From an uncultured delta proteobacterium (lineage in GTDB: Bacteria > Myxococcota_A > Polyangia > Polyangiales > Polyangiaceae): DNA of 64,000 bases. Made by a program: the position numbers and the translations under genes. The notes under the pieces were generated by a model. It had not been told where the DNA came from. It did no database searches and saw only the letters and a list, made by a program, of their open reading frames with translations. Every line of letters starts with the position of its first letter. Within the stretch, counting starts at the first letter, position 1. Shown here one piece after another: positions 1-64,000 of this stretch. Where the stretch lies: NCBI GenBank assembly GCA_903906315.1, contig CAIVJW010000073.1, positions 1-64,000 on the forward strand, written 5' to 3'.

Positions 1-60
1 CGCCCTGCGCCGCGCCACCCTGGCCGCCGCCGCCCTGCGCCGCGCCACCCTGGCCGCCGC
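1..60. repeat. 30-bp tandem repeat, two exact copies at the window edge
   Basis: Bases 1-30 and 31-60 are identical. The array probably continues outside the window. It lies in frame inside the partial lipoprotein, each copy encoding ten residues (GGGGQGGAAQ), so copy-number changes would keep the frame. Confidence 0.9.
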
Positions 61-559
61 CGCCCGCCCCCGCGGCGACGAGGTCGTACTCGAAGAGCGG
101 CGTCGGCAGCGTGTAGACGCAGCCGTCCGAGGCCTGGAAGTGCTGGACGGATTGAATGGCGACGTGGGCGGGCGCCTTCGTCCACGCCACGCCCTTGGCC
201 TGGTAGCGGACGTCCTTGCCCGAGGCCACCGCGGAGAAGGCCCACGCCGCCGGCACGGCCTCGGCCGCCGTGTGCGTGCCGGCGACGTAGCCGAGGGTCA
301 GCGACTTGAAGAGGCCAGGCGCGGCGACGACGGTGAAGCCGTGCGCGATGGCCTCGTTCGCCACCGTGCTCCCGATCGCCGGAACCACGTCCTTGACGAC
401 GAGCGTCTGCGGCGCGTCGATCGTGCCGCAGGTCGCGGTCGCGGTGGTCGTGCCGCCGGCGGCACCCGAGCCATCGTCGCTGCTGCTGCACGCGGCGACG
501 GCGAGGCCGAGGGAGGCGCCGAGGAGCGAGGCGACGAGCGAGCCGAAGAAGGAGGACAT
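1..559 (-). CDS. Secreted lipoprotein with Gly/Gln repeats, 3' end cut off by window edge
   Basis: Reading the minus strand from the ATG at 559 gives an open frame that leaves the window at base 1, so the C-terminus is missing. The protein starts with a short signal peptide ending in a lipobox (LAVAAC, Cys at about residue 24) followed by SSSDD, as in myxobacterial outer lipoproteins. The middle (about residues 40-160) has a regular, probably beta-rich composition that I do not recognise. The last visible residues are two copies of a ten-residue Gly/Gln/Ala unit encoded by an exact 30-bp tandem repeat. Codon usage fits the neighbours. Function unknown; the repeat is probably a surface linker. 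Confidence 0.75.
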   Translation of the reverse strand, partial: MSSFFGSLVASLLGASLGLAVAACSSSDDGSGAAGGTTTATATCGTIDAPQTLVVKDVVPAIGSTVANEAIAHGFTVVAAPGLFKSLTLGYVAGTHTAAEAVPAAWAFSAVASGKDVRYQAKGVAWTKAPAHVAIQSVQHFQASDGCVYTLPTPLFEYDLVAAGAGGGGQGGAAQGGGGQGGAAQG

Positions 560-790
560 GGCGCGCGAAGGTGGCCGGCCGCGCGCACCACGTCAAGCGG
601 CGGGCACCGATCCGGCGGTGAGGTGCGCGGGCCGCGCCGCCGCCGGCGGGCGGCCGGTCGCCACTGCCATCCTGTCATCGGGGCACACTCCACTTCGCCA
701 AATCGCCCGGGACTAGAACGCGATCGCGCGGGCGCCGCCGAGAAACTGCGCTTCGTGTGGCTGGTTCGCGGCTTGCTGAGTGGCCTGGAC
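560..790. other. Divergent intergenic region, no gene seen
   Basis: This lies between the start of the minus-strand lipoprotein and the start of the DUF2325 gene. Open frames here continue into neighbouring genes but have shadow-like composition. It should hold the two divergent promoters; I could not pick out convincing -35/-10 pairs. Confidence 0.5.
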
Positions 791-1108
791 ATGAAACCGG
801 CGACCACCGACTCGAAGGCTTCTACAGGTCAGACCGTGCTCGTCATCGGCGGCAGCGGCGGGCTGTCGGGCCGCTACCGCGACATCGTCGAGGAACACGG
901 CTGCTCGCTCCGCCACTACGAAGACAAGGTGCCGCCCGGCGCCCGCAGGCGGCTCGGGCGCGTCGCGCTCGTGGTGATCATGGTGGGCATGGTCTCGCAC
1001 GCGCTGCGCGATCAGGTGAAGGGCCTCGTCGACGACGCCCCGGTGGTCTACCTCCGCACCGCGTCGACGTCGGCGCTGCGCGCGGCGATCGAGCGCTGGG
1101 CGGCGTGA
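791..1108 (+). CDS. DUF2325-like small Rossmann-type protein
   Basis: A 105-residue protein. Residues 15-20 (TVLVIG) form a first beta strand followed by a Gly/Ser loop. YRDIVEEHGCSLRHYED, then a hydrophobic strand (LVVIMVGMVSH) and a final VVYLRT strand match the layout of the DUF2325 family: a small open alpha/beta fold in which a negative regulator-like strand detects and then forbids helical crossings. Members are uncharacterised. The ATG at 791 begins the conserved part after a short Thr/Ser-rich lead. An in-frame GTG at 755 would add 12 residues; neither start has a clear Shine-Dalgarno. It stands alone on this strand. Confidence 0.7.
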   Translation: MKPATTDSKASTGQTVLVIGGSGGLSGRYRDIVEEHGCSLRHYEDKVPPGARRRLGRVALVVIMVGMVSHALRDQVKGLVDDAPVVYLRTASTSALRAAIERWAA

Positions 1109-1132
1109 AGGCCGGGCCGTCGGCGGCGCCGC

Positions 1133-1260
1133 TCACTTCACGGGCGACAGGATCACCTGAACGACGCCGTTCGGCGCGGGGAGCGCGCGGGCCTGCGTGC
1201 CCGAGCCGCCTTCCGGGCCCTGCAGCGCCGCGCCCAGCTTCTCGAGCACGGGCACGGTGA
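1133..1260 (-). pseudogene. Possible C-terminal remnant of a minus-strand gene
   Basis: On the minus strand the last 41 or so codons before the stop at 1133 look like real protein (TVPVLEKLGAAL, then GTQARALPAP and VVQVILSPVK). The frame upstream is only the shadow of the glycosyltransferase gene. There is no start codon or room for the rest of the gene, so it is best explained as the tail of a gene whose 5' part was lost. Family not recognised. Confidence 0.3.
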
Positions 1261-1419
1261 GCCGGCGAGGCGCCCTGCGCGGAGGCGGCGCGATCCCGCC
1301 GCGCCGTGCCGCGCATCGAGGGATGCTACGCTGCGGCCGAAATGCGCGACGCCAGGTTGGACGATCCGAGGACCGGACGCGGGGCGCGCGTCCCCTCGGG
1401 CGACGGAGGGGCGCGGGCG

Positions 1420-2373
1420 ATGAAGGTCGTGTCGATCGTCGTGCCCGCCTTCGACGAGGCGGGATCGCTGCCGGAGCTCCACCAGCGACTGACACGCATG
1501 GCGGAGCGTGAGGCGGCCTACCGCTTCGAGATCCTCTTCGTGGACGACGGGAGCTCGGACGACACGATCGACGTCCTGCGCGCGCTCCGCGGGGGCGACC
1601 CGCGCGTGCGCTTCGTCAGCCTGTCGCGCAACTTCGGCCATCAGGCGGCCCTCTCGGCGGGCCTCGACCGGGCCACGGGCGACGCCGTGGTCTTCCTCGA
1701 CGCCGATCTCCAGCACCCGCCGGAGGTGATCTCCGAGCTGCTCCGCCGGTGGGAGCAAGGCGATCAGATCGTCAACACGGTGCGGCGCGACTCGACCCAC
1801 GTCTCCTTCGTGAAGCGCGCGACGCGGCGAGGCTTCTATCGGCTGGTCAACGCCATCGCGAACGTCCGCGTACAGCCCAACAGCGCCGACTTCCGCCTGC
1901 TCGACCGGCAGGCCGCCGATGGGCTGCGGAGGATCCGCGAGCGCGCGCGCTTCGTTCGAGGCCTGATCTACTGGATCGGGTTCCGTCAATCGGTGGTGCT
2001 CTACGACGAGGATCCCCGCTTCGCCGGCCGGCCGAAGTACTCGCTGCGCAAGAGCTTCCAGCTCGCCTTCGACGGCATCTTCTCGTTCTCGACGGTCCCG
2101 CTCCACTTCGCGACCCTGACCGGCGCCGTGGTCACCCTCGGAGCGTTCCTCTACGCGGGATACTCGGCATACATGAAGGTCGTGGCCAAGACGGCGGTGC
2201 AGGGCTGGACTTCGCTCATCTTCGTGGTCCTGATCCTCGGGGGGGTCGAGCTCATGACGCTCGGCATCCTCGGGTCGTACATCGCGCGGATCTACGACGA
2301 GGTCCGCGAGAGGCCGCTCTACCTCGTCAAGGACGCATCGGAGGTGACGGAGGCGAGCTCCGAGGAGACGTGA
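1420..2373 (+). CDS. GT2 family glycosyltransferase (bactoprenol-phosphate sugar transferase type)
   Basis: The 317-residue protein starts with the GT-A signature VSIVVPAFDEAGSL, has VDDGSSDDT (41-49) and the metal-binding DAD at 94-96 within FLDADLQHPPE. RFVRGLIYWIGF and FAGRPKYSLRK are typical of GtrB/DPM1-type enzymes. Two C-terminal hydrophobic segments (FATLTGAVVTLGAFLYAG and SLIFVVLILGGVELM) anchor it. Family knowledge: such enzymes move glucose or a related sugar from a nucleotide donor to undecaprenyl phosphate for cell-surface glycosylation. The ATG at 1420 has GGAGGG at 1405-1410. An alternative ATG at 1342 sits 9 nt after a TACGCT -10-like box and would add 26 residues as a leaderless start. 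Confidence 0.9.
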   Translation: MKVVSIVVPAFDEAGSLPELHQRLTRMAEREAAYRFEILFVDDGSSDDTIDVLRALRGGDPRVRFVSLSRNFGHQAALSAGLDRATGDAVVFLDADLQHPPEVISELLRRWEQGDQIVNTVRRDSTHVSFVKRATRRGFYRLVNAIANVRVQPNSADFRLLDRQAADGLRRIRERARFVRGLIYWIGFRQSVVLYDEDPRFAGRPKYSLRKSFQLAFDGIFSFSTVPLHFATLTGAVVTLGAFLYAGYSAYMKVVAKTAVQGWTSLIFVVLILGGVELMTLGILGSYIARIYDEVRERPLYLVKDASEVTEASSEET

Positions 2374-2424
2374 TCGGCGCAGCGGAGCGCGAAGCCGGGG
2401 TGCTGCCAACGAGGAGGTGAGCTC

Positions 2425-2700
2425 GTGAGCGAGCCCTGCGCGCGCCCGACCGCGTGCGCCGCGGGCGCTCGGTGTCGCTCGCGATCGCCCGGCGCTGATG
2501 TTCGAGCGCGGCGCTCGCGCTCGACGTCGTGCAGCTGACGAGCGGAGGCCGCCTTCATGGAGAGATCATCGAGGATTCGCCCGCCTCGGGCGTCCGGCTC
2601 GAGCTCGCGGATGGCCGCATCCGAGCGGTGCCCGCGGGCGAGGTCGCGTCCGTCGAATGCGACGCGGGCGCGCGAAAGAGCGCCGAGCCGCCTGCGCCAT
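2425..2700 (+). pseudogene. Broken small secreted-protein gene
   Basis: Frame 3 between 2499 and about 2690 encodes a convincing stretch (ALALDVVQLTSGGRLHGEII, then LADGRIRAVPAGEVASVE). It resembles the short beta-rich domain found at the start of many myxobacterial envelope proteins, right after a signal peptide. A TGA at 2496-2498 cuts the frame exactly where the signal peptide should run into it, and after about 2690 the frame turns into Arg/Ser-rich nonsense. A GTG at 2425 with GAGGAG at 2411-2416 is in another frame. I read it as a decayed gene; a short ORF from GTG 2529 is the alternative. Confidence 0.4.
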
Positions 2701-2782
2701 CACGCGATCCGCGGTCTACGAGGCGTTCCAGACGCCCTTCTTCCACGCCTTCTTCACCTTGCCGGCCGAGATCGCCCCCCTC

Positions 2783-2814
2783 TTCGGCGAGGGTCTAGCT
2801 CGACCCTCGCCGAA
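2783..2814. repeat. Perfect 13-bp palindrome made of two dispersed-element ends
   Basis: TTCGGCGAGGGTC (2783-2795) and its reverse complement (2802-2814) flank a 6-base loop, TAGCTC. The arm is the terminal inverted repeat of the elements at 47663-47842 and 56799-56970, but here the ends point outward, as if two element ends met across one 6-bp target site. It could also act as a hairpin terminator, although no T-run follows. Confidence 0.7.
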
Positions 2815-3040
2815 AGCACCCGTCCACGGCCTCTGTTCGAGCGTCGTCCACTGACTCGCCGGGGCTGCGGACCGGATGGATACGGAGTGCGATCAGCGCC
2901 AAGAGCGCCAACAGAAGATTCGGGGTGCAGCGAGCCTGCGCGTCCCCAGAGGGCCCCTCCTCCTTCCCTTCGCTTGGCGCCTTCCTCGGTCCGCACCCCG
3001 ACACCCGTGAACGCGGCGGATCCCCCCGGCCGGCGCCGCG
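2815..3040. other. Region without a supported gene
   Basis: No frame here has convincing coding character. A minus-strand frame (2795-3004) has one Leu-rich hydrophobic stretch but no ribosome binding site and ends in the palindrome. It separates decayed DNA from the end of the histidine kinase gene. Confidence 0.4.
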
Positions 3041-4759
3041 CTACTGCCCTGACCCCGGCCCGCGATCCGCGGGCGCCTTTTCGAGCAGCGGTGGCCCCGA
3101 GACGGGCAGCCACAGCTCGAACACCGCACCTCCCGACTCCCCCGGTCGATAGGCGATCTCGCCCCCGTGCTCGAAGACGATCCGCTGCACGATCGCGAGG
3201 CCGAGGCCGGTGCCGTGGTCCTTGCTGGTCGCGTAGGGATCGAAGAGGCGGGGGAGCATGTCGGGGCTGACGCCGGGGCCGTTGTCGCGCACGACGACGC
3301 GCACGCGGTCGCCGGGCAGGAGCGCGAGCTCGACCGCGACGCGCGGGCCGCCGGGGGCCGAGGCCGCGGCGTCGAGGGCGTTCTGGATGAGGTTCGTGAG
3401 CACCTGGACCAGCTGGTCGCGATCGGCGCTGACGGGGGGGATCGCGGCGGTCTCGAGCGTGACGGGCGGCGGGCCCGGGCCTTCGGAGGCGCTCGCGTGC
3501 AGCGCGACGACGCTGCGCGCGACGGCGGCGAGGTCGATGGGCTCGGGGCTCGGCGCCGGGAGGCGCTCGAAGCGCGTGAACTCGGTGACGATGTTCGCGA
3601 TGCGGTGGACCTCGTCGAGCACCGTCTTGGTCGCCTCGTCGAAGTAGTCGTCGAACGCGGGGTCCTCGCGCTGGCGCAGGCGTCGGAGCGTCTCGATGGC
3701 CGCGCGGATGGGCGCGAGCGGGTTCTTGATCTCGTGGGCGACGCGGCGCGCGACCTCGCGCCGCGCCGCGATGCGCTCGGTCGCGGCCAGGCGCCGGCGC
3801 ATGGCCGTCAGCTCGTCGATCGTGCGGTTGAAGGCGTCGGCGAGCGCCGCGATCTCGCGCCCGCCGCGCGCCTTCACGCGCCGAGGCTCGCCGGCCACGA
3901 CCTCGCGCGTCTCCCTGGCGAGCGCGACGATGGGGCGCGAGAGGCTGCGCGCGAGCACCCAGCCGATCGCGAGCGCGAAGGCGAGCGCGGTCCCGCCGGC
4001 GACGCCGATCGCCGCGTCCATGCGCGCCAAGGCCCGCGTGAGGTCGCCCCGGGCCGTCGACGCGACGCCGCGCAGGCCGGCGATCTGGGGGACGTCGATC
4101 GTGCGCACGACCGTGTCCTCGGCGACCGGCGGCGGGGGCTGGCTCGGGTCGACGGCGGCGAGGTCGACGCCGAACGCCCGGCCTCGCTCGAGGATGGACG
4201 CGATGCGGCGCGATCCGACGAGCCCGACGGTCACGCCGCCCTTCGTGCGCGCGCAGTGCACCTCGAGCGACGGATCGGCGCCCGGCGCGCCCGGCCGGAA
4301 GCGCGGGGGCCCGCCTGCCGGTTTGCCGACGAGCGCGGCGAGGCGCTTGTCCTTGGTGCCGATGCGGCCCACCTCGCGCGCGCCGAGGACCGTGCCGTCG
4401 CCCGTGACGAGCACGAGGTCGTCGAGGCGCAGCGCGGCGGCCTGATCGGGGACGTAGTAGCGGATCGCGATGCGGCGGTCCTGGTCGAGCGCCATGGCGT
4501 CGCCGCGCGCGGCCTCGAGGCCGACGAGCACCTTGTCGACGATCGTGTCGTGCTCGCATTGCGGGGCGAGCAGGCGCTCGAGCGACCGAGCCTCCCAGGC
4601 GAGCTCCTTTTCCACCCCCGCGTGCGCGGCCTCGATGCGCGCGGCAAAATCGGCCTCGATGATCTCGCGGGCGTCCTCGCGCAGGCGCGCGCCGACGAGC
4701 GCGGTCGCGACGATGGCGACGAGCCCGAAGGCGATGAGGAGGCGGGCGGCGAGGGGCAC
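3041..4759 (-). CDS. Membrane sensor histidine kinase, NtrY-like
   Basis: 572 residues. One transmembrane helix at about 6-24, a periplasmic sensor region to about 248, a second helix at 249-269, a HAMP linker (270-323), then HisKA with REVARRVAHEIKNPLAPIR (phospho-acceptor H342) and an HATPase domain with N box NLIQNALDAA, DNGPGVS and GTGLGLAIV. The REVARR(V/I)AHEIKNPL form is typical of NtrY-type kinases, which pass phosphate to an NtrC-like sigma-54 activator; no such partner is next to it. The GTG start at 4759 follows GGAG and begins a good membrane anchor; the frame upstream is shadow. It diverges from the MCP gene at 4935. Confidence 0.92.
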   Translation of the reverse strand: MPLAARLLIAFGLVAIVATALVGARLREDAREIIEADFAARIEAAHAGVEKELAWEARSLERLLAPQCEHDTIVDKVLVGLEAARGDAMALDQDRRIAIRYYVPDQAAALRLDDLVLVTGDGTVLGAREVGRIGTKDKRLAALVGKPAGGPPRFRPGAPGADPSLEVHCARTKGGVTVGLVGSRRIASILERGRAFGVDLAAVDPSQPPPPVAEDTVVRTIDVPQIAGLRGVASTARGDLTRALARMDAAIGVAGGTALAFALAIGWVLARSLSRPIVALARETREVVAGEPRRVKARGGREIAALADAFNRTIDELTAMRRRLAATERIAARREVARRVAHEIKNPLAPIRAAIETLRRLRQREDPAFDDYFDEATKTVLDEVHRIANIVTEFTRFERLPAPSPEPIDLAAVARSVVALHASASEGPGPPPVTLETAAIPPVSADRDQLVQVLTNLIQNALDAAASAPGGPRVAVELALLPGDRVRVVVRDNGPGVSPDMLPRLFDPYATSKDHGTGLGLAIVQRIVFEHGGEIAYRPGESGGAVFELWLPVSGPPLLEKAPADRGPGSGQ

Positions 4760-4934
4760 GGGGAGCTCCGGCGACGGGCGCGACGCTACCAGAAGCCGGA
4801 GCACGCCGGCCCGCGCAAGGCGAACGCTCGATCGCGCCCTCGCAGGCCCGCGACGCGGCGCGACACGCCCGGCACGCGCCCGGGAGTCGGTGCTAGGCTG
4901 CGCCGCGCGGGCCGCGGGGCTCGCGCAAGCCACC

Positions 4935-6413
4935 ATGCACCCTCGCCACCTCGGCGCGCCGCTCCTCGTGATCTGCCTCGCGCTCGCCTCCAGCGTGGTG
5001 GCCAAACAGGCGAGGGAGTACACGGGCGAGCTGTTCGTCGCGCTGGGCGTGGTCTCGGCGGGGGCGCTGCTCGCCGGGTCGCTGCGCGCAGCGCAGGCCG
5101 AGGACGCCGCCGATCGCAGCAAGGGCGAGATCGCCGCTGTCGCGACGTCGCTCGAGGAGATCGCGCCGCGCCTCGTCGACGGCGCGCAGCGGCTCGTGCG
5201 CGGCAGTGAGGAATGCGTGGGCCAAGCGCGCGACGCGGCGGCCGCGATCGCGGCGTTCGGACAGCGCACCGAGGCGATCGCGGGGCGCGCGGCCGAGTCC
5301 GCCAAGCTCGTCGTCCACCTCGAGGCCTCGAACGACGCGGCGGCGCGGGGGATCGGCGAGCTTGCGGCCAGCGCGCGCGAGGTGACGTCGTCGACGGCCG
5401 AGCTGGCCGCTTCGGTCCGCGAGGTCGCGAGCCGCGTCGGCGCGATCGCGCGCCCGGCCGAGGAGGCGATCGCCTCGATGGTCGCGAGGCTCGGGTCGGT
5501 CGACGACGCTCCGTCGAGCGCGACCGAGGCGGCGCGCCTCGCGGAGGAGGCCGCCTCCGACGCCGAGAAGGGCGCCGAGGCCGTGCTCAAGGCGACGGGC
5601 GAGATCGCGCGCATCAAGGAGTCGAGCCGGGACGCGGCCGCCGTGATCGCGGTCCTCGGATCGCGCCTCGACGCGGTCGGGCACATCGTCGCCGTGATCG
5701 ACGAAGTCGCCGAGCAGACCAGCCTGCTCGCGCTGAACGCGGCGATCCTCGCGGCCCAGGCCGGCGAGCACGGCAAGGGCTTCGCGGTCGTCGCCGAGGA
5801 GATGAAGGACCTGGCCGATCGCGAGGGCGGGATCACCAAGGAGATCGGCGATCTCGTCGAGGCGATCCAGGCCGAGTGCGCGAGCGCGATCCGCGCGGTC
5901 GAGCGCCGGGAGCACGACGTCGATCGCGGCGTCGAGGTCTGCGCCGACGCGGATCGCGCGGTGAAGAAGGCCCTCGACGGCGCGCAGCGGTCGGCGCTGA
6001 CCGTGGGGGCCGTGGCGCGCGCGACGGTCGACCAGGCCAAGGGATCCAAGCAGGCGGTCGACGCGATGGGGCGCCTCGCCGAGAGCGTGCAGCAGCTCGC
6101 GGCCGTGACCTCGCAGCAGGCGCGCGGATCGGACCTCGTCGCCAGGAGCGTGGATCGTCTGCGCGGCGCCGCGCAGCACCTCGAGCAGTCGATGCAGGAT
6201 CCGGCGCGCGGCGGTCGCCTGGCGATCGAGGCGCTGGCGGAGGTCGGGGCGCTGGCGCAGGGGGCCGAGGCCGACCGGCGCGCTTCGGCGCGCGACGGCG
6301 AGCGGCTGATCGAGTCGGCGCGGCGATCCGAGGAGCTGGCGCGCGCGCAGGAGGACGCCGTGCGCAGGCTGTCGAGCTCGTCGGAACGCGTGCGGCGCGC
6401 GGCGGGCGGCTGA
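4935..6413 (+). CDS. Methyl-accepting chemotaxis-like protein without a ligand domain
   Basis: 492 residues. Two hydrophobic helices near the start (LLVICLALASSVVA and LFVALGVVSAGALLAG) are almost directly joined, so there is no periplasmic sensor domain. A long Ala-rich coiled coil follows. The signalling tip IDEVAEQTSLLALNAAILAA with GKGFAVVAEEMKDLAD is the MCP hairpin, slightly altered from the usual QTNLLALNAAIEAARAGE. It probably signals membrane or cytoplasmic state to a CheA array or to another Frz-like system encoded elsewhere. ATG 4935 begins just before the first helix. It is followed 11 nt later by the FHA gene, so the two are probably one operon. Confidence 0.85.
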   Translation: MHPRHLGAPLLVICLALASSVVAKQAREYTGELFVALGVVSAGALLAGSLRAAQAEDAADRSKGEIAAVATSLEEIAPRLVDGAQRLVRGSEECVGQARDAAAAIAAFGQRTEAIAGRAAESAKLVVHLEASNDAAARGIGELAASAREVTSSTAELAASVREVASRVGAIARPAEEAIASMVARLGSVDDAPSSATEAARLAEEAASDAEKGAEAVLKATGEIARIKESSRDAAAVIAVLGSRLDAVGHIVAVIDEVAEQTSLLALNAAILAAQAGEHGKGFAVVAEEMKDLADREGGITKEIGDLVEAIQAECASAIRAVERREHDVDRGVEVCADADRAVKKALDGAQRSALTVGAVARATVDQAKGSKQAVDAMGRLAESVQQLAAVTSQQARGSDLVARSVDRLRGAAQHLEQSMQDPARGGRLAIEALAEVGALAQGAEADRRASARDGERLIESARRSEELARAQEDAVRRLSSSSERVRRAAGG

Positions 6414-6424
6414 CCGAGGACCCG

Positions 6425-7468
6425 ATGGCGATCACGATCCTCGTCCGCAATCCGCGGCGCGGCGCGGCCGGCGCGGCGTCCGGCTCGCCCTCGCCGAGCG
6501 AGCCGTCGCTCTCGTTCGACACCCCGCGGCTCGTGATCGGCCGCGGCGACGGCTGCGAGCTCCGCCTGCCCGACCCGAGCGTCTCGTCACGGCACGCATC
6601 CATCCGGCAGCGCGGCGCGGAGTACATCGTCCTCGACGAGGGCAGCACGAACGGCACCTTCCTGGCGGCGTGCGCGGCAGGCGGCGCGCCGGGCATCCAG
6701 GTCAAGCTGGCCGCGCAGTCGCCGCGCGTGATCCGGTCCGGGGACCTCGTGCGCGTGGGGCGGGTGTGGCTCGAGCTTCGGCTCGACTCGGCCATCTCCA
6801 ACGCGACGGCGGCGACCGCGAAGGACCTCGCGCTCGAGCTCGTCACGCGCGCGCTCGCGGCCGCGGGTGAGGACGCGCGCCCGCGCCTGCGCGTCGTCGA
6901 GGGGCCGGACGTCGGCAAGGATCTGCGCCTCGGCGAGCCCGGGCGGCACTACCTTGTCGGGCGCGCGAAGGACGTCGACCTGCCGCTCGATGACGAGGAC
7001 GCGTCGCGCCGACACTTCGACGTGGTGCTGCGCGGCGACCGCGCCATGGTGTGCGACCTCGGGTCGAAGGGGGGATCGGCCCTCGGCGACGTGCCGCTCG
7101 AAGCGCAGCCGGTCGCGTGGAAGCCGGGCACGAGGCTCTACGCCGGCGGCAACGTGTTCACGCTCGAGCTGGCGGCCGTCGAGGCGCTCGCCGAGCTCGA
7201 GCGCGGGCCCGACGAGGTGCTCCGATCCGGCGAGGTCGTCGATCCGCCCTTCGATGCGCCCCCGCCCTCGCCGGCCGAGCCGACGCCCGAGGCGCCCGAC
7301 GTCTCCGAGGACGATCGCGCGCCGCTGCGGCGACGCGACGCCGCGCCCGCGTCGCAGCCCCGAGGCGAGGAGTCGAGCTGGGGCCTCGCCGACGGCGCGG
7401 TGATGCTGATCGCGCTGGGCGTGCTCCTCGTGAGCGTCGTCGGCTTCTTCTGGCTGCTCCGTCGGTAG
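6425..7468 (+). CDS. Double FHA-domain protein with C-terminal membrane anchor
   Basis: 347 residues. The first FHA domain (about 36-110) has GRGDGCELRLPD, SVSSRHASI and NGTF; the second (about 175-245) has VGRAKDVDLPLDD and ASRRHFDVV. FHA domains bind phosphothreonine, so it should read out Ser/Thr kinase activity. A Pro-rich linker leads to one C-terminal helix (AVMLIALGVLLVSVVGFFWL), making it tail-anchored with both FHA domains in the cytoplasm. It follows the MCP-like gene by 11 nt, with GAGG before its ATG, suggesting the chemoreceptor-like protein and a phosphothreonine reader work together. Confidence 0.88.
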   Translation: MAITILVRNPRRGAAGAASGSPSPSEPSLSFDTPRLVIGRGDGCELRLPDPSVSSRHASIRQRGAEYIVLDEGSTNGTFLAACAAGGAPGIQVKLAAQSPRVIRSGDLVRVGRVWLELRLDSAISNATAATAKDLALELVTRALAAAGEDARPRLRVVEGPDVGKDLRLGEPGRHYLVGRAKDVDLPLDDEDASRRHFDVVLRGDRAMVCDLGSKGGSALGDVPLEAQPVAWKPGTRLYAGGNVFTLELAAVEALAELERGPDEVLRSGEVVDPPFDAPPPSPAEPTPEAPDVSEDDRAPLRRRDAAPASQPRGEESSWGLADGAVMLIALGVLLVSVVGFFWLLRR

Positions 7469-7589
7469 GCCGCCGGAGCGGGCTGCCCCTCACCGCCTTC
7501 CTCGAGGTGCGCCCGGTGACCGCCGGCGAGGCGCGCCCCGGCGATCCGCCGCCGCGCGCGCCCGGCGTCGCGGTGCTACACCCCGCGCG

Positions 7590-8393
7590 ATGGGGCTCTT
7601 CGACGTCCACGCTCACCTCACGCACCCGCGGATCGCGGCCGACGTCGCGGCGATCTGCGCCCGCGCGCGCGCCGCAGGCGTCACGACGATCATCACGAAC
7701 GGGCTCAACCCCGAGGACAACGAGGCGGCGCTCGCGCTCTCGCGCCTCGAGCCGATGGTGAAGCCCGCGTTCGGCCTGTACCCCGTCGACGCCGTGCTGA
7801 ACGAGATGCACGCGATGGGCAGCGACTACCCGCGCGATGGCGGGCCGTTCACGGCGGACGAGGGGATCGCGTGGGTGCGCGACCACGTCGGCGAGGGCCT
7901 CGCGGTCGGCGAGATCGGCCTCGACGGTCACTGGGTGCCCGAGGCCCTCTGGCCCCGGCAGGAGGAGGTCTTCCGCGAGCTCGTGCGGATCGCGATCGAC
8001 GCGGACAAGCCGATCATCGTCCACACGCGCCGGCGCGAGCGGCGCGCGCTCGAGATCCTGCGCGAGCTCGGCGCCACGCGCGTCGACTGGCACTGCTTCG
8101 GCGGCAAGGTGAAGCTCGCGCGCGAGATCGCCGAGGCGGGCCACTACCTCTCGATCCCCGCGAACGCCCGGCGATCCGAGTCGTTCACGCGCATGATCGA
8201 GACCTTGCCGCGCGACCGCGTGCTCCTCGAGACCGACTGCCCCTACCTCGGGCCGGACCGCGAGAAGGCGAACGAGCCCGCGAACGTGCGCGGCACGGCC
8301 GAGTACGCGGCCGAGCTGTGGAAAGTGCCTCTCGCCGAGGTCGAGGCCCGGATGGCCGAGAGCTTCGAGCGCCTCTTCGGCGTGGCGCCGTAG
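7590..8393 (+). CDS. TatD-family metal-dependent hydrolase (DNase)
   Basis: 267 residues, normal for the family. Metal ligands visible are DVHAHLTH near the start, GEIGLDGH (Glu ligand), IIVHTRRRE, the His of WHCFGGK and the C-terminal ETDCPYLG. TatD proteins are 3'-5' exonucleases or deoxyribonucleases acting in DNA repair and degradation. There is no Shine-Dalgarno; a TACACC box at 7577-7582 ends 7 nt before the ATG, so the mRNA may be leaderless. Confidence 0.93.
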   Translation: MGLFDVHAHLTHPRIAADVAAICARARAAGVTTIITNGLNPEDNEAALALSRLEPMVKPAFGLYPVDAVLNEMHAMGSDYPRDGGPFTADEGIAWVRDHVGEGLAVGEIGLDGHWVPEALWPRQEEVFRELVRIAIDADKPIIVHTRRRERRALEILRELGATRVDWHCFGGKVKLAREIAEAGHYLSIPANARRSESFTRMIETLPRDRVLLETDCPYLGPDREKANEPANVRGTAEYAAELWKVPLAEVEARMAESFERLFGVAP

Positions 8394-8509
8394 CCTCCAC
8401 CAAATCCAATTCCGATCTCGCGCGTCACAGGTCGTCGTGCCCCCGCGATGAGGGGGTGAGATCGCCCGGCGCGGCGCCCGGCGAAGACAACCAGCGAAGG
8501 AGAGGGGCG

Positions 8510-9784
8510 ATGCGGCCTCCGTGGACTCGTGCGTTCGGGTGGCGCGCTCGCGCGATCGCCCTCGGTCTCGTCCTCGTCGGCGCGGCGTGCGGCCGCGGGG
8601 GATCACCGCCGACCCGGGCGGCGGAGGTGCCGCCGTCCGCGGCGCCCACGACGGCCGGCGTCGGGGCGGAGGGCGCCGGCTTGCGCGCCGTGCCCGGGCT
8701 GCCGATCGACCCCGGGCACACCGTCGGCGATCCGACGATCCTCGAAAACCTCGCGGTTTTCCCCGTGTATGCGCGGGCGCAGGAGGACATCGGCGACTTT
8801 CTCACGCTCGACTCCGCGCTCGCCAAAGGCAGCGCCGTCGTGCGCGAGCTCGGGCCCGAGGCCGACGCCGTGCCGCTCCCGGATCGCGCGGCGAACGAGG
8901 AGCCCGCGCAGCAGCGATCACCGCAGGCGCAGCTGCAGAACGCCCCGATCCAGCGGGTCGCGAACCGCGCGCGGGGCGACGGCGCGCAGGTGAACACGCT
9001 CGTGATCGAGAACAAGGGCGAGCTGCCGATCCTCGTGCTCGCGGGGACGGTCGTGAAGGGCGGCAAGCAAGATCGGCAGATCGGCCAGGACTTCGTGGTC
9101 GGCGCGCGGTCGACCACGCCGGTCGACGCGTTCTGCGTCGAGCACGGCCGCTGGACGCAGACGCGCGAGGGCGTCGCGACGAACGGCCAGTTCGCGACGG
9201 CGCCGACGCTCGCCAACGACGAGGTGCGCGCGGCGGGGCAGTACGAGCGCAATCAGTCGCAGGTCTGGGCCAAGGTCGGCAAGGTCAACGCGGCGACCAA
9301 GAAGGCGAGCGCGTCGGGCACGCTGATGGCGACGCTCGACGACGCGGATCTCAAGGCCGCGCGCGCGAGGCTCGCCGGCGGCGCGCGCGCCCACCTCGAC
9401 GGGGTCGAGGCCGCGGGGGACGTGGTCGGCGTCGCGTACGCCGTCGACGGCGAGGTGCGCGCGGTGCGCTTCTTCCTGAACGCGAAGATGTTTCGCCAGT
9501 ACGAGCAGACGTTGGTGGAGACCGCGGCCGTCGACGCCGTCACCGCGCAGGCGACCGCCAAGGGCGCAGGCAAGCCGGTCGGATCCGGCGAGGCGACCGC
9601 GAAGGCGGTGGTCGACTTCGTGACGAAGGTCGGGTCCGGCCGGCGGGAGGAGCGCGACACGGCGGCGGAGAACGTCAATGCCTATCAGTTCTCCGACGAC
9701 GGGTGGTCGTCGCAGGCCACGATGAAGCCGAAGGCGGGCAAGCCCGCGAAGGCCGTGACCAAGGATTTCCTGCGGAAGAAGTGA
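8510..9784 (+). CDS. Secreted lipoprotein with ARPP-1-like domain
   Basis: 424 residues with a signal peptide ending LVLVGAACG (lipobox Cys at about 24). After a Pro/Ala linker comes ILENLAVFPVYAR, DFLTLDSALAKGSAVVRELG, NTLVIENKGELPILVLAG and VVKGGKQDRQIGQDFVV, the pattern I associate with the ARPP-1 domain (ARG and rhodanese-phosphatase-associated), whose function is poorly known. Here it is exported, which is less usual, and a Lys/Ala-rich second half follows. AAGGAGAGG precedes the ATG at 8510. It faces the giant VIT protein gene. Confidence 0.75.
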   Translation: MRPPWTRAFGWRARAIALGLVLVGAACGRGGSPPTRAAEVPPSAAPTTAGVGAEGAGLRAVPGLPIDPGHTVGDPTILENLAVFPVYARAQEDIGDFLTLDSALAKGSAVVRELGPEADAVPLPDRAANEEPAQQRSPQAQLQNAPIQRVANRARGDGAQVNTLVIENKGELPILVLAGTVVKGGKQDRQIGQDFVVGARSTTPVDAFCVEHGRWTQTREGVATNGQFATAPTLANDEVRAAGQYERNQSQVWAKVGKVNAATKKASASGTLMATLDDADLKAARARLAGGARAHLDGVEAAGDVVGVAYAVDGEVRAVRFFLNAKMFRQYEQTLVETAAVDAVTAQATAKGAGKPVGSGEATAKAVVDFVTKVGSGRREERDTAAENVNAYQFSDDGWSSQATMKPKAGKPAKAVTKDFLRKK

Positions 9785-9785
9785 T

Positions 9786-9802
9786 CGGCCGCGAGCGGGC
9801 CG
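9786..9802. terminator. Weak hairpin between convergent genes
   Basis: CGGCC (9786-9790) pairs with GGCCG (9798-9802) immediately after the ARPP-1-like gene. The stem is short and there is no T-run, so this is only a possible terminator. Confidence 0.25.
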
Positions 9803-9937
9803 AGGGGTGAACGTCCCGCTCGCCATGACGGCCCGTAGCGGCTGATATGTGATGCAGCACACAGACCACGCTGCGCGGCGACGGGCGGGCACACCGTGGG
9901 GAGGCGTCGTCGCAACGAGGAACGGCTCGATCCGGGG

Positions 9938-12900
9938 TCAGCGCTCGCGAAGCGCGCCCGCGTCGACCTCGTAGCGCCTCGTCGCAGCGGCCCCGCGCGC
10001 GAACGAGACGACCGTCGTCGACACCTTGGCCCCGCGATCGCCGTCCGGCGCGACCAGCGTCAGCACGGCCGTCGCCCCGAGGCGCGCCGCGTGCTCGATC
10101 TCGCCCAGCTCGAGGCGAACCTCGACCGCCGATCCCGCGCGCAGGGGCACGACGGCCGATCCGATGCCGAGGCGCGCGTCGCCCTCGTCCGCGGGCATCG
10201 GCGCGCCGATCGCGGTCGTCCACAGCGTCGGGTGCAGCTCCGGGTGCGCCCACGCGAGCGTCACGCGCGCGCCGTCGCGGGCGCCGCGGCGCTCGTCGGA
10301 GCGGAGGCGATCGAGGCGCGCGCCGATCGCCCGGGCCTCGTCGGACCGGCCCGCGCGCGTCGCGGCGAGCGCGCCCCACGCGAGGAACGTCGTCCGGAAC
10401 GCCGAGGCCGTGGCGGCTGCGCTGCGCGGCTCGTCGGCCGGCCCCGCGGCGGCCGCGCGCAAGGTCCACTGGATCGCGGCCTCGAGCCGGCCGAGGCCCT
10501 CGGCCGCCGCCGCGATCGAGATCGCGACCGTGGTGTCGTCGGGCGCGAGATCGGCGAGCGTCTCGTACTGGCGCATCGCGTCGGCGAAGAAGCCGTGCGC
10601 GCGCAGCAGATCGCCGAGCCAGCGGCGCGCGACGGGGTCGTCGGGGGCAAGCTCGACGATCTCGCCGAACGCGCGCCTCGCCTCGGCCTCGTCTGCCGCG
10701 CGCGCCGCGGGGTCGGGCGCGCGCGCCGCGATCCGCAGGAAGAGCTCGCCCACCGCCGTGCGCACGCCCGCGCTCGCGTCGGGCCGCGCGCGCAGCTCGC
10801 GGGTGAGCGCGCGCGCGCCGGCCACGTCGCCCGCGTCCTCGAGCGCGTCGAGCAGCCGCAGCGCGACCGCGAAATCGTCCGGCCACGCGGCGCGCAGCGC
10901 TCGCAGCTTGCGCGCGCGATCGCCGGGCGACGAGGCCTCGCGCACGACCTTGGCGAGCTCGCCTGGGTCGATCGCCTTGAGCCCCAGCGCGGCGTGCAGC
11001 TCGCGCGCCTCCTCGGGCGTGCGCCCGCGGACGACCAGGCCGCGATACACGACGTCGGCCGCCCACGGGTTCGGGGCGAGCGCGCGCCAGAGGGCGACCC
11101 TTCCGCGCGGCGTCGAGAGCGCGTCGAGCATCAGCGCGAGCAGCCGCGCCCGCTCCCGGACCGTGGGCGCCTCGCACGTCACGAGCGCGTTCTCGTAGGT
11201 CTGCGCGAGCATCGCGGGGATCGGCGCCGCGCGGGCGATCCGCTCGCGCCAGAGCGCCACGCGGTCCTCGAACGGCGCCGCGGCCGCGTCGCCGCACGGG
11301 CGCGCCGCGCGCGGCAGGACGCCGACGGTCACCGTCGCGCGCACCGGCGCCGCGGGCTCGGGCGGCGGCGGTGCGACCTTCGGCGCGGCCTTCGGATCCT
11401 CCTTCGCTGCGGAGGCCGCGGCGCCGTCCGGCGCGAACGCGAGCGGGACGAAGGCCGTGACCGTCCCGCCCTCGGGCACCGGGAACGAGAGCGCGCGGAG
11501 CGACTGCGCCACGCACGCGACGACCGTGCTGTCGGGCAGATCCGAGCCGGCGTTCGCGACGCCCTGCACGGTGCCGTCCTTGCCGATCGTGAAGCGCGTC
11601 CCGACGCGGCCCTGCAGGTTCGGGTTGCTCTGCAGGCCGTTCTCGTAGCAGAGGCGGTACCGGCCGAAGCTCTGCCGCACGATCCGCTGCACGACCTCCG
11701 GCGGCAGCCCGCCCTTGACCGTGATCGCGCCCAATCGAACGACGGGTGGGCTCGACCGGTGATTGCCGCCGAGCCGCCCGTGGCCCGATCCGAAGCCCTG
11801 TCCGGTGCCCGTCCCCGCGCCGTGGCCGATCGTGCCGATGCTGCCCAGGCCGATCCCCTCGCCGCGCCCACCGCCGCTGTCGCCGATGCCCGAGAGGCCG
11901 AGGCCGCCCGCGCCGAAGGCGTCGCCGACCTCGTCGCCCCACAGGTTTCCGCGCGCCGAGAGCGCGTCGTTGCCGATCGCGTCGTCGCGGCCCCACGAAT
12001 CGCCCTTCGCCCGGGCCTTTCCGTCGACCGAATCCGGCGACGTCGCCCCGGCCGGGGCCGGCGCGCTGTTGCCGCCGCTCGGTCCGGGCGCGCGCTTGGC
12101 CTGCTCCTCGTTCGCGCTCCGTCGGTCGAGACCGCCTGCGACCTTGCGTCGCGCGCCCTCGTCGTCGGAGGTCGCGCGGGCCCGTTCGGCGTCCTCGGTC
12201 GTCGCGGACCGCGTGCGCGGTTGCGAGGGGATCGGCGCGGCGACGCGGGAGCGGTCGGCGGCCTTGCGGCGCGCGAGGTCCTCGCGCTCCTCGCCCGTGA
12301 GCTCGTTCGTGGTCGGCACGTAGAGCGACGTGACCGGCGTGACGATGCCGTGGCGCATCCCGAGGTCGACCATCGCAGCGCGCCCCACGCGCTCGTCGAG
12401 GAGCTGCGCGAGCCGGCCCTCTGCCCAGCGTTGCGCGAGATCGCCCCGGTCGTCGAGCGCGCGCACGTCGAGGCGCTGCGTCACCGGAGCGGCGCCGGGG
12501 CCACGCGTGACGACGCTCGTCGGCGACGCGGGGCCGGTCGCGCGCCCGATCACGAGCAGGCTCTCGTCGGCGACGATCGCCCCCAGATCCCGCGGAAAGA
12601 TGCGCTCGACCGAGGGGCCGAGATCGACCGAGGCGCCCAGCAAGGCAGGGCGCTCGGCGTGCTCGAGCACGCGCAAGGCGGCGCGCGCCGCGCTGCCGCC
12701 GTCGCCGACGCGCTCGGCGAGGCCGCCGCGCGCGAGGCCGGCGAGCAGGCCGAGATCGGCGCGCTCCCCGACCCCGAGGCCGTACACGCGCACGGGCCGC
12801 GGCAGCTTGTCGAGGCGCCGGGAGAGCGCCTCGAGCGTCGCCTCGCCCACCGTCGGCACGCCGTCGCCGACGTAGACGATCACGCCGCGGCGCGCGGGAT

Positions 12901-14599
12901 CCAGGCGCGACGCGGCCTCCGCGAGCACGCCGCCGAGGTCGGTCGCGCCGCCGCGATCGAGGGTCGCGAGCGCGGCGAGCACCCGGCGGCGAGTCGGCTC
13001 GTCGACGGGCCCGAGGGCCGCGCGGTCCGAAGGCACGGCGTAGAGGCCCGTGTCGCTCGCCCACACCGCGGCGCGATCGCTCGGGCCGAGGTGGGCCAGC
13101 AGCGCGCCAACGGCCGCGCGCGCGACCGACAAGGAGGCCGCGTCCGTCGCGGCCGAGGCGTCGACCACGATGCCGACGTCGAGCCCCCCCGCCGGCGCCG
13201 GCACGTCGGTCGGGCGCAGGCGCACGATCACGTAGTCGGCCTCCGTCGTCGCGCGTCGCGCGGCGTCGGCGCGATCGTCGGGAGCGAGCGTGTCGACGGC
13301 GGCGGGGTGCGGCGCGCGGTAGCCGGCCGGATCGCTCGCGCCCCCATCGAAGAGCTCGATCGCGAGGTCGGCCCGCGGCACGAGGTCGTGCTCGCGGATC
13401 GTCACGGTCGTGCCGTCGCGCACGCCGTCCATCCCGACGCGCACCTCGTCGGCGCCGGCCTTCGCCAGGTCGATCCGCACCGCGAGATCCTCGATCACGG
13501 GCAGCGTGCCCTCCGCGCCCTCCGCGGCCATCGGGTAGACGTACAGGCGGCGCTCGCCGCGCGCGCCCGTCCGCCCGAGCCACTCCGCGTAGCGCACGAC
13601 CACGCGCCGCGACTCGCCCGGCCCGATCGGGTAGAGCCGCGCGCGGTACACGCCTGGCGCGTCCCACTCGAGCAGCGCCGGGTCCTCCTTCGACCCCTCG
13701 TAGACGTTCGCCTGGTACTGCGCGGCCGCGGCCTTCTGCTCCTTCACGCGGCCCCAGACGATCGCGCCGCCCCGGTCGACGCCGAAGCGGTGGAGCGTCG
13801 CGCCCGGCGGCGTGCGGAAGCGGTAGAGCCCCTCGAGCACCTCGGAGGTCGCGTTGAAGAACGTCTCGTCGACCTCGGTGAGCGCGAAGTCGCCGTCGAT
13901 CGTCACGCGCGCCTCGAGCCTCTGGATCGCGAGCGGCGCGCGCGGGGTGCCGTGATCGCCCGCCTTGCGTCCGCCGACCGTGCCCACGCCGAACGGCGCC
14001 GGTTCCGCCGACGGATCGGTGGTGCCGAGCCCGCCCGTCCAGTCGTCCCACGCCACCACCGGCGTCGCCGTCGCCGCAGCTTCCCCGACGTGGAGCCGCT
14101 CGCCGGCGCGCGCGCGCACGTCCGCCGTCGCGCGGACCTCGCCCGCGAGCACGTACGCCTCGGTCGCGCCCGGCCGCGCGTCGATCGACGCGCGCACGTG
14201 CGACAGCTCGAGCTTGCCCGTGGGCGTCGCCAGCCGGGTCGCGCCGGCCTCCGGCGTGTCGACGAAGGCGCGCCCCTCGGCGAGCTCGATCTCCGTCGCG
14301 CGCAGCACGAGCCGCGCCGGCCCGCGCACGAGCAGCGTCGCGCCGCCGTCGCGCCGGATCCACGCGAGCGCGCCCTCGGCGAGCGCGACCGCCTCGCCGT
14401 CGACGAGCCGCTCGCGCGGGTAGGGGTCGCGCTCGGGCTCCCCGGGCAGCGTCACCTTCACCCCGCGCCGCACGACGCGCAGCTCCGCCCAGGTCTGCGT
14501 GCGCGGCTTGCGAGGCGGCTCGGGCGCGCCGCAGCCGGCGCCGATCGCGGCGATCGCGGCGAGGATCACGATCGTGAGGTGGGCGCGGGGTCGGGTCAT
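9938..14599 (-). CDS. Giant FecR/VIT/VWA/AgmX/TPR lipoprotein
   Basis: 1553 residues. Signal peptide with Cys at 23 (IGAGC); FecR-like beta domain at about 45-185; VIT domain at about 220-350 (VDETFFNATSEVLEGLYRF); VWA domain at about 470-650 (LDVGIVVDASAATDAASLS); then YVPTTNELTGEEREDL, a common tail of VIT/VWA proteins; a long Gly-rich linker; an AgmX/PglI C-terminal (TonB-like) domain at about 955-1050 (VQRIVRQSFGRYRLCYENGL, GRVGTRFTIG); and TPR-like helices to the end. The MIDAS motif is imperfect (DASAA instead of DxSxS), so metal binding may be weak. The ATG at 14599 is chosen because it begins the signal peptide. Probably an envelope scaffold, possibly tied to gliding or envelope energy transduction. 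Confidence 0.88.
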   Translation of the reverse strand: MTRPRAHLTIVILAAIAAIGAGCGAPEPPRKPRTQTWAELRVVRRGVKVTLPGEPERDPYPRERLVDGEAVALAEGALAWIRRDGGATLLVRGPARLVLRATEIELAEGRAFVDTPEAGATRLATPTGKLELSHVRASIDARPGATEAYVLAGEVRATADVRARAGERLHVGEAAATATPVVAWDDWTGGLGTTDPSAEPAPFGVGTVGGRKAGDHGTPRAPLAIQRLEARVTIDGDFALTEVDETFFNATSEVLEGLYRFRTPPGATLHRFGVDRGGAIVWGRVKEQKAAAAQYQANVYEGSKEDPALLEWDAPGVYRARLYPIGPGESRRVVVRYAEWLGRTGARGERRLYVYPMAAEGAEGTLPVIEDLAVRIDLAKAGADEVRVGMDGVRDGTTVTIREHDLVPRADLAIELFDGGASDPAGYRAPHPAAVDTLAPDDRADAARRATTEADYVIVRLRPTDVPAPAGGLDVGIVVDASAATDAASLSVARAAVGALLAHLGPSDRAAVWASDTGLYAVPSDRAALGPVDEPTRRRVLAALATLDRGGATDLGGVLAEAASRLDPARRGVIVYVGDGVPTVGEATLEALSRRLDKLPRPVRVYGLGVGERADLGLLAGLARGGLAERVGDGGSAARAALRVLEHAERPALLGASVDLGPSVERIFPRDLGAIVADESLLVIGRATGPASPTSVVTRGPGAAPVTQRLDVRALDDRGDLAQRWAEGRLAQLLDERVGRAAMVDLGMRHGIVTPVTSLYVPTTNELTGEEREDLARRKAADRSRVAAPIPSQPRTRSATTEDAERARATSDDEGARRKVAGGLDRRSANEEQAKRAPGPSGGNSAPAPAGATSPDSVDGKARAKGDSWGRDDAIGNDALSARGNLWGDEVGDAFGAGGLGLSGIGDSGGGRGEGIGLGSIGTIGHGAGTGTGQGFGSGHGRLGGNHRSSPPVVRLGAITVKGGLPPEVVQRIVRQSFGRYRLCYENGLQSNPNLQGRVGTRFTIGKDGTVQGVANAGSDLPDSTVVACVAQSLRALSFPVPEGGTVTAFVPLAFAPDGAAASAAKEDPKAAPKVAPPPPEPAAPVRATVTVGVLPRAARPCGDAAAAPFEDRVALWRERIARAAPIPAMLAQTYENALVTCEAPTVRERARLLALMLDALSTPRGRVALWRALAPNPWAADVVYRGLVVRGRTPEEARELHAALGLKAIDPGELAKVVREASSPGDRARKLRALRAAWPDDFAVALRLLDALEDAGDVAGARALTRELRARPDASAGVRTAVGELFLRIAARAPDPAARAADEAEARRAFGEIVELAPDDPVARRWLGDLLRAHGFFADAMRQYETLADLAPDDTTVAISIAAAAEGLGRLEAAIQWTLRAAAAGPADEPRSAAATASAFRTTFLAWGALAATRAGRSDEARAIGARLDRLRSDERRGARDGARVTLAWAHPELHPTLWTTAIGAPMPADEGDARLGIGSAVVPLRAGSAVEVRLELGEIEHAARLGATAVLTLVAPDGDRGAKVSTTVVSFARGAAATRRYEVDAGALRER

Positions 14600-14717
14600 C
14601 GGGGGCTCGCGAGCGGGCGAGGCCACGCGCCCGAGGGGCGAGGCTCGGCGCGCTCGAGGTGAGTGTCCGGCCTGCGGCGTTTGTTCCCCCTCGGCGAGGC
14701 GTGGCGGCCGCACGCGA

Positions 14718-15788
14718 TCACGGCTTCGCGGGGCGCGCCCGCCCGCGCAGCGCGGCGTTCTCGGCCGACAGGCGCGCGACGTCGGCGCGGAGCGCGGCGA
14801 TCTCGCGATCGTGCTGCTGAAGCGCCGCGACGGCCATGCTCACGTAGCCGTAGAGGTCGACCCGGTCGCGCGCAGGCAGCACGGCCGGGCTGCCCGGCGG
14901 CAGGTCCTCGATGACGAAGCCGAGGTGCCGCGCCTCGTCGCCCTGCTTGTAGCGGTAGGTCGCGAGCCGCACCGCCATCAGCCCCTCGCGCAGCCGATCC
15001 GCGTCGTCGGCGCCGACGTACGCGATCGCCTCCTTCGCGCGCGCCGTCGAGATCGGGCAGCCGTCGTTGCGCACGTTCCACACGCCGTCCCTGCACTCGA
15101 TCAACGTCTGCCCGCACTCGCCCGGCACCTCGACCGCGCACGGCCCCGCCCCGGTCGCGCACGCCGTGCCGACCCGCGGTCGCGGCGACGGGCAGTACGC
15201 CGGGCCGGTGAAGCAGTGCCACGAGAGCTTCGCGGCGTCGCAGCAGTTGTCGACGATGCCCGCGTCCGCGTCGCACTTCTGCTGCTCGGTGGGGAAGCTC
15301 GGGCAGAACGGCCCGCAGAAGCAGTGGGCGCCGTCGTATTCGCACGTGAGCGCGCCCGAGCACGCCTGGTCGACGGGCACCGCGGAGGGCGAGGCCGCGC
15401 AGCCTGCGGGGTTCGGCGGCACACTCGGGGGCGTGGTCGGGCACGACGCCGCGCTGCCGTAGAAGACCGGGGACGCCCACGTGCCGCCCGAGGAGCACAC
15501 CCGCACGCTGTTGCAGAGCGGGTTGAAGTCGGCGCCGTACTCGCAGAGCAGGCCCTCCTTCGCGCAGGGCGCGCTCTGGCCCGGGTCCGTCGCCGGGCAG
15601 CCGGGGGCGAGCGTCCCGGTGCCCGTGCCGCCGCCTCCGCCCGCGTCTGCCCCCGCGGTCGTACCCGCGTCGGCGCGCGTCGTGCCCCCGTCGACGGTGG
15701 TCTGACCCGAGCACGCCGCGATCTCGGCGACGCTCCCGATGACGACGGCCCACGCGACCACGAACCCGGACCTGGCGGTGAAGACCAT
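14718..15788 (-). CDS. Cys-rich lipoprotein ending in an S74-type intramolecular chaperone
   Basis: 356 residues. Signal peptide with lipobox Cys at 26 (EIAAC), a Gly/Thr/Asp-rich linker, then three or four Cys-rich repeats (LLCEYGADFNPLC, LTCEYDGAHCFCGPFC). The last 100 or so residues change character: LREGLMAVRLATYRYKQ, HLGFVIEDLPP, VDLYGYVSMAVAALQQHDRE and a coiled coil (IAALRADVARLSAENAAL). This is the layout of the peptidase S74/endosialidase chaperone domain of phage tail fibres, which trimerises and cuts itself off. I do not see a clear catalytic Ser/Lys pair, so self-cleavage is uncertain. Upstream of the giant gene on the same strand, with 118 bp between. Confidence 0.75.
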   Translation of the reverse strand: MVFTARSGFVVAWAVVIGSVAEIAACSGQTTVDGGTTRADAGTTAGADAGGGGGTGTGTLAPGCPATDPGQSAPCAKEGLLCEYGADFNPLCNSVRVCSSGGTWASPVFYGSAASCPTTPPSVPPNPAGCAASPSAVPVDQACSGALTCEYDGAHCFCGPFCPSFPTEQQKCDADAGIVDNCCDAAKLSWHCFTGPAYCPSPRPRVGTACATGAGPCAVEVPGECGQTLIECRDGVWNVRNDGCPISTARAKEAIAYVGADDADRLREGLMAVRLATYRYKQGDEARHLGFVIEDLPPGSPAVLPARDRVDLYGYVSMAVAALQQHDREIAALRADVARLSAENAALRGRARPAKP

Positions 15789-15866
15789 GCCGCATCATCC
15801 CGCACCGCGCGCCAGCGCGCACCGGGGAGCGTCGGCGCGGCTGCCCGACCCGGCGCCGCGCCCCCG

Positions 15867-18218
<2,352 letters not shown>

Positions 18219-18326
18219 GGTGGGCTCGCAGTCGCGGCAGGCGCCTTCATTGGCGCCCCCAGCGAAAGTCGAGTAGCACGTTCCCCGTGCCGCCGGACGG
18301 GTGTTCCGCGGTGACGCCTGCCCGCC

Positions 18327-19487
18327 ATGAAGCGCGCGACCCCCCTCGTCATCCTGCTCCGGCTCGCGCTCCTCGTCGCCATCGCGGCGAGCGCGGCGCT
18401 GGTCATCGAGTACCGGAACGCCGGTGACCCCGCCTTCTGCGGCGCCGGCTCCGGCTGCTTCAAGGTGCGCGTGTCGGAGTGGAGCCACTTCTTCGGCGTG
18501 CCGCTGCCGACGATCGGCATCGCCGCCTACGTGGGCCTCTTCGGGCTCGCCCTCGTCGCGCGCACGCGCCTCCAATGGCAGGTGCTCGCCGCGCTCTCGT
18601 CGGCGGGGGCCGTGTGCGCGCTCGGCTTCATCGGCCTGCAGCACTTCGCCATTCACGCCTACTGCCCTTGGTGCATGGGCGTCGACACGGCCGCCATCGT
18701 CGCGGCCATCGCGTCGGTCACGCTGCTGCGCCGCGGCGCCGGCACGAACGCCGAGGACTTCCCCCCCGGCGAGCGCGTGACTCCGTGGGTCGTCGCGGCC
18801 GGCGCGGGGATCCTGCTGCCGTTCGTCTGGGCGCAGTACCCCGTGCACCCGCCGCTCCACCCGGAGATCGAGGCGCTCGCGGTGCCCGGCAAGGTCACCC
18901 TCGTCCAGTTCACCGACTTCGAGTGTCCCTACTGCCGGTCGCTGCACCCGATCCTCGAGGAGCTGCGACGCCAGCACGGCGACGCGCTCCACTTCGACCG
19001 CAGGATGGTGCCGCTCGAGCAGATCCACCCCGGCGCCGCCGTCGCCGCGTACGCCTACGCCTGCTCGCCCGAGTCGGCGCGCGACGAGGTCGCGGGCAAG
19101 CTCTACGCGATGCCGTCCCACGAGCTCACGCGCGAGGGCGTCGCGCGCGTCGCAGAGCCCGCCTGGCGCGCGGCGTTCGACGCGTGCGTCGACGGCCCCG
19201 AGGGCAAGGCTCGCGTCGAAAAGGACAAGCTCATCTTCGACCACGCCGGCCTGCGCGGATTGCCCCACACCGTCGTCGGCAAGTCGATCATCATCGGCGC
19301 GGACGCCGAGCGGCTCGCCCTGGCCGTCGAGATCGAGATCGCGGGCGGCCGGCCCGGGTTGCCGCTGCGGTACATGTTCCTCGCGCTCGCGGCCGTCTAC
19401 GGCGCCGTCGCGGCCTGGAGCGCGCGCGCGGTGCGCAAGCCCGGCAAGGCGACCGCGCAGGCCCGACCGCCGCCGACCGTCCCCTGA
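18327..19487 (+). CDS. Vitamin K epoxide reductase-DsbA fusion, disulfide bond formation protein
   Basis: 386 residues. The N-terminal half is a VKOR membrane domain with loop cysteines C38 and C44 (FCGAGSGCFKV), several helices and the CPWC active site at 113-116. After a helix near 150-170 comes a periplasmic thioredoxin-fold domain with FTDFECPYCRSL (CPYC at 200-203), as in DsbA, then a last helix near the C-terminus (YMFLALAAVYGAVAAW). Such fusions couple a quinone-linked oxidase with its own thiol oxidant, replacing DsbB plus DsbA. This fits a genome with many Cys-rich lipoproteins. All four VKOR cysteines are present. It diverges from rnr. Confidence 0.92.
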   Translation: MKRATPLVILLRLALLVAIAASAALVIEYRNAGDPAFCGAGSGCFKVRVSEWSHFFGVPLPTIGIAAYVGLFGLALVARTRLQWQVLAALSSAGAVCALGFIGLQHFAIHAYCPWCMGVDTAAIVAAIASVTLLRRGAGTNAEDFPPGERVTPWVVAAGAGILLPFVWAQYPVHPPLHPEIEALAVPGKVTLVQFTDFECPYCRSLHPILEELRRQHGDALHFDRRMVPLEQIHPGAAVAAYAYACSPESARDEVAGKLYAMPSHELTREGVARVAEPAWRAAFDACVDGPEGKARVEKDKLIFDHAGLRGLPHTVVGKSIIIGADAERLALAVEIEIAGGRPGLPLRYMFLALAAVYGAVAAWSARAVRKPGKATAQARPPPTVP

Positions 19488-19585
19488 ACGGATAGGGGGC
19501 AATCGGCGTCGGCGCGGGTCGCCCCCAAGCGACCTACGCTCCGGGCTCGGGGCGTGAGGGCGGGCGAAATGCGCTAGTATCGCCC

Positions 19586-20755
19586 ATGCCCGACAGCCCG
19601 AAGCTTCCCCTCGAGTTCTTCCGCCAGCTCCCCAAGGCGGACCTCCACGTCCACCTGGACGGCTCCCTCCGCCTCGAGACCATCATCGAGCTCGCCCGCG
19701 AGCAGGGCGTCGACCTGCCGAGCTACGAGCCGGAGGGCCTCCGCCTGGCGATGAACCTCGGCCAGAACTGCGGATCGCTCGTCGAGTACCTCAAGGCCTT
19801 CGACGTCACGCTCCGCGTCATGCAGACCGAGGACGCGCTCTATCGCGTGGCCTACGAGCTCGCCGAGGACGCCGCGCGCGAGAACGTCCGCTACATGGAG
19901 GTGCGGTACGCCCCGATGCTGCACACGCGCCAGGGCCTGCGGCTGACGAGCGTCGTCGAGGCCGTGCTCGACGGCCTGCGCGCCGCGCACGATCGCCTCG
20001 GGATCGAGTCGAACGTCATCGTCTGCGGCATCCGCAACATCTCGCCCGAGTCGTCGAACGAGATGGCCGAGCTAGCCGTCGCGTACAAGGGCCGAGGCGT
20101 CGTCGGCTTCGACCTCGCGGGCGCCGAGTACGACCACCCGGCCAAGCACCACAAGGGCGCGTTCCAGCTCGTCCGATCGAACAACATCAACACGACCATC
20201 CACGCCGGCGAGGCCTACGGGCCCGAGTCGATCGCGCAGGCGCTCCACGTCTGCGGCGCGCACCGCATCGGCCACGGCGTGCGGCTCCGCGAGGACGGCG
20301 ACCTCCTGCACTACATCAACGACCACCGCATCCCGCTCGAGGTCTGCCCCTCGTCGAACGTGCAGACCGGCGCCGTGCGCGACCTCGCGTCGCACCCGAT
20401 GAAGCTCTATTACAACCTCGGATTGCGCGTGACGGTGAACACCGACAACCGGCTCGTGACGGACACCACGGTGTCGCAGGAGCTCTGGCACTGTCACACG
20501 AAGATGGGCATGAGCGTCGCCGACATCAAGTCGATCATCACGGCCGGCTTCAAGAGCGCGTTCCTCCCGTTCCACGTGAAGCAGGCTTACCTGCGCCGCG
20601 TCTCCGACGAGCTCAAGCGCTTCAACCTCGACGGCACGATCACGCCGCCGCCGCCCGAGCCGAGCTCGATGGGGCGCCGCGAGTTCCGCTCGCGCACCAT
20701 CCCGCCCGCGAGCACGGGCGAGCACGCCGTGATCGATCACGATCTCGACGCCTGA
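19586..20755 (+). CDS. add: Adenosine deaminase
   Basis: 389 residues. Zinc ligands and catalytic residues are in place: HVHLDGSLR (H21, H23), the HAGEAYG block (206-212, catalytic Glu), the His of HRIGHG, CPSSN and VTVNTDN (D287). The family converts adenosine to inosine in purine salvage. The last 40 residues are a Pro/Arg-rich tail beyond the fold. There is no Shine-Dalgarno; a TAGTAT -10-like box at 19575-19580 ends only 5 nt before the ATG, suggesting a leaderless or nearly leaderless message. Confidence 0.95.
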   Translation: MPDSPKLPLEFFRQLPKADLHVHLDGSLRLETIIELAREQGVDLPSYEPEGLRLAMNLGQNCGSLVEYLKAFDVTLRVMQTEDALYRVAYELAEDAARENVRYMEVRYAPMLHTRQGLRLTSVVEAVLDGLRAAHDRLGIESNVIVCGIRNISPESSNEMAELAVAYKGRGVVGFDLAGAEYDHPAKHHKGAFQLVRSNNINTTIHAGEAYGPESIAQALHVCGAHRIGHGVRLREDGDLLHYINDHRIPLEVCPSSNVQTGAVRDLASHPMKLYYNLGLRVTVNTDNRLVTDTTVSQELWHCHTKMGMSVADIKSIITAGFKSAFLPFHVKQAYLRRVSDELKRFNLDGTITPPPPEPSSMGRREFRSRTIPPASTGEHAVIDHDLDA

Positions 20756-20902
20756 CCTCCGCGCGCCGCGGCGGCGAGCGCACGGATCGCGCGGCGAAAC
20801 CGGCAAATTCTGCGGGCCAAGGTGCGATCGCCGCATGGGTCTCGTCGAGATGCTCACGAACGGCGCCCGCCGGCGCCGAGGCGCTTCGTCCCGCGCGCCC
20901 GC

Positions 20903-20931
20903 TTGACTCCGGTCCGCCGAGCACGTCGACT
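20903..20931 (+). promoter_or_regulatory. Sigma-70 type promoter giving a leaderless mRNA
   Basis: TTGACT (20903-20908), a 17-nt spacer and TCGACT (20926-20931). The start codon of the TlpA-like gene is 9 nt further on, so transcription should begin at or next to the ATG. Confidence 0.5.
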
Positions 20932-20940
20932 CGCCCGACC

Positions 20941-21462
20941 ATGATCCCCCCGAGCCCCGCTCGCGCCGCGCTCGCGTCCGCCGCCGCCGTCGCGACCGCG
21001 ATCGCGCTCTCCGCGTGCGGTCCGGGCGCGCCGCCGCGGTCCGCGCCTCACGCGCTCGCCGACAAGCCCATGCCCGACTTCAAGCGCCGCGCGGTCGACG
21101 GCGCCTCCGTCGACACCGCCTCGCTGCGCGGCAAGGTCGTCGTGGTGAAGTTCTTCGCGAAGTACTGCGAGCCCTGCAAAAGGACGCTGCCGGCCGCGAA
21201 GGCGCTCGCCGAGAGCCGATCGGACGTGGTCGTGATCGGCGTCGCCGAGGACGAGTCGGAGGCGGACGTGCGCGCGATGGTCGCCGAGTACGGGCTCGGC
21301 TTCCCCGTCGTGCACGACCAGGGCAACGTCGTGGCCGGCCGCTATCGCGTGCGGGAGCTGCCGGTCAGCTTCGTGGTCGACCCGCGCGGGGCGATCCGCT
21401 GGGTCGGAGGCGCTGACCAGGCCGAGGGCGACCTCGCCGCGGCCGCCGCCGCGTTCCGCTGA
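20941..21462 (+). CDS. TlpA-like thioredoxin-fold lipoprotein
   Basis: 173 residues. Signal peptide with lipobox Cys at 26 (ALSAC). The AhpC/TSA-type redoxin fold has KVVVVKFFAKYCEPCKRTLP with a CEPC active site, and the cis-Pro region is RELPVSFVVDPRG. TlpA/ResA-type proteins reduce or exchange disulfides outside the cytoplasm, for example in cytochrome c or copper-centre maturation. The start is supported by the promoter at 20903-20931. The tag gene follows 8 nt later and is probably co-transcribed. Confidence 0.88.
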   Translation: MIPPSPARAALASAAAVATAIALSACGPGAPPRSAPHALADKPMPDFKRRAVDGASVDTASLRGKVVVVKFFAKYCEPCKRTLPAAKALAESRSDVVVIGVAEDESEADVRAMVAEYGLGFPVVHDQGNVVAGRYRVRELPVSFVVDPRGAIRWVGGADQAEGDLAAAAAAFR

Positions 21463-21470
21463 GGCGCGCG

Positions 21471-22133
21471 GTGGCCGCGCGAAAGGCTCCCGAACGCAAG
21501 GCGCCCGTCGACCGCGCGCCGGTGCCGCCGTCGCCGCCCGCGCCGTCCGGAGCGCCGGACGGGCGGTCGCGCTGCGCCTGGGCCGGCGCCGATCCGCTGT
21601 ACGTCGCGTACCACGACACGGAGTGGGGCGTGCCGGTGCACGACGACGCGCGCCTCTTCGAGTTCCTCGTCCTCGAGGGCGCGCAGGCGGGCCTGTCGTG
21701 GCTCACGATCCTGCGCAAGCGCGAGGGCTACCGGCGCCTGTTCGCCGGCTTCGACGTCGAGCGCGTCGCGCGCTTCGGCGACGGCGAGGTCGCCGCGCTG
21801 ATGATCGACGCGGCCATCGTCCGCAACCGGGCGAAGATCGAGTCGACGATCGGCAACGCGCGCGCCTTCCTGAAGGTCGTCGACGAGCACGGCAGCTTCG
21901 AGGCGTACCAGTGGCGCTTCGTCGGCGGCGCGCCGATCGTGAACGTGCGCCGCACGATGGCGGACGTGCCGGCGACGTCGCCCGAGTCGGATGCGTGGTC
22001 CAAGGACCTGAAGCAGCGCGGCTTCAAGTTCGTCGGATCGACGATCGTGTACGCGCACATGCAGGCCGTGGGGATGGTCAATGACCACCTGACGACGTGC
22101 TTCCGCCACGCGGAGTGCGTCGGCCTGCGGTGA
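21471..22133 (+). CDS. tag: DNA-3-methyladenine glycosylase I
   Basis: 220 residues starting at GTG 21471. After a 35-residue Lys/Pro-rich extension the family pattern begins: CAWAG, YHDTEWGVPVHDD, FLVLEGAQAGLSWLTILRKR, and at the end VNDHLTTCFRHAEC. The first Cys and His plus the final His and Cys form the zinc-snap of Tag enzymes. It excises 3-methyladenine from alkylated DNA. The N-terminal extension is longer than usual; an internal start is possible, but the GTG placement 8 nt after the TlpA-like gene looks natural. Confidence 0.93.
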   Translation: MAARKAPERKAPVDRAPVPPSPPAPSGAPDGRSRCAWAGADPLYVAYHDTEWGVPVHDDARLFEFLVLEGAQAGLSWLTILRKREGYRRLFAGFDVERVARFGDGEVAALMIDAAIVRNRAKIESTIGNARAFLKVVDEHGSFEAYQWRFVGGAPIVNVRRTMADVPATSPESDAWSKDLKQRGFKFVGSTIVYAHMQAVGMVNDHLTTCFRHAECVGLR

Positions 22134-22141
22134 GGGGCTGC

Positions 22142-22159
22142 GCGCGCCTCGGAGCGCGC
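22142..22159. terminator. Hairpin between tag and the phosphofructokinase gene
   Basis: GCGCGC (22142-22147), loop CTCGGA, GCGCGC (22154-22159) directly after the tag stop codon. It probably serves the convergent pair; no T-run. Confidence 0.35.
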
Positions 22160-22377
22160 CCTGATCCGCCCGCGACCTCTCGAACCGCGCCCATGGGATC
22201 CCGGTGGACGAGGTGATCTCCGCGGGCGGCGGGGCCGTGATCGAGGGCCGCCGCATTCCCGTCCTCGGGCGCGACGCCTCGTCGAGAACCAGCGGGCCGC
22301 CGGGCGATCGCACGACCTCCCCGAGGTCGAGGCGCTCGCACCCCGCGCGCGGCGACTCCGTCGTGCGCGTCCGCCCT

Positions 22378-23700
22378 TCAGTCGTCGCTCGGCGGCCGGC
22401 GGCTCATCACCGGGCCGGCGTCGCCCGCGAACGACCGCGGGATCGGCTCGTCGGCGACGATGCCGGCGAACTCGGCGTGAAACTGCTCGATCGTGATACC
22501 GAGGACGCTCGCGAACTTGGCGATCTCGCTCGGGTCGTCGAAGTCGTCCTTGCGCAGCCGCAGCATGTAGCGCCGCGCGATCATGTAGCGGTCGCTGTCG
22601 ATGTCGACCATGCGCACGCGCACGCGGCCGGTCTTGCGGTCCATGATCGAGTCGAACGGCAGCGCCTGGAACATCGAGTGCGTGACGCAGACCATCGCCG
22701 CGTTGCCGCCCTCGGTCAGGAACTTGGACGCGCAGTAGCCGAGGTCGCGCGCGTACTCCATGTCGTAGGGGATCGGGTCCGCGCAGCGCAGCTCGTAGCC
22801 GATGTTCTTCGCGACGATGGTGGCCTTCACGTTCCACTGCGCGAGGCGCTTCTGCACCTTCTCCTTCAAGATCTCGCCGAAGGCGATCTCGGCGATGCGG
22901 ATGTGGCCGTGCGCGTCGCGCTCGACGCCGTCGAGCTCGGCGAGGTCCTGCGGGTCGACGTGCTCGACGATGCCCTCGGCGAGGACGGCGACGCCGTCGG
23001 GGCGCCCGCTCGCGAGCCGCTTGACGATGGCGCCGACGAGCGTGTCGACGACCGTCGCGAGGCGCAGCGTGCCCTCCGCGTACTCCTCCGGGATCAGCGT
23101 GACCGTCGCGCCGGCGGCCTTGCCGATGCCGAGCGCGAGGTGGCCGGCCTTCCGGCCCATCGTGACGACGAAGTACCAGCGTGAGGTCGTGCGCGCGTCG
23201 ACCATCAGGTTCTCGACGATCTCGACGCCGATGTGGCGCGCCGTCTGGAAGCCGAACGTGTCGGTGTGGTTCGGCAGGTCGAGATCGTTGTCGATCGTCT
23301 TCGGCACGTGCACGACGCGCACGCGGCCCTTGGACTGTCGCTCGATCTCGCTCGCGGAGAAGGCCGTGTCGTCGCCGCCGATCGTGATGAGCTTGTCGAC
23401 GTCGAGCCGCAGCAAGCTCACGATCGCGGCCTCGAGCAGGGCGGGGCTCTTGGTCGGGTTCGCGCGCGAGATGCCGAGCGCCGACCCGCCGCGGAAGTGG
23501 ATGCGGCTCACGTCGCCGATGCCGAGCGGCTTCACGTGGTCGATGTTGCCCTGCATGATCCAGTTGAAGCCGTCGTTGATCCCGACGACGTCGAAGCCGG
23601 AGAGCACGGCGCGGATCGTCGCCGCGCCGATGACGGCGTTGATGCCCGGGGCGGGGCCGCCGCCCACCAGGATGCCGACCTTCTTCGGTTGGTGGAACAT
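22378..23700 (-). CDS. 6-phosphofructokinase, PPi-dependent type by key residues
   Basis: 440 residues. GILVGGGPAPGINAVI binds phosphate near the start. At the donor site the motif is GGDDT with Asp111, not Gly, and the catalytic loop reads PKTIDND with Lys134, not PGTIDND. In the PFK family this Asp plus Lys pair marks pyrophosphate-dependent enzymes, which phosphorylate fructose 6-phosphate reversibly. FGFQTAR, MGRKAGHLALGIG and EGIVEHV follow, and the length fits the PPi/longer group. The ATG at 23700 lies only 46 bp from the divergent lipoprotein start, so promoters overlap. A TAGGGG sequence ends 6 nt before the ATG. Confidence 0.9.
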   Translation of the reverse strand: MFHQPKKVGILVGGGPAPGINAVIGAATIRAVLSGFDVVGINDGFNWIMQGNIDHVKPLGIGDVSRIHFRGGSALGISRANPTKSPALLEAAIVSLLRLDVDKLITIGGDDTAFSASEIERQSKGRVRVVHVPKTIDNDLDLPNHTDTFGFQTARHIGVEIVENLMVDARTTSRWYFVVTMGRKAGHLALGIGKAAGATVTLIPEEYAEGTLRLATVVDTLVGAIVKRLASGRPDGVAVLAEGIVEHVDPQDLAELDGVERDAHGHIRIAEIAFGEILKEKVQKRLAQWNVKATIVAKNIGYELRCADPIPYDMEYARDLGYCASKFLTEGGNAAMVCVTHSMFQALPFDSIMDRKTGRVRVRMVDIDSDRYMIARRYMLRLRKDDFDDPSEIAKFASVLGITIEQFHAEFAGIVADEPIPRSFAGDAGPVMSRRPPSDD

Positions 23701-23746
23701 GCGCGTCCCCTACCATCGCCCCGAGCGCGCGGGTACGTTCCGCCCG

Positions 23747-24661
23747 GTGAACAACCCGCTTCGTCGTGGCCTCCTGGCGCTCCTCTTCGCCGCTTGCGCG
23801 TGCGGAGGCGGCGTCCCCGCCCCGGACGCGCCGCCGCCCGCGCACCCGCGCGACGCGGCCGAGATCGCGGTGAAGCTCGTCGGCGGCAAGGCCACGGTGC
23901 TGGTGTTTGCCGACCGCGTGCGCGGCACGTCGCTCGCTCAGAAGGTCGCGGGGCTCGACGTGCTTCGGCCGCTGCTCGACGGCACCGGGATCGACCCGCA
24001 GCGCGACGTCGACCGCGCGTTCGCGACGATGCCCTCGGTCGGATCGGGCGAGCGCGTCCTCGGCCTCGAGCACTCGCTGCCGGAGGCGCGCGTGCGCGCG
24101 GCCATCGACGTGATCGTGGCGAAGAGCAAGCCCACCGGCGCGTGGATCGACGGCGCCGGCGTGCCCGCCGCGGTCGTCACGGTGCAGGGCGAGCGCGTCG
24201 TCGTCGCGATGGCGACGCCGACGCTCCTCGTGGTGCTGCCGGAGGCTCGCGCCCGCGACGCCGTGAGGTTCGCGAAGTCGGGCGGCTTCCCCGACCCGGA
24301 GGGCGCCGAGGCCGCCGTCGCGACGGCGGTCGAGCCGTCGACGACGCTGCGCGCGCCGCGCGTGCCGGCGATCCCGAAGACGATCGGCGCGGGCCGCGCG
24401 GTGGTGACCGTCGCCAAGGACGGCGGCGCGGACATCGCGGTCGACGCGCAGAGCGCGAACCCGACGCAGGCGACCGCCGACGCGGAGGCGCTCACCCGAT
24501 CGGTCGACGACGCGACCACCGTGCGCGTGTCCATCCTGACGATGCGCGTGATGGCGCCGATCGCGTTTCGCGCGGAGGCCGACCACGTGAAGGCCGACGT
24601 GCACCTCGCGCCGGCGGACCTCGACCGGCTGATCGGGCTCGCGAGCGCGTTCGCGCCGTGA
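23747..24661 (+). CDS. Lipoprotein of unknown function
   Basis: 304 residues from a GTG start. Short signal peptide LLALLFAACACG with lipobox Cys, then VKLVGGKATVLVFADRVRG and evenly spaced strands and helices rich in Val/Ala; no domain recognised. TACGTT at 23734-23739 ends 7 nt before the GTG, suggesting a leaderless message. It is divergent from the phosphofructokinase gene. Confidence 0.75.
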   Translation: MNNPLRRGLLALLFAACACGGGVPAPDAPPPAHPRDAAEIAVKLVGGKATVLVFADRVRGTSLAQKVAGLDVLRPLLDGTGIDPQRDVDRAFATMPSVGSGERVLGLEHSLPEARVRAAIDVIVAKSKPTGAWIDGAGVPAAVVTVQGERVVVAMATPTLLVVLPEARARDAVRFAKSGGFPDPEGAEAAVATAVEPSTTLRAPRVPAIPKTIGAGRAVVTVAKDGGADIAVDAQSANPTQATADAEALTRSVDDATTVRVSILTMRVMAPIAFRAEADHVKADVHLAPADLDRLIGLASAFAP

Positions 24662-24754
24662 GGGCCGCTCGCGCCAACCCCCTTGTCCCCGCCGCTTTCC
24701 CCGATTTCGGCTGACCGCTGATCGGAGGAATGCGGCGCGGCCCTTCTCGATGAT

Positions 24755-24881
24755 CGGCTTGAAAGCCGGTGCAAAGGGGCCAAGAAGCCCGACCTTCGGC
24801 CGGGATCGGACCGACCCGAGCCCTGCGAGCAGGGCTTCGTGGCCGCCCTGCACCGGCATTCATGCCGGTGGGATCGGACCG
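24755..24881. ncRNA. Possible structured RNA or palindromic repeat cluster upstream of nadE
   Basis: Several inverted repeats are nested here. GCCGGTGCA (24765-24773) is the exact reverse complement of TGCACCGGC (24849-24857). Inside lies GCCCTGC/GCAGGGC (24820-24835). Beside it are CGGCTT/AAGCCG (24755-24768) and CACCGGCA/TGCCGGTG (24851-24870). GGGATCGGACCG occurs twice (24802-24813 and 24870-24881). This could fold as a closed multi-hairpin RNA, or be a REP-type palindrome cluster. The strand cannot be decided. Confidence 0.4.
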
Positions 24882-24958
24882 CCGGCCGTCTTTCCCTGGG
24901 AAATTGGCGCAGAAGTGGGTTGGGTGGATCGGGGGCTAGCCGCTACGCTCGCCTCCCC

Positions 24959-26872
24959 ATGCGCCTCGTCAAGATCGGGATCGCCAGCGTCGACGCCACC
25001 GTGGGGGCCGTCCGCTCGAACGTCGACCGCTGCCTGCGGGTCGCCCGCGCGATGGCCGACGCGGACGTCACGCTCGCGGTGTTCCCGGAGCAGGTCATCG
25101 GCGGGTACGCGTCGGAGGACCTCGTGCAGTGGCGCGGCTTCGTCGAGAGCCAGCGCCGCGAGCTCGATCGCTTCGCGACCGAGACGCGCGCCTCGCGCAC
25201 CGCGTACGCGATTGGCCTGACCGTCGGCGTCGGCGGCGATCTCTTCAACGCCGCGGCGCTCGTGCACGGCGGCAAGGTGCTCGGCTTCGTGCCCAAGGAG
25301 AAGCTGCCGACGTACAACATCTTCTACGAGGCGCGCGTGTTCTCGCGCGGCGCGCCCGGGCTCCGCCTCGACGCCGACGGCGTGCCGCTCGGCGACCTGC
25401 TCTTCTCGTTCGACTTCGGCACCGTCGCGCTCGAGGTCTGCGAGGACGTGTGGTCGCCCGACGGCCCGATGCGCCGGCGGTGCTACTCGGGCGCCGAGCT
25501 CGTCGCGAACCTGTCGGCGTCCCCGTTCCGCGCGGGCGTTGCGAGCACGCGCCGCGAGATGCTGGCCACGCGCGCGTCCGACAACCAGGCGACGATCGCG
25601 TACGCGAACCTCGTCGGCGGCAACGACGGCCTCGTGTTCGACGGCGGCGGCTTCGTCAACCAGAACGGCCGCCCGATGCTCGAGGCCGCGCGCTTCCGCG
25701 AGGGCTGGGAGTCGGCCGTGGTCGACCTCGACCGGACCACCCGCTGCCGGCGCGAGGCGAGCACGTGGCGCACCGACCTCGACGACTACCGCAGGCAGCA
25801 CCGGGACGTGCCCGTCGTGCGCGCCGAGGGCCCCACGGCGTCGCGCGAGGGGCTCGCCTACCCCGCGCCTCCGCCCGGCACGACGTTCTTCCTGCCGTCG
25901 GCCGCCGTCGCGACGCGGTCGCCGCGCGACGAGCTGCTCGACGACTTCTTCGAGGCGCTCGCGCTCGGGGTCGCGGACTACTACCGGAAGATCGGCTTCC
26001 GCGGCATCGGCATCGCCCTGTCGGGCGGGCGCGATTCGCTCCTTTCGCTGCTGGTCGCGTGGCGCGCGCTCGGCGTCGTCCACTCGCCGCTCGAGGGCGA
26101 GGCGCTGCGGGCGAAGCTCGGCGGGACGCTGTCGACGTTCTACATGCCGTCGCGCTTCTCGAGCGACGCGACGCACGCGGCCGCCGCGCGCATCGCCGAG
26201 GAGCTCGGCGCGGCCTTCACGGTGGTCCCGATCGACGACGCCTTCGGGCGCGAGCTCGACGCGACGCGCGCGATGCTCGGCGAGGGCGGCCCGGCGCCGA
26301 CGCCCATCACGCAGCAGAACGTCCAGGCGCGGCTGCGCGGGACGCGCATGTGGAACTGGGCCAACACGACGGGCGCGCTGTTCCTCCAGACGGGCAACAT
26401 GAGCGAGAAGGCCGCCGGTTACACGACCGTCGGCGGCGACCTCGAGGGCGCGTTCAGCGTGATTGCCAATCTGCCGAAGACGGTCGTGATCGCCCTGCTG
26501 GATCGGCTGCTGCTGCGCTTCGGCTTCGACGGGATCCGGATGACGCTCGCGACGACGGCGGGCCCCGAGCTCGCCGCGAGCCAGGCGGGCGAGGACGAGC
26601 TCATGCCGTTCGAGATCCTCGATGCGTGCCTGTACCTCTACGCCGCCGAGAAGCTCGCGACCGACGAGGTCGCCGCGGCGCTGCCGAGCCTGTTTCCGGC
26701 GCGCGATCCCGCGATGCTCCGCGCCTGCGCGGAGAAGTTCACGAGGCTCTTCACGCAGTCGATCTTCAAGTGGGTCCAGGCGCCGCTCGCCATCCACGTC
26801 GGCTCCCTCGACCTCGACCGCGAGCGCGCCCTGCAGCTCCCGGTGGTGCAGCGGACGGAGTGGAAGGGCTGA
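24959..26872 (+). CDS. nadE: Glutamine-dependent NAD+ synthetase
   Basis: 637 residues. The N-terminal nitrilase-type glutaminase domain has the Glu (VFPEQVIGGY), Lys (PKEKLPTYN) and Cys (LEVCEDVWSP) triad. The C-terminal synthetase has the PP-loop SGGRDSLLSLL and GNMSEKAAGYTTVGGD. It amidates nicotinic acid adenine dinucleotide to NAD+ using glutamine ammonia. The ATG at 24959 lies 9 nt after a TACGCT box (24944-24949) with TTGGGT 18 nt further up, so this gene too may be leaderless. The open frame upstream of the ATG runs through the hairpin cluster and is not coding. Confidence 0.95.
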   Translation: MRLVKIGIASVDATVGAVRSNVDRCLRVARAMADADVTLAVFPEQVIGGYASEDLVQWRGFVESQRRELDRFATETRASRTAYAIGLTVGVGGDLFNAAALVHGGKVLGFVPKEKLPTYNIFYEARVFSRGAPGLRLDADGVPLGDLLFSFDFGTVALEVCEDVWSPDGPMRRRCYSGAELVANLSASPFRAGVASTRREMLATRASDNQATIAYANLVGGNDGLVFDGGGFVNQNGRPMLEAARFREGWESAVVDLDRTTRCRREASTWRTDLDDYRRQHRDVPVVRAEGPTASREGLAYPAPPPGTTFFLPSAAVATRSPRDELLDDFFEALALGVADYYRKIGFRGIGIALSGGRDSLLSLLVAWRALGVVHSPLEGEALRAKLGGTLSTFYMPSRFSSDATHAAAARIAEELGAAFTVVPIDDAFGRELDATRAMLGEGGPAPTPITQQNVQARLRGTRMWNWANTTGALFLQTGNMSEKAAGYTTVGGDLEGAFSVIANLPKTVVIALLDRLLLRFGFDGIRMTLATTAGPELAASQAGEDELMPFEILDACLYLYAAEKLATDEVAAALPSLFPARDPAMLRACAEKFTRLFTQSIFKWVQAPLAIHVGSLDLDRERALQLPVVQRTEWKG

Positions 26873-26928
26873 TCGGTCCGAGCGAAGGAGGAGGCGCCGC
26901 GCAGGCACGGAGGTCTCGGAGCGGTGAA

Positions 26929-28503
26929 ATGAAGTCCTCGTGGCGCCTCGCTCTCCTCCTCGGTTCGCTCGCCGCGTGCGCCGCGCGCGAGCCTGCGGCG
27001 CCGCCGGGGCCGCCACCGCCGCGCGCGATCACGCCGGATCGGGCCGCGGCGACCGCGCGTGACCTGGCGACGCAAGGCCGCGTCACGCTGATCTTCACGA
27101 GCGACGAGCACGGCTGGCTCCTGCCGCAGGTCGACCGCGCGAGGGTGCGAGGCGGCGCCGCCGAGGCGCTCGGTCAGTGGGTGCGTGACGAGGACCACTG
27201 TCCAGGCCCGCTCTTCCCCGGCGACCCCGAGGCGTCGCTGCCCGCGCCGCGCGGGTGCGCCGACCCCGGCACGATCCTCCTCTCCGGCGGCGACGACTTC
27301 ACCGGGCCGGCGATCTCGACGCACTTCGGCGGCGAGCCGATGGCGCGGGCGATGCGCCGCATGGGCTACGCGGCCGCCGCCTTCGGCAACCACGAGCTCG
27401 ATTTCGGGCGCGATCGCTTCGCGTCGAACCGCGCCGCCGCGGGCGCCACGTGGCTGGCGGCGAACCTCCACGCGGTCGATCCGGCGCGCGACCTCGGCGT
27501 CGAGCCGTTTCACCTGTTCCGGCGTCGCGGCGTCACCGTCGGCGTCGTCGGGCTCGCGACCGACACCACGCTCCGCACCGCGATGGCCTCGCGCTTCGAC
27601 GGCCTCGCGTTCGAGGCCGAGGAGCCCGCGCTCGACCGCGCGATCCCCGCCGCGTGGGCCGCGGGCGCGGACGCGGTGGTGGTCGTCGCGCACGAGTGCC
27701 CCGATCGGCTCGAGCCCGTGATCGCGCGCCACCCGGAGTGGAGGCTCGCGTTCGTCGGCGCGGGGCACTGCCACGTCGTCGACGATCGGCGCGTCGCCGG
27801 CGTCCCGATCGTCTCGCCCGGCTGGCGCCTCGAGCGCTACGCGCGCGTGCGGATCGCGGTCGACCGCCGCCGCCCGGCCCCGGACCGCGTCGTGTCGACC
27901 GAGGTCGCGATCGTCGAGGTCGCGCACCCGGCCGGAGCCGCCTCGCCCGCGGACGCGCCGCTCGCGCGCGACGTCGATCGGTACCGCGTGCGCGTCGACG
28001 CCGAGCTCGGCCGCCCCATCGGCTTCGCGCGCGAGGCCGTCTCCCGGGGCGATCCCGCGCTCGCGCGCTTCCTCGCCGGGACGTGGCGCGCGAGCCTCGG
28101 CGCGGACGTCGCCGTGATCAACACGGGCGGGATCCGGCAGGGCCTGCCGGCGGGACCGATCACCCGGGCGACCCTGCTGTCGATCCTCCCCTTCGAGAAC
28201 CAGCTCGTCACCTGCTCGATCACGGCCGCGGAGCTCGCGGCGGAGCTCGCGAACGGCGAGGCCGTCGCGGTCGGCGCGCGCCTCTCCGCGGGGCGGATCG
28301 TCGACAACGCGGGCCGCCCGATCCCGCCCGAACGGCGCCTCACGGTCGCGACGATCGATTTCCTCTACCTGGGAGGCGCAGGCTTCGGCTTCCAGCGCCT
28401 CGATCCGCGCGGCCGCGACACCGGCGTCGGCTGGCGCGCGCCGGTCGTCGCGTGGCTCGAGGCGCACCCCTCGACGCCCTCGCAGCCGCTCGCGCTGCGT
28501 TGA
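26929..28503 (+). CDS. 5'-nucleotidase/2',3'-cyclic phosphodiesterase-type lipoprotein
   Basis: 524 residues. Lipobox LGSLAACA near residue 17. The metallophosphatase domain has FTSDEHGWLLP, LLSGGDDFTG, FGNHELDFGRD and GAGHCHVV, the metal-binding Asp/His/Asn set. The C-terminal substrate-binding domain has VINTGGIRQGL and LLSILPFENQLVTCSITAAE. Such enzymes dephosphorylate nucleotides outside the cytoplasm. It follows nadE by 56 bp, with adenosine deaminase also nearby, so an extracellular nucleotide salvage role is plausible. Confidence 0.9.
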   Translation: MKSSWRLALLLGSLAACAAREPAAPPGPPPPRAITPDRAAATARDLATQGRVTLIFTSDEHGWLLPQVDRARVRGGAAEALGQWVRDEDHCPGPLFPGDPEASLPAPRGCADPGTILLSGGDDFTGPAISTHFGGEPMARAMRRMGYAAAAFGNHELDFGRDRFASNRAAAGATWLAANLHAVDPARDLGVEPFHLFRRRGVTVGVVGLATDTTLRTAMASRFDGLAFEAEEPALDRAIPAAWAAGADAVVVVAHECPDRLEPVIARHPEWRLAFVGAGHCHVVDDRRVAGVPIVSPGWRLERYARVRIAVDRRRPAPDRVVSTEVAIVEVAHPAGAASPADAPLARDVDRYRVRVDAELGRPIGFAREAVSRGDPALARFLAGTWRASLGADVAVINTGGIRQGLPAGPITRATLLSILPFENQLVTCSITAAELAAELANGEAVAVGARLSAGRIVDNAGRPIPPERRLTVATIDFLYLGGAGFGFQRLDPRGRDTGVGWRAPVVAWLEAHPSTPSQPLALR

Positions 28504-28559
28504 TCGGCGCGCGCGGAGATCGCGCCGCGGCCCGCGATCGTCGGTATCCTCGGCGCACG

Positions 28560-29354
28560 ATGAACGCCCCCGCCTCGACGGCCGCCGCCGCGCCGTCCGC
28601 TCCCGGGGCCGGGGCGGATCCCGCGCTCGAACGGCTGCTGCGCGGCTCCGTCGCGGTCGTCTGGCTCGCGACGGGCGTGCTCGTCGTGCACCCGTTCTAC
28701 CGCGCGGTCGGCGCCCAGTGGCTGCGTCGCCTCGGCCTCGGGCCGAGCCTGATGTTCGCGACGTGCGCGGCGGAGGTCGCGCTCGCGGCCCTGATCCTCG
28801 CCCGGCCCACGAGCTTCCTCGTCGCGGCCGCGCAGACGTCGGCGGTCGTCGTCTTCACCGGCCTCCTCACCGGCCTCGATCCGATGCTCCTCGCGCACCC
28901 GCTCGGCGTGCTCACGAAGAACCTGCCGCTGATCGCCGTCGTGTGGACGGCGTACCTCGCCGCGACCGAGGGCTTCACTCGCCGCGCCGCGTGGCTCCTG
29001 CGCGGCGGCATGGCCGCGATCTGGATCACCGAGGGCCTGCTGCCGAAGATCCTCTTTCAGCAGCCGCTCGAGCTCGCCTTGGTCGAGAGCTGGGGCCTCG
29101 CGCCCGCGTCGCGCGTGCTCGTCGCCACCGGCCTCGCGCAGATCGCGGGCGGCGTGCTCGCGCTGGTCCTCCGTGGTCGCGCGCTCCGGCTCGTCCTCGC
29201 CGCCCAGCTCGCGGCGCTCGTCGTGCTCCCCGCGCTCGTCTCGATCGCCATGCCGTCGCTCTGGGCGCACCCGTTCGGCCCGCTGACCAAGAACCTCCCG
29301 ATCCTCGTCGGGACCTACGTGCTCCTGCGCCGATGCGACTCTACCTCTTCCTGA
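28560..29354 (+). CDS. DoxX-like integral membrane protein
   Basis: 264 residues with about seven hydrophobic helices and a Pro/Ala-rich N-terminus. Two internally similar halves are visible: HPLGVLTKNLPLIAVVW and HPFGPLTKNLPILVGTY, a duplicated motif of DoxX-like proteins. WITEGLLPKILFQQ is also typical. Function unknown; family members are linked to quinone or sulfur redox. A TATCCT box (28545-28550) ends 9 nt before the ATG. The gene overlaps the next one by 22 nt. Confidence 0.75.
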   Translation: MNAPASTAAAAPSAPGAGADPALERLLRGSVAVVWLATGVLVVHPFYRAVGAQWLRRLGLGPSLMFATCAAEVALAALILARPTSFLVAAAQTSAVVVFTGLLTGLDPMLLAHPLGVLTKNLPLIAVVWTAYLAATEGFTRRAAWLLRGGMAAIWITEGLLPKILFQQPLELALVESWGLAPASRVLVATGLAQIAGGVLALVLRGRALRLVLAAQLAALVVLPALVSIAMPSLWAHPFGPLTKNLPILVGTYVLLRRCDSTSS

Positions 29355-29812
29355 AGGCCGTTCACGTCGTCGCGGCCATGGTCTTCTTCGGGACCGGGCT
29401 CGGATCCGCGTGGTACCGCTTTCGCGCGGATCGATCCGGCGACGTGCGCGTCATCGCCTGGTGCCAGCGCGAGATCGTGCTCGCCGACTTCGTCTTCACC
29501 GTGCCCTCCGCGGTGATGCTGCCGCTCACGGCCGTCGCGATGATCGAGGTCACCGGCACGCCGTGGCGCACGGGCTGGATCCTCTGGGCCGCGCTCGGCT
29601 ACGCGGTCGCGGGCCTCTGCTGGCTGCCCGCCGCGTGGCTCCAGATCCGCATGCGCCGGCTCGCCGACGTGGCCCTCGCGAAGGGCGATCCGCTCCCGGT
29701 CGAGTACCACCGCGCCGCGCGGATCTGGCTCTACCTGGGCGTTCCGTCGTTCGGCGCGACCATGGCGACGATCGGGCTGATGGTCGCCAAGCACGTCGCG
29801 GTCGGCGACTGA
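29333..29812 (+). CDS. DUF2269-like membrane protein
   Basis: 159 residues, four helices. It starts MRLYLFLKAVHVVAAMVFFG and contains FTVPSAVMLPLTAV and GWILWAALGYAVAG, fitting the DUF2269 family of small predicted integral membrane proteins. Its ATG lies inside the end of the DoxX-like gene, so the two are probably translationally coupled. Confidence 0.72.
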   Translation: MRLYLFLKAVHVVAAMVFFGTGLGSAWYRFRADRSGDVRVIAWCQREIVLADFVFTVPSAVMLPLTAVAMIEVTGTPWRTGWILWAALGYAVAGLCWLPAAWLQIRMRRLADVALAKGDPLPVEYHRAARIWLYLGVPSFGATMATIGLMVAKHVAVGD

Positions 29813-29821
29813 CGCGCTCGA

Positions 29822-30322
29822 TCAGGCCTTCTTGCGGCCGCTCGGCTTGAAGGTCGAGAGCAGCAGCATCCCCACGAGCAGCGCGAGCTGCGCGACCCCG
29901 AAGCCCTGCACGAGCGAGGCGCGGCGTGCCCAGCCCGGATCCGCGACGACCGCGATCCCCTCGGCGGCCGCGCGCGCGGCCGTGTCGTCGACCCACGGGC
30001 CGAGGCAGACCGCGCCGAACGCGATCATCGTCACCGTCGCGACCCACTTCGCCGTGACCCACGCGTGGCGGAAGAACCCCCACGGCGTGCGCCACGAGCA
30101 GAGGAAGCCCGTCGCGAGCGATCCCAGGCACGCGGGCACGATGAGCAGCCGATCGACCCACGACAGCGCGGTCCGCGCGAGCGCGAGCGCGTCGCCGGTC
30201 GCGGCGGTGCGGCCCACCGCCGACACGAGCACGAGCGCGGCCACGCCCCCGATCCACGTCGCGGCGCAGAGGATGTGCGCCGCGAGCAGGAGGTTGCGGG
30301 CCGTGCGCCCGAGCGGCTTCAC
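29822..30322 (-). CDS. Small integral membrane protein, CopD/DUF2269-like
   Basis: 166 residues with four to five helices. LLLAAHILCAATWIGGVAAL resembles the heme- or copper-site helix of CopD-like membrane proteins (AHILAAxxWIGG). A short basic tail (KPSGRKKA) is cytoplasmic. It ends 9 bp from the convergent DUF2269-like gene, and is last of a three-gene minus-strand run after the DksA-like gene. Confidence 0.7.
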   Translation of the reverse strand: MKPLGRTARNLLLAAHILCAATWIGGVAALVLVSAVGRTAATGDALALARTALSWVDRLLIVPACLGSLATGFLCSWRTPWGFFRHAWVTAKWVATVTMIAFGAVCLGPWVDDTAARAAAEGIAVVADPGWARRASLVQGFGVAQLALLVGMLLLSTFKPSGRKKA

Positions 30323-30337
30323 CGCGCCCGCCTCGGG

Positions 30338-30640
30338 TCAGAACGGCTGGCGCATGCGCACCAGCTGCAGCCCGTGCGGCACGTGCATCAGCGTGTCGAG
30401 CCACGCCTCCTCGCCGACCCGGTAGCGGAGCTGCACCCCGTAGACCCGCCCCTCGCGGAACAGCTCGCGCGCCTTCTCCAGCGTCACCGGATCGCCCGTC
30501 GAGTGATCGAAGACGTCGCCCTTGAGCAGGATGACCACGTCCTCGCCCTCGCCGGCGACCCTCGCGAAGAGCGCGTCGACGCCGGCCTCGTCGAGGACGT
30601 CCTTCTCGAGCCGCGGCAGCGGGGGTTCGTCGTGTCTCAT
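30338..30640 (-). CDS. Small conserved-looking cytoplasmic protein
   Basis: 100 residues with natural composition, for example VLDEAGVDALFARVAGEG and EDVVILLKGDVF, ending VPHGLQLVRMRQPF. No family recognised. It lies 15 bp upstream of the CopD-like gene and 55 bp downstream of the DksA-like gene on the same strand, suggesting an operon. Confidence 0.6.
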   Translation of the reverse strand: MRHDEPPLPRLEKDVLDEAGVDALFARVAGEGEDVVILLKGDVFDHSTGDPVTLEKARELFREGRVYGVQLRYRVGEEAWLDTLMHVPHGLQLVRMRQPF

Positions 30641-30695
30641 GGGCTGGCGCTGGTGCGCGGGCTCCCGGCGATGCGCGCCGTCGGCCCGCGTCCCG

Positions 30696-31148
30696 TCACT
30701 GACCGCGCGTGCGCGCCTCGCGCTCGAGCTCTTCCTGGTACGCGATGCCGAAGCGGGCCCAGGGCGCGTGCCGCAGGCGCTCGTAGCCGATCGGCTCGCC
30801 CGTGCCCTCGCAGGCGCCGTACGTGCCCTCGCGCAGCTTCGCCAGCGCGCGGTCGACCTCGCGCAGGATGTGGACGTCGCGCTCGAGCAGCTTCGACGCC
30901 ATGCCGAGCGCGCCCTCGAGCGAGGCCTCGTCCATCTCGTCGCCGACCTCGCGGCCGGTGTCGCGCTCCTCGTTCTGCCGGCCCTCGATCGACGAGATCA
31001 GCGCGGTGCGGCGCTCCTCGAGCCGGCCACGCAGCTCCGCGAGCTGCTCGGGCGTGAGCTCCGGCTCTCCCTCGGCCTCTTCGATCTCGCGCCGCGTCGC
31101 GACTTGCGGCGGCTTCTGCGGAAGCCTGCTCCCCGGTCCCTGCGTCAT
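30696..31148 (-). CDS. DksA/TraR-family protein lacking a complete zinc finger
   Basis: 150 residues. A long helical hairpin (LTPEQLAELRGRLEERR, KLLERDVHILREVDRAL) carries the acidic tip motif DxxDxA (D70, D73, A75), which DksA uses in the RNA polymerase secondary channel. In the zinc-finger module YGACEGTGEPIGYERLRHAP only the first Cys (C113) remains; the other three positions are T116, G134 and Y137. From memory, Pseudomonas DksA2, which works without zinc, has the same CxxT-x17-xxx spacing. It probably modulates transcription with ppGpp even when zinc is low. ATG 31148 has GGGGAG before it. Confidence 0.85.
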   Translation of the reverse strand: MTQGPGSRLPQKPPQVATRREIEEAEGEPELTPEQLAELRGRLEERRTALISSIEGRQNEERDTGREVGDEMDEASLEGALGMASKLLERDVHILREVDRALAKLREGTYGACEGTGEPIGYERLRHAPWARFGIAYQEELEREARTRGQ

Positions 31149-31278
31149 CGTGTTCTCCCCGTGCCGATCACAACGCGTACCCCCCTCGCCGTGCACGCTA
31201 CGCACGAGGTGAGGCCGCGGAGGTCGGTCCGCGCGCCGGAGCCGAGGGGTGTCCCCCGGCTGCTCATTTCCTGGTCGA

Positions 31279-33336
31279 TCAGGGCTTCTTGGCCTTCGCC
31301 ATGCGCGTGACGTTCATCACGAGCGACGACACGTCCTCGACCGCATCCTTGGGGATCGCGAGCGTGAGCTCACCGCGCGTGCCGGCGCCCTCGGGGACGG
31401 CCGTCGAGGTGAGCAGGATGGGCGTCTCGCCCTTGTGCGGCAGGGTCCCGAGCATGGCGAGGAGCTGCTGGCCTTCGGCGTCCGATCCCTTGGCCTTCGA
31501 CAGGTACTTGCTCACGCCCGACGTCACAGCCCTCGTGAAGTAGCCGACGGTCAGGAAGCCGCCGCTCAGCGTGCGGCCGAGCTTGAGATCCTGCAGGCCG
31601 CTGCGGGTCGAGAGCGTCGTCGTCGCCGCCGCGCCGGACTTCGCGCCGAGGAGGCGCTCGACGAGCTCGTCGCGGTCGAGGCCGAAGGCGACCCAGGTCG
31701 TGTCGCCGTCGCTCATCAGCATCAGGTGGGCGGTGACCGTGACCGTCTTGCCGGGCGCCGCGGCCTTCGCCTTGTCCTTGCCGGTCGCGATCGTCACGGC
31801 CGTCTCGCTGACCTTCACGTCCGGCGCGGGGACGTTGGCGATCTTGATCTCGACGTCGATCGCGTCCTTGCCGAGCTTGCCCGGGGCGGCGACGGTCTTG
31901 ATCGTGGGCAGGTACTTCTTCGCGTCGCCCTTGAGCTCCTTCTTGAGCGGCGTCTGGAAGCCCGCGCGGTTGTAGACGGCGACGAAGTCCTTGATCGACT
32001 TCGCGATGGTCGCCGACCCCTCGTCGAAGCCGTAGAGCATCCAGCCGAGGCTGCCGCCGAGCAGCGCGTCGAGATCGCCCTGTGCGCCCGGCTTGCCCTT
32101 GGCCGGCGTGGCCGCGTCCGACGAGTGGCCCTTGGCGTGCACGGCCGCGGTGTACTTCTTCAGCGGGAAGGAGAGCAGGTCGACGAGCGCCTTGCGGTCG
32201 GCCGCCGATCCGAGGCCCTTCTTCGCGAGCGCGCCGTCGAGGAGCGCGCGGGCCGTGCGCAGCATGGTCTGGTAGCGGGCGGGATCCGCGCCGCGCGTGT
32301 AGGTCGCCGTCTCGGCGTCCTTCGGCAACCGCCAGAAGATCGCCGGGGGCGCGCCCGCGAGGTCGAGGCGCTCGGCGACGCCGGCCGCGACCCAGGACTT
32401 CTTGCCCTTGAGGACCAGCGAGGTCGAGCTCTTGAGGCAGGTCGGCGATCCGGCCGCGAAGTCGAGGACGATCTTGTCGAGGTCGCCCGTCAGCGCGACG
32501 ACCTCCTCCTCGAGGCCCGTCGCGGCGTCGAGCACGGCCTTGTCGAACTGCGCGTCGCCGATGGCGAGCTCGCTCTGCGCGACGATCGGCATCTGCGAGA
32601 GCGTCTGGCGCAGCAGGTTGCCGTAGCGCGCCTCGACGGGCGAGAAGCGCAGCTCGCCGTGCAGATCGCCGCCGGGCACCGACTGCGTCGGCGCTGTGCG
32701 CGTGAGGTAGGGCGCGAGCGTGGTCAGGTCCTTCTCGCGGCCGCCGCAGACGAGGCGCGCCGGCGTCGCGCCCGCGGACGCCGCGATCACGCAGTGCAGA
32801 TCCTTGACCGACCCGATCTTCCACGCGCCCGGCGAGAGCTCCGTCAGCGGGTGGCCGGACGCGGTCTCGGCGGCCTCGCGCGCCCGCTCGAGCGACGTGA
32901 GGCCGATCGAGAAAGCGCCCATCACCGGCTTCTTCGCGCCGGCGTCGAGCGTCATCACCGCGTCGACCGGCGCGTCCATCGCGACCAGGGAGGCCAGGGC
33001 CTTCGGATCCACCGATCCGTGCAGCAGGTCGCGCAGCGCGAGCTCGACGACCGTCTTCGCGCCCTCGTCGACGAGGCCCTGCGGGACGCCCGCGCACGAG
33101 GCTATCGCGGCGATCGTCGAGGCCGGGCTGCGCCACCGCGCGACGCCGACGACGTCGATCGGCTCCGCGACGGGCGTGAGCTCGTAGGTCGTCGACGCGA
33201 CCTGCGCGGGGGGCGCCGCGACGGGCGCGGCCGTCGGCGCGGGCGGGGTGACGGGCGCGGGCGCGGGGCCGCACGCCGTGGAGAGGAGCGCCGGGACGGC
33301 GGCGAGGCCGAGCACGAGGTGGAGGGAGCTTCTCAT
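31279..33336 (-). CDS. Large lipoprotein of unknown function
   Basis: 685 residues. Signal peptide with lipobox LLSTACGPA, a Pro/Ala linker (about 24-46), then a long mixed alpha/beta protein with two apparently similar halves (FSIGLTSLERAREAAE; VGYFTRAVTSGVSKYLSK). No known domain seen. The C-terminus is Lys-rich. TATGAG lies 11 nt before the ATG. This is typical of uncharacterised myxobacterial outer lipoproteins. Confidence 0.75.
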   Translation of the reverse strand: MRSSLHLVLGLAAVPALLSTACGPAPAPVTPPAPTAAPVAAPPAQVASTTYELTPVAEPIDVVGVARWRSPASTIAAIASCAGVPQGLVDEGAKTVVELALRDLLHGSVDPKALASLVAMDAPVDAVMTLDAGAKKPVMGAFSIGLTSLERAREAAETASGHPLTELSPGAWKIGSVKDLHCVIAASAGATPARLVCGGREKDLTTLAPYLTRTAPTQSVPGGDLHGELRFSPVEARYGNLLRQTLSQMPIVAQSELAIGDAQFDKAVLDAATGLEEEVVALTGDLDKIVLDFAAGSPTCLKSSTSLVLKGKKSWVAAGVAERLDLAGAPPAIFWRLPKDAETATYTRGADPARYQTMLRTARALLDGALAKKGLGSAADRKALVDLLSFPLKKYTAAVHAKGHSSDAATPAKGKPGAQGDLDALLGGSLGWMLYGFDEGSATIAKSIKDFVAVYNRAGFQTPLKKELKGDAKKYLPTIKTVAAPGKLGKDAIDVEIKIANVPAPDVKVSETAVTIATGKDKAKAAAPGKTVTVTAHLMLMSDGDTTWVAFGLDRDELVERLLGAKSGAAATTTLSTRSGLQDLKLGRTLSGGFLTVGYFTRAVTSGVSKYLSKAKGSDAEGQQLLAMLGTLPHKGETPILLTSTAVPEGAGTRGELTLAIPKDAVEDVSSLVMNVTRMAKAKKP

Positions 33337-33425
33337 GACGAAGCGGGCTCATACTGCGGCGCCCGTTCCGCGTCGACGGGAGTTGCGCACCGACCGCGCC
33401 GGGCGCGCTTCCCCGCCGGCCGCCC

Positions 33426-33454
33426 TTGATCCCGGGCGGGAGGCGACCTACCCC
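33426..33454 (+). promoter_or_regulatory. Possible promoter of the 33463 lipoprotein gene
   Basis: TTGATC (33426-33431), a 17-nt spacer and TACCCC (33449-33454), ending 8 nt before the ATG. Weak -10, but the same close spacing to the start codon as at other genes in this window. Confidence 0.35.
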
Positions 33455-33462
33455 CCCTCGAC

Positions 33463-34218
33463 ATGATTACCGGCTTCCGTACGCTCTCCCTCGCCGCCGT
33501 CGCCGCCCTGTCGCTCGTCGCATGCGGGGGCGGCGCCCCCACGCCCGCCACGCCGGGCGAGGGCGACGGCCTGCCGCTCGCCACGCCGTCGGCCCTCCCG
33601 GCCCCCGCCCCGGGGCCGATCGCCAGCGCCGCGCCCTCCGCGGCCCCGGCAGCGGCGCCCGCCCCGTCCGCCGCCGCGTCCGCGGATCCCGCCGCCGACA
33701 AGCCGAAGCGCATCTCGAGCGGCCGCCCGGCGGTGCTCAAGCAGGACTCGACCGAGATCACCGACACGTTCGGGTCGTCGCCTCCCGGCAAGATCACGAT
33801 CGGCGACACGAACCCGAGCGTCCTCGTGATCCCCGAATTTGCCCTCGATCGCGGCCACAACATCACCTTCAAGCTCGACCCGAAGGGCAAGACGCACGGC
33901 CTGCCGGTCGGCAAGATCTTCCACGTCATGGCCCAGGTCGGCGGATCGCCGAACTACACGACGGTCGCCTCGGTCGGCCCGGCGTTCGAGCTGCAGATGC
34001 CGGCCGGCAACAAGAAGGACGCGAACCTCGCGATCGGCACCATCACGCAGGACGAGAAGACCGCCCGCGAGACGGTGTCGTGGAAGGTCATCGCGCCCAA
34101 GCGCATCGACGACGCGACCGGCATGGCGTACTTCGAGCTCGCGCAGCTGCCCGACGCCTACCTGCACGTCACGACGAAGCCCGTCGCCGACGAGAAGAAG
34201 CCCGCGCCGAAGAAGTAG
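33463..34218 (+). CDS. Lipoprotein with Pro/Ala linker, unknown function
   Basis: 251 residues. Lipobox LSLVACGGG, a long Ala/Pro/Ser linker to about residue 80, then a compact domain (ITIGDTNPSVLVIPEFALD, NITFKLDPKGKTHGLP, AYFELAQLPDAYL), probably beta-rich, and a Lys-rich end. No family recognised. Convergent with the flavoprotein gene. Confidence 0.72.
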   Translation: MITGFRTLSLAAVAALSLVACGGGAPTPATPGEGDGLPLATPSALPAPAPGPIASAAPSAAPAAAPAPSAAASADPAADKPKRISSGRPAVLKQDSTEITDTFGSSPPGKITIGDTNPSVLVIPEFALDRGHNITFKLDPKGKTHGLPVGKIFHVMAQVGGSPNYTTVASVGPAFELQMPAGNKKDANLAIGTITQDEKTARETVSWKVIAPKRIDDATGMAYFELAQLPDAYLHVTTKPVADEKKPAPKK

Positions 34219-34232
34219 CCGCGAACGGGACG

Positions 34233-34248
34233 CCGGCCCTCGGGCCGG
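34233..34248. terminator. Hairpin between convergent genes
   Basis: CCGGCC (34233-34238), loop CCTC, GGGCCGG partner arm (34242-34248), sitting between the stop codons of the convergent lipoprotein and flavoprotein genes. Strong GC stem without a T-run. Confidence 0.4.
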
Positions 34249-34262
34249 TGCGCCCGCTGCGA

Positions 34263-35462
34263 TCAGCCGCCCCAGCGCTCTGCGATCGCCGCCCGCGCGA
34301 GCGCGACGGCCGCGCCGGCGAGCCTCCGGCGCGGGACGCGATCGCCGGCGAACCAGCGCATGCCCGCCACGGCGAGGTGCTCCGAGCTCACGACCCAGCG
34401 CTCGATCGCGGGCCGCGTCCGGCCGTAGACGAAGGGCAGGGCGCGCGCCCGCGCGGCCAGGTCGAACCCGAGCCGCGTGCGCGCGATCGCCGCGCGCCAG
34501 CCCTCGAAATCGAAGCGCCCGTCGGCGAGGCACCGGGCGAGGTAGGGCCCCGCGGCCGCGCCGTACTCGATCGCCTGCGCGATGCCCTCCCCGAGGACGG
34601 GGTCGATCCCGGCCGCCTCGCCCACGAGGAGCGCGCGCGGCGTGGCGGTCGCCTCGGCGGGGTCGAGGCCGCGCTCGGCGAAGCGCTTGATGCGCGCGCC
34701 GGCCGGCTCGATCCCGAGGCGGGCGAGGCGCCGGGCGAGGCGCTCACCGAGGTCGACGCGCTCGCCCCCGCCCTCGATCCCGTCGACGGGGATCTCGTAG
34801 AGGCCGCGGCAGACGAGCGCGCGCCCGCCCACGATCGTCGGGAAATCCCAGCCGTAGCCGGCGAGCGTGCGATCCTCGAGGTCGAAGCGCAGCACGTCCC
34901 GCGGGCCGTCCGAGGCCACGGGCAAGGTGTCCACCTCGGCCGCGCGCGCGACGAGCCGGCCGCGCCCGAGGCCCATCGCGCGCCGCACGATGCTGCCCAC
35001 GCCGTCCGCGCCGACGACGGCCAGGGCGCGCAGCTCGCCCCGCGAGGTCGTCAGCGTGACGCCGCGCGCCCCGATCTCGACCGCCGTCACCTGCGCGTCC
35101 TCGATCAGGCGGACGCCCCGCGCGCGGGCGGCGTCGGCGAGCGCCGCGTCGTGCTCCTCGCGCCGCACGACCCGGCCGATGGGCGCGCCGCGGTCGTCGC
35201 GGACGGACAGCTCCCGCCCGGCGGCCGCCACCGCGAGGCCGCGCACGAGGACCGATGGCACCTCGAGGCGCACGTCGATCGAGGCGAGCAGCCGGTCGGC
35301 GCGCGCGCCGATCGCCCCGGCGCAGATCTTCTCGCGCGGGTGCCGCGCCTTCTCGAGGACGACGACCCGGTCGGCCAGCGTGGGCGCCGCCCGGGCCAGG
35401 AACAGCGCCGTCGCCAGGCCGGCCGGCCCGGCGCCCACGATCGCCAGCGCCGCGTCGTCCAC
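34263..35462 (-). CDS. FAD-dependent oxidoreductase, geranylgeranyl reductase/PHBH-like
   Basis: 399 residues. ALAIVGAGPAGLATALFLAR is the FAD-binding Rossmann motif; VVVLEKARHPREKICAGAIG matches the geranylgeranyl reductase-related group; VVGADGVGSIVRRA and LLVGEAAGIDPVLGEGIAQA are the later FAD motifs. Substrate unknown; lipid or polyketide double-bond reduction is the family theme. I chose GTG 35462, which begins VDDAALAIVG and lies 9 nt after a TACGGT box (35472-35477 on the minus strand). Frames further upstream are shadow. Confidence 0.85.
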   Translation of the reverse strand: MDDAALAIVGAGPAGLATALFLARAAPTLADRVVVLEKARHPREKICAGAIGARADRLLASIDVRLEVPSVLVRGLAVAAAGRELSVRDDRGAPIGRVVRREEHDAALADAARARGVRLIEDAQVTAVEIGARGVTLTTSRGELRALAVVGADGVGSIVRRAMGLGRGRLVARAAEVDTLPVASDGPRDVLRFDLEDRTLAGYGWDFPTIVGGRALVCRGLYEIPVDGIEGGGERVDLGERLARRLARLGIEPAGARIKRFAERGLDPAEATATPRALLVGEAAGIDPVLGEGIAQAIEYGAAAGPYLARCLADGRFDFEGWRAAIARTRLGFDLAARARALPFVYGRTRPAIERWVVSSEHLAVAGMRWFAGDRVPRRRLAGAAVALARAAIAERWGG

Positions 35463-35658
35463 CGACCTCGGACCGTACCAGACGCCGGCGCGAAGGCGAC
35501 GCGGCTCGCCCCGGAACTTGGCCCGACGAGGGCGTTTCGCCACGCTGGTCGCCCGCCGCCTCCGGCCGGACGAGCGGGCCGCCCCTGGTCCCGGGGCGCC
35601 TGCGGCCCTAAATGGCGGCCCGGTTGCGGTGGACCGCTCGCCACGAAAGGACTCCCTC

Positions 35659-36225
35659 GTGAATACGACGTCTCGCTGGGTCACGCGCGCGATCGCCGGC
35701 GCCCTCGCCTCGGGCGCGCTCCTCGCCAGCACCACCGCAAGTGCCCAGGAGCACGGCGGCAAGGGCCTGCTGGACAAGGCCGACAAGGTCGGCCCGATGA
35801 TGGCGAACCTGCGCATCGGCCCCGCGTTCGCGGTCAGCGCGTACGCCGGAGGCGGCGCCGGGTTCACCCTCGCCCCCGAGTTCGGCTACGCGGTCGCGCT
35901 CGAGAACAACCTCTACGTCGTCGCCGCGCCGCAGTTCACGCTCGGCTACGGCGGCGCCTTCATAACGATCCCGGTCGGCGTCGAGTACAACTACCCGCTC
36001 CCGGTCAACAACCTCTACGTCACCGGCCGCTTCCTGATGGGCTACTCGTACCTCGCCGGCGGCGGCGGGGCGAGCGCCTTCACGCTCATCCCCGAGTTCG
36101 GCGCGAAGTTCATCTTCGGCGGCCGCTTCAACGTCGGCCTCGAGCCCTTCAGCATGCCGATCCACATCACGAGCGCGACGGTGGCGCTCTACCGCATCAA
36201 CATGTACGGCGGCATCAACTTCTGA
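35659..36225 (+). CDS. Small outer-membrane beta-barrel protein
   Basis: 188 residues from GTG 35659, with AAGGA 8 nt upstream. Cleavable signal peptide ending STTASAQE. The rest alternates aromatic/Gly strands (ANLRIGPAFAVSAYAGGG, PEFGYAVALENNLYVVAAP, VTGRFLMGYSYLAG), ending MYGGINF, typical of an 8-strand barrel inserted in the outer membrane. No specific function can be assigned. Confidence 0.82.
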   Translation: MNTTSRWVTRAIAGALASGALLASTTASAQEHGGKGLLDKADKVGPMMANLRIGPAFAVSAYAGGGAGFTLAPEFGYAVALENNLYVVAAPQFTLGYGGAFITIPVGVEYNYPLPVNNLYVTGRFLMGYSYLAGGGGASAFTLIPEFGAKFIFGGRFNVGLEPFSMPIHITSATVALYRINMYGGINF

Positions 36226-36301
36226 GGTCGCCGCCCCGGGTGCGCACCGATCCGCGGGCCTGCGCACCCGGCCTCGCCGAATCCGGCGTACACTCGCGCG
36301 C

Positions 36302-37069
36302 GTGCAACCCCGCGCGCTCGCCCCCCTCCTCGCCCTCGCGATCCCCCTCTCGGCGATCGCCTGCGGCAGCAACGTCGCCGTCGACGGCCTGTTCGGCTCG
36401 TCGTCGACCGCCGGCGGCGGGGGCGCTGCCACGACGGCCGGATCCGGCGGCGCCGCCGGGTCGACCAGCGCGATCACGACCGGCTCGACGGCGAGCACCG
36501 GTTCGACCGGCACCGGCACGGCGACCGGCACTGGCAGCACCGGCACCGGGACGACCACCGGCACGGGGACGGTCACCGGCGCCGGCGGCAGCGACCCCGG
36601 CAAGGTCTGCGACTCGTTCGGCGACCCGTGCACCGGGTGCCTCTCGACGAGCTGCCCCGCGACGTACTGCGGCTGCTACGAGAACCCCTCCTGCCTCGAT
36701 CTCCTGACGTGCGCCCGCGACTGCGCCGGCGACAAGGACTGCGTCCAGGCGTGCTACGCGGCCGACCAGGATGGCATCTCCGCGGCCGTGCTCCTGAGCG
36801 ACTGCGCGGGGCAGACTTGCCAGGGAGCCTGCCAGTGGGGCGCGCCCATCGAACCCTGCCAGTCGTGCCTCGCGACCGATTGCTCCGGCGAGTACAATGC
36901 GTGCATCGGTGACGCGGAGTGCGTCGGGCTCTACCAGTGCCTCACGGGCTGCCCGGGGGGCGATCTCGGCTGCCAGCAGGCCTGCTACGGCGACTGGGGC
37001 GACGGGGTGCCGGCCCTGCAGGCGCTGCTCGATTGCAGCAAGGCGACCTGCGCCGGCGTGTGCAACTGA
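36302..37069 (+). CDS. Cys-rich surface lipoprotein with Thr/Gly linker
   Basis: 255 residues from GTG 36302. Lipobox LSAIACGSN, a low-complexity Thr/Gly/Ser linker at about 38-95 encoded by imperfect GGCACCGGCACGG-type repeats, then two related Cys-rich modules (CTGCLSTSCPATYCGCYENP and CQSCLATDCSGEYNACIGD), each with LLTCARDCAGD or LYQCLTGCPGGD. This type is common in Polyangia and probably faces the outside. TACACT (36289-36294) ends 7 nt before the GTG. The last codons overlap the methyltransferase start. Confidence 0.82.
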   Translation: MQPRALAPLLALAIPLSAIACGSNVAVDGLFGSSSTAGGGGAATTAGSGGAAGSTSAITTGSTASTGSTGTGTATGTGSTGTGTTTGTGTVTGAGGSDPGKVCDSFGDPCTGCLSTSCPATYCGCYENPSCLDLLTCARDCAGDKDCVQACYAADQDGISAAVLLSDCAGQTCQGACQWGAPIEPCQSCLATDCSGEYNACIGDAECVGLYQCLTGCPGGDLGCQQACYGDWGDGVPALQALLDCSKATCAGVCN

Positions 37070-38490
37070 CGGCCCCGCGCGACCCGGGGCGCGTCGCGCG
37101 CGGAGACTGGCAGACTCCCCTCGCGATCTGCGAGGCCGTCGTGGCTCGCGCCGAGGAGGCGGTCGGCGGCGCGCCCGGCACGGTGATCGAGCCGACCTGC
37201 GGCGACGGCGCCTTCCTCGTGGCCGCGGCGGCGCGGTGGCCCGCGGCGCGGCTCCTCGGCTTCGAGGTCGACGCCGCGCACGCCGCCATCGCGCGCGCGC
37301 GGCTCGCGGGCACCTCGGCGACGATCGCCGAGGCGAGCGCCTTCGAGGTCGATTTCGAGCGCGCGATCGCGGGCTTGCCCGATCCCATCCTCGCGCTCGG
37401 CAACCCGCCCTGGGTCACGCTCTCGACGCTCGGCGCGATCGGGGCGGACAACCAGCCCCCGCGCGCGCGCCCGGCCGGCATGGCGGGCCTCGATGCGATC
37501 ACCGGCCGCGGCGGCTTCGACCTCGCCGAGTGGATCGCGATCCGCCTCGCTCGCGCGATCGCCGGCCGGCGCGGCGCGGTCGCGCTGCTGTGCAAGGCCG
37601 CGGCGGCGCGCCGCGTGATCGCGCGGGCGGCCGCGGGCGAGGTGACGCTCGCGCCGGGCGCGATCCATCGCCTCGACGCTCGTCGGGCCTTCCGCGCGGC
37701 CGTCGACGCGGCCCTGTTCACGGCGCGGATCGCGCCGTCCCCGGCCGGCGCGCGCTGGCCCGTTCACCCGTCGATCGCCGCGACGACGCCCGAAGCCTGG
37801 ATCGGCGTCGAGGGGGGCGCGCTCGTCGCGGACGCGGCCGCGTTCGAGCGGACCCGCCACCTCGGGGGCGTGTGCTCGCCCGAGTGGCGATCGGGCCTGA
37901 AGCACGACTGCGCCGCCGTGATGGAGCTCGCGAGCCGCGGCGGCGCCCTCTGGAACGGCCTCGGCGAGCGCGTCGTCATCGAGCCCGACCACGCCTTTCC
38001 GCTGCTCAAGAGCACCGACGTCGCTCGCGGGCGCCTCGACGGCGGGCGCTTCGTCGTCGTTCCCCAGCGCGCGCTCGGCGAGGACCCGGCGCGCCTCGCC
38101 GTCGACGCGCCCGCGACGTGGGCCTACCTCGAGAAGCACCGCGCGCGCCTCGACGCGCGCCGGAGCCGCGTCTACCGCGGCCGCCCGCCCTTCTCGATCT
38201 TCGGCGTCGGCCCCTACGCCTTCGCCCCGTTCAAGGTCGCGGTCTCGGGCCTGCACGGCCGCGTCGCGTTCGCGGTCGTCGGCCCCGTCGCCGGCCGCCC
38301 CGTGATGCTCGACGACACCTGCTACTTCCTCCCGTACGCCGACGAGCCCTCCGCCCGTCGCGCCGCCGCCGCCCTCTCGTCGCCCGTCGTCGCGGACTTC
38401 TTCCGCGGCCGCCTCTTCCCCGACGAGAAGCGCCCGGTCACGAAGGCCCTGCTCCAGAGCCTCGACCTCGCGTCGATCGTGCGCGCGTGA
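37060..38490 (+). CDS. N6-adenine-type DNA methyltransferase, orphan
   Basis: 476 residues. DWQTPLAICEAVVAR opens the fold; motif I is VIEPTCGDGAFLVAAAA and the catalytic motif IV is ALGNPPWVTL (NPPW), as in gamma-class N6-adenine DNA methyltransferases. The C-terminal half (HLGGVCSPEWRSGLKHD, DHAFPLLKSTDV, FSIFGVGPYAFAPFK) resembles Eco57I-type target-recognition regions. No restriction endonuclease is adjacent, so it is probably an orphan methylase. The GTG at 37060 overlaps the end of the lipoprotein gene; there is no better start before DWQTP. Confidence 0.85.
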   Translation: MQLTAPRDPGRVARGDWQTPLAICEAVVARAEEAVGGAPGTVIEPTCGDGAFLVAAAARWPAARLLGFEVDAAHAAIARARLAGTSATIAEASAFEVDFERAIAGLPDPILALGNPPWVTLSTLGAIGADNQPPRARPAGMAGLDAITGRGGFDLAEWIAIRLARAIAGRRGAVALLCKAAAARRVIARAAAGEVTLAPGAIHRLDARRAFRAAVDAALFTARIAPSPAGARWPVHPSIAATTPEAWIGVEGGALVADAAAFERTRHLGGVCSPEWRSGLKHDCAAVMELASRGGALWNGLGERVVIEPDHAFPLLKSTDVARGRLDGGRFVVVPQRALGEDPARLAVDAPATWAYLEKHRARLDARRSRVYRGRPPFSIFGVGPYAFAPFKVAVSGLHGRVAFAVVGPVAGRPVMLDDTCYFLPYADEPSARRAAAALSSPVVADFFRGRLFPDEKRPVTKALLQSLDLASIVRA

Positions 38491-38648
38491 CGCCCGCGAC
38501 CGGTCCGGCGCCGCGTCGAGGGCGCATCGCCACGCCCTCGCGCGCGGCGGGGCGTCCCGCCCCGATCGAGAATCCTCCGAGGCGGGTGAAGGATTCTCGG
38601 CGGCCGGGCAACGTAGGTGGGAGGGGGACACAGAAAGGCCGACATCCA

Positions 38649-39140
38649 ATGACCGTGCGCTTCGCCTCGATCCTCGCCGCTCTCGCGTCTGCGCTCCTGA
38701 CCCTCGCCGGCTGCGGTAGCAGCGCGGACGCACCGCCCGCCGCGTGCTCGACCGACAAGACGTGGTCGGGCGGCGACCGAGGCTCCTCGCTCATGCACCC
38801 CGGCGGCAATTGCATCGAGTGCCACTCTTCCGGGGGCGAGGGGCCGCGCTACGCGATCGCCGGCACCGTGATGAACGACTCGAAGGACGACACGAACTGC
38901 GACGGCGTCTCCGGGGTGACCGTCGAGATCACCGGCGCCAACGGCCAGAAGATCACGCTCACCACGAACGGCGCCGGTAACTTCTTCTCGTCCGGATCCG
39001 TCCCGACGCCGTACACGGCGAAGGTGATCTCGGGCGGCAAGACGCGCGCGATGTCGGCCGCGCAGACCGACCTGAACTGCGCCGGCTGTCACACCGCCGA
39101 GGGGGCGAACGGCGCGCCGGGGCGCGTCTTCGTCCCATGA
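38649..39140 (+). CDS. Small lipoprotein with two CxxCH heme-type motifs
   Basis: 163 residues. Signal peptide with lipobox LTLAGCGSS. CIECH (55-59) and CAGCH (144-148) would each bind heme c covalently; between them lies a carboxypeptidase-regulatory-like beta domain (VSGVTVEITGANGQKITLTT). Possibly an outer-membrane cytochrome of extracellular or periplasmic electron transfer, maturing with the help of a Ccm or TlpA-type system. The ATG at 38649 precedes the signal peptide. Confidence 0.82.
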   Translation: MTVRFASILAALASALLTLAGCGSSADAPPAACSTDKTWSGGDRGSSLMHPGGNCIECHSSGGEGPRYAIAGTVMNDSKDDTNCDGVSGVTVEITGANGQKITLTTNGAGNFFSSGSVPTPYTAKVISGGKTRAMSAAQTDLNCAGCHTAEGANGAPGRVFVP

Positions 39141-39223
39141 CGCGGCCGCCGGCGGGCGTCGTCCCGCCCGCTTGACCCTGCCCCTCGTCCGGGCGGATCC
39201 TGCGGGGGTAGCGAGGTCTTCGC

Positions 39224-39553
39224 GTGCCACGAACGCTCCCCCCATCCTGGGCGGTGGCGTGCTCGCCCGGGGGTCTTCCGTGTCGCTGCGGCGGCAACCA
39301 GCCGTGGGGCTGCGGGACCTGCCCGGGCCAGGCGCCTCAGGACCAGGACCCGTGCAACGATCAGGGCCTGATCTGCGCGTACGGCGGGGCGACGTGCGCG
39401 TGCTTCCAGGGCGACTGGCACTGTCAGTAGCCCTGTCCCGCGCAGGCGCCGCAGCCCGGGTCGGCGTGCTCGCAGGGGCCGGGCCCCGGCCAGGAGTGCA
39501 CGTACGGAAAGACGGCGTGCTTCTGTCTCCAGGGGCAGCACCTCTGCAACTGA
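39224..39553 (+). pseudogene. Cys-rich protein gene interrupted by an in-frame TAG
   Basis: From GTG 39224 the frame encodes Cys-rich sequence (CRCGGNQPWGCGTCPG, ICAYGGATCACFQGDWHC), meets TAG at 39428-39430, then continues in the same frame with a second matching unit (CPAQAPQPGSACSQG, ECTYGKTACFCLQGQHLCN) to TGA at 39551-39553. The two units are clearly related to each other and to the repeats of the lipoprotein at 14718. No signal peptide is visible, so the 5' end is also damaged. Either a pseudogene or a read-through case; I favour pseudogene. Confidence 0.6.
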
Positions 39554-39594
39554 CCCGCGGATCGCGCTCGTCGCGCGCGCGGTGCCGAGACGAC

Positions 39595-39632
39595 GCGAGC
39601 CCGCCCCCCGCGGCTGCGGAGGACGGGCTCGC
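39595..39632. terminator. Hairpin between convergent genes
   Basis: GCGAGCCCG (39595-39603) pairs perfectly with CGGGCTCGC (39624-39632), just before the stop of the minus-strand ene-reductase gene and after the plus-strand pseudogene. Confidence 0.4.
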
Positions 39633-39653
39633 GGTCGATCGGAGTCGATCGGC

Positions 39654-40736
39654 TCAGCCGACGACGGGGTAGTCGGTGTAGCCCTTCTCGCCGGGCGTGT
39701 AGAACGTCGAGAAGTCGGGCGCCGCGAGCGGCTTGCCCTCGCGCAGCAGGGTCGGCAGGCGCGGGTTCGCGAGGAACGGCCGCCCGAAGGCGACGAGGTC
39801 CGCGCGGCCTGCCCCGAGGTCGGCCTCGGCGCGCGCCGCGTCGTAGCCGCCCGAGAGGATCATCGTGCCGGGGAAGGTCTCGCGGAGCTTCTGCTTGATG
39901 CTCGGCTTGACCTCGGGCGCGCCCATCGAGCTGTGGTCGACGAGGTGCAGGTAGGCGATCCCGAGGGTGGCCATCTCGGCCGCGAGGGCGGCGAAGACCG
40001 CGTCGTGGGCGTCGTCGGTCGTCATGCCGTTGAAGGCGCCGTAAGGCGAGATGCGCATGCCGACGCGATCCGCGCCGATCTTGGCGGACGCGCGGCGGGC
40101 GGCCTCGACGGCGAAGCGGATGCGGTTCTCGACCGAGCCGCCCCAGCGGTCCGTGCGCTGGTTGGACGCCGTGTTGAGGAACTGGTCGATGAGGTAGCCG
40201 TTCGCCGCGTGCAGCTCGACGCCGTCGAAGCCGGCCTCGACCGCGAGCTCGGCGGCGTGCGCGTACTCGTCGAGCGCCGTCTCGATGTCGGCCTCGGTCA
40301 TCGCCTCGGGCACCGTGGCCGCCTGGGGGCCGTCCGGGTCGACCCAGATCTTCTCCGCGAGCGCGACCGCGGACGGCGCGATCACGCGCGCGCCGGCCGG
40401 CAGGTTCGCCGCCACCGAGGCGCGGCCGGTGTGCATGAGCTGCACGAAGATCGCGGCGCCCTGCTCGTGCACGGCGCCGGTCACGGCCTTCCAGCCCTCG
40501 ACCTGCGCGGCCGAGAAGAGGCCCGGGATGCGCGGGTAGCCGAGGCCGTTCGGCGACGGCGAGACGCCCTCGGTGACGATCAGGCCGGCCTCGGCGCGCT
40601 GCGCGTAGTAGGTCGCCTCGAGCGCGCCGGGCACGTTGCCGGCCGCGCGGCTGCGGGTCATCGGCGCCATGACGACGCGGTTACGGAGCTCGGTGCGGCC
40701 GAGCTTCAGCGGGGAGAAGAGCTTGTCGTGGGACAT
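39654..40736 (-). CDS. Old yellow enzyme family alkene reductase
   Basis: 360 residues. KLFSPLKLGRTELRNRVVMA and MTRSRAAGNVPG open the FMN barrel; VELHAANGYLIDQF carries the His/Asn pair that binds the substrate carbonyl; LVAFGRPFLANPRLP binds the FMN phosphate. NADPH-dependent reduction of electrophilic C=C bonds, nitroesters or quinones; often induced by reactive electrophiles. A second ATG at 40748, closer to the YceI stop, would add four residues. It follows the YceI gene within a few bases as one operon, divergent from the LysR regulator. Confidence 0.93.
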   Translation of the reverse strand: MSHDKLFSPLKLGRTELRNRVVMAPMTRSRAAGNVPGALEATYYAQRAEAGLIVTEGVSPSPNGLGYPRIPGLFSAAQVEGWKAVTGAVHEQGAAIFVQLMHTGRASVAANLPAGARVIAPSAVALAEKIWVDPDGPQAATVPEAMTEADIETALDEYAHAAELAVEAGFDGVELHAANGYLIDQFLNTASNQRTDRWGGSVENRIRFAVEAARRASAKIGADRVGMRISPYGAFNGMTTDDAHDAVFAALAAEMATLGIAYLHLVDHSSMGAPEVKPSIKQKLRETFPGTMILSGGYDAARAEADLGAGRADLVAFGRPFLANPRLPTLLREGKPLAAPDFSTFYTPGEKGYTDYPVVG

Positions 40737-40750
40737 GGGGCTCAACATGC

Positions 40751-41359
40751 TCACTTCGCCAGCTCGATGTCGAGCGAGATCCCGACGTCCTCGGAGACGA
40801 CCATCCCGGGGATGCTCGGGCCGACGCCGAAGTCCTTGCGGTTGACCTTGAGCGTGGCGTGGGCGCCGACGTGCGTCTTGCCGTAGGGGTCCTTCGCCTC
40901 GGCCGTCGGCCCCTCGACGTCGAGCGTCACCTCCTTCGTCACGCCGTGCATCGTCAGGTCGCCGGTCACCCGGAACTTGCCGGCCTGGGCCGAGGTCGCG
41001 CTCTTCGACTTGAACGTGAGGCTCGGGAACTTGGCGACGTCGAAGAAGTCCGCGCTGCGCAGGTGGTCGTCGCGCTTGGCGTGGCGCGTGTCGATGCTGG
41101 CCGCGTCGATCTGGACGTCGACGGCGACCGTCTTCGTGTCCTTGCCGTCGTAGCTGGCCTTGCCCGACACCTTGTTGAAGAAGCCGGGCACGTTCGAGAC
41201 GCCGAGGTGGCGCACGTTGAAGCTGACCGAGGTGTGGGCGTCGTCGAGCGCGTAGGCGCCGGCCTGCGGCTGCGCCTGCGCCTCGGGGGCGCCGATCGTG
41301 GCGGCGGCGGGGGCGAGGAAGGCGACGGCGACGGCGAAGAGGCGAGCGAAGCGGTTCAT
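40751..41359 (-). CDS. YceI-family periplasmic lipid-binding protein
   Basis: 202 residues with a cleavable signal peptide (AVAVAFLAPAAAT...EAQAQ). The lipocalin-like YceI core has YALDDAHTSVSFNVRHLGV, SADFFDVAKFPSLTFKS, TGDLTMHGVTKEVTLDVEG and RKDFGVG. YceI proteins bind isoprenoid-like lipids or quinones in the periplasm. First gene of the YceI/ene-reductase operon, which lies opposite the LysR gene; the two may act together on a quinone or other reactive lipid. Confidence 0.92.
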   Translation of the reverse strand: MNRFARLFAVAVAFLAPAAATIGAPEAQAQPQAGAYALDDAHTSVSFNVRHLGVSNVPGFFNKVSGKASYDGKDTKTVAVDVQIDAASIDTRHAKRDDHLRSADFFDVAKFPSLTFKSKSATSAQAGKFRVTGDLTMHGVTKEVTLDVEGPTAEAKDPYGKTHVGAHATLKVNRKDFGVGPSIPGMVVSEDVGISLDIELAK

Positions 41360-41508
41360 GGTCGGGGGCGGTTCCTTCGGTGCTGTGGAGGGAGGTCGTC
41401 GGCGGGGCGGGCGATCGGGTCTGCGCGGGATCGCGGCCGCTGCCGGTCAGGTCGCCGAAACGTAGACCCGGGGGCCGATTGCACAACGGCTCGCGCGGCG
41501 ACAACACC

Positions 41509-41525
41509 GTTGCTAGATTCGCAAC
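41509..41525. promoter_or_regulatory. Probable LysR operator overlapping the regulator start
   Basis: GTTGC (41509-41513), 7-nt spacer TAGATTC, GCAAC (41521-41525): a perfect interrupted palindrome of the T-N11-A kind, ending 1 nt before the LysR start codon at 41527. Nearby ACAAC half-sites (41501-41505) may extend it. The position suggests autorepression and control of the divergent YceI operon. Confidence 0.55.
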
Positions 41526-41526
41526 A

Positions 41527-42477
41527 ATGGATCTGAACGACGTGGCCCTGTTCGCGCGGGTCGTGGAGAGCGGCAGCTTCACCGCGGCCGCCGCGTCGCT
41601 CGGCCTGCCGAAGTCGTCGGTGAGCCGGGGCGTGGCGCGGCTCGAGGCGGCGCTCGGCGTGCGCCTGCTGCACCGCACGACCCGCAGGCTTCGCCTCAGC
41701 GACGCGGGGCGGGTGTACCTCGATCGGGCGAGCGTCGCCCTCTCCGGCCTCGACGAGGCGCGCGCGCTGGTGACCGACCTCGGCACGGAGGTGCGCGGCA
41801 CGGTGCGCGTGACGGCCGCGGTCGACGTCGGCGTGCGCCTGCTGCCGCCGATCGTGGCCCGCTTCGTCGCGCTCCACCCGCGCGTGCGCGTCGAGCTGTC
41901 GCTGACGGGTCGGGTCGTCGATCTCGTCGAGGAGGGGTTCGACCTGGCGATCCGCGCCGGAAAGCTCGCGGACTCGAGCCTCGTCGCGCGCAAGCTCGGC
42001 GTGTCGCGGCTCGGCCTCTTCGCCTCGACCGCGTACCTGGGTCGGCGCGGCGCCCCGCGCGCGGTCGCGGACCTCGCCGCGCACGACTGCGTCCTCTTCC
42101 GCACGAAGGGCGGCCGCGCGACCTGGAGGCTCGAGGGGCCGGAGGGCGACCGCGCCGTCGAGGTCCGCGGCGCGATCACGGCCGACGAGATGTCGTGCGT
42201 CAGCGAGATCCTCCACGAGGGCGCGGGCATCGGCGTGCTCCCGCCGTTCCTCGCCAAGGCCCGGCCCGGGCTCGTGCGCGTGCTGCCGCGTCACGCGATG
42301 GCGGCCGCGACGCTCGCTATCGTGAGCCCTCCCGTGCGCTACGAGCCCGCGTGCGTGGGCCTCCTGCGCGAGGCGCTCGTCCGGGAGCTCGACTTCACGC
42401 CCGAGGGGGAGGCGCGATCGGCGCGGGCGAAGGCGTCGCGAAGCGGCGCGCGCAAGGGCCGGCCGGCCACCGCCTGA
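41527..42477 (+). CDS. LysR-family transcriptional regulator
   Basis: 316 residues. The N-terminal winged helix reads LFARVVESGSFTAAAASLGL and SVSRGVARLEAALGVRLLHR; the effector-binding part has VRVTAAVDVGVRLLPPIV and EEGFDLAIRAGKL. A short basic tail (AKASRSGARKGRP) is added. It belongs to the subgroup often found opposite oxidoreductase genes and should control the divergent YceI/ene-reductase operon in response to an electrophile or quinone. The open frame extends upstream, but the ATG at 41527 begins the conserved domain. Confidence 0.93.
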   Translation: MDLNDVALFARVVESGSFTAAAASLGLPKSSVSRGVARLEAALGVRLLHRTTRRLRLSDAGRVYLDRASVALSGLDEARALVTDLGTEVRGTVRVTAAVDVGVRLLPPIVARFVALHPRVRVELSLTGRVVDLVEEGFDLAIRAGKLADSSLVARKLGVSRLGLFASTAYLGRRGAPRAVADLAAHDCVLFRTKGGRATWRLEGPEGDRAVEVRGAITADEMSCVSEILHEGAGIGVLPPFLAKARPGLVRVLPRHAMAAATLAIVSPPVRYEPACVGLLREALVRELDFTPEGEARSARAKASRSGARKGRPATA

Positions 42478-42643
42478 GGCCCCGCGCAGGGCGTTTTCGC
42501 CCCGCCGCGCCTTCGATCGCGGGCGCGCACCGAGGCGCCGCGGGCTCGCGATCGGCGCCGCGCTCCTTGTCCGATCCGCCTTCGCGCGTTATGGCCTGCA
42601 CCCGGCGCGCTCCACCCTCACCCGGCGCCGGACGGAGATCCGC

Positions 42644-43915
42644 ATGGAGAGCCTCGTGCTCCCGACCGACCGGGGGGTCGTTCGCAAGCTTTCGCGCCGC
42701 GCCGCCGCGGTGATCGCGATCGCGCTCTGCGCGACGGGCGCCGCAGCGTGCGATCGCGGCGCGGCCGACAAGGCCAAGGCCGCGCCCGAACCGACCTCGC
42801 CCGGCGCTCCGGGCGCCGAGGTCCCGCGCGTCCGCTTCGCCAGGGTCATCGCGCGCCCGCTGGCGCCCGGTCTCGAGTCGAGCGGCACGCTGGCCGCCGA
42901 CGAGACCAGCGAGGTCGCGGCGCAGGCCGCCGGCCCCGTGGTCTCGGTCGAGATCGACGCCGGCAGCCGCGTGAAGAAGGGCGACGTGCTGGTGCGCCTC
43001 GACGCGCGCGACGCCTCGCTGCGCCTGGCGCAGGCGGCCGCGGCGGCCGAACAGGCGCGCGCGCGGCTCGGCATCACCCCGGGGACCCGGTTCGACCCGG
43101 CGCAGGTCGCCGACGTGCGCGCCGCGAAGGAGGCGATGGATCTCGCCGTCGCCGACGCCGATCGATCGAAGGCGCTCGTGGCGACCGGCGCCGTCTCGCA
43201 GTCGGCCTGGGACCAGGCGCGGACGCGGGCCGAGCAGGCGCGCGCGCAGCACGACGCGGCGCTGAACGGCGCGCGCCAGGCGTGGGCCGGGCTCTCCGCG
43301 GCGGAGGCGCAGGCGCGGCTCGCGCAGAAGCAGCTCGACGACTGCTCGATCCGCGCGCCGTTCGACGGCCAGGTCGCCGAGCGGCGCATCACCGCGGGCG
43401 AGTGGGCGCCGGTCGGGCGCGTGGTCGCGGTCGTCGTGCGCGACACGCCGCTGCGGCTGCGCATCGACGTGCCCGAGGCGGACGTCGCCAAGGTCACGGT
43501 CGGCCGCCCGGTCGACCTCACCGTCGCGGCGTACCCGGGCCGATCCTTCCACGGCACGATCAAGCGCATCGGCGCCAGCGTGCGGCAGCAGTCGCGCACG
43601 CTGCCGGTCGAGGCCGAGGTCCCGAACGCGGACGGGGTCCTGCGCCCCGGCTTCTTCGCGCGCGCCGAGGTCCACCTCGAAGGCAAGCAGGAGCTCGCGC
43701 TGCTCGTGCCCGAGCGCGCCCTCGGCACGACCGGCACCTCGGCCCGCGTCTTCCTGCGGCTCGGAGGCCACGTCCTCGAGCGCCTCGTGACGGCCGGTCG
43801 CCACGTCGAGGGCGGCCTCGTCGAGGTGCGCGGCACGCTCTCGGTCGGCGACGAGATCGCGGCCGAGGACGTCGACAAGCTCAGCGACGGCGTCGACGTC
43901 GCCGTCGCCGAATAG
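42644..43915 (+). CDS. RND efflux pump periplasmic adaptor (membrane fusion protein)
   Basis: 423 residues. Lipoprotein-type signal with ATGAAACDRG. Then the lipoyl-like hybrid motif (VAAQAAGPVVSVEIDAGSRV), a long alpha-helical hairpin (RLAQAAAAAEQARARLGI to LAQKQLDDC), IRAPFDGQVAERRI and beta-barrel parts (LRPGFFARAEVHLEG). It bridges the inner-membrane RND protein and an outer-membrane channel. GGAG precedes the ATG. Followed 21 bp later by the RND permease. Confidence 0.93.
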   Translation: MESLVLPTDRGVVRKLSRRAAAVIAIALCATGAAACDRGAADKAKAAPEPTSPGAPGAEVPRVRFARVIARPLAPGLESSGTLAADETSEVAAQAAGPVVSVEIDAGSRVKKGDVLVRLDARDASLRLAQAAAAAEQARARLGITPGTRFDPAQVADVRAAKEAMDLAVADADRSKALVATGAVSQSAWDQARTRAEQARAQHDAALNGARQAWAGLSAAEAQARLAQKQLDDCSIRAPFDGQVAERRITAGEWAPVGRVVAVVVRDTPLRLRIDVPEADVAKVTVGRPVDLTVAAYPGRSFHGTIKRIGASVRQQSRTLPVEAEVPNADGVLRPGFFARAEVHLEGKQELALLVPERALGTTGTSARVFLRLGGHVLERLVTAGRHVEGGLVEVRGTLSVGDEIAAEDVDKLSDGVDVAVAE

Positions 43916-43936
43916 CCCGAACCGAGGACACGAGCG

Positions 43937-47083
<3,147 letters not shown>

Positions 47084-47206
47084 CGCGGTACGCCCGCTTC
47101 GTCCGGGCCGTTTCGAGCGGATTTCACGCCCCTTCGGTCCGCCGGTTCACGGTTTCCCTCCGCGAATCGTGAGCCGCCGCGAGCGCGCGTCGCCACCTCC
47201 GCTCCG

Positions 47207-47659
47207 ATGGCTACCTCGCCGCCCGGGCCTCGCTCGTTCACCCCGTCCGTCGTGCGGGTGAAGTCGGGGCTGGCGCCTCTTGCGATCCTCGTGGTCGAGG
47301 ACGACGAGGACCTCGGGACGTACCTCGCCGACCTGCTCGCCGACGTCGGCCATGAGCCGACCTGGGTGCGGAGCGCCGAGGGCGCCGTCGAACGACTCGC
47401 GGTGGCGGTCTTCGACGTCGTGCTGACCGACGTGCGCCTCGACGGGCGGATGAGCGGCCTCGCGCTTGCCCAGCAACTGCGCGAGGCCCGGCGAGCCGAG
47501 GTCGTGATCGTGATGACCGCGTTCGGCACGGCGGAGGTGGTCGAGACCGCGTTCGCCTCCGGCGCCGTCGGCTGCCTGTCGAAGCCGTTCCGTACCTCGG
47601 AGCTGCTCGGTTGCATCCAGCTCGGCATCCTGCGCTCCCTGCGCGAAGCGCGGCCCTAG
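47207..47659 (+). CDS. Stand-alone response regulator receiver protein
   Basis: 150 residues: 26 residues of lead and one REC domain. Acidic pocket VVEDDEDLG, phospho-acceptor Asp in LTDVRLDGRMSG, Thr in IVMTAFGTAE and Lys in LSKPFRTSEL. No output domain, so it probably passes phosphate on or acts by protein contacts. Its TAG stop (47657-47659) is part of the TAGCCT duplicated on both sides of the inserted 180-bp element. Confidence 0.88.
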   Translation: MATSPPGPRSFTPSVVRVKSGLAPLAILVVEDDEDLGTYLADLLADVGHEPTWVRSAEGAVERLAVAVFDVVLTDVRLDGRMSGLALAQQLREARRAEVVIVMTAFGTAEVVETAFASGAVGCLSKPFRTSELLGCIQLGILRSLREARP

Positions 47660-47662
47660 CCT

Positions 47663-47842
47663 GACCCTCGCCGAGAAGGATTTGCAGCAACCTCACGCGG
47701 GACTCGTGGGGCACCCGGAGCAGAAGCTCACCACGGAGGCACGGAGGCAGCTCGAATCGGAGCTCTGTGCCTCTGTGCCTTCGTGGTGAAAATCACGGCT
47801 CATGGACGGTCGCCAAGGCGGCAACGCTCTTCGGCGAGGGTC
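47663..47842. mobile_element. MITE-like element, 180 bp, with terminal inverted repeats
   Basis: Ends GACCCTCGCCGA (47663-47674) and its reverse complement (47831-47842) are inverted repeats; TAGCCT flanks it on both sides (47657-47662 and 47843-47848) as a likely target duplication. Inside is a second palindrome starting CACCACGGAGGCACGGAGG. A sister copy lies at 56799-56970 in the same orientation, differing by an 8-bp internal insertion and scattered substitutions. It encodes no protein and is probably mobilised in trans. Confidence 0.75.
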
Positions 47843-48021
47843 TAGCCTGCCTGCCGGCGAGCGCGCGCGGCGGCCTCCCCGCGAGGCCCGCACGCCCTCG
47901 ACGAACGGGCGCCCGCCGGTGCTACCCTTGCGCACATGGCTCGCGCTGCCTCCACCCCGGCTCGCCGCCGCCCCGGTCGCGCCGCGGGGGGCGACCCTCG
48001 CTCGCGTCGTCGCCTCGCGAG

Positions 48022-49665
48022 ATGACCGGGCCGCTCGCCTCCGACCGCCCCCCCGGCGCCGTCCCGGACGCCGCGCTGCGGACGGGCGACCTCATCGCGG
48101 GCAAGTACAAGATCGATCGCGTGCTGGGCAAGGGCGGGGTCGGCGTGGTCGTGGCCGCGCGCGACACCCAGCTTCAGCGCAAGGTCGCGGTGAAGTTCCT
48201 CCGCACCCGCGGGCTGGCTTTCCCGGGCGCGCGCGAGCGGTTCCTGCGCGAGGCGCAGGCGGCCGTCGCCATCCACAGCGAGCACGTCGCGCGCGTGATC
48301 GAGTTCGGCACGCTCGACTCGGGCGCGCCGTTCATCGTGATGGAGTACCTGACCGGCGTCGACCTCGGAGACTTCCTCGAGAAGCGCGGCGCGCTCCCGG
48401 TCTCGCTCGCGGTCGACTACGTGCTGCAGGCCTGCGAGGCGATCGCCGAGGCGCACGCGCTCGGGATCATCCACCGCGATCTCAAGCCGCCCAACCTGTT
48501 TCTAGCCGACCGGCCCGACGGCACGCACACGGTCAAGGTGCTCGATTTCGGGCTGTCGACGGCGCCGTGGGCGAACGCCGAAGGCAAGGTCGACTCGCTC
48601 ACGTCGACGGGCATGGTCGCGGGATCGCCCCACTACATGTCGCCCGAGCAGGTGCGCAGCCTCAAGCACGTCGACGCTCACACCGACCTCTGGGCGCTCG
48701 GCGTGATCCTCTACCAGCTCGTCGCCGACGCGCTGCCGTTCGACGCGGACTCGGTGACGGGCATCATCGCGAAGATCCTCACCGACCCGCCCGTGCCGCT
48801 GTCGGCGCGCTGCCCCGACGTGCCCCCGGGCCTCGAGGCGATCGTGCTGCGCTGCCTCGAAAAGAGCGTGGACCGCCGCACGGCGAGCGTCGCCGAGCTC
48901 GCGATCGCGCTCGAGCCGTACGGGTCGGCGAGCTGCAAGGGATCCGTCGAGACCATCGTGCGGCTCGCGTCGCCGACGCGCGGAGGGTCGCTGTCCGCGG
49001 GGGCGAGCGGGCCGGTCGCCGCGGTCACCGCGTCCACCGCGGCCTCGACGATGGGCGACCCCCCGCCCGATCTCGGGACGACGACGACCGATCGGCCGAT
49101 CGATCCGACGGCGGCGTGGGCGGCCGCCGCGACCGACGCGACGGTGGACGGCTCCCGGGACGACGCCCCGCGCCCCGCGGCCGGCGGGGCGATCGCGCAG
49201 TCGACCGACGTGCCCGCGGTCCCCGGAGGCGTGCGCGGCGCGGCCGACCTCGGGGCCCCCGCGCGATCGCGGCCTGGGCGCGGCCTGCGCGTCGGGGCGA
49301 TCGTGGTCGCGTTCGTGGTCGTCCCGCTCGCGGCCCTCGCGATCGCGCGGATCGGCCGTCGCGCGCCGATCGATCCCGCCCAGGGCGCCGCCTCCGCCAC
49401 CGTGATCGCCGCGCCGCTCGCCACGACCCCCGCGGTGATCGCGGCGCCTGCCGCCTCCGCGGGGCCCAGCGTCACGCCGGCGCCCGCCGCGTCGTCCGCG
49501 GGCCCCGGGGCCGCGCCGGTCGCGCCGCCACCGACCTCGACCGCGGCCGTCGGCCCGCTGCCGAAGGCGCCGGCCGCGTCCGCGACGGGCGCCGGCAGCG
49601 GCCGCCCCGGGCCCGTCCGGCGCCCACCGACCGGGAAGGATGACCCGCTCGACCGCTGGCAGTAG
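48022..49665 (+). CDS. Membrane-anchored Ser/Thr protein kinase
   Basis: 547 residues. Kinase domain at about 24-300: Gly loop VLGKGGVGVVVAA, Lys58 in VAVKFL, IIHRDLKPPNLFLA catalytic loop, VLDFGLS, YMSPEQVRS, DLWALGVILYQL. A Pro/Ala/Thr-rich linker and one transmembrane helix (VGAIVVAFVVVPLAALAIA, about 430-450) follow, then an Ala/Pro-rich outer tail. Typical Hanks-type kinase of myxobacteria. ATG 48022 lies after the MITE; the open frame upstream runs back into the element and is not used. The TPR protein gene begins 16 bp after the stop and is a likely partner or substrate. Confidence 0.92.
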   Translation: MTGPLASDRPPGAVPDAALRTGDLIAGKYKIDRVLGKGGVGVVVAARDTQLQRKVAVKFLRTRGLAFPGARERFLREAQAAVAIHSEHVARVIEFGTLDSGAPFIVMEYLTGVDLGDFLEKRGALPVSLAVDYVLQACEAIAEAHALGIIHRDLKPPNLFLADRPDGTHTVKVLDFGLSTAPWANAEGKVDSLTSTGMVAGSPHYMSPEQVRSLKHVDAHTDLWALGVILYQLVADALPFDADSVTGIIAKILTDPPVPLSARCPDVPPGLEAIVLRCLEKSVDRRTASVAELAIALEPYGSASCKGSVETIVRLASPTRGGSLSAGASGPVAAVTASTAASTMGDPPPDLGTTTTDRPIDPTAAWAAAATDATVDGSRDDAPRPAAGGAIAQSTDVPAVPGGVRGAADLGAPARSRPGRGLRVGAIVVAFVVVPLAALAIARIGRRAPIDPAQGAASATVIAAPLATTPAVIAAPAASAGPSVTPAPAASSAGPGAAPVAPPPTSTAAVGPLPKAPAASATGAGSGRPGPVRRPPTGKDDPLDRWQ

Positions 49666-49681
49666 GATTCCCGCTCACTCG

Positions 49682-50680
49682 ATGCCCCTGCATTTGCGGA
49701 TCCCCCTGCTGCTCGCCTGCGTGCTCACGTGCGCGCCCGCCTTCGCGGACGCGACGCCCGCCGAGCAGGCCAAGGCGCTGTTCTTGGAAGGCCGCGAGGC
49801 CATGAAGCGCGGCGATCCGATGCGCGCCCTGTCGCTCTTCGAGTCGAGCCAGCGGGTCTTTCCGGCGCCGGGCACGCTCACGAACATGGCCGTCGTCGAG
49901 GAGCAGCTCGGCCGGCTCGCGAGCGCGTGGCGCCACTTCGGCGAGGTGGCCGCGGGGCTCCCGCCGACCGACGCGCGCGCCGAGGTCGCCCGTCAGCACC
50001 TCGGGTCGCTCGAGACGCGCCTGCCGCGCCTGCGCATCGACCGCGCGCCGGGCGCGCCGGCGTCGACGGTGATCAAGCTCGACGGCCTCGAGGTCGCGGC
50101 CGACGCCCTCGGCAAGGACGAGCCCGTCGACCCCGGCAAGCACGTGGTCACCGCGACCGCGCCGGGCCTCGGTGAGCGCCGGTTCGAGGCCACGCTCGCC
50201 GAGGGCCAGCGCGCCGTCGTGCAGGTCGAGCCCGGGGCCGCGCCGCCGCCCGCGCCCCCCGCGCCGCGGCTGGCCAGCGCGACCGCCTCGGCCCCTCCTC
50301 CTCGCGCGCCCCTCGCCGCGACGGGGCCGGCCCCGGGAGGCGGCCAGCGCCTCGTGGGCTACTCGCTGATCGGCCTGGGCGTCGTCGGTCTCGGCCTCGG
50401 CGCGGTCATGGGCGGGCTGACGATCGGCAAGAAGGCCGAGGTGCAGGGCTGCATGGACGACCGGGCGTGCGCGCCGCAGACGGGTCGCGACGCCGAGAGC
50501 GCCGGGCGGACGTTCGGCGCCGTCAGCACGGTGGGCTTCGTGGCGGGCGCCGCGGTCGCGGTCGGCGGGGTCGTGCTCGTGCTGACCGTGCCCTCCGAGA
50601 GGGGCGGCAAGCCGACGGCCACCGTCGCGCCGATCGCCCTGCCGGGTGGCGGAGGCGCGGGGATCACGGGCCACTTCTGA
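49682..50680 (+). CDS. TPR/PEGA-like envelope protein paired with a Ser/Thr kinase
   Basis: 332 residues. Signal peptide ending APAFADATP, then TPR-like helices (AEQAKALFLEGREAMKRGD, TLTNMAVVEEQLGRLASA), a PEGA-like beta unit (VIKLDGLEVAADALGKD, GKHVVTATAPG), a Pro/Ala linker and two C-terminal hydrophobic segments (SLIGLGVVGLGLGAVMGGL and GFVAGAAVAVGGVVLVL). This architecture repeatedly follows Ser/Thr kinase genes in Polyangia. Probably envelope-located; exact role unknown. Confidence 0.82.
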   Translation: MPLHLRIPLLLACVLTCAPAFADATPAEQAKALFLEGREAMKRGDPMRALSLFESSQRVFPAPGTLTNMAVVEEQLGRLASAWRHFGEVAAGLPPTDARAEVARQHLGSLETRLPRLRIDRAPGAPASTVIKLDGLEVAADALGKDEPVDPGKHVVTATAPGLGERRFEATLAEGQRAVVQVEPGAAPPPAPPAPRLASATASAPPPRAPLAATGPAPGGGQRLVGYSLIGLGVVGLGLGAVMGGLTIGKKAEVQGCMDDRACAPQTGRDAESAGRTFGAVSTVGFVAGAAVAVGGVVLVLTVPSERGGKPTATVAPIALPGGGGAGITGHF

Positions 50681-50725
50681 CCCGGCGCTCGCGGACGCCT
50701 TCGCGCGGCGACGGGTGCTTCGAGG

Positions 50726-50778
50726 ACCCCCTACCCCCGGCCCCTTCCCCCGAGATCGGCGGCTGGGGGTTAGGGGGT
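50726..50778. terminator. C-rich/G-rich inverted repeat between convergent genes
   Basis: ACCCCCTACCCCC (50726-50738) pairs with GGGGGTTAGGGGGT (50765-50778) with one bulge. It lies between the TPR gene and the convergent lipoprotein gene. CCCCCTACCCCC...GGGGG palindromes of this kind recur in related genomes as I remember them, so it may be a dispersed repeat serving as a two-way terminator. Confidence 0.55.
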
Positions 50779-50803
50779 GTCGCCCAGATCGGCGAAGCGC
50801 CCG

Positions 50804-52552
50804 TCAGAGGTCGAGCGCGGTGAGGAACACGTCCGCGGTGGGAGCGGCGCCGCCGAAGCACGCGCCGGAGTAGGCCGCCGCGAGCGTCCCGCAGCCGAAG
50901 GCGATCGTCCCGTAGAACGTGCCGTAGCCGAAGAGCCGACCGCCCGCGATCGCGACGCCGGTGCCGATCTGGCGGCGCACGTCGCCGTAGCGCGCCGCCC
51001 AAGCGGGCACGAGGTCGCCGTTCTTGACCGTGAGCTTCGCCAGGAAGACGTCCTCGTCGCCCTGCGAGGCGAGCGCGGGGACCGCGAGCGCGAGCGTGGT
51101 CGGGAAGCGCCCGGTCACGTAGGCGGCGTCCCCCGGGCCCTCGGTCACGAACGCGTCCGCCGACCAGTCGCCGCCCGCGAAGGCGCTCGCCGCGATGGGC
51201 GCGCCGTCGACCGACAGCTTCGCCACGAAGGTCGAGTGAGTGGCCACGGTGAGGGTCTTGACGGGCTGGAACGACATCGACCCCGAGAGGTCGCCGATGA
51301 CGATCAGGCCGGACTTGCCGAGCGCCACGCCCTGCGCCGACTGCCGTTCGGTCGCGTCGCCGTAGCTCTGCGCCCACAGCGGGGCGCCGTTCGGGTCGAT
51401 CTTCGCGACGTACGAGTCGGTCGCGGTCACGTCCGACCCTCCCGCGCTGGTCAGCGTCGTCGCCCCGAACACCATCGACCCGGCGTACTCGCCGACGAGG
51501 TACGTGTCGCCGACGGAGTCCACCGCGAGCGACTCCAGCGTCTGCATGGTCGTGTCGCCCCACGACTTGCTCCACAGCGTGTTGCCGTCGGGATCGAGCT
51601 TCACGAGGAACGCGTCCGGAAGGTCGCTCGGGGCGCCCACGGACGCGGTCTGGACCAGGCCTTTGCCGAAGTCGACCGCCCCGTGGAACGTGCCGCCGGC
51701 GTAGATGTTGCCGACGGCATCGGTGCCGACGCGCGTGACGAGGCCCGTGGCCGCGCCGTCGACGGTCGCGATGGGGAAGCTCTTTTCCCAGAGCGGCTTG
51801 CCCTCGCCGTCGAGCTTCGCGACGAAGAGCGCGGTGCCCGCCGACGAGAGCGTGCCCTTGAACGTGAGCGTGCCGCCGCCGAACGCGCCGCCGAGGACGA
51901 TCCCGTGCGAGTCGACGGCCATCGCGCGCGCGTTGAGCTGGGTCCCGACGAAGGCCTTTTGCCAGGTCGTGGTGCCGTCGGCGGCCTCGACCCGCGCGAC
52001 GAACAGCGCCACGCCGGCCGTCAGCGAGTCGGCCATCCCGAGGTCGATGCTCTGTCCGAACGTGCCCGTGATCACGACGCCGAGCCCGTCCGCGGTCGCG
52101 GCGATGCGGCTCGCGTCCTGGTGGGTGGGGAACCCGACGTCGGCCGGCCGCTCGCCGTAGCTGCGGCTCCACCGGCACGCCCCGGTCGCGCCGCCCGGGC
52201 CGGGGGCGTACTGGCCGCCTTGCCCGCAGGCCACCGCCCCGCCCGCGCCGCCCGCTCCGCCCGCGGAGGTGGTCGTGATGCCTCCCGCGCCGCCCGCTCC
52301 GCCCGCGGAGGTGGTCGCGATGCCTCCCGCGCCGCCCGCTCCGCCCGCGGAGGTGGTCGCGATGCCTCCCACGCCGCTCCCGCCGCCCGCGGCGGTGGTC
52401 GTGATGCCTCCCGCGCCGCCCCCGCCGCTCGTCGAAGCCTCGTGATACTCGGGGAAGTTGAGGATCGTCGTGCAGCTCGCCGCCCCGAGGGCGACGAGGA
52501 GGACCGTGCCCGTCGGATCGGGGACCGGCGAGATTCGTCGCTTCGACATCAT
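50804..52552 (-). CDS. Repeat-rich lipoprotein with beta-propeller-like (SBBP) repeats
   Basis: 582 residues. Lipobox ALGAASCTT (Cys27), then a Gly/Ala/Thr tandem-repeat linker (about 40-110) and a long series of about 50-residue units, each with a GxGxxxxTG or GGAF turn and a FVAKLDxxGxxLWxKSxG-type ending (FVAKLDGEGKPLWEKSF, FLVKLDPDGNTLWSKSWG, YVAKIDPNGAPLWAQSYG). This is the SBBP-type propeller repeat common on myxobacterial surfaces; probably adhesion or binding. Convergent with the kinase/TPR pair. Confidence 0.85.
   Translation of the reverse strand: MMSKRRISPVPDPTGTVLLVALGAASCTTILNFPEYHEASTSGGGGAGGITTTAAGGGSGVGGIATTSAGGAGGAGGIATTSAGGAGGAGGITTTSAGGAGGAGGAVACGQGGQYAPGPGGATGACRWSRSYGERPADVGFPTHQDASRIAATADGLGVVITGTFGQSIDLGMADSLTAGVALFVARVEAADGTTTWQKAFVGTQLNARAMAVDSHGIVLGGAFGGGTLTFKGTLSSAGTALFVAKLDGEGKPLWEKSFPIATVDGAATGLVTRVGTDAVGNIYAGGTFHGAVDFGKGLVQTASVGAPSDLPDAFLVKLDPDGNTLWSKSWGDTTMQTLESLAVDSVGDTYLVGEYAGSMVFGATTLTSAGGSDVTATDSYVAKIDPNGAPLWAQSYGDATERQSAQGVALGKSGLIVIGDLSGSMSFQPVKTLTVATHSTFVAKLSVDGAPIAASAFAGGDWSADAFVTEGPGDAAYVTGRFPTTLALAVPALASQGDEDVFLAKLTVKNGDLVPAWAARYGDVRRQIGTGVAIAGGRLFGYGTFYGTIAFGCGTLAAAYSGACFGGAAPTADVFLTALDL
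52227..52436. repeat. 42-bp in-frame tandem repeat
   Basis: GTGGTCG(T/C)GATGCCTCCC recurs at 52269, 52311, 52353 and 52395, a strict 42-bp period, with about five imperfect units in all. Each encodes a 14-residue Gly/Ala/Thr unit (GGAGGAGGIATTSA-like) of the lipoprotein linker. The two middle units are nearly identical, suggesting recent copy-number change. Confidence 0.85.
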
Positions 52553-52989
52553 GGGGTGCCTCGCCGCCTCGCCGTGGGGTGGCTAACACTCATCGTGCCT
52601 GTTCCGACCGGGCGAGGGCAACCACGGACGGCGGCGAGCGCTGCGGCGTCGACCGCAGCGGCGACGAGTCGGTCGGCGGGCTTCGGACGCGGGTCCGTCC
52701 TCGAGATCGTGCGCCGCGCGGTGGGCCGCCCTGGTTTCGCGCCGCCCGGCACGGCGATCGGTGCGGACGGTCCCGAAGCCGACGGTCCGGTCGGCGGACC
52801 GGCGCCCTTCCGGTCGGGCGTGCCGGGCGGACGGCGCGCGTCGTCGACCGCGGCATCCCGCGCCGTCGCGCGAACCAGGTGACATTCCGCCCCACGGAGC
52901 CGCCCGCTCGCTCGGCGACGGATGGCGACCGTGATCGATATCCGGCCGAATTGGGCCCATCGACGGCGCAAATCCTTGCCCCGGGCGCG
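52553..52989. other. Divergent intergenic region without a supported gene
   Basis: About 440 bp between the lipoprotein start and the response-regulator promoter. Frames through it have Arg/Pro-rich shadow composition. It contains clustered GGTCCGG/CCGGACC-type short palindromes around 52760-52810. No promoter for the minus-strand gene could be fixed. Confidence 0.4.
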
Positions 52990-53005
52990 TGGCACCGACC
53001 GTGCA
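52990..53005 (+). promoter_or_regulatory. Probable sigma-54 promoter of the response regulator gene
   Basis: TGGCACCGACCGTGCA matches the sigma-54 consensus TGGCACGnnnnTTGCW at 14 of 16 positions, counting the four free ones, with the essential GG and GC at the right spacing. Expected transcription start is near 53016, leaving room for the Shine-Dalgarno at 53020-53024. Confidence 0.55.
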
Positions 53006-53030
53006 GCGCGCCCGCGTGGGAGGGCTCTCG

Positions 53031-53477
53031 ATGCCGGCCGATCCGCCCGTCGCGGCCCCGTGCGGGCGACACGCGCTCGTTCTCGTCGCCGAGGATGACG
53101 ACGAGCTGCGGTCGCTCCTCGCGACCGTGCTCCGTCGCGACGGCCACGACGTGCACGAGGTGCGATCGGGGACGCAGCTGCTCCGCTTCCTCGAGGTGGC
53201 GGCCGGCGCCGGGCCCGGCGCACCGAGCCTGCCGGACCTCGTCGTCTCCGACGTGAAGAGGCCGGGCCTCACCGGGCTCGAGGTGGCCTCGGCGATCCGC
53301 CGGGCCGCGCTCCCCGTGCCGATCGTGCTCATCACCGCGTTCGGCGACGAGGACGCGCACCGGCGCGCCGACGAGCTCGGCGCGACGATGCTGGACAAGC
53401 CCTTCGATCTCGGCGCGCTGCGCGGTGCGGTGCGCACGTTGCTGTCCGCGGCGGAGCGGCCGACCGGCACGGGCTGA
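53031..53477 (+). CDS. Stand-alone response regulator receiver protein
   Basis: 148 residues, one REC domain: LVAEDDDELRSLL acidic pocket, VVSDVKRPGLTGLE with the phospho-acceptor Asp, VLITAFGDED with Thr, and MLDKPFDLG with Lys. No output domain. ATG 53031 is chosen because GGAGG lies 7 nt upstream and the sigma-54 promoter starts transcription after the other candidate, GTG 52989. No kinase is adjacent; sigma-54 control suggests it is part of a developmental or stress cascade. Confidence 0.87.
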   Translation: MPADPPVAAPCGRHALVLVAEDDDELRSLLATVLRRDGHDVHEVRSGTQLLRFLEVAAGAGPGAPSLPDLVVSDVKRPGLTGLEVASAIRRAALPVPIVLITAFGDEDAHRRADELGATMLDKPFDLGALRGAVRTLLSAAERPTGTG

Positions 53478-53946
53478 CAGCATCGGGCGCTTCCTCCCTG
53501 GGGTCGGCGAGCTCGCCTCGGTCCCCGAACGATCACCGAGCCGCGGGCCGCCGTACGGAGAGGCGGTGGTGATGCGCCGCAAAGCGACGGGCGAGGCGGA
53601 GTAGACGGCGGACCGAGACGGCGGGCGACGCGAACGCGGTGCAGGGCGGGGGTGCTGCGCGCTCCGCGGAATTCGCGCCCAAGAACGGGGCGGACGGGGC
53701 GCGAACGGGGCCGGCGGTAGCGCGGGAGGCGGCCGGGGCGCTGGGGTGCCGCGCGGGCGGGGTTCGCGCTTCTTTGGATTACGCGCAATCATGTCCGTTG
53801 GAGGGCACTTCCGGAGCCGTTCCGCGGGCTTGAACGCGGCCGCTACCCGGCCGGAACGCGTTGCAATCCTGCAGTTTCCAGCCTAGCTACGGTGGACGTG
53901 TCTCGAGGCGCATGCCTCGTCGCAGATGATTCGTTGGAGAAGAGCC
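53478..53946. other. Non-coding stretch containing the left direct repeat
   Basis: No gene supported. The composition changes at about 53760, where AT-richer triplets appear (TTCTTTGGATTAC). Bases 53800-53864 form the left copy of the direct repeat described separately. GGAGA at 53936-53940 is the ribosome binding site of the next gene. Confidence 0.45.
53800..53864 (+). repeat. Left copy of a ~65-bp direct repeat
   Basis: Similar to 54783-54846 with about seven substitutions and one 1-bp gap by hand alignment; shared blocks include CCGTTCCGCGGGCT and GCTACCCGGCCGGA. Same orientation as the right copy; together they bracket the lipoprotein gene. Confidence 0.75.
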
Positions 53947-54666
53947 ATGTCTACAAGCCAATATTCGTCCCGTCCGCGCTGGTTGATGGTCGCGGCGGCT
54001 CTCGCGGGGGCGGCCGGCTGCAGCTCTTCGAGTGACCCGACCCCCACCGAAAGCGGGCTTGCGCGTGACCTCAAGCTCAGCGCGATGACGGGAAGTCAGC
54101 GAGAGGCCTTCTGTGACCAGATGATCCAGTCGAGCGCCAGCTGCGCGCAGTCGTACGACGCGGGCGTACCGGTCGGCGACGCAGGAGCAAGCAAGACTCC
54201 ACGGCAGGCGTGCCTCGAGTCTTTCAGTAGGTTGCCAGATTGCACAGCGGCAATGTACGACGCCTGTCGCCAACAGCTGGCGAGTGGCGCCTGCACCGCC
54301 GAAGCTACCTCGCCATGTGCTGCGATCGCGAGCTGCACGTCCCAGTCGGCCCCATCCAACGAAACGATGACACAGGCATTGGCCTATGACCTATGCGAGG
54401 CCGAGTTCTATTTCACCCTTGGCATTATGGCGGCCGTTTATGACAATTATAGGTACCTGGACGGCGTAACGAACAACGTCGGCGGCGTGCAAGTCAACTA
54501 CGCCTTCAGTTACTGCATGGACTACCGCCTGAAATGCAATGCTTGGCCTTGGCAAAAGGGCTGCCTTTGTGCGGCCGCCGGCACGCACACGGTTTCAAAG
54601 ACGATGAAGTCTTCGGAAGGAGGCGAGTTCGAGGCTTGGCCTGAGTTCCAGGAGGTCTGCCCCTGA
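53947..54666 (+). CDS. Cys-containing lipoprotein of lower GC than its neighbours
   Basis: 239 residues. Signal peptide with lipobox AGAAGCSSSS; about 14 cysteines spread along the mature part (FCDQMIQSSASCAQSYD, DACRQQLASGACTAE, FSYCMDYRLKCNAWPWQKGC). Aromatic-rich centre (FYFTLGIMAAVYDNYRYLDG). No family recognised. Codons such as AAT, TAT, TTA-type and ATT, rare elsewhere in this window, are frequent. GGAGA precedes the ATG at 53947. Bracketed by direct repeats, it looks horizontally acquired. Confidence 0.8.
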   Translation: MSTSQYSSRPRWLMVAAALAGAAGCSSSSDPTPTESGLARDLKLSAMTGSQREAFCDQMIQSSASCAQSYDAGVPVGDAGASKTPRQACLESFSRLPDCTAAMYDACRQQLASGACTAEATSPCAAIASCTSQSAPSNETMTQALAYDLCEAEFYFTLGIMAAVYDNYRYLDGVTNNVGGVQVNYAFSYCMDYRLKCNAWPWQKGCLCAAAGTHTVSKTMKSSEGGEFEAWPEFQEVCP

Positions 54667-54782
54667 GCGGGGCTTGAACCAAGCCTTGCTTTCTGGAGCG
54701 ACTTCCCCCCCAGGATCGCGCGGTCTTGGAGGTCGTCTCGGGGCAGGTCGAGGCTCCGTCGCAGATTGGGAATTTCGTCAAC

Positions 54783-54846
54783 GGAGCGCACTTCCGGCGC
54801 CGTTCCGCGGGCTCGAACGGGCAGCTACCCGGCCGGATCGCGTTGC
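54783..54846 (+). repeat. Right copy of the ~65-bp direct repeat
   Basis: Matches 53800-53864 as described there. The native GC-rich composition resumes right after it, so it marks the right edge of the inserted segment. Confidence 0.75.
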
Positions 54847-54935
54847 GGGCTCGGTGCATCGGCTCGTCGCGCGCGGCGAGGTCGAAGGCGTCCGCGTCGG
54901 CAAGTGGGAGCACCTCGACGAAGTGACCTGTACCC
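54847..54935 (+). pseudogene. Remnant of a helix-turn-helix (excisionase-type) protein
   Basis: The plus-strand frame encodes SVHRLVARGEVEGVRVGKWE, like the recognition helix and wing of HTH_17/excisionase proteins (T-x-Y-R-L-I-x-x-G-x-L-x-x-x-R-V-G). No start codon or preceding helix is present. The minus strand of the following 250 bp (54990-55215) also contains protein-like sequence (VEALIARVRVLPPAMRPLL) without a start, so several remnants overlap here. Confidence 0.35.
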
Positions 54936-55229
54936 GACTCTGCCCGAGGATCGAGCGCGGACGACTCAACTTCTGCAAGCTCGACGACGACTTGCCGCGC
55001 TCGCCCGCGTCCGACGAGCCGTTCCTCGTCTGCGTCTTCCATCGCCCGGGCGGGTGCGGCCGTCCAGGGCTTCGCGAGGCCCTCGACCATCTGCTGGAGC
55101 AGCGGCCGCATCGCCGGCGGCAGCACGCGCACCCTCGCGATCAGGGCCTCTACGTCGCTCGACCGCACGTCGCCGCGCGCGCGGTCGTCGAGGCTCGCGC
55201 CTGACCCGGTCTCGGGCTTCTGGGGCAGC

Positions 55230-55380
55230 ACGGCGCCGCTTGGTGTCGGTCGAATGGGCCACGGCGCCGTCCGCCTCACCGACGGCCGCGCGCTCGTCGC
55301 AGGCGGCTGGGTCGGGGGCAACTGCGTGAGCGCGGACTCGGAGAGGTTCGACCCGGCGACGGCTCGGCGCTCGCCGTGGG
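55230..55380 (+). pseudogene. Kelch-repeat gene fragment
   Basis: GHGAVRLTDGRALVAGGW and SERFDPATARRSPW make one Kelch unit (the GRVLVAGG and ERYDPATxxW pattern of bacterial Kelch lipoproteins). There is no signal peptide upstream and no second repeat downstream; the frame runs straight into the kinase remnant. Confidence 0.55.
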
Positions 55381-55472
55381 CGGGGGCTTCGCCTCCGTCG
55401 ATCGCCGTGGCAGACTGGCATTCTCGTCGCGATCGGCCTGCTTCGGCGCCGATCTCGACGGTCGGCGCGTTG

Positions 55473-56340
55473 ATGGACGACCCGGATCGCGAGTCCGCCG
55501 AGGGGCGCGTCGGGCAGACGCTGCGCGGGAAATGGCGCCTCGATCGGGTGATCGGCGTGGGCGGCATGGCGGCCGTCTACGAGGCGACTCACCGGAACGG
55601 CAAGCGCGTCGCCGTGAAGATGCTCCATCCGTCGGTGTCGCACGACGCCGAGGTGCGTCGCCGCTTCCTGCGCGAGGGCTACGTCGCCAACTCGGTCGGG
55701 CACCCCGGCGCCGTGATCGTCGACGACGTGACCGACGACGGCCGCGCGTTTCTCGTGATGGAGCTCTGCGACGGCGGGCCGATCGATGGCCGGATGCGCG
55801 CACGATGGCGGCGGCGATCCGGGACGCGACGCCCGCGATCGCAGCGGACGCCCGAGGGCCGAGGCCGTCGACCCGACGGCGGCGACGCTCCTGTCGACCA
55901 GCGCGGGCGACACCCGCCCTGCGGCTCGCGCGCGGCCCGCGCCGGTGACGACCGCGCGGCCCGTGTCCGCGGGGGCTTCGGTGCGGATCCCGCGCGACCG
56001 GCGCGCGCCGATGGGGATCGGGGCCGTCCTCCTCGTCGTCGGCGAGGTGACCGCGGCCGTCACGCTGCGCAGGGCCGATCGTGGCGGCGCGACGGCGACC
56101 GCAGCCGCCGAGGCGACGACCGTCGCGCCCCTCCCCTCGACGCCGTCCGTGGCGCCCGCTGCGACCGTTGCCATCGCGTCGACCGCGACCGCGCCAGCCG
56201 CTCCGAACGCAGAGCCGCCCCCGTCGACGTCCCCCGCGGCCTCGGCCCCGGCCGCTCGGGGCGCGTCGGTCGGCGCGAAGCCACCTCGGGCCACCGCACC
56301 CTTCCGCGTCGACGCGCCTCTGCCTCGATCGACGGCTTGA
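55473..56340 (+). pseudogene. Ser/Thr kinase gene with its catalytic core deleted
   Basis: ATG 55473 opens a kinase N-lobe: TLRGKWRLDRVIGVGGMAAV (Gly loop), AVKMLHPSV (Lys) and AFLVMELCDG (hinge). At about 55785 the frame changes and the sequence jumps to the C-terminal juxtamembrane part, a transmembrane helix ([18 protein letters not shown]) and an Ala/Pro-rich tail ending at 56340. The catalytic loop, DFG and whole C-lobe are missing, so an internal deletion with frameshift has destroyed it. It resembles the intact kinase at 48022 in layout. Confidence 0.75.
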
Positions 56341-56640
56341 TGTCCGTCGCTGCGGTGGCCGATAGATCGCGCGGCAGATGGACCTTGAACGTGGTCCCCT
56401 TGCCCTGCTGCTTGGCGGTGAAGAAGGGCTCGAAGATGCGCGCCCGCGTTTGCTCGTCCAGGCCGCAGCCCGTGTCCGAGACCGCAAGCTGCACATACGA
56501 CCCGGGTTGCACCGCCATGTGGCGTGCCGCGTACTCCTCGTCGATTTCCACGTTGGACGTCTCGATAGTCAGCTTGCCCCCCTCGGGCATGGCGTCGCGG
56601 GCGTTGACCACGAGGTTCGTGAGCAACGGCTCGATCTGGC
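56341..56640 (-). pseudogene. Histidine kinase ATPase-domain fragment with G2 box deleted
   Basis: Minus-strand frame: [20 protein letters not shown] (N box), [20 protein letters not shown] (G1 and F box), then [19 protein letters not shown]. In intact kinases of this type the stretch between the GKGT and the final GxGTTFKVYLPR holds the GLGLSTVYGIV block. Here it is gone, as if deleted between two GxGT codons. No HisKA part or start precedes it. Confidence 0.75.
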
Positions 56641-56798
56641 TCGAGGAACGCGGCGTCGACCGGCTTCGCGCGCAACATGACGGGCGCGCACTGCGACGCC
56701 CGATGCACGAGCTCGCCGTCGGGACCTGCTGACCTCGGCTTTCCGTGCCTGACCGATGTTGCATCGACAGCATGGACGCGCGCGCCTGCTTCTGGCCA

Positions 56799-56970
56799 GA
56801 CCCTCGCCGAAAAGGATTTGCAGCAACCTCCCGCGGGACTCGTGGGCCACCCGGAGCAGAAGCTCACCACGGAGGCACGGAGGCAGATCAAATCTGAACT
56901 CTGTGCCTCCGTGGTGAAAATCACGGCTCTTGGACGGTCGCCAAGGCGGCAGCGCTTTTCGGCGAGGGTC
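56799..56970. mobile_element. MITE-like element, 172 bp, second copy
   Basis: GACCCTCGCCGAAAAG (56799-56814) is repeated in inverse at 56955-56970 (16 bp perfect). Flanks TGGCCA (56793-56798) and TGGACA (56971-56976) fit a 6-bp target duplication with one change. The interior contains CACCACGGAGGCAC and its inverse GTGCCTCCGTGGTG (14 bp). It aligns along its whole length with 47663-47842. Confidence 0.78.
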
Positions 56971-56976
56971 TGGACA

Positions 56977-57088
56977 GCGTAAGTCCTCGCCCGCCCCCGT
57001 CATCCCCCGGCCGCGCGGCGCGACGACTCGCGCGCGCACGGCCACGCCGCGACGGGCGCCGGTGGCACCACGGTCGACTCCGCTCCGT
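56977..57088. other. Short non-coding stretch
   Basis: Between the MITE-like element and the recombinase remnant; nothing recognised. Confidence 0.4.
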
Positions 57089-57588
57089 TCAAACCGACTT
57101 CGCCCTGTCGCCCAGAGCCCCGAGCAGGGCGAGGCTCGCGCAAGCCGTACGAAGGGCCGCGACCAGGACCGAGCTCAGCATCACGTACGGCTCGCGGCGT
57201 CGCTTGGAAGCGCGCACGTGCCCGAGCATCCGCTTGGCGTCGAGGGCCCCGACCTCGAGCCGCACGACCTCGCTCACGCCAGGGCCCGCGCCGCACGCGA
57301 GCCTCCGCATGGCGCGGTGCTTCTTCGTCGAGACCGCCCCGAGCAGCCGCTCGACCTCGGAGCCGGAGAGCGCCTTCGGATGCCGCATGCGTGCCAGCTC
57401 GCACACCTCGACCGGCCGGCGCAGCGTGACCTCGTAGAAGACCGGCTCGACGCCGCGTAGACGTCGACCGTCGCCGGGCACACCTTCCCCTTTCGAATCA
57501 GGTGGAGCAGGTACGCACGGATCTCCGCCGCGACCGTCCCGGACGCCCACTTTCCAACGCGCTCGAGGAACCTGCACACGCACCGCAC
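57089..57588 (-). pseudogene. Frameshifted and truncated tyrosine recombinase/integrase
   Basis: The minus strand begins with CRFLERVGKWASGTVAAEIR and AYLLHLIRKGKVCPATVDVY in one frame and continues at about 57452 in another with FYEVTLRRPVEV, LSGSEVERLLGAV, HRAMRRLACGAG, VSEVVRLEV and RREPYVMLSS. This is the SAM-like N-domain and first part of the catalytic domain of a phage/IS91-associated tyrosine recombinase. The catalytic Arg of GLRVSE is lost (GPGVSE), and the His-x-x-Arg and Tyr boxes are missing. Clearly dead; a relic of the mobile DNA that shaped this region. Confidence 0.8.
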
Positions 57589-57780
57589 GTACGTGCCGCC
57601 CCCTCACGCTCGCCGTGTGTTTCGTTGGCGTGCGTGCTAACATTGATTCTCCGTTTGCTCGCAAAGGGCGTCCACGTTAGGCGCGGGTGTGTGCCGACCC
57701 GCGGGCGACCCTGGAATGGCCGACCGGCCGGGCTCCGTGTCCGGCGCACGCGTCGGCTCGGTCGAACGGGGAGCCCTCCC

Positions 57781-60264
57781 ATGAGTGACTCTCGCGCTAT
57801 CGTCACCGCCCCCGATGAGCTGCGCCGCCGCCGCGTCGGCGTCGCCCTCGAGTCCGCCGACTTCGCTGTCTGCGCCGCTGGCGACGGCGTCGAGGCGCTC
57901 GCCGGCTTCGGCTCGGAGCGGCCCCAGGTGATTCTCCAGGGAATCTCGGTCCTCGACGCGGACGTGGAGCCGCTCGGCGCGGTCCGCGCGGAGCGGGGGG
58001 GCGATGCCGCGTGGCTCGTGGACGCCGCGCGCGCGCGCGTCGCGAGCACGGCGCCGCCCGCGGGGATCGCGCGGCCCGTCCAACGCCTCCTGGTCGTCGA
58101 CGACGAACCCATCCAGCTCCGGATGACGGCGGCGCGGCTCACCGCGGCCGGATTCGAGGTGCGCACCGCGCGCCACGCGGGCGAGGCGCTCCGCGTCGCC
58201 CGCCAGGATCCGCCGGACGCCGTCGTGAGCGACGTCCTCATGCCCCGCGTCGACGGCTTCGAGCTGGCCCGCGCAATCCGGCGTCACCCGGCGTTCGCCT
58301 CGATCCACATCGTGCTCGTGTCGTCGCACTACGTCGATCACGCCGACCGCTTGCTCGCGCGCGATGCCGGCGCGAGCGCCTTCGCCGAGCGAACGCCGAC
58401 GCTCGAGCACGTGCTCGCCGCGCTCGCCGCGTGCGCAGGCCGCCCGCCGCCCGGCGCGCCGGCGCCCGAGCCGAGCTTCGACCAGGCGCACGAGCGACGT
58501 CGCTCCGCGCAGCTCGAGCGCCAGGTCGCGACGAACGGCCTGCTCGGGCAGCGGTGCGCGCGGCAGGCCGCCGAGCTCGCCGTCCTGTCCGTCGTCGCCG
58601 ACGGGGTCCCCGACGAGGGGCTCGACGACGAGACGTTCGGGCGCTTGCTGCAGCGCTCGCTCGACGCGTGCGGGCTCGCGCAGGGCGCGCTCTACCTCGA
58701 TGACCCGGAGGGCGGCTTGCGCGTGCGCGCGGAGCACGGCCTGCCGAGCGCGGCGACCGTCGGTAGGCTCGGCGCCGGCGACTTCCTCGCGAGCTTGGTT
58801 CGCGAGGGCTCGCTCGTGACGCTGTCCTGCACCGCGCTGGCTGCGTCCCCCGCGCGAGCCCTGCTCGACGAGGCGGGCGCGGGCTCGGCGATCGTGGCGC
58901 CCCTCGTCGTCCGCGGCGAGCCCGTGGGCGCGCTCGTCCTCTTCTCGGCGGCGCCCGACGTCGCCCTCGGCGCGGCGGGGGGATCGGATCCGCTCGGCTG
59001 CGCGCGGGCGCTCGCCACGCAGCTCGGGCGCGTCGTCGCGCTCGACCGCGCGTTCGCCCGCGCGAGGGCGGAGGGGAGGCGCTATCGCGCGCTCGCGGGC
59101 CACGCCCCCGACGCGATCCTGCTCCTGCGCCCGTCCGGCGAGATCGTCGACGCGAACCTCGCGACCGGACGGCTCGCGGGCCTGCCCACGCAGCGCCTCC
59201 TGGGCCAGTCCCTGTTCGATCTCTTCGCCGCGTCGTCCGTCCCCACGCGCGAACGCCTCGCGGACCTCTGTGCGGGCGAGCTAGACGAGGTGTGGGGACT
59301 CGAGATCGAGCGGCCCGACGGCGAGCGCAGGCTCGTCGATGCCACGGCGTCGGTCGTCGGGGACTGGGGCGAGGCGCTGGTGCTGGTCCTCGTGCGCGAC
59401 GTGACCGCGCGCGAGCGGTCGCGGCGGCGGAGCGCGGAGGCCGAGCAGGTCGCGCACGTTGGCGCGTTCGCCTCGGCGGTCGCCCACCAGATCAACAGCT
59501 CGCTCACCTACGTGCTCGGCAACCTCGCGTTCCTCGGTGAAACGATCGCGCGCTTCGAGGCGAGGCGCGCCGCCCCGCAGGGCGCGTTCGGCCGGGGCGT
59601 GCGGGGGAAGCCGGACGGCGCCGACGAGCTCGCGAGCATCGCCGACGCCGCCGCCGACGCGCTCGAGGGCTGCGAGCGCGTGCGCGTCCTGGGCCGGGAC
59701 CTCGTCACGTACGGTGTCGTGGAGACGAGAGAGCTCCTGTCCGTCCCCCGGCTGCTCGAACTCGTGACCGCGATGGCGCGCCACGAGACTCGCTACGGCG
59801 CCCGCATCGAACGGGAGCTCGCGCGTGACGTGCCCGACATCCTCGGCAACGCGCCGTTGCTGAACCAGCTCTTCCTCTCACTCGTGCTCGACGTCGTCGA
59901 GGCGTCGAGGCGCGCCGATGGTTCGCGCACTCGCGTGGTCGTGCGGGTCGCCGCGGACCAAGGCGGCGTGTCCGTGGCGATCTTCGACGACGGCGCCCCG
60001 ATGCCCCTCGCTCCGCTCCTCGCCGGCCGGACCTCGTGGCGATCGCCGGCGGTGCGAGGGACGCCGCTCGAAGCGGCGGCAGACATCGTCCGCGCCCACC
60101 AGGGGCGCCTGATCGCGGGCTCGGTGGGCGACGGGGCCGTCGGCTGGACCGTGTGGCTGCCCTCGGCCGCGGCGAACGCCGTCGTCGACGACGACGACGA
60201 CTCGTCGTCGGCCCCCTCGTCGCACGTGACGCCCACTCGCGACGTTCGCCCCTCGATCTCGTGA
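57781..60264 (+). CDS. Multi-domain sensor histidine kinase-like protein with degenerate ATPase
   Basis: 827 residues. Order: degenerate receiver-like region (1-95); REC (about 102-220: LLVVDDEPIQLRM, VVSDVLMPRVDGFE, VLVSSHYVDHA, with the usual Lys replaced); GAF-like domain (about 275-430); PAS (about 438-550: YRALAGHAPDAILLLR); H box VAHQINSSLTYVLGNL with H569; then an HATPase-like fold whose N-box Asn is Asp (FLSLVLDVVEAS), whose DxGxG is DDGAP, and whose GTGLGL is GTPLEA. It probably cannot bind ATP normally, but H569 could still be phosphorylated by a partner. First gene of a four-gene set; stop overlaps the next start (GTGA at 60261). ATG 57781 follows GGGAG. Confidence 0.85.
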   Translation: MSDSRAIVTAPDELRRRRVGVALESADFAVCAAGDGVEALAGFGSERPQVILQGISVLDADVEPLGAVRAERGGDAAWLVDAARARVASTAPPAGIARPVQRLLVVDDEPIQLRMTAARLTAAGFEVRTARHAGEALRVARQDPPDAVVSDVLMPRVDGFELARAIRRHPAFASIHIVLVSSHYVDHADRLLARDAGASAFAERTPTLEHVLAALAACAGRPPPGAPAPEPSFDQAHERRRSAQLERQVATNGLLGQRCARQAAELAVLSVVADGVPDEGLDDETFGRLLQRSLDACGLAQGALYLDDPEGGLRVRAEHGLPSAATVGRLGAGDFLASLVREGSLVTLSCTALAASPARALLDEAGAGSAIVAPLVVRGEPVGALVLFSAAPDVALGAAGGSDPLGCARALATQLGRVVALDRAFARARAEGRRYRALAGHAPDAILLLRPSGEIVDANLATGRLAGLPTQRLLGQSLFDLFAASSVPTRERLADLCAGELDEVWGLEIERPDGERRLVDATASVVGDWGEALVLVLVRDVTARERSRRRSAEAEQVAHVGAFASAVAHQINSSLTYVLGNLAFLGETIARFEARRAAPQGAFGRGVRGKPDGADELASIADAAADALEGCERVRVLGRDLVTYGVVETRELLSVPRLLELVTAMARHETRYGARIERELARDVPDILGNAPLLNQLFLSLVLDVVEASRRADGSRTRVVVRVAADQGGVSVAIFDDGAPMPLAPLLAGRTSWRSPAVRGTPLEAAADIVRAHQGRLIAGSVGDGAVGWTVWLPSAAANAVVDDDDDSSSAPSSHVTPTRDVRPSIS

Positions 60265-61382
60265 CGGCGCTCCGTCGGGTCCCGCCCTCGCTCGACGCGG
60301 TGCTCCGCGACGTGGCCTTCGATCACCTGTGGCGGAGCTCGTCGGTGTTGGCGCTCGTCCTCGACGCGCAGGGCGTGGTCATCGACGCGAACGCGCGCGC
60401 CGAGGCGCTTTTCGACGGCCCTGTCGTCGGGCGACGTGGTGTCGACCTCGTGGGCGTGGCCGGCGCGGCGGCTCGGAGCACGCTTGCCCACCTCGGCACG
60501 CGCGGTGGTGCCGTCGAGACGGTGCGGCTCACGTTCCGCGATCTCGGCGGCGCGACGCTCGTGCTCGGCGAGGCCGACGCCGGCGAGCTCGCGCGCGTCG
60601 AGCGCGACCTCGCAGCCATGCACGCCGACCTGCAGAACCTCACGCGCGAGGTCGTCCGCAAGAACCGGGCGCTCGCGCGTCTCGGTGAGCTCAAGAGCCG
60701 CTTCGTCGGCATGGCGGCGCACGACCTCCGCAAGCCGACCGGCGTGATCCTCGGCTACGTCGACCTCGTGCTCGACGGCGCCGGCGCCGCGCTGTCCGAC
60801 GATCAGCGCCGGCTCCTCGGCGCCATTCGCTCGTCGTGCTCGTTCATGGCGCGCGTCATCGACGACTTCCTCGACCTCGCCGTCATCGAGGCCGGCCAAC
60901 TGACGCTGCACCTCGCCCCCAGCGATCCCGGCTCCGTCGTTCGCGCGGGCGCGCGGCGCGCGGAGGAGCACGCGCGGCGCGCCGACGTCACCGTCTCGCT
61001 CGACCTCGAGCCCGGCACGGCCCGGCGCCTCGACGCCTCGAAGATCGAGCAGGTCGCGATGAACCTCGTCGGCAATGCGATCGAGCACTCGCCGCCCGGC
61101 GGCCGCGTCGTCGTCGCGTCGCGGCTCGAGGGCGCGGCATTCACTCTGACGGTGAGCGACGAGGGCCCGGGCATCGACCCCGACGATCTCGCGCGCCTCT
61201 TCCGGCCGTTCGAGAGGGGCGCCCACGGGGGTGTCGCCCGCGTCGGGTCGTTCGGGCTCGGTCTGTCGATTTCGAAGATGATCATAGACGCGCACGGGGG
61301 CAGCCTCGACGCGGCGTCGGGCGCGCACGGTGGGACGGTCTTCGTCGTGCGCCTGCCCGGCGCGGGGGAGCGGATCGCATGA
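60261..61382 (+). CDS. PAS-domain sensor histidine kinase
   Basis: 373 residues from GTG 60261. Short PAS-type sensor (about 15-110: LVLDAQGVVIDANARAEALF), a coiled coil (VERDLAAMHADLQNLTREVV), HisKA with FVGMAAHDLRKPTGVILGY (H154), and an intact HATPase: NLVGNAIEHSPPGG, DEGPGIDPDDLARLF, GSFGLGLSISKMII. Soluble; probably the true kinase partner of the preceding degenerate one. Coupled to the next gene by ATGA (61379-61382). Confidence 0.92.
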   Translation: MTALRRVPPSLDAVLRDVAFDHLWRSSSVLALVLDAQGVVIDANARAEALFDGPVVGRRGVDLVGVAGAAARSTLAHLGTRGGAVETVRLTFRDLGGATLVLGEADAGELARVERDLAAMHADLQNLTREVVRKNRALARLGELKSRFVGMAAHDLRKPTGVILGYVDLVLDGAGAALSDDQRRLLGAIRSSCSFMARVIDDFLDLAVIEAGQLTLHLAPSDPGSVVRAGARRAEEHARRADVTVSLDLEPGTARRLDASKIEQVAMNLVGNAIEHSPPGGRVVVASRLEGAAFTLTVSDEGPGIDPDDLARLFRPFERGAHGGVARVGSFGLGLSISKMIIDAHGGSLDAASGAHGGTVFVVRLPGAGERIA

Positions 61383-62473
61383 GCACGGCAGAGGAGCGGC
61401 GCGCCACGGCGGCGGCCCTCACCCTCCACACGGCACGGATCGCGGAGCTCGCGACGGACCTCCAGTACGCCCGGCAGCCCGAGGTCTGGGAGAGGTACGG
61501 CGTGCGCGGGCGCGAGCTCAGCGTCCGCGACATGACGTACCACTTGCCCTTCCTCGGCACGGCGATCGTCGCCGACGAGCCGCGCGTCTTCGCCGACTAC
61601 GTCGCCTGGATCCGGCACCTCTTCGCGCGGCTCGGCTTCGAGGACCCGGCGGCGGCGGTCCTGCTCGCGTGCATGCGGGACGCGATCGCCGAAGCGCTCC
61701 CGGGGGGCCTCGGCGCCGTCGCCGTGCCCTACATCGAGGCCGGCGTCGCCGAGCTCGCTGCGCCGCTCCGCCGCTTCGCCTCGTTCCTCGAGGACGACGG
61801 GCACCCGCTCCGCCCCCTCGCCCGGCTCTACCTCGACGCGCTGCTCAAGAACGATCGCGCGGCGGCGAGGACGCTCGTCCTCGACGCGGTCGCGCGGGGC
61901 GTCGGGCTGCGCGAGGTGCTGCTGCGCGTGCTGCAGGACGTCCAGCGCGAGGTGGGGCGCCTCTGGTTTTCGGCGGAGATCTCGGTCGCCCGCGAGCACT
62001 ACTGCACGGCGGTCACGCAGGACGTCATCGCGCACCTCTACCCGCGCATCATGGACACGCCGCGCGTCGGTCGGCGGATCGTCGTCGCCTGCGCCGCCGG
62101 CGAGAGCCACGACCTCGGCGCGCGCATGGTGGCCGACTTCTTCGAGCTCGCCGGGTGGGACGCCGTCTTCCTCGGGCGCGACACGCCGACCGCCGCGCTC
62201 GCGGAGGCGGTGCGCGAGCACCGGCCCGACGTCCTCGGGGTCTCGGCGAACATGTCGTTCCACTTCCCGGCGGTCCGCGACGGCATCGCCGCCGCGCGGC
62301 GCGCCGACCCGACGGGGCGCCTCCGGGTGCTCGTCGGCGGTTATCAGTTCGACGCCACGCCGGGGCTCTGGACGCGCACCGGCGCGGACGGCAGCGCGAG
62401 CGACGCCGACGCCGCCGTCGCCACCGCCGAGGCGCTGGTGGCCGCGGTGCGCGGCCAGGGCGTCGCCTCGTGA
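61379..62473 (+). CDS. Cobalamin-binding sensor protein with CarH-like photochemical motif, no DNA-binding domain
   Basis: 364 residues. Residues 1-130 form an all-helical domain (LSVRDMTYHLPFLGTAIVAD, RVFADYVAWIRHLFARLGF) often preceding B12 domains. Residues 145-225 are the four-helix cap with W196-x9-E206-H207 (LWFSAEISVAREH), the Wx9EH motif that in CarH packs on the adenosyl group. Residues 232-358 are the Rossmann B12 domain: E242-x-H244-x-x-G247 (lower-ligand His), SANMS near 289 and GG at 320-321. No MerR or other DNA-binding part exists, so output must be by protein contact, most likely with the flanking kinases. GTGA overlap with the next gene. Confidence 0.9.
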   Translation: MSTAEERRATAAALTLHTARIAELATDLQYARQPEVWERYGVRGRELSVRDMTYHLPFLGTAIVADEPRVFADYVAWIRHLFARLGFEDPAAAVLLACMRDAIAEALPGGLGAVAVPYIEAGVAELAAPLRRFASFLEDDGHPLRPLARLYLDALLKNDRAAARTLVLDAVARGVGLREVLLRVLQDVQREVGRLWFSAEISVAREHYCTAVTQDVIAHLYPRIMDTPRVGRRIVVACAAGESHDLGARMVADFFELAGWDAVFLGRDTPTAALAEAVREHRPDVLGVSANMSFHFPAVRDGIAAARRADPTGRLRVLVGGYQFDATPGLWTRTGADGSASDADAAVATAEALVAAVRGQGVAS

Positions 62474-64000
62474 GCACGTCGGAGTCGATCCTCGTCGTCG
62501 ATGACGACGAGGCGCAGCGCGAGGTCTTCGTGCTCGTGCTCACTGCCGCGGGCTTCGACGTGCGCGCCGCGACGGGCGGCGAAGAGGCCCTCGCGTTCGC
62601 GATCGCCCGGCCGCCCGCGCTCGTCCTCGCCGACGTGCAGATGCCGGGGCTCGACGGCCCCGCGCTCTGCCGGAGGATCCGCGCCGAGCCGGGCCTCGAG
62701 CGGACGCTCGTGATCCTCGCGTCGGGGGCCCGGACGACCTCGGACGAGCAAGCGGAGGGCCTCGAGTCCGGCGCGGACGGGTACGTGGCGTTGCCGGTCT
62801 CGAACCGCGAGCTCGTCGCCCGCGTCCGCTCGATGCTCCGCGTCCACCGCGCCGAGGCCGCGCGCGCGGCGGCGGAGGGCGCGAGCCGGGCGAAATCGGC
62901 GTTCCTCGCGAGCGTCTCGCACGAGCTCCGCACGCCCCTCAACGCGATCATCGGCTTCTCGGACCTGCTGCTCGAGGGCCACGCGGGGCCGCTCCTGCCG
63001 TTGCAGCGGGAGTACCTGACCGACGTCGCGGCGAGCGGGCGCCACCTTCTCGCGCTGGTGGACGACGTGCTCGACCTCGCGAAGATCGAGGCAGGCCGCG
63101 TGGAGCTCGACTGGGCCCCGGTGCGCCTCGAGGACCTGGCGCGGTCCGCGGCCGGCGCGCTCCGGCCCCTCGCGCTCGCGCAGCAGGTGTCGCTGGTCCT
63201 CGACGTGCCGGGCGCGCTGCCGCGGCTCGTCGCCGACCCCGTCCGCCTGACGCAGATCCTCTACAACCTGCTCTCGAACGCCCTGAAGTTCACGCCCGCG
63301 GGCGGGCGCGTCACGCTTCGCGCCGCGGCGGCAGCGGGCGGCGTGGTCCTCACGGTCGAGGACACCGGGGTCGGCATCGCCCCCGGGGACGCGACGCGGC
63401 TCTTCCACGAGTTCGAGCGCGTTCGCCCGAGCGACGGCCACGGGCCCGAGGGGACGGGCCTCGGCCTCGCGCTCACCAAGCGCCTCGTCGAGCTGCACTG
63501 CGGCACGATCCGGGTCGACAGTGCGCCCGGCCACGGGTCGAGCTTCCAGGTGTCACTTCCGTGTCGGCCGCCCGACGCCCCGCCCCTGTCGACGGGCGAC
63601 GACGTCGACCCCGCCGGGGGCCATCCGGATCTCGCTGCGCCCCGCCCTAGGCCCCGTTCCATCTTGCTGGTCGAGGACAACCGGCTTAACGCGAAGCTCG
63701 TGCGATCGGTCCTCGGCGCGCGCGGTCACGAGGTGACCGTCGCCGGCACCCTGGCCGAGGCCGAGCGCCTCTGGCGGGCGGGAGGGGTCGACCTGGTCCT
63801 GCTCGACCTCGCATTGCCCGATGGCCGCGGCGAGGCCCTGCTCGAGGCGATCCGGGGCGACGCGCGCTCCGCGCGGCTGCCGGTGGTCGTCGTGACGGCG
63901 TGCGCGCTCCGGGGCGATCGGGAGCGCTTGCTCGCGATCGGCGCCGACGAGTACCTCACGAAGCCGATCGCGCCGGCCATCCTGTGCGCGCGCGTCGAGG
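62470..64000 (+). CDS. Hybrid histidine kinase REC-HisKA-HATPase-REC, cut by window end
   Basis: At least 510 residues from GTG 62470, open to the window edge. REC1 (about 7-122: ILVVDDDEAQR, D55 in LADVQMPGLDG; the usual Lys position reads ALPVS); HisKA with ASVSHELRTPLNAIIGF (H151); HATPase with NLLSNALKFTPAGG, DTGVGIAPGD and GTGLGLALTKRLV; REC2 from about 398 (ILLVEDNRLNAKLV, LLDLALPDGRGE, VVVTACALRG, LTKPI), missing only its last helix. No membrane segment. Last visible member of the coupled operon; more genes may follow. Confidence 0.92.
   Translation, partial: MSTSESILVVDDDEAQREVFVLVLTAAGFDVRAATGGEEALAFAIARPPALVLADVQMPGLDGPALCRRIRAEPGLERTLVILASGARTTSDEQAEGLESGADGYVALPVSNRELVARVRSMLRVHRAEAARAAAEGASRAKSAFLASVSHELRTPLNAIIGFSDLLLEGHAGPLLPLQREYLTDVAASGRHLLALVDDVLDLAKIEAGRVELDWAPVRLEDLARSAAGALRPLALAQQVSLVLDVPGALPRLVADPVRLTQILYNLLSNALKFTPAGGRVTLRAAAAAGGVVLTVEDTGVGIAPGDATRLFHEFERVRPSDGHGPEGTGLGLALTKRLVELHCGTIRVDSAPGHGSSFQVSLPCRPPDAPPLSTGDDVDPAGGHPDLAAPRPRPRSILLVEDNRLNAKLVRSVLGARGHEVTVAGTLAEAERLWRAGGVDLVLLDLALPDGRGEALLEAIRGDARSARLPVVVVTACALRGDRERLLAIGADEYLTKPIAPAILCARVE

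Follow-up and report, generated by a model that had tools for sequence, protein, structure and literature searches.

The third gene (g3) of a four-gene operon in the window (the whole stretch of 64,000 nucleotides analysed here) encodes what is, judged by its sequence, a globin-B12 fusion protein of the photoglobin/photocobilin kind, and this protein is probably a light or vitamin-B12 sensor. In the initial annotation, g3 had been regarded as a CarH/LitR-like protein merely devoid of DNA binding. The DNA-binding domain is indeed absent, as there is no MerR domain and the N-terminus is a globin. However, this phycobilisome-type globin had been missed, and since residues 2-121 are allophycocyanin-like, g3 belongs with the photoglobins/photocobilins and is not a CarH that has lost its DNA-binding domain. 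Globin-B12 proteins of this kind have already been described (PMC10979010; PMC11796333).

Organization of the locus

Positions 57781-64047 contain four ORFs, the last of which extends beyond the window (Table 1). The four-gene operon with its GTGA, ATGA and GTGA junctions, each a 4-nt overlap, was verified by coordinates, and profile matches bore out the domain content assigned earlier to the genes around the B12 protein, i.e. a degenerate kinase, a PAS kinase and a hybrid kinase. In g1, the H-box (AVAHQIN) is retained with its His; the N-box (SLVLDVVEA) and the G2 box are lost, no G1/G2 motif was matched, and the HATPase_c match (E 0.24) is under the cut-off. The H-box of g2 is GMAAHDLRKP. 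The g4 kinase has canonical N, G1 and G2 boxes, and its C-terminal REC domain carries ED/LDLALP/TKP. Apparent gene remnants were observed in the upstream flank of the operon.

Table 1. Features of the operon and of the g3 protein (window positions)
Feature	Position	Strand	Evidence
g1: REC (plus degenerate N-terminal REC-like stretch)-GAF-PAS-degenerate histidine kinase, 827 aa	57781..60264	+	Response_reg E 5e-20, GAF, PAS
g2: PAS-like, HisKA, HATPase_c kinase, 373 aa	60261..61382	+	GTG start overlaps g1 stop (GTGA)
g3: globin-B12 protein, 364 aa	61379..62473	+	ATG overlaps g2 stop (ATGA)
g3 globin domain, allophycocyanin-like, residues 2-121	61382..61741	+	PF00502 Phycobilisome E 1e-6, above cut-off
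g3 S48-x-R50-D51, aligned with the phycobiliprotein CXRD bilin motif; D51 = SasPcob Asp270	61520..61531	+	Sequence alignment
g3 W77 = SasPcob Trp296	61607..61609	+	Alignment with PMC10979010 numbering; 84/84 relatives
g3 four-helix B12-binding_2 subdomain, residues 149-220	61823..62038	+	PF02607 E 3e-13
g3 Wx9EH motif, W196...E206-H207	61964..61999	+	Residues read directly; all three in 84/84 relatives
g3 Rossmann B12-binding subdomain, residues 233-347, with E242-x-H244-xx-G247 and G266xxxP270	62075..62419	+	PF02310 E 2e-22
g4: REC-HisKA-HATPase_c-REC hybrid kinase, 525 aa	62470..64000 (window end)	+	GTGA overlap; stop at contig 64047

Because g1 is degenerate and the gene order is scrambled (see below), the operon may no longer work and could represent a decayed or neutral signalling cluster, with which the lost ATP-binding motifs of g1 and the remnants upstream would agree. 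We consider this improbable, however, given that the catalytic and ligand motifs of g2, g3 and g4 are intact, that the genes are tightly coupled, and that pseudo-kinases often keep the sensor part.

The B12-binding domain and its light signatures

Both cobalamin motifs recognized in the initial annotation, Wx9EH (W196, E206, H207) and ExHxxG (E242, H244, G247), are present in g3. The residues W196, E206, H207, H244 and G247 were invariant in all 84 aligned relatives, and the Wx9EH motif is therefore not due to chance. All four published light-response signatures (PMC11796333) were found, namely GxxW (G193-W196), EH (E206-H207), GxxH (G241-H244) and GxxxP (G266-P270). The structures nearest to the B12 domain are those of the photocobilins (8J2W, 8J2X and 8J2Y) and CarH; comparison of g3 with SasPcob (8J2W) gave ~2.1 Å rmsd for 213 columns, with both B12 subdomains covered. 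In characterized proteins with a Wx9EH-type signature AdoCbl is photolabile (PMC10979010, PMC11796333), and an adenosyltransferase is encoded in the window genome. From the motifs, we infer that g3 would bind AdoCbl and would respond to light. The residue following W196 is Phe, not His, and hence the light state should resemble that of a photocobilin and not the bis-His state of CarH.

The globin domain and bilin supply

The globin profile of g3 matched allophycocyanin (E 1.4e-8) and the C-terminal globin of SasPcob (E 9e-7). The AF2 model of g3 had a pLDDT of 96.3 and a pTM of 0.91, and the globin fold matched allophycocyanin (TM 0.79) as well as the biliverdin-binding smURFP. Among the 84 aligned relatives D51 is kept in 83, while position 48 is occupied by Ser in 53 and by Cys in 18. 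In SasPcob, Trp296 contacts both ring D of biliverdin and the corrin (PMC10979010). The two residues that make the main contacts with biliverdin in the solved photocobilin are kept in g3 as D51 and W77. His137, contributed in SasPcob by the opposite chain, aligns with Ala273, and in the one-chain relatives (see below) W77 is retained and D51 lost.

A canonical heme oxygenase (PF01126 profile) was not found in the window genome, which is 98.55% complete, and was missing from 44 of 50 carrier genomes (present in 6/50). Phytochromes, sought in the window genome as proof of bilin supply, were also not found. No anaerobilin synthase HutW (TIGR04107) scored above the cut-off in 51 genomes, on which ground anaerobilin was rejected as a substitute bilin; the sub-cut-off matches are probably HemN/HemW-like relatives. 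Within the Myxococcota, enrichment of heme oxygenase with the globin-B12 gene was not significant (2/9 vs 19/275, Fisher p 0.14), and Cys at position 48 showed no pattern that would mark heme-oxygenase genomes. By their record titles, many carrier genomes originate from sediment, subsurface or anoxic sources, in which there may be no light.

Since the window genome and most carriers lack canonical heme oxygenase, biliverdin is a doubtful second chromophore, and it is doubtful that the g3 globin holds biliverdin in the window organism, although a heme oxygenase of a non-canonical type or the import of a bilin might provide it. We regard it as unlikely that g3 is a two-chromophore photocobilin, responding to green and red light via AdoCbl and biliverdin as SasPcob does; this estimate overlaps with that for the best explanation given below, of which it is a stricter form. 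The retained equivalents of Asp270 and Trp296 and the fold match to allophycocyanin and smURFP speak for two chromophores, but the rarity of canonical heme oxygenase among carriers and its absence from the window genome, the lack of an anaerobilin synthase above cut-off and the replacement of His137 by Ala273 speak against them.

It is conceivable, if somewhat unlikely, that what is sensed is not light but cobalamin, be it the AdoCbl level, the corrinoid form or its redox state; the kinases would then report B12 status, with the globin serving as a lid or as a domain for interaction. The second photochromophore may be missing, since canonical heme oxygenase is lacking in the window genome and in 44/50 carriers. 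A dark or anoxic origin is suggested by several record titles, and the one-chain relatives lose D51 and keep the Trp that in SasPcob contacts the corrin, both of which are consistent with a B12-status sensor. However, the invariant Wx9EH is tied to AdoCbl photochemistry, D51 would be needless in a plain lid, and AdoCbl is photolabile in the characterized proteins bearing the signature (PMC10979010, PMC11796333).

Kinase genes adjacent to globin-B12 genes

Of 80 relatives, which come from many phyla, 68 have a histidine kinase gene immediately 3' of the globin-B12 gene, compared to 27/523 background genes; the kinase association is not unique to the window genome. The downstream kinase starts within 30 nt in 61 of these 68 cases, with a 4-nt overlap in 33, and a receiver protein gene comes next after the kinase in 32. 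In two Myxococcota genomes (L173, L174) globin, B12 domain and histidine kinase form a single chain, as do B12 domain and kinase in a third relative (L172). The partner kinases have an uncharacterised N-terminal domain of ~110 aa, and in 50 whole genomes 47 of its 50 copies adjoin a globin-B12 or B12 gene. One kinase that carries it is that of the cultured Desulfoferrobacter suflitae (L093), which has a canonical sensor-kinase pair. The conserved synteny, the natural single-chain fusions and the almost exclusive occurrence of the partner domain beside such genes back the earlier suggestion that the B12 protein is an input subunit for kinases. Contact with a stand-alone photocobilin can regulate an enzyme that is a separate protein (PMC10979010); the text of the same paper calls the function of stand-alone photocobilins less clear and does not mention kinases.

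The kinase neighbours in 68/80 relatives also argue against g3 being a corrinoid carrier for methyl transfer (MtaC/MtbC-like), located between kinases by chance. This identity, which we find hardly credible, would agree with the two B12-binding domains in common and with weak NCBIfam matches (MtgC, MtbC), but it was rejected since all of these matches score far under the cut-offs; moreover, the operon has no methyltransferase gene and Wx9EH is intact in g3.

The window operon is an odd variant of the kinase-coupled globin-B12 cassette. The gene directly 3' of g3, g4, encodes an accessory-type hybrid kinase, not a cassette-type kinase, and the cassette-like kinase g2 lies upstream of g3, unlike the downstream position in relatives. 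Among 157 neighbourhood kinases, the eight best matches of g2 are all kinases located 3' of globin-B12 genes. The N-terminal domain of the partner kinases had no match in the window genome, g2 included (similarity to g2 was weak, with an hhalign probability of 23%). In the tree, g2 was not firmly within the partner-kinase clade, its nearest rows being almost all partner kinases.

Proposed mechanism and significance

Starting from the observed layout, domain identity, residue conservation, kinase synteny and natural fusions, we favour, with somewhat better than even confidence, g3 as a photocobilin-type sensor feeding a kinase phosphorelay. The g3 operon would then provide an AdoCbl-dependent and probably light-controlled input. 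In the dark, g3, most likely a dimer, would hold AdoCbl. Green light would cleave the Co-C bond and loosen the W196/E206/H207 interface, and the altered contact of g3 with the soluble kinase g2 would change autophosphorylation. The signal may then pass by way of the hybrid kinase g4, which has an intact C-terminal receiver, and the pseudo-kinase g1 to a regulator encoded elsewhere. AdoCbl binding, the light response, the direction of the effect and the order of the relay are presumed in this scheme.

Taken together, the data allow a tentative wider reading, in which kinase-coupled globin-B12 proteins would form a phylum-spanning class of two-component photoreceptors, whose signal a dedicated, unnamed partner domain could pass on to a kinase or, in the case of one relative, to a diguanylate cyclase. 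The phycobilisome-type pocket would in most hosts work without heme-oxygenase biliverdin and would therefore hold another ligand or none; the window would be a rearranged variant. Synteny points, in many phyla, to a concrete partner for stand-alone photocobilins in the form of a soluble histidine kinase that has a dedicated N-terminal domain, so that two or three purified proteins would suffice to test the role directly. With canonical heme oxygenase missing from most carriers, a second question is what, if anything, occupies a pocket with near-invariant Asp and Trp. If a natural AdoCbl-controlled kinase is at hand, it would also serve as a tool for steering two-component systems with green light.

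Comparison with known systems

Photoglobins, reportedly introduced by Schneider et al. in 2022, are said to be globin-B12 fusions predicted to act as light-sensing parts of prokaryotic signalling systems, and g3 has the same fusion architecture. The photocobilins SasPcob and AbDPcob (Zhang et al. 2024, PMC10979010; PDB 8J2W, 8J2X, 8J2Y) likewise combine a phycobilisome-type globin and a CarH-type B12 domain in one chain and have the W, EH, GxxH and GxxxP residues in common with g3; SasPcob also shares the bilin-pocket Asp and Trp. The globin is C-terminal in SasPcob and N-terminal in g3, and both domain orders have been noted among photocobilins (PMC10979010). The putative output of g3 lies in separate histidine kinases rather than in a fused cyclase, and its host genome is without canonical heme oxygenase. 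CarH and LitR, the MerR-type AdoCbl photoreceptors, share with g3 a B12 domain bearing Wx9EH and ExHxxG, whereas g3 lacks their DNA-binding domain, has an additional globin and carries Phe in place of the His after Trp, so that no bis-His light state is expected. In the Pre-2 cluster of Myxococcales (Rockwell et al. 2023, PMC10151467), a photoglobin-related globin also adjoins a B12-binding protein; there, the BBAG-2 globin, the B12-binding protein and a bilin reductase are encoded by separate genes, while in the window globin and B12 domain are fused and accompanied by kinases.

The kinase operon and its B12 protein

Re-reading the sequence returned the four overlapping genes g1-g4 with the coordinates and junctions (GTGA, ATGA, GTGA) of the initial annotation, and the kinase types that it had assigned were borne out by Pfam. 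The degenerate kinase g1 contains REC, GAF and PAS domains but matches HATPase_c at no better than E 0.24; in a motif comparison its N, G1 and G2 boxes were unrecognisable, while a phospho-acceptor-like His was retained. The PAS kinase g2 (PAS-like/HisKA/HATPase) and the hybrid kinase g4 (REC-HisKA-HATPase-REC) are intact. No output regulator is encoded within the four-gene operon. The ORFs 5' of g1 resemble remnants.

Features of the operon, its flank and related loci
Feature	Location	Strand	Size or basis
g1, degenerate kinase	window 57781-60264	+	
g2, PAS kinase	window 60261-61382	+	
g3, B12 protein	window 61379-62473	+	364 aa
g4, hybrid kinase	contig 62470-64047 (stop beyond window end)	+	
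Truncated Ser/Thr kinase-like start	window 55300-57600	+	by eye
Histidine kinase ATPase fragment	window 55300-57600	-	neighbourhood profile models
Integrase-like fragment	window 55300-57600	-	by eye
Globin + B12 + kinase chain, Myxococcota	L173:8625-10826		733 aa
Globin + B12 + kinase chain, Myxococcota	L174:1075-3324		749 aa
B12-kinase chain, weak globin, Myxococcota	L172:8334-10577		
Two tandem globins then B12 (same gene in L043)	L014:1015-2559		514 aa
Partner domain fused to GGDEF, Anaerolineales bin	L086:9005-10042		
Partner domain alone, Adhaeribacter	L081:9067-9588		
Partner domain alone, Adhaeribacter	L092:9057-9572		
Partner domain alone, Adhaeribacter	L113:9023-9517		

The description of g3 as a B12 protein with Wx9EH and ExHxxG motifs at the claimed positions stood, but an N-terminal globin domain had been overlooked. 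Its N-terminal 121 residues matched PF00502 (Phycobilisome) above the cut-off (Pfam, E 1e-6), and a profile of 41 relatives matched both allophycocyanin (E 1.4e-8) and, in the photocobilin SasPcob, the C-terminal globin (E 9e-7). The predicted structure of the domain (pLDDT 95) matched the allophycocyanin fold (TM 0.79). The nearest sequences to the B12 half were photocobilin structures, and it superposed on SasPcob (8J2W) at ~2.1 A rmsd over 213 columns. Therefore, g3 is a globin-B12 fusion of the photoglobin/photocobilin kind, with the globin N-terminal.

In a profile alignment, the phycobiliprotein bilin motif CXRD fell on S48-x-R50-D51 of g3; among 84 aligned globin-B12 proteins, 53 have Ser and 18 have Cys at position 48. 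Using the offset of 6 that we calculated between the 8J2W chain index and the paper's numbering, sequence alignment placed SasPcob Asp270 at D51 and Trp296 at W77. Residues W77, W196, E206, H207, H244, G247 and G266 are present in 84/84 of these proteins, D51 and P270 in 83/84. All four light-response signatures of SignatureFinder were found in g3. The residue after W196 is Phe, whereas CarH has a His there that gives its bis-His light state; a photocobilin-like light state is therefore expected for g3. The main rival reading is that the g3 module senses cobalamin state without light.

The window genome encodes a cobalamin adenosyltransferase, which allows AdoCbl to be formed from cobalamin that is either taken up or self-made. 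Despite the retained pocket residues, biliverdin is uncertain as a g3 chromophore, since neither heme oxygenase (PF01126 family only) nor phytochrome was found in the window genome (98.55% complete), PF01126 occurred in 6/50 genomes carrying a globin-B12 gene (many being incomplete bins), and HutW above its cut-off in 0/50. The 44/50 carriers without canonical heme oxygenase (among G059-G108, carrying L055-L130) include cultured isolates of Adhaeribacter, Perlabentimonas and Paenibacillus.

Conservation of the kinase association

Relatives were collected in one scan of GTDB contigs with a four-member alignment as query; only the best 80 of 254 were kept, which biases the sample towards close relatives. 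In each of these 80 fusions the globin comes first. They stem from Chloroflexota, Thermodesulfobacteriota, Bacteroidota, Acidobacteriota, Planctomycetota, Gemmatimonadota, Spirochaetota, Pseudomonadota, Bacillota and others, among them two bins with an archaeal label. Cassettes of globin-B12 gene and kinase on archaea-assigned contigs (L130, Lokiarchaeota bin; L132, Methanomicrobiales bin) may reflect transfer or binning error.

Neighbouring genes were called with a simple purpose-built program and identified by profile models. A same-strand histidine kinase, typically of ~400 aa, lies directly downstream in 68/80 of these best relatives (gap of <=30 nt in 61, 4-nt overlap in 33), against a background of 27/523 kinases among genes >=4 places away. 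The kinase association, for which the initial annotation had proposed a synteny search, is thus not confined to the window genome. A receiver-domain protein directly follows the kinase in 32/68 loci.

Other arrangements were also observed. Two coupled kinases follow the tandem-globin gene. In L047 (minus strand), L049 and L180 a B12-only gene lies beside a separate globin gene, recalling the BBAG-2 and B12 gene pair of Myxococcales; the L047 pair precedes two coupled hybrid kinases. Full-length globin-B12 proteins occur in about nine of 284 sampled Myxococcota genomes, and single-chain kinase fusions in two, with a weak-globin form in a third. Read off the sequences, the D51 position is Glu in L173 and Val in L174, with Trp retained in both.

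The downstream (+1) partner kinases share an N-terminal domain of ~110 aa, followed by the coil ELSRLNNELVxLQRELAKKNxELERLN; neither Pfam scan nor PDB sequence search recognised the domain. Among 1222 genes of the loci, its model matched at +1 alone, save two close exceptions. As the model was trained on +1 kinases, the fair test comes from counting across whole genomes, where any other copy would show: 47 of the 50 copies in 50 whole genomes lie no more than 500 nt from a gene of the globin-B12 or B12-only type. The GGDEF-fused copy and the three stand-alone copies, each in a different Adhaeribacter species and without any output domain, are all directly 3' of a globin-B12 gene. The domain is the putative signal-receiving element.

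The window is a variant of this arrangement, with g2 upstream of g3 rather than downstream. The top eight matches of g2 among 157 neighbourhood kinases all lie downstream of globin-B12 genes, and g2 carries the AAHDLR H-box and coil of partner kinases. A kinase tree gave it no firm placement; its N-terminus matched the partner domain weakly, and the domain model found no match anywhere in the window genome. In other phyla, hybrid kinases that accompany these cassettes (L094, L059, L080) are the best matches of g4.

Proposed mechanism and comparison with known systems

Schneider et al. 2022, a work outside the literature searched here, reportedly notes associations with signalling domains; in that literature no account was found of either the conserved partner kinase or its N-terminal domain. 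We infer light sensing by g3, as well as the direction of its effect and the relay order. Co-C bond cleavage in g3 would most likely alter g2 kinase activity, and g4 and g1 would then relay the phosphoryl group. The analogy is with SasPcob and AbDPcob, in which a cyclase, either fused to the B12 protein or separate from it, changes in activity when that protein is lit (PMC10979010). The sensor kind itself is already known, such fusions having been named photoglobin or photocobilin (PMC10979010, PMC11796333, PMC10151467). The globin is C-terminal in SasPcob and N-terminal in g3, both orders having been noted by Zhang et al. (PMC10979010).
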